Shown in pieces: positions 1-30,422 of a stretch of DNA of 30,422 bases. The notes below the pieces were generated by a model. The model was not told where the DNA came from, did no database searches, and worked only from the letters and a program-made list of their open reading frames with translations. The DNA is from a virus, in IMG/VR virus record IMGVR_UViG_3300030450_000123, positions 1-30,422 of that record; one strand, given 5' to 3'. Within the stretch, counting starts at the first letter, position 1. The number at the start of each line of letters is the position of its first letter. The translations under genes were made by a program, and so were the position numbers.

Positions 1-98
1 TGAAATAGAGGATATAAACTTGTACGTTCCATATCGATCTCCCATATATCACCTGTTGTTACTGTTTTAATATTTAAGTGTTGTTCACCTACACACTT
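1..98. repeat. Terminal direct repeat, left copy (contig closure)
   Basis: Bases 1-98 are identical to 30323-30420. Position 99 differs (g on the left, a on the right) and position 100 matches again. Terminal overlap of this size is what an assembler leaves when it walks around a circular or circularly permuted molecule, and a gene reads uninterrupted through it. The inferred unit length is 30,322 bp. It could instead be a true short terminal repeat of a linear virion genome; the sequence alone does not separate the two. Confidence 0.95.
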
Positions 99-152
99 GA
101 TAGTGTCTATTACATTGTTGAATGTTTTAAACCTTATGCTGTCTATACTCAT
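1..152 (-). CDS. Tail-completion-like virion protein, N-terminal 50 codons (gene crosses contig ends)
   Basis: The ATG at 152-150 opens a frame that runs off the left edge and resumes at 30322, giving 169 aa when the ends are joined. The N-terminus begins MSIDSIRFKTFNNVID. The start overlaps the end of the small chaperone-T ORF by 26 bp, as is usual in this operon. The ATG visible near the right end (30354) is internal (residue 41) and would truncate the protein. Function is inferred from position between the tail chaperone and tail genes; see the right-hand part of the gene. Confidence 0.85.
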   Translation of the reverse strand, partial: MSIDSIRFKTFNNVIDTIKCVGEQHLNIKTVTTGDIWEIDMERTSLYPLF

Positions 153-402
153 TTTCTTTTATTTGATTAAAATCTTGTTTATATGCTAAGAATGTCAAAC
201 ATTCATAAACAGGTAACTTTACTACTTTATCTATATTTAATATGTTTTCGTTAGCTAGCATGTATATACTATTATACCAACCCCACTTAGTAGACATTGA
301 ATCTCTATCAGATGTTACGAACCTTTCTTCTTCTTCTTCATTTGTTGTATCAAAGACTTGTGAGAACTGATCATAAGTTGCCTTTCTAAATCGTAAAAAA
401 AA
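127..402 (-). CDS. Tail assembly chaperone T-like extension, reached by a -1 frameshift (or a free 56-aa ORF from 297)
   Basis: A second frame, -1 relative to the upstream 204-aa protein, is open from a stop at 417-415 down to the TAA at 129-127. If ribosomes slip -1 on the nine-T run at 403-395, the first 178 residues of the upstream protein are joined to 89 residues from this frame, making a 267-aa product. The extension has protein-like composition (LRFRKATYDQFSQVFD, then a glutamate run, then MSTKWGWYNSIYMLANENIL). The ATG at 297 could also give a separate 56-aa protein. The layout matches the G/GT tail chaperone scheme of many siphoviruses, where GT recruits tail tube subunits to the tape measure. 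Confidence 0.65.
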   Translation of the reverse strand, partial: FFLRFRKATYDQFSQVFDTTNEEEEERFVTSDRDSMSTKWGWYNSIYMLANENILNIDKVVKLPVYECLTFLAYKQDFNQIKENEYRQHKV

Positions 403-929
403 ACCGATGCTCCATTAAAGTCATCTACTGTTAGTTTTTTCTTAAACAGTTCCGCACGTTTGTCATCTGGTTTATATTCTTCTATTAAATACTTGTCCTT
501 TTCTTTTGCTATTACAGGTCTATATAATATAGATAATATATGATGTAGATTTTCTATTGTATCTTTATTGTAAGTTTCTAGATCAACAAATTCACCTAAC
601 GTCATATCTTTTAGTTTAGGGTGAAATCCATACTCTACGTCATCTATTTTAATTATGTGTTTTAATTCTTCGTTAGGTTTAGTGTTAAATAGTTTTTTTA
701 AATATACACCTAAGTCATTAATACTTTTTACTTCTAAGTTATATAGTTTTTTTACAGGTATATCAGATATACAATTAACAAGTTTTATTGCCTTATCTAT
801 TTCACTTTCTTCTTTTGTACTTTCTAAGACTTTCATAGTACGCATATATCTACCTAGTGTTAATTCGTTCCATTCACTAGGCATATTAAATGTAGTTTTC
901 TTCTTACCTTCTGTAATAGTTACTTTCAT
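315..929 (-). CDS. Putative tail assembly chaperone G
   Basis: This 204-aa, charged, largely helical protein begins with a short strand-rich segment (MKVTITEGKKKTTFNMP) and then WNELTLGRYMR. A related phrase recurs at residues 110-118 (TLGEFVDLE). It ends in a lysine run. It lies directly after terminase and is the first gene of the tail unit, with the recurrent TTTATATTATATA element 2 nt before its ATG. A T9 slippery run within codons 176-179 and an open -1 frame afterwards support a G/GT chaperone. Chaperones usually lie just before the tape-measure gene; here that gene is about 6.5 kb further along, so the placement is unusual. No enzymatic motif is visible. Confidence 0.65.
   Translation of the reverse strand: MKVTITEGKKKTTFNMPSEWNELTLGRYMRTMKVLESTKEESEIDKAIKLVNCISDIPVKKLYNLEVKSINDLGVYLKKLFNTKPNEELKHIIKIDDVEYGFHPKLKDMTLGEFVDLETYNKDTIENLHHILSILYRPVIAKEKDKYLIEEYKPDDKRAELFKKKLTVDDFNGASVFFYDLERQLMISSHKSLIQQMKKKKKGS
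395..403 (-). other. T9 slippery site for candidate programmed -1 frameshift
   Basis: On the coding strand the run reads G followed by nine T and then AC, so two in-frame TTT codons are preceded by T (pattern T TTT TTT), a perfect X XXY YYZ heptamer. Slippage by -1 leads into the open frame ending at 127. No strong stem-loop was found by eye just downstream. Confidence 0.6.
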
Positions 930-931
930 AG

Positions 932-944
932 TATATAATATAAA
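932..944 (-). promoter_or_regulatory. Recurrent TTTATATTATATA element before tail unit
   Basis: Reads TTTATATTATATA on the minus strand, then CT, then ATG of the 204-aa gene. It is one of four copies (also 4724-4736, 18565-18577 and 21666-21678), all exactly 2 nt from a start codon and all at the head of a gene module. It is probably a phage-specific promoter; if so the transcripts would be almost or fully leaderless. Confidence 0.5.
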
Positions 945-967
945 TTATTAGTATTTAGTTTAAAATC

Positions 968-2287
968 TTATTGTACGTAATACTTACCGAAGTTACTATC
1001 TATCTCATAGTACATACGCATCATCATTGCATCTGAATAATCAGGGGATCTACCTAAAATGTTTTTGATTATATCTTTAGGTATTATTTGTAGTTTATTG
1101 TCTTTGTCCATATCTTTAGATCTCACCTGTTCTAATTCTTCTATTATCTGGTTCTTTTGTGTAATATCATTTGTAGTAATTCCTATCTGTCCTTTATTAA
1201 TTAATTCAGATAACTTATAATAACATTGTGTTTTAAGGTTCTGGTAATTTTCTTTATTCATTGGCCTTGAATTATTTACAAAACCTTTACATTTCAACAT
1301 ATCAACCGCACCACCCCCCACACCATCTTCATCACATATTATATTACGTAAATATACACCCTCGTTACGTTGTAATGTTCTTATTTCCTCGACAACCTGT
1401 GTTATAGACGTTTTAAGGAACGATCTAATCTTTTTAATAGTTAGCCCTTCCCAATACATAATAACTGTCTTATCACTTCCAAAACGTGCTATGTCACAAG
1501 TTATGTATTTATCACCTTCTTTACCTTTTTGTTCAAATAGATTAATTATAGAATCATAGTTACATAGGTTATCATTACTTGCGTTGTATTCCCAATTACC
1601 AAATAATAATCTTTGTTTACTTATTTCGTCTAGTTTCTGTAATTGTCCTTTATAGTGTATTGATATATAAGGGTTATCGTCTACTAAACTTTGTATAAAC
1701 TTCTTGTGTGTTTCTAATTTGTTCTCTTGTGCTGGTCTATAGTATTGTGTGTATGTCCAATTCTTAGATGGATTGCACGTTAGTAATAGTTTAGGTATCA
1801 AATTAAATTCATCTAACTTATAACGTATTCTACTATTTACTATATTCTTAGCCTTCTCTGTTATCTGATTAGCTTCGTCTATAAATGCACCTGATATTTC
1901 TAACGAACCTAAACTGTCATAATTAGGATCAGCTGGATAATGAAATAGATCTTTTAAATATATCTCACTACCATTATAGAAGGTAATTATATTTGAACCA
2001 CCATTAAATGTAAAATGTTTACCTGCTATTATATTCCATTTCTGACAAACCTCGAAGAAAGTATTTAAAGTTGTTTTCTTTAAGTTATCTAATTTAGATC
2101 TCCCCATTAGATACCTTGTTCTTGGATATTTTAAACAAGCTAGTATTAACCACGCACAACCTATAAAAGATTTACCACCACCTGCTGCACCACCAAATAA
2201 TATATCACTCGTAGTTTCGTCAAATAAATATTTTATAGCTTTTTTTTGTGTACTTGTAAATGTAGGATTAATATTCAACTCCGTCAA
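968..2287 (-). CDS. terL: Terminase large subunit (packaging ATPase/nuclease)
   Basis: This 439-aa protein has an N-terminal packaging ATPase and a C-terminal RNase H-like nuclease. Walker A is GGAAGGGKS at about residues 32-40, Walker B is AFIDEAN (Asp137, Glu138), and the coupling motif LLLTCNPS lies at about 167-174. Nuclease acidic residues appear in ITCDIARFGSDKT (Asp265, Asp272), IICDEDGVG (Asp319, Asp321) and the C-terminal SPDYSDAMMM. It cuts the concatemer and drives DNA into the prohead through the portal. Its ATG lies inside the end of the small-subunit gene (20-bp overlap), so the two are translationally coupled. Length is normal for the family. Confidence 0.96.
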   Translation of the reverse strand: MTELNINPTFTSTQKKAIKYLFDETTSDILFGGAAGGGKSFIGCAWLILACLKYPRTRYLMGRSKLDNLKKTTLNTFFEVCQKWNIIAGKHFTFNGGSNIITFYNGSEIYLKDLFHYPADPNYDSLGSLEISGAFIDEANQITEKAKNIVNSRIRYKLDEFNLIPKLLLTCNPSKNWTYTQYYRPAQENKLETHKKFIQSLVDDNPYISIHYKGQLQKLDEISKQRLLFGNWEYNASNDNLCNYDSIINLFEQKGKEGDKYITCDIARFGSDKTVIMYWEGLTIKKIRSFLKTSITQVVEEIRTLQRNEGVYLRNIICDEDGVGGGAVDMLKCKGFVNNSRPMNKENYQNLKTQCYYKLSELINKGQIGITTNDITQKNQIIEELEQVRSKDMDKDNKLQIIPKDIIKNILGRSPDYSDAMMMRMYYEIDSNFGKYYVQ

Positions 2288-2621
2288 TATTGATATTTAT
2301 TTTTATAGGTTCGTCACCGCTTGTTATATCTAATTCTGACTTTTCTATATAACCTCGCTTCTTACCTTTAGTTTTTAAATAGAATATTGTTGCTGATGTA
2401 TTACCTTTCTCTATTTGATTATGTAGTTTACTTTCTACAAAGTCAAGTGCTATATTGTCAATGTCATTGACTTTCTTAGCAAATTCCTCATCTTCGTTTA
2501 ACCATTTATAAAATGTAGATCTAGGTATATCTGTTTTTTTACAAGCTATTGTTACTACACCTAAACTATTCTCTAACGCTTGTATCATTGCTTCCTTTTT
2601 TATGTGCCTACTTTTGTCCAT
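2268..2621 (-). CDS. terS: Terminase small subunit (DNA recognition)
   Basis: This 117-aa protein carries an N-terminal helix-turn-helix (KKEAMIQALENSLGVVTIAC ... IPRSTFYKWLNEDEEF, about residues 8-45). A helical middle suited to oligomerisation follows (IALDFVESKLHNQIEKGN), then a segment ATIFYLKTKGKKRGY shared with many phage small terminases. It selects viral DNA for packaging and hands it to the large subunit encoded immediately after it. It starts only 2 nt after the stop of the dioxygenase gene, so packaging and base modification are in one transcription unit. The leader GATAAATAAAA before ATG is A-rich with no Shine-Dalgarno. Confidence 0.85.
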   Translation of the reverse strand: MDKSRHIKKEAMIQALENSLGVVTIACKKTDIPRSTFYKWLNEDEEFAKKVNDIDNIALDFVESKLHNQIEKGNTSATIFYLKTKGKKRGYIEKSELDITSGDEPIKININIDGVEY

Positions 2622-2623
2622 TT

Positions 2624-3427
2624 TTATTTATCTTTAAAATATTTTAATGAATAGAATATCAAACTATTTCGATACCCTGTTTCGTGTATTGGTTTTATTG
2701 GTGTAACACCATGCATATTTCTCCATGCAGGATAAACTAACATACTATTATCTGCCTGTTCAAATGTTGTGTTGTAATCAGGAACATTCAAAGATCCCCC
2801 TTTACTATTGTTTCTTTTAGTTAATATAACATTAACCGATCCGACTAAGTTACCTGTATCTCTATGAAAAGCTGCTGCAATATTGAAGTTAGATATACTG
2901 CTTGTAAACATATTACCGAACTTCCACTTATCGTCTATACTTTCAAACATCTTCATTTGTCTTTCATATATTGTTGGTGCAACTTCTTTTATAACTTTCT
3001 CACTTTCCATTGCTGTAGCTAACATTGCTTTTATAAATGTCTGTGCCTTTTTATCACTATGTACTGATGATCTACTTGGATATGTTCTTCTTAATAATGC
3101 TCGAGGTGCAAGGCTTCCTAATATAGTAGAATATTGTAACACAGGATTATCTAATTTATATTTACCATACTTCTCATAACCATCTCTTAAAGATTCTGAT
3201 CTTAACATTTCTGATTTAGGCACGTTGTCACTTCTAAATTCATTATTAGAAACAGATAATAATTTACTTAACCTATCATTATACTTAGATACGTCTTTAA
3301 TATAGAATCCTATTATCTCGCCTTCATCTTCTAATAAACAATCTTCTGTTATTGTTGGTTCGTAATAAGGGCACTTATCACCTATCTTTACATTATGTTC
3401 TACCTTTTTTAATTTAATTGTTTTCAT
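2624..3427 (-). CDS. TET/JBP-family 2-oxoglutarate/Fe(II) dioxygenase (DNA base oxidase)
   Basis: The 267-aa protein shows the complete double-stranded beta-helix signature in its C-terminal third. AAAFHRDTGN gives the first metal ligands (His188, Asp190). RNMHGVTPI gives the second His (His239). GYRNSLIFYS gives the 2-oxoglutarate-binding Arg (Arg253). The HRD...N, R-x-x-H-x-x-TP and R-x-S-x-x-FY spacing matches what I recall of TET proteins closely. Family members hydroxylate 5-methylcytosine (TET) or thymine (JBP) in DNA. It overlaps the glycosyltransferase gene by ATGA and precedes terS by 2 nt, so it most likely oxidises a phage DNA base for later glycosylation. The actual base is not determined; no C5-methyltransferase is visible here. 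The N-terminal 100 residues are family-specific and unassigned. Confidence 0.85.
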   Translation of the reverse strand: MKTIKLKKVEHNVKIGDKCPYYEPTITEDCLLEDEGEIIGFYIKDVSKYNDRLSKLLSVSNNEFRSDNVPKSEMLRSESLRDGYEKYGKYKLDNPVLQYSTILGSLAPRALLRRTYPSRSSVHSDKKAQTFIKAMLATAMESEKVIKEVAPTIYERQMKMFESIDDKWKFGNMFTSSISNFNIAAAFHRDTGNLVGSVNVILTKRNNSKGGSLNVPDYNTTFEQADNSMLVYPAWRNMHGVTPIKPIHETGYRNSLIFYSLKYFKDK

Positions 3428-4149
3428 TTTACTATTTTGTTTAATGATTTTGCATAACCTTTTATATCAACTCTTGAATCTATTCTGTCTTTCTTTTTAA
3501 TTAATTTTGCGTATGGATGCCATTTTTTTGTTAAGTTTTCTGCCCAAATAATGTCCTTTTTATTCTTATACAGATCAAAAAGGCCTCCACTATTACTACC
3601 CACGTTAGGACAACTGAACCAATAATGATTAAATCTAAGAACACCATAACCATTTTTAATAGTTTCCATTTGAAAGTCACGATCTTCTTTAGTGTTGTCC
3701 TCATAATTCCAATGTATTTTTTCTATATTCATTAATACACAAACCTCTGCAAACTTTCTGTTTATAGAATAACTTGTTTTCTCATGCCATGCATGCTGTG
3801 TATAATTTATTCCTATTAATTCAAAAGGTAATTTTTTTGCTTTATTTAAAATATCTAACCATATACCCGCGTCTTTCTTTACTGTCTTTCCGTTATATAT
3901 ACCAAAAGAAATAACGTCATCATCACATATAATTACCCACTTATGATTATTTTCCCTTGCATAATTTAACATAAAGTTTCTTACATATGTTACACCTTTA
4001 TCATTTTCTTTTATATCTACTTTGTTAGGCACTTTATATAATTCATATTCCTGTGGTTCTACAAAATGTTTTACCTGTATTCCTACATCTTGGAACAACT
4101 TATATGTCTTTGTATTTGGCCTGCCTTTTGTAGGTATATAACAAATCAT
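3424..4149 (-). CDS. TET-associated-type glycosyltransferase (putative DNA glycosyltransferase)
   Basis: This 241-aa GT-A-like protein begins MICYIPTKGRPNTKTYK, the nucleotide-sugar-binding start typical of the TET-associated glycosyltransferase (TAGT) group. It has a triple-aspartate metal-binding motif in WVIICDDDVISF (Asp76-78) and a later acidic KEDRDF motif (about residues 154-159) suited to the catalytic region. A Trp/His-rich stretch FNHYWFSCPN follows. Such enzymes transfer a sugar from a UDP-type donor. Adjacency to the TET/JBP-like oxidase (4-nt ATGA overlap) and to a ParB-like gene (1-nt TAATG overlap) suggests the acceptor is the hydroxylated DNA base. Donor and sugar cannot be read from sequence. 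Confidence 0.78.
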   Translation of the reverse strand: MICYIPTKGRPNTKTYKLFQDVGIQVKHFVEPQEYELYKVPNKVDIKENDKGVTYVRNFMLNYARENNHKWVIICDDDVISFGIYNGKTVKKDAGIWLDILNKAKKLPFELIGINYTQHAWHEKTSYSINRKFAEVCVLMNIEKIHWNYEDNTKEDRDFQMETIKNGYGVLRFNHYWFSCPNVGSNSGGLFDLYKNKKDIIWAENLTKKWHPYAKLIKKKDRIDSRVDIKGYAKSLNKIVK

Positions 4150-4721
4150 TATTCTGGTAATTTAGAAGATAATAATTCCATTAACATGCCACCAATATAA
4201 TTTCCAGCCTTTCTATGTATTGATATAAGTTCAAGTGCCTTTTCGTGATCGTCTTTATCAAAGTCAATTAATATACCTTTCCTTACGTCATCTGCCATAT
4301 CTTCAACTTCTGAATCTAAATTAACATCTTCTAATATAGAATAGTCAACCACTTCTTCAGGTTGCCATACGTCCATCCCCCAATCTTTTAAATCTCTATT
4401 ATCCCATTCATTTGCTAACAGATCCCAATTCCACTCACCGAACCCTACATTGTCTTTAACTATAAACTCTTTCTTTTGTTTATCTGTTAAACCTTTAGCT
4501 ATTTTAATTGGTACTTCTTTTATTCCTGCTTGCTGACAAGCTTTAAACCTCATGTTACCACCTAGTATAACCATTTCTTCGTCTACTACTATTGGTCTAA
4601 GTTTTAACATTTCAGGAAATTGCTTAATACTTTCTACTAATTTTTTAAATTTCTTATCCTTTATGATCCTTGGATTGTTTTCATTTGATACTAACTTACT
4701 GATTGATATTGTTTTGTCCAT
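4149..4721 (-). CDS. ParB-like N-terminal domain protein
   Basis: This 190-aa protein opens with the ParB/Srx fold: ISISKLVSNENNPR (residues 4-18), then an IKQFPEMLKLRPIVVD strand-helix region and the signature GGNMRFKACQQAG (about 53-66). Then come KKEFIVKDNVGFGEWNWDLL and NRDLKDWGMDVW, as in phage ParB-like proteins often found beside DNA methyltransferases. There is no obvious C-terminal KorB-type HTH, so it is unlikely to be a classical partition protein. ParB folds can bind or cut DNA or use nucleotides. In this setting it probably helps direct the modification enzymes. It heads the ParB-glycosyltransferase-dioxygenase-terminase unit and has the conserved TTTATATTATATA element before its ATG. 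Confidence 0.8.
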   Translation of the reverse strand: MDKTISISKLVSNENNPRIIKDKKFKKLVESIKQFPEMLKLRPIVVDEEMVILGGNMRFKACQQAGIKEVPIKIAKGLTDKQKKEFIVKDNVGFGEWNWDLLANEWDNRDLKDWGMDVWQPEEVVDYSILEDVNLDSEVEDMADDVRKGILIDFDKDDHEKALELISIHRKAGNYIGGMLMELLSSKLPE

Positions 4722-4723
4722 GT

Positions 4724-4736
4724 TATATAATATAAA
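4724..4736 (-). promoter_or_regulatory. Recurrent TTTATATTATATA element before modification/packaging unit
   Basis: Perfect 13-mer, then AC, then the ATG of the ParB-like gene. It fits in the 17-nt gap after the upstream zinc-protein gene. Same position relative to ATG as the copies at 932, 18565 and 21666. Confidence 0.5.
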
Positions 4737-4738
4737 AT

Positions 4739-4981
4739 TTATAATTCTGTTTTTTTGTTACCTTTCATTATTCTTTCTGCATGCTTTTTAGATTCACTGA
4801 AACTATGTTTTGGTTCGTTACGTATGATAGTCGGCATTCCGTCATCTTCTGTAATACATTCCATTTCTTTGTCACAACATACAGCTTCTTTGTTTACTAA
4901 CTTCTTTAACTTTTCATTGAAGGTTAATTTAAACTTAAAAAGATCTTTTGTGTTTCCACATATATTACATTGATATTTCAT
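4739..4981 (-). CDS. Small zinc-ribbon-like protein
   Basis: This 80-aa protein starts MKYQCNICGN with Cys5 and Cys8, and has AVCCDKEMECI with Cys35, Cys36 and Cys42, so four or more cysteines could hold one zinc. The C-terminal half is charged (SESKKHAERIMKGNKKTEL) and probably helical. Zinc ribbons of this size in phages often contact nucleic acid or RNA polymerase, but nothing here fixes the role. It is the last gene of the early block before the ParB unit, and its start overlaps the end of the preceding 59-aa ORF by 17 bp. Confidence 0.75.
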   Translation of the reverse strand: MKYQCNICGNTKDLFKFKLTFNEKLKKLVNKEAVCCDKEMECITEDDGMPTIIRNEPKHSFSESKKHAERIMKGNKKTEL

Positions 4982-5144
4982 TTAACCTGTCTATTAATTG
5001 TTTAGGTGTATATATTTTTAAATTGTTTGAATAGTTTTGATAGATCTGTGTAATAACATTTTCTTCTTCATCAAAAGTCCATAACGATCTTATATTGTTA
5101 TTTACATGCCTTCTTAATTCTCTTTTAATATTTGTGTATTTCAT
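4965..5144 (-). CDS. Hypothetical 59-aa protein
   Basis: An ATG at 5144-5142 opens a 59-codon frame (MKYTNIKRELRRHVNNN ... to a TAA at 4967-4965). It is basic at the N-terminus, then acidic (FDEEEN), and ends in a helix QLIDRLNEISM. Its start overlaps the preceding 33-aa ORF's stop by ATGA and its end overlaps the zinc-protein start by 17 bp. That tiling is what genuine genes in this operon show. No recognisable domain. Confidence 0.6.
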   Translation of the reverse strand: MKYTNIKRELRRHVNNNIRSLWTFDEEENVITQIYQNYSNNLKIYTPKQLIDRLNEISM

Positions 5145-5242
5145 TTTTTATTTTGTTCTATATGATCTTCTATTTGTGAAGCTGCATATAATCCTGTTGC
5201 TATTCCTATTATGTATATTGATAGTAGTAATATTATTTCCAT
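5141..5242 (-). CDS. 33-aa single-pass membrane peptide
   Basis: The frame starts at ATG 5242-5240, overlapping the preceding gene's TAA (TAATG), and ends in TGA overlapping the next ATG (ATGA). It has one hydrophobic segment of about 20 residues (MEIILLLSIYIIGIATGLYA) and a charged tail (QIEDHIEQNKK). Both junctions show translational coupling, which supports a real microprotein. Function unknown; a small membrane effector is possible. Confidence 0.5.
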   Translation of the reverse strand: MEIILLLSIYIIGIATGLYAASQIEDHIEQNKK

Positions 5243-5466
5243 TATTGATTTTCTGGTGTATGTTTAGTTCTTAAATATTGTAATTCTTGTACGTCTGTTT
5301 TATACTTCATACCTGTAATTAGTTCCCAACTTATATCGTGTTTAACTATTTCAGGAATAACCATTTTCTTATTACGTAAATCATCATCTTTATAATTAGG
5401 ATATATACTTTTGTAACATGATTCTTTAAGTCTACCTATCTTTTTACCTTTTATTATTTTGCTCAT
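5242..5466 (-). CDS. Hypothetical 74-aa protein
   Basis: The 74-aa product is basic at its start (MSKIIKGKKIGRLKESCYK) and ends TKHTPENQ. No motif is recognised. It overlaps the DUF3310-like gene by 23 bp upstream and the membrane peptide by 1 bp downstream (TAATG). It belongs to the tightly packed early block. Confidence 0.6.
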   Translation of the reverse strand: MSKIIKGKKIGRLKESCYKSIYPNYKDDDLRNKKMVIPEIVKHDISWELITGMKYKTDVQELQYLRTKHTPENQ

Positions 5467-5767
5467 AATTTTCTATTTCAAATTGTAAGTGTGCTATTGC
5501 TTTAGTTAAACATTCTATAGGTGTATCGTGTTTATGGTATGCTCTTAATATGTAAGTAACTGCCGTTCCACAATGATAAGATAGATCAAAGTTATCACAT
5601 ACTTTACGTGCTTCGTAACCATTTTTACCTTTATAGTATTTAGGTACCCTGTTGTCTAGTCCTAATTCTTCTTTAGTCATTAACATTTTTGGATTGATTG
5701 GACTTTTACAATTTCTGTCCACATTCCTTTCTCTATCGTAGTAATATTTACTTTTTGTATTCGTCAT
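5444..5767 (-). CDS. DUF3310-like phage protein
   Basis: In this 107-aa protein the C-terminal half reads YEARKVCDNFDLSYHCGTAV followed by TYILRAYHKHDTPIECLTKAIAHLQFEIE. This resembles the DUF3310 pattern in which an F-x-L helix is followed by a tract leading to Y-I-x-R-A-x-x-K and a final helix pairing A-I-x-H-L. DUF3310 proteins are common in phage nucleotide or replication modules and have no firm biochemical assignment. The N-terminal half is basic and Tyr-rich. It overlaps the zinc-ribbon gene by 20 bp and the 74-aa gene by 23 bp. Confidence 0.65.
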   Translation of the reverse strand: MTNTKSKYYYDRERNVDRNCKSPINPKMLMTKEELGLDNRVPKYYKGKNGYEARKVCDNFDLSYHCGTAVTYILRAYHKHDTPIECLTKAIAHLQFEIENYEQNNKR

Positions 5768-6149
5768 ATATTTTCTTTATTCCGTTATGCACTGTACTTA
5801 AACATGATCTACAATTTGTTGTTACTTTGTAATTAAAATCATATATAGTATTGTATAATTCTATTAGTTTCTTTTTTGTTTCATGATCTTTTATTGTTCT
5901 ATTTTTTATATCAGGATATATATTTAAAACTTCTTTTAATAAATGTTTTGGTAACTCTTTAGGCGCTTCGTGTTCTTTAGTTGCTAACCAGTATTCTTTA
6001 GGACATTCCATAACTGATATAGATGCTTTTATTCTCATAAAACAACCGCAATTAGTACAAGTACCTGTAGGTTTAAAATAGTCGTCACACCTTCTACACA
6101 TACTTAACCTTTCTTTATAGGTTTCTTTATTTACAAAAAACTTATTCAA
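5748..6149 (-). CDS. Zinc-ribbon protein of the CxxC...CxNCGCF type
   Basis: This 133-aa protein contains MCRRCDDYFKPTGTCTNCGC followed by F, M and then ECPKEYW, giving Cys18, Cys21 and a second Cys cluster plus a final Cys-Pro: a compact treble-clef or ribbon. A second pair, TNCRSCL, lies near residue 112. The start is TTG at 6149-6147, inside a TTGA overlap with the methyltransferase stop. The first in-frame ATG (Met17) would cut into the Cys cluster, so TTG is preferred. Similar proteins occur in Bacteroidetes phages without known function; nucleic-acid binding is a reasonable guess. Confidence 0.65.
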   Translation of the reverse strand: MNKFFVNKETYKERLSMCRRCDDYFKPTGTCTNCGCFMRIKASISVMECPKEYWLATKEHEAPKELPKHLLKEVLNIYPDIKNRTIKDHETKKKLIELYNTIYDFNYKVTTNCRSCLSTVHNGIKKIYDEYKK

Positions 6150-6883
6150 AATAATTTAGTTTGTTGTTGATGTTCTTTAATTCTTTTTTCTGCTATCTTA
6201 AAATAATTTTCATCTTTCTCAATACCAATAAAGTTTCTATTTGTATTCTTACAAGCTACTCCAGTAGTACCGCTCCCCATAGTAAAATCTAAAACTGTTT
6301 CATTTTCGTTTGTGTAGGTTTTTATCAGGTATCCCATTAAAGCTACAGGTTTTTGTGTTGGGTGTAAACCACATTGGCTACTGTGTTTTTTTATGTCAAT
6401 TATGTTTCTTGGAAATTTTAGTCCAGTTAAATCATCTTTTGTTCGTTTTATATTCCCCCTTGTTTCTGCATAGTTGCCCATAGATGCCCCTTGTTTGTGG
6501 TTTTTTTTGCCTTTCCATTTTATCGGTTTATAAGAGCATTGCCCATCATAAAAGATACTTATTTGTTCTGTATATCTCATTGGCTGTTTATTAGCCATTG
6601 CAAAATTTGTCGGGTTTCCTTTATCCCACACCCAATCATATTTATAATTCTTAATATTACTCATTCTTAAAGCACTTGAAAAGGGTTCGCTACCAAATAA
6701 AACAATAGCGCCGTTAGTTTTTATAATTCTGTTTAACTGCTCCCACATCAATTCAAAATCAATAACACAATCCCATTTACAAGCCGTTGTGCCGTAAGGT
6801 GGATCTGTTATTATTGCATCAATACTTCCATCAGCAATCTCTTTCATTATTTCTAAACAATCTCCTTTATATAAGTTAATCAT
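6146..6883 (-). CDS. DNA amino-methyltransferase (DPPY class, N6-adenine/N4-cytosine)
   Basis: This 245-aa, Rossmann-type methyltransferase has DPPYGT at residues 27-32 (motif IV, catalytic), HPTQKPV at about 174-180 and the SAM-binding DFTMGSGTTG at about 199-208 (motif I). Motif IV precedes motif I, which is the beta-class order. DPPY favours N6-adenine over C5-cytosine, so it would not supply 5mC for the TET-like enzyme. The target recognition segment probably lies between residues 85 and 160 (DKGNPTNFAMANKQPMRYTE). It is coupled by overlap to the sigma-like gene upstream (8 bp) and the zinc-ribbon gene downstream (TTGA). No restriction enzyme is visible nearby, so it looks like an orphan. 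Confidence 0.9.
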   Translation of the reverse strand: MINLYKGDCLEIMKEIADGSIDAIITDPPYGTTACKWDCVIDFELMWEQLNRIIKTNGAIVLFGSEPFSSALRMSNIKNYKYDWVWDKGNPTNFAMANKQPMRYTEQISIFYDGQCSYKPIKWKGKKNHKQGASMGNYAETRGNIKRTKDDLTGLKFPRNIIDIKKHSSQCGLHPTQKPVALMGYLIKTYTNENETVLDFTMGSGTTGVACKNTNRNFIGIEKDENYFKIAEKRIKEHQQQTKLF

Positions 6884-7433
6884 TTAATTTTTCTTTAATT
6901 AAGTTTCTTACATTGTCTATTGTAGTAAATAAACTATTCCTACCGATACCTGTTTTCTTTGCTAGGCTATCAAGTGTATTATCTTCATAATAGTATAGCT
7001 TGAATAAATCTCTGTCATACCAATATATATTATCAAGTATCTTATCAATCTGTTCTAATTTATTCCATTGATAAACCTGTTCTTTTTCAGGTAAATTATA
7101 TAGGTATTTAGAAGGTATTATTTCACCGTCTATTGTTTCTCGACTTATATTACAGTTGTCATCTAATCTTGTATAATATTTTTTAAATTTATAGTAATAC
7201 CTGCTATTTTTACTTTGTAAACTTCTTTTAATTACTACTGCACCAAACCTTATTAACCCTTTTTTACCGTCCTTTTTATATATCTTCTTTAGTGTTTCAG
7301 GGTTCATCTGTAAAAAGTATAACATTAATTCCTGTACTACTTCGTCTATTTCGTTCTTATCTTGTATAAGTCCGTAAGTCATTTTTACAAATTCATCTCT
7401 AAGATCTCCAATAACTTTATATATTTTATTCAT
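6876..7433 (-). CDS. Sigma factor-like protein
   Basis: This 185-aa protein has the general build of a small phage sigma or ECF-like factor. The N-terminal helical region (LRDEFVKMTYGLIQDKNEID followed by EVVQELMLYFLQ) resembles sigma region 2. The C-terminal helix-turn-helix (LDSLAKKTGIGRNSLFTTID, about residues 154-173) resembles region 4. A basic, Tyr-rich linker (KNSRYYYKFKKYY) lies between. If it works as a sigma factor it could direct host RNA polymerase to phage late promoters, for which the repeated TTTATATTATATA element is the obvious candidate. It could also be a terminase-like or regulatory HTH protein. Confidence 0.65.
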   Translation of the reverse strand: MNKIYKVIGDLRDEFVKMTYGLIQDKNEIDEVVQELMLYFLQMNPETLKKIYKKDGKKGLIRFGAVVIKRSLQSKNSRYYYKFKKYYTRLDDNCNISRETIDGEIIPSKYLYNLPEKEQVYQWNKLEQIDKILDNIYWYDRDLFKLYYYEDNTLDSLAKKTGIGRNSLFTTIDNVRNLIKEKLND

Positions 7434-7806
7434 CTATAGTTTCTAATTTAGCTATATTGTCTATTAATTCAAATGACTTTTCATTTATTAAGTGTCTATA
7501 TAATCTTACTGAAGATCTATTTTCTTTGTTTTCTAACCCCGCTAAATAACCATTACACATGCAAGAAAAGTGTGAAGGAATAATTGATAAAAAATCAGAA
7601 TAATTTGCTTGATCTAAATTGTTAGATTTATAGTTATTGTGGTGTTCAATAATTATATTTGCTATATCAACCCATTCTTTATATCTCTTATTATTGCTTG
7701 TAGCTTCTTCTATATATAAATTAATAGTAGAGAGGTAATCCCATAACATATGTTTGTGTTGGTAATTTATACTTACAAACTTATTCAGATATTCTACTTT
7801 GTTCAT
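7426..7806 (-). CDS. Hypothetical 126-aa protein
   Basis: This 126-aa protein is mostly helical, with many Asn, Tyr and His (IANIIIEHHNNYKSNNLDQ). A central SHFSCMCNGYLAGLENKE contains two cysteines. I do not recognise a family. It overlaps ninG by 26 bp and the sigma-like gene by 8 bp, so it is translated with them. Confidence 0.65.
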   Translation of the reverse strand: MNKVEYLNKFVSINYQHKHMLWDYLSTINLYIEEATSNNKRYKEWVDIANIIIEHHNNYKSNNLDQANYSDFLSIIPSHFSCMCNGYLAGLENKENRSSVRLYRHLINEKSFELIDNIAKLETIDE

Positions 7807-8182
7807 TCTTTACTTTTTGTTTGTATTCCTTAATCATATCTTCATATTCATGGCGCATAATCTTTACTGTACTTTTAGCTAATAGTTCTAATTTACTTGA
7901 TGTACCTTCTTTTATTCTAACGTCTAAAAGTTTACCGAAAAGATATTGTTCACCCTGGTTAAACATATTGCAGCGGACACACTGGACTTGTACGTTTTCT
8001 TCGTGCCACCTAGTAGACAAGAACCTTCTGGATTGAAAGTGTCCTGCCTGCATTTTCTTATAATGTTTTGAAGTACCGCAAGTATAGCACTTAACTATTC
8101 CTTGAGGTGTAGAGTTTCGTAACCTAATATAAAGACTAAACCATTTGTCAAGTTCCTTTTTTAGTTTACTTATTGTTTTCAC
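7781..8182 (-). CDS. ninG: NinG/Rap-like recombination protein
   Basis: This 133-aa protein has zinc-binding pairs KCYTCG (Cys32, Cys35) and QCVRCN (Cys68, Cys71) around AGHFQSRRFLSTRWHEENVQ, the HNH-like core typical of lambda NinG. NinG/Rap proteins act on branched DNA in phage recombination. The start is GTG at 8182-8180; no upstream ATG is in frame. A 7-bp inverted repeat (8182-8188 with 8202-8208) could form a hairpin at the start codon. It is slightly shorter than lambda NinG. Confidence 0.85.
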   Translation of the reverse strand: MKTISKLKKELDKWFSLYIRLRNSTPQGIVKCYTCGTSKHYKKMQAGHFQSRRFLSTRWHEENVQVQCVRCNMFNQGEQYLFGKLLDVRIKEGTSSKLELLAKSTVKIMRHEYEDMIKEYKQKVKNEQSRISE

Positions 8183-8208
8183 GCTTACAAGTTTATGAAA
8201 AGTAAGCG
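8182..8208 (-). promoter_or_regulatory. Inverted repeat at the ninG start
   Basis: CGCTTAC (8182-8188) and GTAAGCG (8202-8208) are perfect complements separated by 13 nt. In the minus-strand transcript the stem would reach the GTG start codon. It may be a translational control hairpin or a protein operator. The rest of the 76-bp gap (8183-8258) is very A+T-rich with no clear promoter. Confidence 0.4.
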
Positions 8209-8258
8209 CTAATTTATAAACAAATATTATATATTTATTAACAACTAGATCTTAATAT

Positions 8259-8612
8259 CTATATTTTAGTTTGAGATAATGTATAAATATGTTCTGGTTT
8301 CCCATAAATACCTATCTTTGTTTCGTTTGTTTTCTTTAAGTAACCTTGTTTCTTCAAATTACTCAGCCCCCTTCTAATACTTGATAAAGGTACTTGATAA
8401 TGTTCGTTGATTTTTTTACCTAACATTTTACTTAAAGATCCCTTGTCTATACTGTTATATATATTATATATTTTAGAAGCGGTAAATTCTGTTGTTCCTG
8501 AAAGTGAAAATAAAGAATAAATAATATCTTCTTGCCTTAGATTCTTTTTTGCTTCTAATCTTTCTGTAACAGGATCTACTGAATTAGTGTTGTGATAGTG
8601 TTTTGTTTTCAT
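8259..8612 (-). CDS. Winged-helix DNA-binding protein
   Basis: In this 117-aa protein the middle and end form a winged helix. EDIIYSLFSLSG and FTASKIYNIYN are the first helices, VPLSSIRRGLSNLKKQGYLK (about residues 74-93) is the recognition helix region, and KIGIYGKPEHIYTL is the wing. This resembles phage transcription or replication regulators that sense or bind operator DNA. It follows the A-rich leader TTAAATAAAATG and is the last gene before the 76-bp gap preceding ninG. Confidence 0.7.
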   Translation of the reverse strand: MKTKHYHNTNSVDPVTERLEAKKNLRQEDIIYSLFSLSGTTEFTASKIYNIYNSIDKGSLSKMLGKKINEHYQVPLSSIRRGLSNLKKQGYLKKTNETKIGIYGKPEHIYTLSQTKI

Positions 8613-8623
8613 TTTATTTAATT

Positions 8624-9013
8624 TTAATAGTTATTATATTTTTGATAATTTTTTATATATACTCTTTTTATATCTTCTTTTGATATACATTCGTAATCTT
8701 CTAATTTACGTTCTGTATCTTCTGTATTACCTACATAAAAAGCTTCGTGATTTTCTAGTTCCCTGAGTATAATTTTGTCTTTACCATTTTCTTTAATGTC
8801 TTGCTTAATACAATCTTTATAAATTTTATGTAATTCATTTATAACTTCCTCAACATTAGGCTTTTCTGTTAACATTCCCTGCCCTAAATTTACATAGGTA
8901 ACATTATCTTTTCTTTGTTCTTCAAATTGTTTTTGACTAAAAGCAAATATTGTTCCTGTCTTTTCAAACAATGCCGTTTGCTTTTCTTCCATATAATCAC
9001 TTAAGTATTTCAT
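8624..9013 (-). CDS. Hypothetical 129-aa protein, conserved-looking
   Basis: This 129-aa protein has the N-terminal motif TGTIFAFSQKQFEEQRKDNV and then YVNLGQGML, which recalls proteins commonly seen in Bacteroidetes phages and mobile elements. The C-terminal half is highly charged and helical. No catalytic motif is evident. The leader is CTAAATAAAATG, like that of its neighbours, with no Shine-Dalgarno. Confidence 0.65.
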   Translation of the reverse strand: MKYLSDYMEEKQTALFEKTGTIFAFSQKQFEEQRKDNVTYVNLGQGMLTEKPNVEEVINELHKIYKDCIKQDIKENGKDKIILRELENHEAFYVGNTEDTERKLEDYECISKEDIKRVYIKNYQKYNNY

Positions 9014-9018
9014 TTTAT

Positions 9019-9216
9019 TTAGTTTTGGTTAATATCTGATTTTAAAAAGTTTGGATCTCTAGGTTCTTCTATATTAAAAAGTGCTTTATATAATCTTTCA
9101 TGATCGTATTCATCTAATTTAGATATAGCAGTTACTAACATTGGTTTTACCCAACCTGAAAGATCTTTACTTAATTCATCTGCCATTTCTACTGTTTTGT
9201 CTATAGGTGACTTCAT
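9019..9216 (-). CDS. Hypothetical 65-aa protein
   Basis: A short acidic helical protein (MKSPIDKTVEMADELSKDLS ... LNIEEPRDP-like end) without a recognised domain. Its start overlaps the preceding gene's stop by ATGA. The leader before ATG is CAAATAAA, the same A-rich type as at 8612 and 9013. Confidence 0.55.
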   Translation of the reverse strand: MKSPIDKTVEMADELSKDLSGWVKPMLVTAISKLDEYDHERLYKALFNIEEPRDPNFLKSDINQN

Positions 9217-9590
9217 TTTATTTGTTTTATGTTAGATATTTTTTTTAATCCTGTACCTGTCCTGCTTCTGTATTGTAATCTTTTATCTTGTCGTTCTGGT
9301 TCTTTACTTGATTCATTCCATATTAACTGCCTGTGTGCTTTTATCCATTTAAAATATGTCTGTACGTTTAATACAAATATTTCTGTATTCCTTACACCAT
9401 AATGAAAAGCACGTTGTATATCTTGTATATCTAAGTTACCGAATGATTCTATAAGATCATTACATAAAGAAGTAGATAGTACTACAATATGCTTTTCGTC
9501 TTTTACTTGTCCTAGTTCTACAAGTGTTTTACTAATAATGTTTACACATTCTATTAATAAATCTTTTTTATTGTATTCTTTTATTTTCAT
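9213..9590 (-). CDS. Hypothetical 125-aa protein of replication block
   Basis: This 125-aa protein has a helical N-terminus. The central stretch DIQRAFHYGVRNTEIFVLNV followed by QTYFKWIKAHRQ resembles a helical module I associate with Bacteroidetes phage replication regions. The C-terminus is basic (QDKRLQYRSRTGTGLKK). It may bind DNA or a replisome component, but no function is established. It lies between the Dam-family gene and the 65-aa ORF. Confidence 0.55.
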   Translation of the reverse strand: MKIKEYNKKDLLIECVNIISKTLVELGQVKDEKHIVVLSTSLCNDLIESFGNLDIQDIQRAFHYGVRNTEIFVLNVQTYFKWIKAHRQLIWNESSKEPERQDKRLQYRSRTGTGLKKISNIKQIK

Positions 9591-9592
9591 AT

Positions 9593-10009
9593 TTAAAATA
9601 TAACTATCATTGAATCATGCATACCCGCTTTATCTTCTACATATTCACCGAAAGTATTTACACCTTTAAATTTAATTCTTTTATATACAAATCTAATTTC
9701 TTTTTTATTAGGTAATATATAATGATGAAATAATTTTGTAGAAGTTGATACAGGTAATAACATTACACATAGTTTACCTTTTTTACTTTCTTCTATTGCT
9801 TTTAATACAAAAGATTCTTTTAATTTTCTAGAATAAGGCGGGTTTATAAAGTTACTTTTACCCCATTCTATATGCAAACCATTCCATTTTTTTAAATCAT
9901 GTTGCAGTGGACATGGATCAAAGTCAAAATTAAATTCTTTATTAAGTGGATCATAGATATATTCAGGTGTTGCCCAATCGTCTACGTGGTTTAAGTTTCT
10001 ATTTTTCAT
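9593..10009 (-). CDS. Phage Dam-family N6-adenine methyltransferase
   Basis: This 138-aa protein is the short phage form of the DNA N-6-adenine-methyltransferase (Dam) family. DDWATPEYIYDPLNKEFNFD is followed by FDPCP, and the catalytic INPPYSRKL (Asn56-Tyr59) is present. C-terminal strands end in GMHDSMIVIF. It would methylate adenine in phage DNA for protection or timing. It is an amino-methyltransferase, not a C5 enzyme. It starts inside the end of the HTH gene (11-bp overlap). Confidence 0.88.
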   Translation of the reverse strand: MKNRNLNHVDDWATPEYIYDPLNKEFNFDFDPCPLQHDLKKWNGLHIEWGKSNFINPPYSRKLKESFVLKAIEESKKGKLCVMLLPVSTSTKLFHHYILPNKKEIRFVYKRIKFKGVNTFGEYVEDKAGMHDSMIVIF

Positions 10010-10244
10010 ATATTAAGTCCATTATAAAATTAGTATCTACACCTGTTTCTTCACAAATAATTTTGACCTGTTTTAACGATAATCTTTCAGGTTCTTCCAT
10101 GTATTTATCTATAGTCACTTCTGTAACTTCTAAATCTATTGCAAGAAATTTTCTACTGTAACCTTCTTCTTTCATCCACTTGTGAAATAAACTCTTATCA
10201 ACTGTTCTGTACTGTGCCTTTGCTTTAAATCTATTCACTTCCAT
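9999..10244 (-). CDS. Small helix-turn-helix protein
   Basis: An 81-aa protein with an XRE-like HTH: SLFHKWMKEEGYSRKFLAID then LEVTEVTIDKYMEEPERLS (about residues 18-57), followed by LKQVKIICEETGVDTNFIMD. Probably a regulator or replication accessory. It overlaps the replication organiser gene by 14 bp and the Dam gene by 11 bp. Confidence 0.7.
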   Translation of the reverse strand: MEVNRFKAKAQYRTVDKSLFHKWMKEEGYSRKFLAIDLEVTEVTIDKYMEEPERLSLKQVKIICEETGVDTNFIMDLIYEK

Positions 10245-10890
10245 AATTGTTTTTAATTATATTAATAGCTTTGTTATGACTGTCTAATTGTTGATCTATT
10301 TTGCTTGTTTTAGTTCTGTTCCAATTATCATTGTTTTTAACCCACCTAGCTAACCTACGTTTAATATCGAAAGTTTTTTGCATTTCAAATTTCATTTTAG
10401 TGCCTGACTTATTTCTTTCTGTCCAATAGTCTACAAATTCTTGGCAAAGATCTGTGCTTAGGTTACTCATAAAAACTTCTTCTTGAAATTCCTGTTCTCT
10501 TATAGATATTTCTTTATTGTTTTTTATTTCTTTATTATTATTTAATGTTGTTAGCTTAATATCTGACAAGTCATTAAGAAACTTAACAACTAGTTCTTCA
10601 TTTATTTTATAGTGCATCTTTGCAGGAACACCTTTGCGTTTAGTTGTTATTAAATTCTCTTTCTTAAGGACTTTAAGTGCCTTTCGTTGTTGGTAAGGCG
10701 TAAGTGTAGTATCTTTATATATATTCGTTTCAGTGTTATAAAAATAACTTTCAATAAGTTCTTTACGTTCTATAAAATATTGTTCTTTACTAATAAGATC
10801 TGCGAGTAGGACTGCAGCTTTTAATCCTACCCGCTTAGCTAACCTCTTATTGACAACCAAAAACGCTGTACTACTTAATAAATGTTTCAT
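10231..10890 (-). CDS. Replication organiser-like winged-helix protein
   Basis: In this 219-aa protein the N-terminal winged helix LTPYQQRKALKVLKKENLIT (about residues 63-82) is followed by the wing GVPAKMHYKINEELV. After an Asn/Lys-rich linker, the C-terminal domain reads FVDYWTERNKSGTKMKFEMQ, followed by KTFDIKRRLARWVKNND. This architecture is typical of phage replisome organisers that bind the origin and load the host helicase. No polymerase or helicase is encoded in the window, so the phage depends on host replication proteins. The start overlaps the end of the DnaA-like gene by ATGA. Confidence 0.7.
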   Translation of the reverse strand: MKHLLSSTAFLVVNKRLAKRVGLKAAVLLADLISKEQYFIERKELIESYFYNTETNIYKDTTLTPYQQRKALKVLKKENLITTKRKGVPAKMHYKINEELVVKFLNDLSDIKLTTLNNNKEIKNNKEISIREQEFQEEVFMSNLSTDLCQEFVDYWTERNKSGTKMKFEMQKTFDIKRRLARWVKNNDNWNRTKTSKIDQQLDSHNKAINIIKNNYGSE

Positions 10891-11426
10891 TCAAAATTTA
10901 GTTTTACTTTATATTCGTAATCGTCTAAGTTCCTTCCTATTGTTTTTAGATTATCACTTATATCTAAATAACTTGTAGGTATACTGACTTTTAATGATTT
11001 AGAAATTATATCAATATTTAAGTCAGATTTTTTAGATTGAGTAACACCGCAATTTTTTAAATAAGATAATAATTCCTTAGAATCTATGAATGTCTTTTTA
11101 CTTCCTTTTATTTCAATATACTTTTTATATACTTCGTCAAAAGTTTCTCTATATAAAGAAAAGAATTTGTAACTATTCTGATGCAATCCTAAATAATGAT
11201 AAATACTACACCTATCTCTATTCAAACCTTTTGCAATAACTTCCCAATGTATGTCACAATGTATTCTAGCAATATTAGAAACTACTGATCTAGGTACTGT
11301 GTATTGTAGTTTTCTGCTACCTACTGACTTCCATTGTAAAGATCCTTTTGGAAGTTTACATATATCAGTTGTTATATCTGATATTATTTCTACTTCTTTT
11401 AAATCTGTTAAATCAATATTCTTCAT
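10887..11426 (-). CDS. DnaA domain IV-like DNA-binding protein
   Basis: I choose ATG 11426-11424 (179 aa). A 207-aa reading from 11510 would overlap the upstream gene by 80 bp and has an unconvincing basic start. Residues about 43-81 (TVPRSVVSNIARIHCDIHWE then VIAKGLNRDRCSIYHYLGLH) resemble the DnaA C-terminal DNA-binding domain, with its R-x-x-A helix, I-x-x-x-L and the RD-x-(S/T)-(V/I)-x-H recognition motif. No AAA+ ATPase domain is present. It likely binds origin DNA-box sequences; two DnaA-box-like repeats (TTATCAAC) lie in the control region upstream. Confidence 0.65.
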   Translation of the reverse strand: MKNIDLTDLKEVEIISDITTDICKLPKGSLQWKSVGSRKLQYTVPRSVVSNIARIHCDIHWEVIAKGLNRDRCSIYHYLGLHQNSYKFFSLYRETFDEVYKKYIEIKGSKKTFIDSKELLSYLKNCGVTQSKKSDLNIDIISKSLKVSIPTSYLDISDNLKTIGRNLDDYEYKVKLNFE

Positions 11427-11430
11427 ATTA

Positions 11431-11880
11431 TTATAATTTATCTTGCATTTGCCATTCATATATTTGTGTAGCTTCTTCAAAAAGAACTTCAATAGGACAA
11501 TCTTTATCACACCTTTCTATTGCTGCTTTTATAGCTGCTTGTCTACTAATTCTTTTTGCTTTTAATAAGCTAATTGCATCCCAATCAGTATCTTTATTTG
11601 TAGGTGGTTGATAAGGGTTTGTAACACCGTTTCTAAACTTCTCAAGATATTGTGAATTGTGAAACTTAACTTTAGGAAAGTTAGGATAACTAAGATCTAG
11701 TTGATATTCTTGTTCTTGACCTTCTATGAATTTAGGATTTTCTTTGTCCTTACATGAATATTCACCTACGTCTCCGTTTTCAAACTCTACTGCAAATTTG
11801 TATAAAACACCAAATTGCCCTTTAAAATCTTTACCTTCTAAATACTGTACTTTTTTTACTAATGATTTTTTTGCTTCCAT
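11431..11880 (-). CDS. Putative single-stranded DNA-binding-like protein
   Basis: This 149-aa protein has an N-terminal beta-rich half (VQYLEGKDFKGQFGVLYKFA then VEFENGDVGEYSCKDKENPK) that looks like an OB fold. A Tyr/Phe-rich linker leads to helices LLKAKRISRQAAIKAAIERC and an acidic end. Similar two-part proteins occur in Bacteroidetes phage replication operons. SSB function is an inference from fold appearance and neighbours. Confidence 0.55.
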   Translation of the reverse strand: MEAKKSLVKKVQYLEGKDFKGQFGVLYKFAVEFENGDVGEYSCKDKENPKFIEGQEQEYQLDLSYPNFPKVKFHNSQYLEKFRNGVTNPYQPPTNKDTDWDAISLLKAKRISRQAAIKAAIERCDKDCPIEVLFEEATQIYEWQMQDKL

Positions 11881-11882
11881 AA

Positions 11883-12095
11883 TTATTTATTTAATTTATT
11901 AATATATTTAATTGATTGTTTTTTTATGTAGTCGATATCTAACCATTCTAAGATCTCTATTGCATTAAATATTAGTGTTATATCCTGCCCATATTGGTCT
12001 TTGCCGCTTAAATATAGTTCATTATCACTACATGCAAATGTGTTTATATCGTGAATAGATTTGATGACTGTTTCTAGTTTGTCTTTTTTGTCCAT
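11883..12095 (-). CDS. Hypothetical 70-aa protein
   Basis: A small acidic protein: MDKKDKLETVIKSIHDINTF, then a strand-rich DNELYLSGKDQYGQDITLIF and an amphipathic C-terminal helix. Unrecognised. It is separated from its neighbours by only 1-2 nt. Confidence 0.55.
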   Translation of the reverse strand: MDKKDKLETVIKSIHDINTFACSDNELYLSGKDQYGQDITLIFNAIEILEWLDIDYIKKQSIKYINKLNK

Positions 12096-12096
12096 A

Positions 12097-12384
12097 TTAA
12101 AATAAATTTATTACTATTACTTCGTTATTATTTTCTTCGTACTTTTTTATGTACCAATCTTTTAGTTCATATTTATAACTACCTCTAATTTGCCAACCAT
12201 AATTCCAAAACATTTTATCAAAGAATTTTGAAATTTGATCTTTTGTACCTACTACAAGTACGTTATCTGAAACATCTCTTATATCTGCTCTACTTTCCAT
12301 TCTTCCTGTAGTTTCATTATAGGTATTTATAGCTACGTTTTTTGATCTAGGTTTTAATATCCAATTTTCTACTATTATATTCAT
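12097..12384 (-). CDS. Hypothetical 95-aa protein
   Basis: The preferred start is ATG 12384-12382 (MNIIVENWILKPRSKNVAIN), with leader TTTTAAAATT. The longer start at 12417 would overlap the upstream membrane-protein gene by 29 bp. It contains a Trp/Tyr-rich segment MFWNYGWQIRGSYKYELKDW and ends in a hydrophobic strand. No domain recognised. Confidence 0.55.
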   Translation of the reverse strand: MNIIVENWILKPRSKNVAINTYNETTGRMESRADIRDVSDNVLVVGTKDQISKFFDKMFWNYGWQIRGSYKYELKDWYIKKYEENNNEVIVINLF

Positions 12385-12388
12385 AATT

Positions 12389-12637
12389 TTAAAATGTTGA
12401 ATAATATATAAATCCATAAAGTAAACTACCTAACAACCCCATACATAATAAGAAGTAAAGAGTATCAGTCATTATTTTGTCTAAATTATAATTCTTGATT
12501 ATTTTTACTGAATAGTTATCTGTAAACCTTTTACCTTTTTTAATTAATTGCATACCTGTAGTATTATAGAATTGAAAATACTGATCTTTACTAAAGTATT
12601 GTTTGAATCCTGTTAGTTTGTTTTTTACAATATACAT
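12389..12637 (-). CDS. Small C-tail-anchored membrane protein, first early gene
   Basis: In this 82-aa protein the soluble N-terminal part (MYIVKNKLTGFKQYFSKDQY) is followed by a C-terminal hydrophobic segment DTLYFLLCMGLLGSLLYGFI that can span the membrane once. It is the first gene after the early promoter at 12664-12694, about 20 nt from the predicted start of transcription, so it is likely expressed first after infection. A host-takeover or exclusion role would fit but is unproven. Confidence 0.6.
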   Translation of the reverse strand: MYIVKNKLTGFKQYFSKDQYFQFYNTTGMQLIKKGKRFTDNYSVKIIKNYNLDKIMTDTLYFLLCMGLLGSLLYGFIYYSTF

Positions 12638-12663
12638 TTTTTTACGATTTGATTAATAATAAG

Positions 12664-12694
12664 CAAATTAACGGCTTTATTTCGGAATAGCAAA
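12664..12694 (-). promoter_or_regulatory. Bacteroidetes-type early promoter
   Basis: On the minus strand TTTG (12694-12691) is followed by 19 nt and TTAATTTG (12671-12664). The Bacteroidetes consensus is TTTG-N17-20-TAnnTTTG, so seven of eight known positions match with ideal spacing. Transcription would start near 12655-12658 and enter the 82-aa gene at 12637. Confidence 0.65.
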
Positions 12695-12696
12695 AC

Positions 12697-12720
12697 TTAT
12701 AAACGTAAATTAGTTTATAA
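12697..12720. promoter_or_regulatory. Palindromic operator candidate next to early promoter
   Basis: TTATAAAC (12697-12704) and GTTTATAA (12713-12720) form a perfect 8-bp inverted repeat with an 8-nt spacer. It ends 2 nt upstream of the -33 element. This is a good position for an activator or repressor; the HTH or winged-helix proteins of the early operon are candidates. Confidence 0.5.
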
Positions 12721-12724
12721 TTTC

Positions 12725-12770
12725 GTTGATAACTTAATACTTGCTAGTATGTAAGGTAAGTTGATAACTT
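12725..12770. repeat. Pair of 11-bp direct repeats, DnaA-box-like
   Basis: GTTGATAACTT occurs at 12725-12735 and 12760-12770. The other strand reads AAGTTATCAAC, whose TTATCAAC core matches seven of nine positions of the DnaA box. A 5-bp inverted repeat (ATACT-TGCT-AGTAT, 12737-12750) lies between. Possible replication origin or operator. The 188-bp non-coding stretch 12638-12825 holds only this control region. Confidence 0.45.
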
Positions 12771-12825
12771 TCTAAGGAATTATATGATTTTATGAAGAAA
12801 GTGTCTTAAAAACGTTCTAAAACAC

Positions 12826-12897
12826 CTATACACCAAAGTATAGTACAATTATTATTAAAAGAAAATAAAATATAGTTAACTTTAAAGAATCTGACAT
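12826..12897 (-). CDS. 23-aa membrane micropeptide
   Basis: The frame starts in a TAATG overlap with the stop of the metallophosphoesterase gene and ends at TAG 12828-12826. It is almost entirely hydrophobic (SLKLTIFYFLLIIIVLYFGV). The overlap suggests reinitiation, but the length makes chance possible. If real it is a single-pass peptide at the end of the lysis unit. Confidence 0.4.
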   Translation of the reverse strand: MSDSLKLTIFYFLLIIIVLYFGV

Positions 12898-13616
12898 TAT
12901 AAGTGCATTAAAAGATTAATAGGTAAGCTTCCGTTATTTAATACTACTGAACAACCAATTGCAGGCTTCTTACCGTATTTAGCATAAGCCATTGCGTAAC
13001 TCTCATGATCTATACCGCAACCTACTTGCATACCAAATACTCTATAGTTTTGTCCTACATAGTGTTCACAATATGCTTGTGTATGTAAGTGTCCTTGTAC
13101 TGTGTTCATCATATCAGCACGACATTTCGTTCTAGCTGTACCACCTTCACCATGTATATATTGTACGTCATCTTGTACATATCTTTCTACAAATTTCCAA
13201 TTTGGCACGCCTAATACTTCTTTATATGATTTAATCCATTTCTTTGGTATGTCTGAGGTTTGTGCTTTTCTCATTACCATTCTATCGTGGTTACCTAAAA
13301 TTACGATTGCTTTACTAAAAGCGTTATACCACTTTGATATTCTTTCAATTGCTAGATCTAATTCATCACCACCTGAAAGTCCGTCAGGATTAGTTTCGTG
13401 ATAACTACTATAATGATTGTCTATTATGTCACCAATAAAGATAACTTGATTACAATTATAACCATGATATTTAGATAAACAAAATTCTATGTATTCGTCT
13501 AAACAAAAAGGTTCGTGCAGATCCCCAATGACTAAAACATTACGAACCTGCTCCGAACGCATTTTTTTTAATACCTCTATTTCATGAGGCTTCAATCGAT
13601 ACCGATTGTTTCGCAT
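12897..13616 (-). CDS. Calcineurin-like metallophosphoesterase
   Basis: A 239-aa metallophosphoesterase with all main metal motifs: GDLHEPF (31-37), GDIIDNH (62-68), GNHDR (108-112), YIHGEGG (about 153-159) and GHLHT (175-179). Such phage enzymes hydrolyse phosphodiester or phosphomonoester bonds in nucleotides or nucleic acids; the substrate here is unknown. I choose ATG 13616 because it overlaps the upstream stop as TAATG and follows an A-rich leader. The longer reading from a TTG at 13664 lies inside the holin-like gene. It is placed in the late lysis end of the operon, away from replication genes. Confidence 0.85.
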   Translation of the reverse strand: MRNNRYRLKPHEIEVLKKMRSEQVRNVLVIGDLHEPFCLDEYIEFCLSKYHGYNCNQVIFIGDIIDNHYSSYHETNPDGLSGGDELDLAIERISKWYNAFSKAIVILGNHDRMVMRKAQTSDIPKKWIKSYKEVLGVPNWKFVERYVQDDVQYIHGEGGTARTKCRADMMNTVQGHLHTQAYCEHYVGQNYRVFGMQVGCGIDHESYAMAYAKYGKKPAIGCSVVLNNGSLPINLLMHL

Positions 13617-13795
13617 TACTTTTTTATGTCTGCGATACCTTGTCCAATAATTAATGTTAAACAAGCGTAAAAGATCTCTTGTGCCGCTGCTTCTGATACA
13701 CCTAGATAAGATACGATTGCTGGTACTGCTACTGATGCTACTGCATACCAGAACTTCTTACTGTTAAACATTTGTCTAATTAGCCAATCTTTCAT
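13616..13795 (-). CDS. Holin-like small membrane protein A
   Basis: This 59-aa ORF from ATG 13795-13793 has a charged N-terminus (MKDWLIRQMFNSKKF). Two hydrophobic segments follow (WYAVASVAVPAIVSYLGV and IFYACLTLIIGQGI) separated by SEAAAQE, and the C-terminus is ADIKK. Two short transmembrane segments directly after the endolysin gene fit a holin. It ends in a TAATG overlap with the metallophosphoesterase start. Other small membrane roles are possible. Confidence 0.6.
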   Translation of the reverse strand: MKDWLIRQMFNSKKFWYAVASVAVPAIVSYLGVSEAAAQEIFYACLTLIIGQGIADIKK

Positions 13796-13821
13796 AATAA
13801 ATAGTTTTGATTAATATTTCG

Positions 13822-14202
13822 TTAATACGTCCATACGACGTTTTGTTGCTTTTCTAAGTCCAAATCTACGTGAATAAAAGTGTCAGAAATACCTACTCTA
13901 CAGAAACCTGCTAACAATAGGCTGTTAATTACTGTCCACCTATCACCGCTATTCTTGCAAGATATGTCCGCTGCTACTCCTTTTAAATGACTGCTAGTCC
14001 TACTTGCCTTGTAGTTTCTCCTAATTAAATCTTCGTTGTATTCTTTACACCTTAGACCTGATGTAATTTTGAATGGTATTCCTGCTATTTCTCTTGCTTC
14101 GTCTAATAACTCTAAAAAGTCACTATTCATTTTTTCACCTGTACAATCAGGAGATCCGCAAGGACAATTAAATTCAGACTTACTAAAGTATTTTAGTGTC
14201 AT
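13822..14202 (-). CDS. Peptidase M15-type endolysin
   Basis: This 126-aa L,D/D-Ala-D-Ala peptidase has the zinc site SSHLKGVAADI (His72, Asp79) and FIHVD (His111), with ITSGLRC at about 47-53 as in the M15_3/VanY-like group. It would cut peptide cross-links in the host wall at lysis. No signal peptide is seen, so export should need a holin; holin-like ORFs lie on both sides. The N-terminal CPCGSPDC motif may bind a second metal or form a disulphide. Start ATG overlaps the upstream TGA (ATGA). Confidence 0.88.
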   Translation of the reverse strand: MTLKYFSKSEFNCPCGSPDCTGEKMNSDFLELLDEAREIAGIPFKITSGLRCKEYNEDLIRRNYKASRTSSHLKGVAADISCKNSGDRWTVINSLLLAGFCRVGISDTFIHVDLDLEKQQNVVWTY

Positions 14203-14378
14203 TTTTTTTTATTGTTAGAACAATGTGTACGCCACCTAGCAATTGTATATCCTATTGACAATATCAATAAAATAATTTTTAAAGCTAATTCAAAATCAGC
14301 GAACGTTGTTACACCTACAACTGTTGCATTTACAGTCAGTGTTTCCGTTATATCTGTTGTCACCTTTCTTAGTGGCAT
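14199..14378 (-). CDS. Holin-like small membrane protein B
   Basis: A 59-aa frame from ATG 14378-14376 ends in a TGA overlapping the endolysin start (ATGA). The N-terminal half is polar (MPLRKVTTDITETLTVNATV), followed by one hydrophobic segment (ALKIILLILSIGYTIA) and a basic tail (RWRTHCSNNKKK). It is a plausible holin, antiholin or spanin-like accessory. Its 5' part overlaps another short ORF in a different frame. Confidence 0.55.
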   Translation of the reverse strand: MPLRKVTTDITETLTVNATVVGVTTFADFELALKIILLILSIGYTIARWRTHCSNNKKK

Positions 14379-14442
14379 TTTTTATATATGTTTTTAAGGC
14401 TGTTTCATTCTTAGCCTTTGGTTTGTAATTTCTTTTTATCAT
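14296..14442 (-). CDS. Overlapping 48-aa basic ORF
   Basis: The ATG at 14442-14440 overlaps the preceding connector gene's TGA (ATGA), which is a sign of real coupling. The product is basic (MIKRNYKPKAKNETALKTYI) and ends in a Cys-rich CKCNSCRC stretch. The last 83 bp run in another frame inside the holin-like gene, so one of the two may be spurious or only the first 20 codons matter. Confidence 0.35.
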   Translation of the reverse strand: MIKRNYKPKAKNETALKTYIKNATKKGDNRYNGNTDCKCNSCRCNNVR

Positions 14443-15005
14443 TTTAAATCAGGTGTTAAGAAGTCATCTAATGTAATGTCCTTTCTTTTATTCCTATCGT
14501 GCTCTAGGTTCATACCTGAATAGAATGCGTTACTATCTGGTGTTACGTCAGCGCCTGTATTTGTTGAGTATTCTGGATAATCAGAAACATTATGTTTTAT
14601 GTAATCAATTAAACGATCCGTATAAAATTCTGCGTTGTTCCTGCATTCTTCTCTTAAGTCCTGTGCTTCTTCTCTACTAAGTGTTTCTGAATTTTCTGCA
14701 GTCATAGACACTACATTGTTGTTCATTATCTTATACCTTAAAAATGGCATAGCCTCGTACAAACTCCACCATGCTAGTGCATCACCTATATAATCTTCTA
14801 CTAATGTTTCGTATGCTCCTGTTAATGATGATCCTGTTATATCTGACTGTAATTTTTGAAATAGATCAGTACCTAATTTAGTTTCTATATATTTCTTTTG
14901 TGCTGTACGAATCGACGCTAGTAAGTATTCTACGTCTACTGAATGATTGATACTAGTAGTATCTTTTAACTTTTCTTCACTTATAAATAATACATAATTT
15001 GCCAT
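14439..15005 (-). CDS. Head-tail connector/adaptor-like protein (DUF6712-like)
   Basis: This 188-aa helical protein has HSVDVEYLLASIRTAQKKYI near the start and WWSLYEAMPFLRYKIMNNNV mid-protein, a pattern I associate with the DUF6712 family of Bacteroidetes phages, usually placed next to the portal. It is 2 nt downstream of the portal gene. It probably forms the ring that joins the portal to the tail. The polar C-terminal tail (HDRNKRKDITLDDFL) may contact DNA or neighbours. Confidence 0.65.
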   Translation of the reverse strand: MANYVLFISEEKLKDTTSINHSVDVEYLLASIRTAQKKYIETKLGTDLFQKLQSDITGSSLTGAYETLVEDYIGDALAWWSLYEAMPFLRYKIMNNNVVSMTAENSETLSREEAQDLREECRNNAEFYTDRLIDYIKHNVSDYPEYSTNTGADVTPDSNAFYSGMNLEHDRNKRKDITLDDFLTPDLK

Positions 15006-15007
15006 AT

Positions 15008-17056
15008 CTATCTTACTACTTTATCGTTAATATTTCCTGCCTCTATTTCTGCTGAATTTTTAGGTGGTACTTCTGCGTCTTGTGGTACATAACCTTTATT
15101 TCTTGGATAATAGTTCTTTAATTCTTTTGGTAAATAATCACCTTTCTTATATACTTTACCGTCTATTGTTACTTCTCTAGGCGCTTTTTTAAGTACATAT
15201 AATCTACGTAACCAATAGTGCCTACAATTATATGATCCTTTATATCTAAATAAATTATAAGTTCCAAATTCTGGATTAGCTGTGTTCATTGCTGTAATAT
15301 CTTCTCTGGTAAATAAGCTTGTATATTCATTGTTCATCATGTGTCTACAAAAATCTCTAGTAGTTTCTTTTGGTGCACCACCTCTATATACATACCTAAT
15401 TTTAAATAATGATCTATCTTTGTTAGATTTACCTTCCTTACCTGAAGGATTTATAGATCCTGTATTTGCTGCAAATTCGTAGTTATGGTTCTCATCTTCT
15501 GCCTTTTCTTCATCTAATAGGTTATAATCATCTAATAGATCGTATTCATTCTCTGTTTTAAGATTTTCTAAATACTTTATAATTTCTTCTGAAGTAGGTG
15601 TTTCTTCTTTTGACATATTTACGATCTGATCATGATCTGCACATGGCATATATACTGTTCTGCCTTCGTATTCGTGTTCATGGTAACCTTCACAACCTAG
15701 TTTATTAGCTTCTTCAATAGCTTCTTCAGCTGTTTCATAAACTGGCATTCCGTCAATCTCACCTATTTTAGCTAAGTTTTCTTCGTTTTCTTCTTCCTCT
15801 ACTGTATCTTCTATTTCTTCTAATGGCGCTAGCCCTAGTTCTTCACGTATTTCGTCTTGTGTCATAACTTCCTTCATATCTTCTACAGTCCATTTAGACG
15901 TGATTGGTTTGTTCTGTATAAACTCTAAAGGTAGGTTCATATCATTTACCTCGAATAATGTGCTTAAACACTTTAAAATCGTGTTTTGGTAAGGTTTTAT
16001 AACGCTGTTTAAATATACTTCAAAAGCTTGGTTTAATTCATCTGCATTATTTCCTAGTCCTGTATTGTTTTTTATACCGAATAACATAGGTGATGTAACC
16101 CTGTGTCCTGTAAGTATGTTTTGTGTCAATAGTTCCTGTAAAGCAAGATACTGTTTATCAGCGTCACTTACTGATATAGGTACTATTTCTGGTGTTCTGT
16201 TTTTATCGTCTGCAAAAGTCAATACAAATTTACCTGCATTGTTACTTCCTGTGAATTTATCTTTAATACTGTTTTCAATATCTCTACGTTCTTCAAATGT
16301 TGGTACTCCATTACTGAAATTTATGAAGTATGATCCTGCAAAGCCGTTCTCTATATTAGCGAGGTGAAACTCTGCTACCTTTTGATCTACTAAACACCAA
16401 TTACATGCTGCTACATAATCAGGTGTCTTGTATAGTTGCATACTAGGTGAATACATTCCGTCATAAATAATTGCATTTGGATTAGTCCTATCTGTTAAAC
16501 TAAATGCAGGTACTGCTTGTGGTTTATGTTTTCTTGGTTGTGCCCAATCTGCTGAAATATAGTATTCTTTAACTCGTCCTGTTACGTCTGGTTTACCCAT
16601 TCTAATACGTTCTACGGGCACGTGGTAAATTTCTGATATAGTTTGTCGATCCTTAGACCAAACTACGTTTAAAGCGTATGCGCCTTGTAATTTAAAGTCA
16701 AAAGCTAGTTTCTTAATTATAGAATGTAGACTTTCACCTTTACTATTTGCGTGCGCTAAAGTTTTCTTCATCTTAACATACGCGTTTAGGTTATCACTTT
16801 CTTCTACTATCAGACCTTCACCTGCTATCATTTCTGCAGTTGTGTTTACGATCGCTGCATGTGTACTAGAATTGTAGTAAAGTTCAATTAAGAATTGTGG
16901 ATATAAATTACGATAGTTTTCTGTTCCGTACTCTACATAATCACGTCCTAATACTTCTTGTATGATTGGCGCGGTTTGTGTATCTAATGCAATACTTAAC
17001 AAATTTTGTTTTGTCTTGTTACTATAATCTTGAATTTTTGCCTTCTTTTTTGCCAT
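15008..17056 (-). CDS. Portal protein with long C-terminal extension
   Basis: This 682-aa protein has a portal core covering about the first 420 residues: IVNTTAEMIAGEGLIVEES, then FDFKLQGAYALNVVWSKDRQ, then YHVPVERIRMG, and NTGLGNNADELNQAFEVYLN before a helix leading to the channel. Portal forms the dodecameric DNA channel at one capsid vertex. Residues about 430-682 are an extra region, starting with an acidic linker (EEIEDTVEEEENEENLAKIG). It includes GCEGYHEHEYEGRTVYMPCA (Cys/His-rich) and a basic domain with DFCRHMMNNEYTSLFTREDI and NCRHYWLRRLYVL. The function of this extension is unknown. Confidence 0.82.
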   Translation of the reverse strand: MAKKKAKIQDYSNKTKQNLLSIALDTQTAPIIQEVLGRDYVEYGTENYRNLYPQFLIELYYNSSTHAAIVNTTAEMIAGEGLIVEESDNLNAYVKMKKTLAHANSKGESLHSIIKKLAFDFKLQGAYALNVVWSKDRQTISEIYHVPVERIRMGKPDVTGRVKEYYISADWAQPRKHKPQAVPAFSLTDRTNPNAIIYDGMYSPSMQLYKTPDYVAACNWCLVDQKVAEFHLANIENGFAGSYFINFSNGVPTFEERRDIENSIKDKFTGSNNAGKFVLTFADDKNRTPEIVPISVSDADKQYLALQELLTQNILTGHRVTSPMLFGIKNNTGLGNNADELNQAFEVYLNSVIKPYQNTILKCLSTLFEVNDMNLPLEFIQNKPITSKWTVEDMKEVMTQDEIREELGLAPLEEIEDTVEEEENEENLAKIGEIDGMPVYETAEEAIEEANKLGCEGYHEHEYEGRTVYMPCADHDQIVNMSKEETPTSEEIIKYLENLKTENEYDLLDDYNLLDEEKAEDENHNYEFAANTGSINPSGKEGKSNKDRSLFKIRYVYRGGAPKETTRDFCRHMMNNEYTSLFTREDITAMNTANPEFGTYNLFRYKGSYNCRHYWLRRLYVLKKAPREVTIDGKVYKKGDYLPKELKNYYPRNKGYVPQDAEVPPKNSAEIEAGNINDKVVR

Positions 17057-17057
17057 A

Positions 17058-17792
17058 TTATAATGCGTCTAAATAATCTTTTAATTTAAGTCTTTCTGCT
17101 GATGTTAAAACTCTATCAACCCATATAACCTCTTTAAATATTCCGTCAAATAACCCACCTATTGCATCTAATACAAGATCACCACTTACTGCGCCGTCTG
17201 TTAACCCTGTACCTGATCTTCTAACTAATGCGTCATTGTTTAAGTAAAAATATAAACTGTTAGATCCGTCACGCTCCCAACCCCAATTATTGAAGGTGTC
17301 CGCTTCTGGTGTTTCAAAATCCCATTCAAATTTAGTTGATCCGTTTATTTTACCACGTATTGTAGTAGACGTTTGTATTCTTGTATAATCTGATCCTGAA
17401 GCATCACTATCATATACAAATAAATCTGTACCGCCTGTAGTAGATATAGTTGATAACGCCATTCTTGCATATATAGCAAACCCACCTGTAAATGTTATGT
17501 CTTTAGTTCCGTCAGTTGCTAAATAAAGTCTACTGTTTGATGCGTCTGCACTTTCTACACCACCTGTAGCAGAATCATAAGTATAGAAATTATTTGCTGC
17601 TACCATGTGATTGCCTTCGCCACTTTGATCTGTCCATTGCGTAACCTGTTCACCGTCCTCTGCAGAAGATCCGTCACTTTCGTTAATACCTGTATCTTTA
17701 CGTAACCACATTACAAGATCGTCACCGAATTTCTCAGGTGTCCAAGCTGCGTCTATTCTATTATTAATACTTAGTCCTAGTCCTAGTTTCAT
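17058..17792 (-). CDS. LamG/concanavalin-like virion protein
   Basis: In this 244-aa protein AWTPEKFGDDLVMWLRKDTG near the start and NHMVAANNFYTYDSATGGVE, then the C-terminal IFKEVIWVDRVLTSAERLK, followed by LKDYLDAL, are the hallmarks of a LamG/concanavalin A-like jelly roll. No catalytic residues are evident. It probably decorates the head or tail and binds surface glycans. It lies between two small structural genes and portal, in the fourth transcription unit. Confidence 0.7.
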   Translation of the reverse strand: MKLGLGLSINNRIDAAWTPEKFGDDLVMWLRKDTGINESDGSSAEDGEQVTQWTDQSGEGNHMVAANNFYTYDSATGGVESADASNSRLYLATDGTKDITFTGGFAIYARMALSTISTTGGTDLFVYDSDASGSDYTRIQTSTTIRGKINGSTKFEWDFETPEADTFNNWGWERDGSNSLYFYLNNDALVRRSGTGLTDGAVSGDLVLDAIGGLFDGIFKEVIWVDRVLTSAERLKLKDYLDAL

Positions 17793-18073
17793 TATCCTGC
17801 CTTTTCGTCTGACTCTTTGTAACCAATAGCTACACCCGAAGTCATTGTTATTGCAGTTATATGACCAAATATAACAGTTCCTGCTGGAATAGTAGTATGT
17901 AAAGCACTTTCACCTGTATGATAAGTCATAGTGATTGCACTTATAACACTTTCTGTTACAAAGTGTACTGCGTACCAATCTTTGCCTGTTTGCGCTCCTG
18001 TTGTAAATACTACACCAGAACCTTTACCTAATTGTTCTCTGAGTAGTAAGTTGTTATTGTCTATTAAACTCAT
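17792..18073 (-). CDS. Small virion (decoration-like) protein
   Basis: A 93-aa beta-rich protein: GSGVVFTTGAQTGKDWYAVH then FVTESVISAITMTYHTGESA and IPAGTVIFGHITAITMTSGV. Size, Gly/Thr richness and position beside capsid-related genes fit a head decoration or fibre-base protein. The start of the lectin-like gene overlaps its stop by 1 nt (TAATG). Confidence 0.6.
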   Translation of the reverse strand: MSLIDNNNLLLREQLGKGSGVVFTTGAQTGKDWYAVHFVTESVISAITMTYHTGESALHTTIPAGTVIFGHITAITMTSGVAIGYKESDEKAG

Positions 18074-18085
18074 AATTTTTTGTTT

Positions 18086-18562
18086 TTAATAATCTGTATA
18101 TAAATAATTTGTTGTTGTTTCTGTATGTTCTGTATATTTTACTTGTTCTGATCCTGATGTTTCTTGTATATATACCTTTCCTTCTTCTACCTTCCCCTGT
18201 ACTATACCATGTGTACCTGCTACTGATAATACTTCTGTTTCTGTAGTAGGCGCGTTTCCTGCACTTATAGCTACTGCACCTGTCCAACTCACCTCGTAAG
18301 CTTCGTACTTCCAAAATCCATATGGTTTAAAGTTAATTTTATACATATATAAGTCGTCAGTTGTATTGTGTAGAAACTCACACTTAACATATCTGTCGTT
18401 GTGTGTTAAACTTTCTGCGTAACAGTATTTAACTGTCTTAGTCATATCATTAGTAAACTTAAATAAGTAACGGATCTTATCTTTTGCCTTTGCTGTATCG
18501 ATCCTCTTTTCTTCTAAACTTAAATAAGCTGTTATTGTACTACCATATACACCTGTTATCAT
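18086..18562 (-). CDS. Virion protein, first gene of portal unit
   Basis: This 158-aa protein is strand-rich and aromatic: TAYLSLEEKRIDTAKAKDKI then YLFKFTNDMTKTVKYCYAES and KINFKPYGFWKYEAYEVSWT. The end is polar and Thr-rich. It resembles structural proteins of Bacteroidetes phages but has no named domain that I recognise. The ATG at 18562 is exactly 2 nt from the TTTATATTATATA element. A different frame over the same DNA (18054-18314) encodes only low-complexity Arg/Tyr/Ser sequence and is rejected. Confidence 0.65.
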   Translation of the reverse strand: MITGVYGSTITAYLSLEEKRIDTAKAKDKIRYLFKFTNDMTKTVKYCYAESLTHNDRYVKCEFLHNTTDDLYMYKINFKPYGFWKYEAYEVSWTGAVAISAGNAPTTETEVLSVAGTHGIVQGKVEEGKVYIQETSGSEQVKYTEHTETTTNYLYTDY

Positions 18563-18564
18563 AC

Positions 18565-18577
18565 TATATAATATAAA
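18565..18577 (-). promoter_or_regulatory. Recurrent TTTATATTATATA element before portal/decoration unit
   Basis: Perfect 13-mer, then GT, then ATG. It lies in the gap of 38 nt between the 55-aa ORF and the 158-aa gene. Confidence 0.5.
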
Positions 18578-18600
18578 AAGTACGTTTTTATTTTGTCTTT

Positions 18601-18768
18601 TTATAGTTTACTTGGTGGTGGTGATTGTTTTTTCTTTGTTTTTTCTTTAGTAAAGAAGTATTCTACACCTAATAATTCTACTTCGTCTGATTTTACATTG
18701 TCTAATATAACCATACGTCCTGATTTATTTACTGTAACACCTTTATACTGTTCTTTTAATTTATACAT
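18601..18768 (-). CDS. Hypothetical 55-aa protein
   Basis: The ATG at 18768-18766 begins MYKLKEQYKGVTVNKSGRMV and the frame ends at TAA 18603-18601. The second half has EVELLGVEYFFTKEKTKKK and a PPP tract. It starts about 20 nt after the T-tract of the intrinsic terminator. The protein resembles small head-associated proteins by position, nothing more. Confidence 0.55.
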   Translation of the reverse strand: MYKLKEQYKGVTVNKSGRMVILDNVKSDEVELLGVEYFFTKEKTKKKQSPPPSKL

Positions 18769-18788
18769 AATTTTAATTTTTACAAAGT

Positions 18789-18818
18789 TAAAAAAAAGGG
18801 AGGCTAATTGCCCCCCTT
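18789..18818 (-). terminator. Intrinsic terminator after head module
   Basis: On the minus strand AAGGGGGGC (18818-18810), loop AATTA, GCCTCCCTT (18804-18796) and then a T-tract (18797-18790). The stem pairs perfectly if one G-U pair is allowed, and it is the most G+C-rich spot nearby. It ends transcription of the protease-scaffold-capsid-tube unit. Confidence 0.85.
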
Positions 18819-18841
18819 AATTATATAAAACATTTACATTC

Positions 18842-19405
18842 TTAGTTTTGTACTATATTCTGGAATGTGAATGCGCCGTTGTCAAACGGTGTTGTTGTGT
18901 AATCCGCTACTAATTGCATTGGATTAGGTTCTTGTGCTTCAAAAGTAAAATCATAACCCACAGAATCACCTAGCGCCACACCTGAAACTGATGTACCTGC
19001 AGATAACTCACAACCATTGTCTAATCCCATAGCTACTATTGTATTTTTACCTGTGCTATTTAATTGGTTAAGTTCTGCAAATATTACCATTCTTTGTTGT
19101 GCTAGTAATTTTATTTCGTTTTGATCTTCCTTTGTTAAATTGTGAAGCTTGATATTTACTGAGTGAGTATAGAAAACTGTACCATTCTCGCTAGATGCGT
19201 TTATAGTTTCTGTTACACTTCCTGTACCTCTCTTTAAAACGTATTTATAAATATCATCACCAGAACCTAAGTCTAAATCAGTAACTTCACCACTTGCTGC
19301 TGTGTAAGACGTTAATTCATCATGTTGTACAATGTATATCGCTTTAATTCCACCGATGCCATCTCTACAAGTGATATTACGTCCTTTAGTTAAATTACAT
19401 GCCAT
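18842..19405 (-). CDS. Putative tail tube-like structural protein
   Basis: This 187-aa protein begins MACNLTKGRNITCRDGIGGI then KAIYIVQ, with SVTETINASSENGTVFYTHS and VNIKLHNLTKEDQNEIKLLA. It finishes with YDFTFEAQEPNPMQLVADYT. The alternation of long strands with one central helix resembles tail tube proteins. Being the gene right after the major capsid could also make it a head protein. It ends just before the terminator. Confidence 0.6.
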   Translation of the reverse strand: MACNLTKGRNITCRDGIGGIKAIYIVQHDELTSYTAASGEVTDLDLGSGDDIYKYVLKRGTGSVTETINASSENGTVFYTHSVNIKLHNLTKEDQNEIKLLAQQRMVIFAELNQLNSTGKNTIVAMGLDNGCELSAGTSVSGVALGDSVGYDFTFEAQEPNPMQLVADYTTTPFDNGAFTFQNIVQN

Positions 19406-19437
19406 GTTTTTTAGGTTTTATTGGTTAATATTTATAA

Positions 19438-20289
19438 TTACGATTGTTTAGTAAAGTCTGCTGGTACACCTACTTGAACACCTGCCGTCCATCTCGCAAC
19501 CATTCTGATATTATTTGAACCATCAAGATCCGCCATATCTAAAACTTTCACCTCTGTAAGATCAGAAGATAAAGAAGTTCCGAAGAATGCGTTAGACTTA
19601 GTACCTGCCCACATTGTGTTTGTTGCTACTCCTGGACAAACTGCGATCTTGATACCTTCAAATTCTGGTGTGTACTGCCCCATGTGATTGAAAGGAAATG
19701 CAGATAATGCAGAAATTGCAGATATATAGAATCTGTAAGTCGCTTTGTTCATATATATGTACAAGTCATCTTTACCGTATACTGCTGCTGGTATATCACC
19801 TGCTAATGTTTGTAGGTTTGCTACAATGTTAGCTGCTGTATAAGCTGCAGAAGCAGAAGATGAAGCCATACCTGAAGAACTTAATGCGTCAAATTGTCCT
19901 GAAGTACCTGTAGTACCTGTCCATATAGAACTTTCTACTGAATCAGCAATTGAATCAGATAAGTAAGTCATTGCATAAGCAACGAAGTCATCTTGTTGTT
20001 CGTAAGCCCAGTCAGAAATCATTGTTGATTTACAAACGTCAATGTTAATCTGAAAAGGTTCTACGAATAATACTTGTTCGTTAGTTGTAAGTGTAGCAGA
20101 ATTTTCTGTAAAGTCACATGATGCGTCTTTTACAAGATTTGCTCCACTAACTCTGTTTATGACCTCTTTATAGTTCACGTTCTCTCTTACTGTCATGTAC
20201 TCTAAAGATTTTGCCATGTTTAAAGCTGCGTTCACGTAAAGTCCTGCATGTTTACCTGCATACGAGCTTGATGTAATAGTTAATGCCAT
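19438..20289 (-). CDS. Major capsid protein
   Basis: This 283-aa protein begins MALTITSSSYAGKHAGLYVN, with ENVNYKEVINRVSGANLVKD and ASCDFTENSATLTTNEQVLF, then EPFQINIDVCKSTMISDWAY. These are recurring features of Bacteroidetes phage major capsid proteins with an HK97-like fold. The C-terminal IRMVARWTAGVQVGVPADFT resembles the capsid A domain. It follows a protease and a scaffold-like gene, in standard order. Codon use is richer in C/G at selected sites than its neighbours, as expected for a highly expressed gene. Confidence 0.85.
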   Translation of the reverse strand: MALTITSSSYAGKHAGLYVNAALNMAKSLEYMTVRENVNYKEVINRVSGANLVKDASCDFTENSATLTTNEQVLFVEPFQINIDVCKSTMISDWAYEQQDDFVAYAMTYLSDSIADSVESSIWTGTTGTSGQFDALSSSGMASSSASAAYTAANIVANLQTLAGDIPAAVYGKDDLYIYMNKATYRFYISAISALSAFPFNHMGQYTPEFEGIKIAVCPGVATNTMWAGTKSNAFFGTSLSSDLTEVKVLDMADLDGSNNIRMVARWTAGVQVGVPADFTKQS

Positions 20290-20312
20290 CTTTTTAAATT
20301 TTTAATTTGTTA

Positions 20313-21017
20313 TTATTTATTTTTATTTATATTGTACCAGTATTTCTCTTGTCTTGTCATGTTACTAAAGTCTACTGGTTTTACTTCTTTTGTTTCTGAA
20401 AACTTATTTACTGTAACAGGTTCTGCTGCTGGTTCTTTTGAAAGTTCCTCTAATTGTGCCGACAAAGTTTCTTTCTCTACTTCTAGATCTTCGTTTACAC
20501 CTTTCATGTCTTTTACTTCAGCGTCTAACCTCTCTAAGTCTGATTTAACTTCTGATAGTAGTTCTTTAATAACTGCTCCGATCTCATTGATTAGATCTTC
20601 TTTATTAAATTCTACTTCTTCAGTAGTTTTGATTTTTTTAGGTAATCTTTCTTCTTCTTCGATAATTTCTTCTTCAATGTTTTCTTCTGATGCTTCTACT
20701 TCTTCAGAATATTCATCGTCCTTACCGTAATCTTCATCTTCTTCATCTGCTTCCGTTTCTTCCGCTTCACCTATAGAAGCGATGATACCTTCTTCTTCTA
20801 CTACGAATGTAACACCTTCGTCGGTTTCATAATTACCTGCTGGTAATGGCATAGTAGTACCATCTTCAGCTAGGATCGATACGTCCCCACCTTCTGTCAA
20901 TGAATCTCCAGAAGATACAATAATAGTACCGTCTACCAATTTAGCTTGGTACTCTAACTTTACTTCAGCGTCTTTTGAAAGACCTAAAGCATTTAAAATT
21001 TGTTGTTTTAATTCCAT
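20313..21017 (-). CDS. Scaffolding-like acidic protein
   Basis: This 234-aa protein has a Glu/Asp-rich middle (residues about 84-125, such as EETEADEEDEDYGKDDEYSE). It then has a coiled-coil stretch (EIGAVIKELLSEVKSDLERL then DAEVKDMKGVNEDLEVEKET). The C-terminus MTRQEKYWYNINKNK is basic and aromatic and could bind the capsid protein. The gene lies between protease and capsid, where the scaffold usually sits. The N-terminal 75 residues form a small strand-rich domain. Confidence 0.7.
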   Translation of the reverse strand: MELKQQILNALGLSKDAEVKLEYQAKLVDGTIIVSSGDSLTEGGDVSILAEDGTTMPLPAGNYETDEGVTFVVEEEGIIASIGEAEETEADEEDEDYGKDDEYSEEVEASEENIEEEIIEEEERLPKKIKTTEEVEFNKEDLINEIGAVIKELLSEVKSDLERLDAEVKDMKGVNEDLEVEKETLSAQLEELSKEPAAEPVTVNKFSETKEVKPVDFSNMTRQEKYWYNINKNK

Positions 21018-21060
21018 TTGTCTAGTTTTTTTTATAGTATTAAATATAATTGTTTTAGTT

Positions 21061-21663
21061 CTATTTGATTTTCAATATATCTGCTAGTGTTTCTAATATA
21101 TCATTTTCTGTATATATAGGTTTACTCATTTTTTGTAACTTATCTACAAAATAGCCTTCAATCGAAAGTCCTTTTAATTCACCTTCCTTTATTTTTTGCC
21201 ATAGTTCGTCATTCTCAATCTTCATTTTAACGAACCATGTACCGTCATTTAGATCATATCCATATAATTTTGACTTGTCACTATCACCTTCTTTAATCCA
21301 ACTTTCAACAGTTAGAACACCCGCTACTCTTTGTTCGTGTTCGTATGTTGCCTTATGGTGATTGTTATGCTTCAAGTACAAATGTGCTGCCTTCTTTACA
21401 GTATCTTTACTAAAATATACATAGTATTCCTGATCTGTATTAGGATCGTATCTAAATATTTGTTTATTAGGTATCAAAGCAGGACTGATTAATTCCCTTT
21501 TTTCTTCGTCTAATTTTGAGAATGTTAAATTATTCTTTTCTTTACCAAAAAATATAAAGTCTACTTCGATAGCTGGTGAATTTACTAAAGATATTGCGTC
21601 GATTGCTAGTGCTTCGTTTTCGTCACTAATAACAAGTTCTGTGATCTTTGTTTTTTTCTTCAT
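21061..21663 (-). CDS. Prohead maturation protease (XkdF-like)
   Basis: This 200-aa protein has DENEALAIDAISLVNSPAIE near the start and YSTF-like downstream features: YVYFSKDTVKKAAHLYLKHN, then NHHKATYEHEQRVAGVLTVE and SWIKEG, and finally KGLSIEGYFVDK. These are the signatures of the XkdF-like/S78-type prohead serine proteases, with candidate catalytic residues His in NHHKATYEHE and Ser in LSIEGYF. It would cut the scaffold and capsid tails during maturation. The ATG is 2 nt from a copy of the module-start element. Confidence 0.82.
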   Translation of the reverse strand: MKKKTKITELVISDENEALAIDAISLVNSPAIEVDFIFFGKEKNNLTFSKLDEEKRELISPALIPNKQIFRYDPNTDQEYYVYFSKDTVKKAAHLYLKHNNHHKATYEHEQRVAGVLTVESWIKEGDSDKSKLYGYDLNDGTWFVKMKIENDELWQKIKEGELKGLSIEGYFVDKLQKMSKPIYTENDILETLADILKIK

Positions 21664-21665
21664 AT

Positions 21666-21678
21666 AATATAATATAAA
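21666..21678 (-). promoter_or_regulatory. Recurrent TTTATATTATAT(T) element before head unit
   Basis: Matches the 13-mer in 12 of 13 positions, with the last base T instead of A, and has the same 2-nt distance to the protease ATG. Confidence 0.48.
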
Positions 21679-21699
21679 TATTTTAAGTTTATTTGATTT

Positions 21700-23769
21700 T
21701 TATATAGTTGCTCTTCTTCTAATATCAGATAGTTGTTCTTGACTGTCCGTCATTTCATCTGTTACTACGTATGCCTTAACAGGTTCTTGTTCTAATGCAC
21801 CACCTAAAGTAAATGCACCTGTAGCAGAAGGCACCATAGGGTCTGGTGTTGAAGGATCTTCTACGTCACCAACACCGCCCATACTTTCTGTTAATATATT
21901 TTTTATAGCTGCTGCACCCATAATACCTGTACTAATTGCTACAGGTAAATTAAATGGCGCTGGTACATTTGCCATTGCATTCATAATACCTTGTTGTGTA
22001 TTGTAAATTGTTTCGGCTACTGCTATACCTTTCTGTATTTTTTGATTTTTACCACCTAGATCTTTAGCGGCTTGAAAATAGTTTGCCATTATTTGTTGTC
22101 TATAACCTATTTCTTCGTCTGCAGTTGCTTTTGCTTTTGCTTTAGCTTCCTTATCATATTTGTCGTTTATATCATTTAATTCTTTTTTCAATGATTCTTC
22201 TACATCTACCATAACCCAATTATGTAGGTTAGCCTCTTTCTCTAGTTCTGCGTATTTCTCTTTCACTGCCAATATTTCCATTTCTTTTTCGGACTTTAAA
22301 GCTTGTCCTGTAATTTGTTGCATTTTCTTACTAAATGCCTCCCAATTTTCTTCATCTAGTTTTTGTTGTTCTTTAACTGCCAGCTTTTCTAATTCATCAT
22401 ATTTTTTATTAATCTGATCTTCCATAAGTTTACGATTCCTATGGTTCTTTACTTTAGCTAAGTCGTTCTTTCTTTGTATTTTTAATGATTCTTCAGCCCT
22501 TTCTTTTTCATCTTCTATCATTAATAATGTTACTTCTTGTGTCAATTCTAATAGTTCTGCTGCTTCGTCTTTTTTTCGTTGTGCCCTTTCTTTTGCCTTT
22601 GCTGCGTTTTCTGATGATATTTTTTCTTCTAGCTGTTTCTTTTTAGCTAATAGATCTACTATTTGTGCTTGTTTGTCATTTGCAATAGTCAATTCGTCAA
22701 CTTTCTTTATGTTTTTAGTTATTATTTTAGTTTGATTATCTATATACCCTGTCGCTTCGTTGATCTCCCTTTGCCATCTTTCTGCTTTTCTGGTATATTC
22801 TTCTGTAACATCTACACCGTCTTTTAGTTTTTGGTTATATGTTTCTATTAATTTATTTCGTTCTGCTATTGCTGTTTTATTTGTCTCTATATATTCTCTA
22901 TTTCTTTGAATATTTCTATTACTTTCTTCTATTTTTTTATTGTTTATTGCTATTATCTTGGAATTTTCATCTGTTGCATTATTAATATCTAATTGTAATT
23001 GAGTGTCTGTAGCTGATTGTGATATTTTTTTGTCTAATGCTTTTGTTTTATTTTGAATAGATTTTAATAGATCTTTATTTGCTTGTGTCTGTGCGTCTAA
23101 TGCTGCTTTTTGTTGGTTAGATGCAGTTTTAGATCTTTTTAATGCTCCTACTAATGCTACTACACCTACTACTAATGCACCTATACCTGTAGCTGCTATT
23201 GCTAACTTTAATACCTTTAATGCTGCTGCACTTGTACCTATTGCAAAAGATAATAATTTTTGTGCTCCTGCGGCTGCTATAGTTACACCTGTCTTTACTT
23301 TTGTTACACCTGTTAATATACCTGTCTGTATTGCTGCTGCCTTTTCTATAGCCACCCTTTTAGCAGTAGATGCCATTAAAGCTGCTTCTGAGATCATACG
23401 TACACCCATTGCTATTGCAATTGCTGACTGTACTTTAACTTGTATCTTTTCAAGATTTTCTGATTCTACACCCATTAATCCCATCGCTCCCTGTGCTGCC
23501 ATAAACCCACCTGCGATACCTTCACCCATTTTTAAGAAGGCTTCAGCCTTTTGTTGTGGTTCTAAACCTTCCATTTGTTTTTCTAAGGTTTTTACTTCCG
23601 AACTTGCTTGTTGTATTGCTGTAGCTAGTTTATTGAAATCTTCGCTACCTTTTTCTACTCCTTTTATTTTTTCACGTGCTTGTTCTAATCCTTTCTCAAG
23701 TTCACCTATTGTTTTTACTGACTTAGCGCCACCTTTTAATATTAAATTTAATTCTACGTTTTCTGCCAT
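21700..23769 (-). CDS. Tail tape-measure protein
   Basis: This 689-aa protein has coiled coils at both sides (VKTIGELEKGLEQAREKIKG at the start; KEMEILAVKEKYAELEKEAN and similar later). Ala/Gly-rich hydrophobic stretches include LAIAATGIGALVVGVVALVG at about residues 188-207 and MGAAAIKNILTESMGGVGD near the end. This mix of long coiled coil and membrane-prone segments is typical of tape measures, which set tail length and help DNA entry. At 689 aa an alpha-helical ruler predicts a tail of roughly 100 nm, by about 0.15 nm per residue. It ends 37 nt before the head unit. Confidence 0.85.
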   Translation of the reverse strand: MAENVELNLILKGGAKSVKTIGELEKGLEQAREKIKGVEKGSEDFNKLATAIQQASSEVKTLEKQMEGLEPQQKAEAFLKMGEGIAGGFMAAQGAMGLMGVESENLEKIQVKVQSAIAIAMGVRMISEAALMASTAKRVAIEKAAAIQTGILTGVTKVKTGVTIAAAGAQKLLSFAIGTSAAALKVLKLAIAATGIGALVVGVVALVGALKRSKTASNQQKAALDAQTQANKDLLKSIQNKTKALDKKISQSATDTQLQLDINNATDENSKIIAINNKKIEESNRNIQRNREYIETNKTAIAERNKLIETYNQKLKDGVDVTEEYTRKAERWQREINEATGYIDNQTKIITKNIKKVDELTIANDKQAQIVDLLAKKKQLEEKISSENAAKAKERAQRKKDEAAELLELTQEVTLLMIEDEKERAEESLKIQRKNDLAKVKNHRNRKLMEDQINKKYDELEKLAVKEQQKLDEENWEAFSKKMQQITGQALKSEKEMEILAVKEKYAELEKEANLHNWVMVDVEESLKKELNDINDKYDKEAKAKAKATADEEIGYRQQIMANYFQAAKDLGGKNQKIQKGIAVAETIYNTQQGIMNAMANVPAPFNLPVAISTGIMGAAAIKNILTESMGGVGDVEDPSTPDPMVPSATGAFTLGGALEQEPVKAYVVTDEMTDSQEQLSDIRRRATI

Positions 23770-23773
23770 ATCT

Positions 23774-24622
23774 TTAAGGACTTAAATCTACCCTATTTGT
23801 TTGATTAATATATAATTTTACTGTTGCGTTCCATTGTACTGATACGTTACTTTGACCTGCTACCTGTACTGAAAAGGTATAAGCTGTACCTGTATCTATA
23901 CTTATTGTTCCTGTTGTTCCTGAAGTTGTTATATCTTCGTTACTATGTGCGTCATGTGTAAATGATCCGTCCTCAAAACATAGTAAAGTTCCGTATAATT
24001 TTCTAGCTTGATAATGTCCTGCTGTACCACTAGATCCACCAAAACATAATCCTGTTATATAAATTTCGTATATACATATACTGTTTTTAGGTATTAATAT
24101 TTGTTCTGTACCTGAAGTATTATAGTTACAATATAATGTTACGTCTGCACCATTACTTACGTTAGATATGTGATATATACTTGTCTGTGCTAAACTTGTA
24201 GAACTACCAAACCCACCACCACCTAAAACTACTTCACCTGTCCTCTTTGTTGTAGCGTATGTACCGCCTAATATAGAAGTATGCCTAGCATCACGTTCTA
24301 TTGTATGATTAGATCCTGTTATATTACAATTATTATTATCACCTTCTAGTGTATTATTGTTACCTAATATAATTGCGTTATTTACACCACCTTCTAAGAC
24401 GTTTCTACTTCCTTTTATAATACTTGTATCATTACTAAACTTTTTATCTAATCTTGTATGTTGAAAAGCGTAACAAGTACCTGATTCTACGTCGTACTTA
24501 TATCCGTACGCTTCGCATGCTTTTTGATTAGGCTGTACTTCGTTAGTGCCGTCTGTAAATATTACTGTTCCGTCTACGTTAGTAAATTTAGGTTTTATTT
24601 TATATCCTTTTTTATAGTTCAT
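23774..24622 (-). CDS. Putative tail fibre/tip protein with NN-I-G repeats
   Basis: A 282-aa protein. Residues about 69-125 hold a short repeat with Asn and Gly turns, such as IIKGSRNVLEGGVNNAIILG followed by NNNTLEGDNNNCNITGSNHT and SILGG. This would make a beta-helix or YadA-head-like roll as in trimeric fibres. An N-terminal region with DVESGTCYAFQH precedes it, and a strand-rich C-terminal domain (about 150-282) ends WNATVKLYINQTNRVDLSP. It is likely a receptor-binding or tail-tip fibre. It lies between the large hub-like gene and the tape measure. Confidence 0.6.
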   Translation of the reverse strand: MNYKKGYKIKPKFTNVDGTVIFTDGTNEVQPNQKACEAYGYKYDVESGTCYAFQHTRLDKKFSNDTSIIKGSRNVLEGGVNNAIILGNNNTLEGDNNNCNITGSNHTIERDARHTSILGGTYATTKRTGEVVLGGGGFGSSTSLAQTSIYHISNVSNGADVTLYCNYNTSGTEQILIPKNSICIYEIYITGLCFGGSSGTAGHYQARKLYGTLLCFEDGSFTHDAHSNEDITTSGTTGTISIDTGTAYTFSVQVAGQSNVSVQWNATVKLYINQTNRVDLSP

Positions 24623-27390
24623 TATGGTATTAATATAAATTCTACTGTACTTAATTCATAAGGTTTATAATCGATCTTATTTACTCTATATTCTCTATTC
24701 TTTATAAATACTGTATCATAAAAATTAAAGTTTGATATATCAGAAGGTGATAGGTTTACTTTCATTGTAACAACTCTTGTATCTGAATTGTATAGTTCAT
24801 CATAATAAGGTGACCAATATGTATTAAATAAATTATCTACAGGAATATATGTACCTACTTGTGTTATTAATTGCTGTGATGAATAGTTATAATCTTTTGT
24901 ACTTGTTGTTGTAGGTACTTCTGTTAGATGTGAAAATTGTCCGAAGCTTGATTGATTCTCACTACTTAATCCGTTTTGTGGCGGTATATAATATGTACCC
25001 TGTGTTAAAGTTCTTTTAGTGTTATGTGATACGTCATAAAGTATACGTGGTTTATTCTTATAACCTTTAAACCCTTCGTCATCTTCTTGGTATATAACAG
25101 GTATTACCATTTCTGGATCGAAAGTTTCAAATATTGGTTTTACAAATGTAGCTGCAAAAGGTGTAGCTTGTATTTTTTCTTCACCTGATAATAGATCAAA
25201 ATCTGAAGCATCTATTTCATACTTTCCGTATTCGTGTCCTGTTGCCTGTAAATATACATTCTTAGGGTAATCTTCCTTTTCTTCTACATAGTTTAATTTA
25301 ACCATTTTTTTAAGTTGCATAGGCTTCTGTTTTATAGAAGATATATCTACTTTATTAGTCCAATCTATTTTCGTTGTACTATGTGTTATATATTGACTTT
25401 CTGAATCATCTATAAATACAGCCCTATAAGGTTCTATAATTAATGTAAAAGGATCTGTCTTATCTTTTAATATAACTAAATTAAACATATTCATAATACC
25501 TTTAATAAAGTCCCATTGTCCTAGTTCACCTCTAATACTATGGAATTGTACATTTGATACTGTGTCTGTCTGGTTTATTTTTACTAACATAAATGTAACG
25601 TTAGGTGATACTTTTACTAAAGAACCACTAGAAGATACTGCTTCTATTTGTATAGTGTCATTTTGTGTTGTATAAAATTCTAAGTGATTTGCATAAAAAT
25701 TATATGTATTACCCGCTGCTATAGTTTTAGTACCTAGATCTATTATGTTTAATGTAGTACCACCACTATTTTTATGGTGTATTCTTACTGTTACTGTTCT
25801 ACTAGCACTAGATTCATTGTTTTTTATAGATACATTACCTACAAAAGTAAATAGTTGATTGTCTGCAGAAGATGTATATATATGTGTAGAATTATTATAT
25901 TGACTTAGTGTTGTATAATTAGCTAATCCACCATTACTAACCCACCCTTGCGCTTGTATAACTGTGTATGATGTTCCTATTACTTGATTAATTACAAACA
26001 TACAAGCGTCTAAATATGTTATACCTGATTCTATAATTGTATCAGCACCCCAATTAAAGTCCATGAATAAGCGTGTAAAATCAGAACTTTCTAAGAAGTC
26101 TGAATTATAAGTAAACCCTGCTTCTGTTATTATACGATCTACTAAATACTTACACCTTAGCCATGGTCTGAATGCATCTTCAAGTGTAGTTAGTTTTACG
26201 TCTGCGTCATCTGGATCAAAATAACTGTCGCCGTTCCATTTTACAAAAGGATATTTAACTACGTTTGTTTTACTTGTACCTAAACTTGCGTCATAAGCAA
26301 AGCTATCTGTTGTTATTGCGTTAGTTAATGTAATACCTGTGTCTGACTCCCAACTATTCTTAATATTTGTTTTATTGTATGAATGTAATAATTCTGAAAA
26401 GTCAATGTCTTTAAATTTCTTTTCTTTTAGTGTGTCTGCTAAAGAAATAGTATCAGTATATAGATTTACGTTATAACTTATTTCTTCGTTATTTTCGTCT
26501 ATGTCTATTAACCTTAAATAACCTTCAAATATAATATAGCTATCTTCTTTTAATATTGCTCTTGTCTTTCTATAAGGATTGAATGCAAATTGATCTCCCT
26601 GTATTGACTTTGTTATATCGAATATACTATTAAATATTTTATTGTTCTTTTTTGTTGCTGGTAATTTAAAACCCTTACTATAACTTTGTGACTTTTCTGC
26701 TACGTTTTTAAAATTATCTATACTTAAAGACAAGGGTATATTTGTTTCACTATATAAGTCTAATATTTGTTGTCCGTCTCTATATTCGTCTACTAATGGT
26801 GATGTAGTTGCAGTAGGTTTTATAGATACTTTGCCTATCTCTAAATTGCTGTTATCACTATTTACATAATGTAAAATAAATACCATACTTGCGTGTGTTG
26901 CTGTAAAACTTAATGTCTGTGTGCCGACGCTAGGTGTTATTGAAGTATTTAATATAGGTACGTAAGGTACAGATATAGTACCCCATGATGAATGATGTCC
27001 TATTACTACAAGTCCTGTAGTACCTGCAAGAATCTCTATTTTTAAAGTGTAAGTACCACCTACTATTAAATTGTCTATAAGTTGTAATATACCTGTTGAA
27101 GATGCTGTAGAACCGTGACTATCTAAAGTTATTTTACCACTAGATATTACAGGCGCTGAGATAGATCCGTATGTACCACCTGTACTATGCCATGTTTTCC
27201 ATGTATTTGTTGGTGTTACATTTGCTACTACTGTATCTACTGCTGGTGATCCTGTTAAATTATAACTAGAACCGAATGCACTATTGTTAAATGTATAATT
27301 ACTTACATGCTCTGGGAACAAAGGTGTAGATGTAGGTTCGTAAACCCCCTCTGGATTACTTTGTGGATATACTATTAATTGTACGCTCAT
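24622..27390 (-). CDS. Large tail hub/baseplate-like protein with N-terminal jelly-roll domain
   Basis: A 922-aa protein. Residues about 30-190 look like a carbohydrate-binding jelly roll (WKTWHSTGGTYGSISAPVIS, then LIVGGTYTLKIEILAGTTGL). The rest carries LDLYSETNIPLSLSIDNFKN then VAEKSQSYSKGFKLPATKKN, a sequence style I associate with Bacteroidetes phage tail hub proteins. Later regions include EAGFTYNSDFL and GELGQWDFIKGIMNMFNLVI, as in baseplate hubs. It is probably the structural centre of the tail tip. Neighbouring genes overlap by one base on each side (TAATG). Confidence 0.65.
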   Translation of the reverse strand: MSVQLIVYPQSNPEGVYEPTSTPLFPEHVSNYTFNNSAFGSSYNLTGSPAVDTVVANVTPTNTWKTWHSTGGTYGSISAPVISSGKITLDSHGSTASSTGILQLIDNLIVGGTYTLKIEILAGTTGLVVIGHHSSWGTISVPYVPILNTSITPSVGTQTLSFTATHASMVFILHYVNSDNSNLEIGKVSIKPTATTSPLVDEYRDGQQILDLYSETNIPLSLSIDNFKNVAEKSQSYSKGFKLPATKKNNKIFNSIFDITKSIQGDQFAFNPYRKTRAILKEDSYIIFEGYLRLIDIDENNEEISYNVNLYTDTISLADTLKEKKFKDIDFSELLHSYNKTNIKNSWESDTGITLTNAITTDSFAYDASLGTSKTNVVKYPFVKWNGDSYFDPDDADVKLTTLEDAFRPWLRCKYLVDRIITEAGFTYNSDFLESSDFTRLFMDFNWGADTIIESGITYLDACMFVINQVIGTSYTVIQAQGWVSNGGLANYTTLSQYNNSTHIYTSSADNQLFTFVGNVSIKNNESSASRTVTVRIHHKNSGGTTLNIIDLGTKTIAAGNTYNFYANHLEFYTTQNDTIQIEAVSSSGSLVKVSPNVTFMLVKINQTDTVSNVQFHSIRGELGQWDFIKGIMNMFNLVILKDKTDPFTLIIEPYRAVFIDDSESQYITHSTTKIDWTNKVDISSIKQKPMQLKKMVKLNYVEEKEDYPKNVYLQATGHEYGKYEIDASDFDLLSGEEKIQATPFAATFVKPIFETFDPEMVIPVIYQEDDEGFKGYKNKPRILYDVSHNTKRTLTQGTYYIPPQNGLSSENQSSFGQFSHLTEVPTTTSTKDYNYSSQQLITQVGTYIPVDNLFNTYWSPYYDELYNSDTRVVTMKVNLSPSDISNFNFYDTVFIKNREYRVNKIDYKPYELSTVEFILIP

Positions 27391-28835
27391 TATACTCTTT
27401 GTGATTTTTTAGTTCTTGTAGTTTGTATATTTAAAGTGTGTTGTATTAATCTATCATTTGCTGTTGTCTTTCTTGTATATGAATTACTTGTTAATGTAAC
27501 AGGTTCGATATACTTTCTTATATAACCTTCGTCTGAACTATCTGTACTTCTTTGTTTTAATATATATACGTCATTACTTATAAACAATTCTTCTAACCAC
27601 TCTGATTCGGCTTCTGTAATATAATCTGTATTTAATACTATTGATTCCTTTATAGTGTTGTTAAAACTTTTAGAACCACCTGTATGTCCGTTTAATATAT
27701 ATTTACTTTTATTCCATGATCCTGTTATTTGACTATATGTCTTTCTTGTTGCATTAAATGTCCTTGTAGACTTCTTCGTAAAATTGTAGTAATCCCATGT
27801 ACCGAATTTATTTAACCATGTCAGACGTATAGTTTCATAACCTTTACAATCTTCATCTTGTTTATATATCTTGTATGTATCACTTACTAAATTATCACCA
27901 TAATCGTGTGCTACTACTGTATAGTAATCCCAATTAGCTGGCAATGAAACACCTGAACCTACTAAATTACCTGTACCTACACCTGCAAATTGTAGTTTAA
28001 CATTACTATCACCCATATAAGATGAATGTCCACCTGTGCTAGCTGATATATTTTTAGTAATTAAAGATCCTGTAGTAGATCCATTGTAATAGAATTGTAT
28101 TTTAATATATCTTATAGAAGGATAAGTTATACCTGAATTACCAACCCTAAAATCATCATTATATTGACTGATAAAAGGAAGTGTCAAATAATCTGCTGTT
28201 CTTACATATTGTGTAGTAGGTGAATTAGTAAAGAATTTATCACCGCTACTATTCATTATTAAATTCTGGTGTCCTAAATGATAACCGAAATTACCGCTAG
28301 AACCCATTTTTATAGTATCAGTATCATATAATACGCCGTTGTATATTAGGAATATATCAGAAGGTGTGTCTGTAAAATACTGTCGACTTATTGTATCTGT
28401 AATACTTGCTGCTGCTTCTACATTAAACATAACTTTAAAGAACCTTACAGAATTTCTATTTGTACTAAATTCGTCTATTTGATGTATAGTATGCGGTGTG
28501 GTATCTGAATAATCTACACCATTATATTGTGAATGAAAATTACTATTAGAATTGTGTACTGTACCACCTTCATAATCAGGTGATACGTGACTTTGTAATA
28601 TAGGTGATAGATCGAATATTGCACTACCTTCACCATTAGGTGTTGTTTTTAGTACTGCTACTCTATTTTGTATAATGTTACTGATACTACCTGATTGATT
28701 ACTTACATATACTTCTGCTACAAATTTTATTTTCTTCTTATTTGCTAAAACTACATTATCTGTTAATGTAAATATAATTTTAGAAGAAGCAGGTATAAGT
28801 TTAAATTTTGGTTTCTGTAATATTGATATTGCCAT
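27390..28835 (-). CDS. Tail tip/distal tail-like protein
   Basis: This 481-aa, strand-rich protein has an N-terminal MAISILQKPKFKLIPASSKI then IFTLTDN, and IFDLSPILQSHVSPDYEGG. The C-terminal part contains RLTWLNKFGTWDYYNFTKKS and ITEAESEWLEELFISNDVYI. The Asp-Leu-x-x-(V/I)-L and LNKFGGWD-like phrases appear in similar Bacteroidetes phage tail proteins. It may be a Dit-like or fibre-anchoring protein. No enzymatic residues are clear. Confidence 0.6.
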   Translation of the reverse strand: MAISILQKPKFKLIPASSKIIFTLTDNVVLANKKKIKFVAEVYVSNQSGSISNIIQNRVAVLKTTPNGEGSAIFDLSPILQSHVSPDYEGGTVHNSNSNFHSQYNGVDYSDTTPHTIHQIDEFSTNRNSVRFFKVMFNVEAAASITDTISRQYFTDTPSDIFLIYNGVLYDTDTIKMGSSGNFGYHLGHQNLIMNSSGDKFFTNSPTTQYVRTADYLTLPFISQYNDDFRVGNSGITYPSIRYIKIQFYYNGSTTGSLITKNISASTGGHSSYMGDSNVKLQFAGVGTGNLVGSGVSLPANWDYYTVVAHDYGDNLVSDTYKIYKQDEDCKGYETIRLTWLNKFGTWDYYNFTKKSTRTFNATRKTYSQITGSWNKSKYILNGHTGGSKSFNNTIKESIVLNTDYITEAESEWLEELFISNDVYILKQRSTDSSDEGYIRKYIEPVTLTSNSYTRKTTANDRLIQHTLNIQTTRTKKSQRV

Positions 28836-28836
28836 G

Positions 28837-29382
28837 TTATTTTAATGTCTTTTTAAATGCTTTAATTTCTTTTAATACGTCATCTTTAAAATTATCTTCA
28901 AGTCCTTTTATAAACTTCTTATAACTCCAACTTAAAGGTTTGCCGTAAAAACTTGTAGACTTAATACCTTTACTTCTTATAGATCTTGAAATTAAAAAAG
29001 CTAAACTCTTATTGCTTATATATTGTCCTAATTCATTCCTAGCTTTTATACCTTTTCTTCCAATCCATTGTCTAATGACGTTTATTGGTGGTGATTTATG
29101 TTTATATCTAAAAGGTGAAGGCTTACGTTTACCTTCCATGTCTGTATATGATCTAGATACTCTTGTACCACTTACACCTTTCTCTATATACTTGCCATAT
29201 TTAGCTGCAAGGAATTTAATATCGTAGCCGTCTTGATCTTTAGTAAGTTTATATTTTAATGAAGAAGATAATTTACCTGTATCTTGACGGTTAGCTAATA
29301 TACTTCTAGCTTGTCTTACAATATACTTACCGTAAGATCTTAAATACTTTTCTACGTTATCATATTTAAGTTTAAAAGCCAT
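28837..29382 (-). CDS. HK97 gp10-like neck/tail-completion protein
   Basis: This 181-aa, basic protein (pI clearly high, many Lys/Arg) has DTGKLSSSLKYKLTKDQDGY followed by DIKFLAAKYGKYIEKGVSGT, the typical HK97 gp10-like pattern of a tail joining protein in which a strand pair precedes Y-x-x-Y-x-E-x-G. The C-terminal half is a helix with RSIRSKGIKSTSFYGKPLSW. It probably sits at the head-tail interface. The gene comes after the junction-crossing gene and before the tail genes. Confidence 0.7.
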   Translation of the reverse strand: MAFKLKYDNVEKYLRSYGKYIVRQARSILANRQDTGKLSSSLKYKLTKDQDGYDIKFLAAKYGKYIEKGVSGTRVSRSYTDMEGKRKPSPFRYKHKSPPINVIRQWIGRKGIKARNELGQYISNKSLAFLISRSIRSKGIKSTSFYGKPLSWSYKKFIKGLEDNFKDDVLKEIKAFKKTLK

Positions 29383-29834
29383 TATACACTAGCTACAAAT
29401 AATTCTACCTGAATATCATTTGATGTACTTGGTCTAATTTGTAAAGAAGCTAAGTCACCTGTAATAGCTGCGAATGCTGGTGTTGTATCTTCTTCACCTA
29501 TTGCTATATCGTCACCATTATATAATATGTGTGATGCTCCTGGTCTTAATCGTACTTGATAATTAGATGCACCTGTTACTACACCTAGCATACATTCGTT
29601 AGTGTCATCTAAATTTGTTACTCTTAAATACTTTACATTATCTCTATCGATATTACTTGCTGCTGCGTGTGGTGTTGCGCCAAACTCAGCTATAGTAGTA
29701 GTTTGTGAATGTGTACATGATATTGTACGTTCTAATGTATCTACTATTCCTGTAGTCGTAAGTGTGTTCGTAGAACCCCTACTTGATCCATTAATTGTAA
29801 CTGTTTCTGTTATCGTTGTCGTTAAATCTGCCAT
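29382..29834 (-). CDS. Virion structural protein, Thr-rich
   Basis: A 150-aa beta-rich protein, MADLTTTITETVTINGSSRG at the start and SNYQVRLRPGASHILYNGDD in the middle. It resembles small phage structural or fibre-associated proteins. The YLRVTNLDDTNECMLGV strand pair suggests a jelly-roll-like fold. Stop and next start share one base (TAATG). No catalytic motif. Confidence 0.6.
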   Translation of the reverse strand: MADLTTTITETVTINGSSRGSTNTLTTTGIVDTLERTISCTHSQTTTIAEFGATPHAAASNIDRDNVKYLRVTNLDDTNECMLGVVTGASNYQVRLRPGASHILYNGDDIAIGEEDTTPAFAAITGDLASLQIRPSTSNDIQVELFVASV

Positions 29835-29835
29835 T

Positions 29836-29901
29836 TTATTTTATTATTTTAATTGCTTTTAAATATGTTTTTAATTCGTTATATAATTCTCTATAATTCA
29901 T
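29836..29901 (-). CDS. Possible 21-aa micro-ORF
   Basis: ATG 29901-29899 to TAA 29838-29836, MNYRELYNELKTYLKAIKII, then K. It overlaps the upstream 28-aa frame by 11 bp and precedes the structural gene at 29834 by 1 nt. Its helical, positively charged composition could be chance. Confidence 0.25.
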   Translation of the reverse strand: MNYRELYNELKTYLKAIKIIK

Positions 29902-29977
29902 AAGTAATATTTGGTGGTATTAATTCTATTTTTATTTTACCTATTTTAAATGTTAATATTCTTTTTATTTTACGCAT
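29891..29977 (-). CDS. Possible 28-aa basic micro-ORF
   Basis: ATG 29977-29975 overlaps the end of the junction-crossing gene by 13 bp and the frame ends at TAG 29893-29891. The product (MRKIKRILTFKIGKIKIELI, then PPNITYEL) is strongly basic. The tiling favours translation, the length does not. Confidence 0.3.
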   Translation of the reverse strand: MRKIKRILTFKIGKIKIELIPPNITYEL

Positions 29978-30422
29978 ATTGTAGTGTTGTCTATTGGTAC
30001 ATTACAACTGTTTAATTCGTTTTCTATTATTACACTAAAGGTCATTACCCAACCCGTGACACTATTAGCAAACCGTTCTGTAAATGGTTCTAATGTAAAA
30101 TCGTCACCTATAAAATATCTAGGCTCTTCACCTGCTGCTGCATCATAACCATATAGTATTTCACCATGTTTAAATATTGCTACAATATCATTCATGATCT
30201 CGCATGTATCAGACATTACTTCTTGTTCGTTTGCTTCGTTAGGTTCTACTAAGTCCATTACAAATAACTGAAAGTTAAATGTCCTTTGATGTAATGATAT
30301 ATCTACTGAAGTCGGATTAACATGAAATAGAGGATATAAACTTGTACGTTCCATATCGATCTCCCATATATCACCTGTTGTTACTGTTTTAATATTTAAG
30401 TGTTGTTCACCTACACACTTAA
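29965..30422 (-). CDS. Tail-completion/joining-like virion protein, C-terminal part (5' end continues at the left edge)
   Basis: This is the remainder of the 169-aa protein that starts at 152. The body alternates strand-like and helical stretches and contains an acidic helix (VEPNEANEQEVMSD) followed by a hydrophobic helix and a C-terminal strand (VTGWVMTFSVII). Size and position, just upstream of tail genes in a minus-strand operon, fit a tail terminator, tail completion or head-tail joining protein. I see no catalytic motif. The role is inferred from context and general look, not from a recognised domain; the existence of the gene is well supported by its uninterrupted reading across the repeat. 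Confidence 0.75.
   Translation of the reverse strand, partial: KCVGEQHLNIKTVTTGDIWEIDMERTSLYPLFHVNPTSVDISLHQRTFNFQLFVMDLVEPNEANEQEVMSDTCEIMNDIVAIFKHGEILYGYDAAAGEEPRYFIGDDFTLEPFTERFANSVTGWVMTFSVIIENELNSCNVPIDNTTICVK
30323..30420. repeat. Terminal direct repeat, right copy
   Basis: Exact copy of bases 1-98. The right copy is followed by 'aa' where the left copy continues with 'ga'. Confidence 0.95.

Follow-up and report, generated by a model that had tools for sequence, protein, structure and literature searches.

Phage systems in which a TET/JBP dioxygenase adjoins a glycosyltransferase were reportedly predicted by Iyer et al. in 2013, and the Pfam glycosyltransferase family TAGT takes its name from its association with TET. 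The same pairing is found in the window, by which we mean the whole analysed stretch of 30,422 nt (IMG/VR virus record IMGVR_UViG_3300030450_000123). Compared with the systems of Iyer et al., the lineage of the window, probably marine flavobacterial phages, has a fixed ParB-slot-TET-TerS-TerL gene order with an exchangeable slot, and it adds support for thymine as the substrate from the slot partners and the missing C5-methyltransferase.

The kinetoplastid base J pathway (JBP and J glycosyltransferase) resembles the window in its predicted logic, hydroxylation of thymine in DNA followed by glycosylation. TAGT is presumably homologous to the J glycosyltransferase. To our knowledge, base-J-type chemistry is confined to kinetoplastids and their relatives. 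In contrast, the window is of phage origin, with small separate enzymes, no detected J-binding domain and a product that is predicted. In ViI-like phages, hydroxymethyluracil is made in the nucleotide pool by a thymidylate-synthase-like enzyme. Here, the search for a thymidylate-synthase-type hydroxymethylase (PF00303) gave nothing above cut-off in 21 records, comprising the window and relatives, and oxidation would thus occur in DNA. The likeness to the ViI-like systems lies in the slot of the window's relatives, which holds homologues of their kinase and of their amino acid:DNA transferase (ADDT, PF18724). The DNA of Salmonella phage ViI contains hypermodified thymidine (PMC6449724).

Cytosine hypermodification by phage TETs has been demonstrated (Burke 2021, as cited in PMC12730594), in phage TET/C5-methyltransferase/glycosyltransferase systems that yield glycosylated cytosine. 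They share with the window TET-type oxidation and subsequent glycosylation in phage DNA, which for the window is read from the genes. However, the Burke-type system starts from a phage C5-methyltransferase, which the window lacks (PF00145). Actinophage ParB-TET-ADDT-kinase clusters (Coopervirus Zemanar, Gordonia phage Wooper, Rhodococcus phage Tonitrus) also place ParB and TET upstream of the terminase. They carry a hydroxymethyluracil-type kinase and ADDT, whereas the window has TAGT instead, and their TETs share only about 25% identity with that of the window. The Tonitrus ParB/TET/ADDT/kinase cluster has been termed a thymine hypermodification system (PMC11955845). Beyond the work of Burke 2021 and that of Iyer et al., the present analysis appears to add three points, namely a cassette that is fixed beside the terminase genes in a lineage of marine phages, the exchange of the slot gene among phages that are otherwise nearly identical, and relatives with a kinase and without ADDT (G045, G047).

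The cassette and its genome

The features of the window that are discussed below are as follows.

1..98, no strand assigned: terminal direct repeat, copy 1, identical to 30323-30420
968..2287, minus strand: terminase large subunit (TerL; Pfam Terminase_6N, 6.7e-8; PHROG)
2268..2621, minus strand: terminase small subunit (TerS; PHROG terminase small subunit, E 2.9e-9), adjoining TET in nearly all lineage relatives
2624..3427, minus strand: TET/JBP-type Fe(II)/2-oxoglutarate dioxygenase, 267 aa (Pfam, AF2 model, Foldseek, conserved ligands)
3424..4149, minus strand: TAGT, TET-associated glycosyltransferase, 241 aa, DDD at residues 76-78 (Pfam), in the exchangeable tailoring slot
4149..4721, minus strand: ParB_N-domain protein, 190 aa, first gene of the cassette (Pfam PF02195, E 2e-8)
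30323..30420, no strand assigned: terminal direct repeat, copy 2, exact 98-bp match to 1-98

The exact 98-bp terminal repeat makes it probable that the contig represents an entire genome of about 30.3 kb, assembled as a circle, and the absence of a gene from the window therefore carries weight. Similar terminal overlaps are present in seven of the eight long relatives inspected. The large terminase shares 54% identity with that of Flavobacterium phage 11b and 51.5% with that of Cellulophaga phage phi10:1, and the window thus probably represents a small marine phage with a host within the Flavobacteriia. A scan of genome contigs for hosts returned one short MAG contig. The TET relative L094 lies on a short contig in a betaproteobacterial MAG and is probably a misbinned phage fragment.

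The initial annotation had described three genes for a ParB-like protein, a glycosyltransferase and a TET/JBP enzyme, coupled by overlaps. All three identities are borne out by Pfam matches above the curated cut-offs (ParB_N, TAGT, Tet_JBP), and both overlaps, TAATG between ParB and TAGT and ATGA between TAGT and TET, can be read in the sequence. The TAGT-TET overlap is exactly 4 bp in 47 cases, which argues that the cassette genes are probably translationally coupled.

The order of ParB, slot gene, TET, TerS and TerL is kept across many related marine phage contigs, and its recurrence in dozens of independent contigs excludes chance. For 119 distinct TETs, the sequence reached far enough upstream to show the neighbouring genes. 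ParB is found two genes upstream with TAGT in between in 53 of them, with an FkbM methyltransferase in between in 38, and with a P-loop kinase in between in nine. Terminase genes lie downstream of the cassette in the window and MED4-184 lineages. This neighbourhood suggests that the modification would be timed with late expression or packaging.

The dioxygenase

The oxygenase is a TET/JBP family member by its sequence and its modelled fold. It matches Pfam Tet_JBP (PF12851) with an E value of 8.1e-13 and 48.4 bits (cut-off 34.9). The ligands listed in the initial annotation are all present and are invariant in 82 relatives; by alignment to TET2, H188, D190 and H239 are the iron ligands, and R253 is the 2-oxoglutarate arginine. 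The AF2 model reached a pLDDT of 92.7 and a pTM of 0.90 when built on 54 diverse homologues, compared to a pLDDT of 59 for a set of 26 close relatives. In a Foldseek search with this model, ranks 1 to 26 were occupied by TET2 (E 6e-12), CcTET, NgTET1 and CMD1, with FTO and AlkB behind the TET-type PDB structures. Profile and fold thus rule out the outcome considered beforehand, that the oxygenase might fall in an unrelated 2OG-Fe family. A single-sequence PDB search with TET and TAGT gave no useful match.

Phage homologues of the enzyme are widely labelled as queuine tRNA-ribosyltransferase or as SNF2 DNA repair protein (phrog_6059; NC_020847, NC_023701, NC_025422), apparently wrongly. The automatic tRNA label, together with the occurrence of FkbM-type and glycosyltransferase folds in glycan pathways, could be taken to mean that the targets of the cassette enzymes are RNA, protein or surface glycans, with no relation to DNA. 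We regard this as extremely improbable, since the best fold matches are TETs that act on DNA, the partner genes (kinase, ADDT and ParB) are members of clusters for DNA hypermodification, and the queuine tRNA-ribosyltransferase label is unsupported by any Pfam match. In view of the family profiles and the fold, a TET/JBP and TAGT system for DNA hypermodification, as originally proposed for this locus, is still the best reading, with a modified base as its predicted product.

The glycosyltransferase and the ParB-like protein

TAGT matches PF20691 with an E value of 7.7e-13 and 49.3 bits (cut-off 27.5), and its gene overlaps that of TET by 4 bp. The protein starts with MICYIPTKGRP and contains the DDD motif, both as pointed out earlier. 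It shares 33% identity with its counterpart in Nonlabens phage P12024L. In one related locus, a second glycosyltransferase (Gly_transf_sug, DXD type; L055:3-656) precedes TAGT, so that decoration with two sugars is possible.

In the ParB-like protein, PF02195 is the only domain above cut-off, and the HTH and dimerisation domain of a canonical ParB partition protein were not detected; the TIGR00180 score is 23.7 bits against a cut-off of 58.45. The NPR motif (N16-P17-R18), G55 and the P-motif arginine R58 are conserved in 130 relatives. The protein resembles ParB domains that occur as fusions with DNA methyltransferases of phages (phrog_498). A recent survey describes folds of the ParB type as NTP-binding and as frequent fusion partners of such methyltransferases (PMC12704722). 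ParB-domain genes also adjoin a phage cytosine carboxymethyltransferase, in a study that left their function unassigned (PMC12783734). The ParB-like protein of the window probably binds NTP and/or DNA, and it may target or regulate the cassette enzymes.

The exchangeable slot

The position between ParB and TET is taken by TAGT, by an FkbM methyltransferase, or by a P-loop kinase related to the 5-hydroxymethyluracil DNA kinase, sometimes together with ADDT. The slot kinase is related to the PF18751 family (Ploopntkinase3), whose member in Gordonia phage Wooper bears the annotation 5-hmU DNA kinase. ADDT, absent from the window, is present in cassettes of relatives: it is clustered with TET in L107, L109 and L254, and it joins the kinase there and in L241. 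ADDT homologues span 376 phage records, and Salmonella phages account for 162 of these.

For some pairs of loci, the slot enzymes differ although the TETs are 91-99.7% identical and the DNA flanks 90-96% identical. The kinase of L024 and the TAGT of L030 are embedded in DNA that is 92% identical before the slot and 96% after it. The flanks are 92.5% and 90% identical for L028 (TAGT) and L056 (kinase), and 95% and 93% identical for L201 (FkbM) and L231 (TAGT). L247 carries ADDT and kinase and L248 carries TAGT, with TETs that are 99.65% identical. On a tree of 84 TET representatives, no fewer than 16 switches of slot type are needed; with shuffled labels, the mean is 27 and the lowest value 23. 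The slot type is thus partly inherited, yet often swapped.

Since the swaps occur between near-identical neighbours, we infer that a shared oxidation product is the substrate of TAGT, kinase and methyltransferase, and plausibly a single oxidised base serves all three. A single conserved oxidation thus seems to supply several DNA disguises. Mycobacteriophage Acadian has both TAGT and kinase, and the two are therefore not always alternatives on the same hydroxyl. The Acadian locus (L090:1707-3588) combines TAGT, a PIG-L type deacetylase and a kinase, a hint of an N-acetyl sugar that is deacetylated later; the Acadian cassette as a whole reads ParB-TET-TAGT-deacetylase-kinase. Proteins of the mycobacteriophages Zemanar (L275:2875-3465) and Acadian (L090:3022-3588) are labelled terminase small subunit, yet they are P-loop kinases (PF18751, 3e-71 and 3e-61). 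Two of the genomes with terminal overlaps have the slot kinase without ADDT (L080 in G045 and L098 in G047), and their final base may carry a phosphate group.

The tight adjacency to the terminase genes and the ParB_N protein in the same operon might also indicate that modification is confined to a few sites selected through ParB, where it would serve as an epigenetic mark or a packaging mark close to the pac region instead of protecting the genome throughout. This appears very unlikely to us, because the repeated exchange of the end chemistry is more readily reconciled with diversifying selection imposed by host nucleases than with an unchanging packaging signal. With hypermodification as the preferred reading, we tentatively entertain a broader scenario, in which a marine phage lineage keeps a conserved thymine-oxidising TET as a hub, while recombination at a fixed slot swaps the second enzyme. 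The bases would be a base-J-like glycosyl-hydroxymethyluracil in the window, 5-methoxymethyluracil with FkbM, and 5-phosphomethyluracil with the kinase in the absence of ADDT, and near-identical phages would differ in the surface chemistry of their DNA. The exchangeable slot would then exemplify how phages change their DNA disguise by replacement of a single gene, and it would be a source of new DNA-modifying enzymes.

Thymine or cytosine as the oxidised base

A C5-cytosine methyltransferase was searched for as PF00145 in whole records, many of which are fragments. It is absent from the window, from 46 of 49 records when the window is counted, and from 47 of 49 further records (93 of 98 in total). 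None was found in the seven relatives with terminal overlaps, or in nine isolates with a cassette of this kind (MED4-184, P12024L, Tonitrus, Acadian, Wooper, Klevey, Margaery, HTVC112P and Zemanar). In control genomes, the same search found the family in 10 of 14.

Nevertheless, the substrate of TET could be 5-methylcytosine that comes from host methyltransferases or is provided in trans; oxidation would give 5-hydroxymethylcytosine, and TAGT would then glycosylate it. There are precedents in the Burke-type systems, in the five of 98 related records with PF00145, and in Methylophilales phage Melnitz, where the C5-methyltransferase lies beside TET and overlaps it in a cytosine-type set-up. We nonetheless consider cytosine unlikely, given the lack of a C5-methyltransferase in the window, the nine isolates and most of the related records, and given that the slot is common to the hydroxymethyluracil-type kinase and ADDT.

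Active-site residues do not help in this choice. The TET of the window has N193 and L261 at the positions of TET2 N1387 and H1904, which were considered as a discriminator between thymine and cytosine. They were dropped, since the C5-methyltransferase-linked TET of Melnitz also has no His at the TET2 His1904 position, and the residues thus leave the question unsettled. Thymine is more likely than cytosine, because a phage C5-methyltransferase is missing and the slot of the relatives holds the hydroxymethyluracil-type kinase or ADDT, with specificities that are transferred from homologues.

Taken with the family and fold assignments, this makes it likely that the cassette directs a post-replicative DNA hypermodification in which thymine is oxidised and then glycosylated. 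In phage DNA, the TET/JBP enzyme would hydroxylate a pyrimidine at its 5-methyl group, most likely converting thymine to 5-hydroxymethyluracil. TAGT would add a sugar to the new hydroxyl, which would give a base-J-like nucleotide, and the sugar-capped base might shield the phage DNA from host nucleases. Should thymine be the substrate, abundant marine phages would also produce chemistry of the base J type. Among recorded isolates, Prochlorococcus phage P-HS2/MED4-184 (ParB-FkbM-TET), Nonlabens phage P12024L (TET-TAGT) and Pelagibacter phage HTVC112P carry related cassettes and are open to direct mass spectrometry.

The window also encodes N6/N4 and Dam-type DNA methyltransferases (6146-6883 and 9593-10009). 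They were rejected as makers of the TET substrate, as they are present in only four and two of 82 loci, respectively, and they are probably independent accessories. An open reading frame at 6876-7433, with the look of a sigma factor by eye, is kept in 41 related loci.
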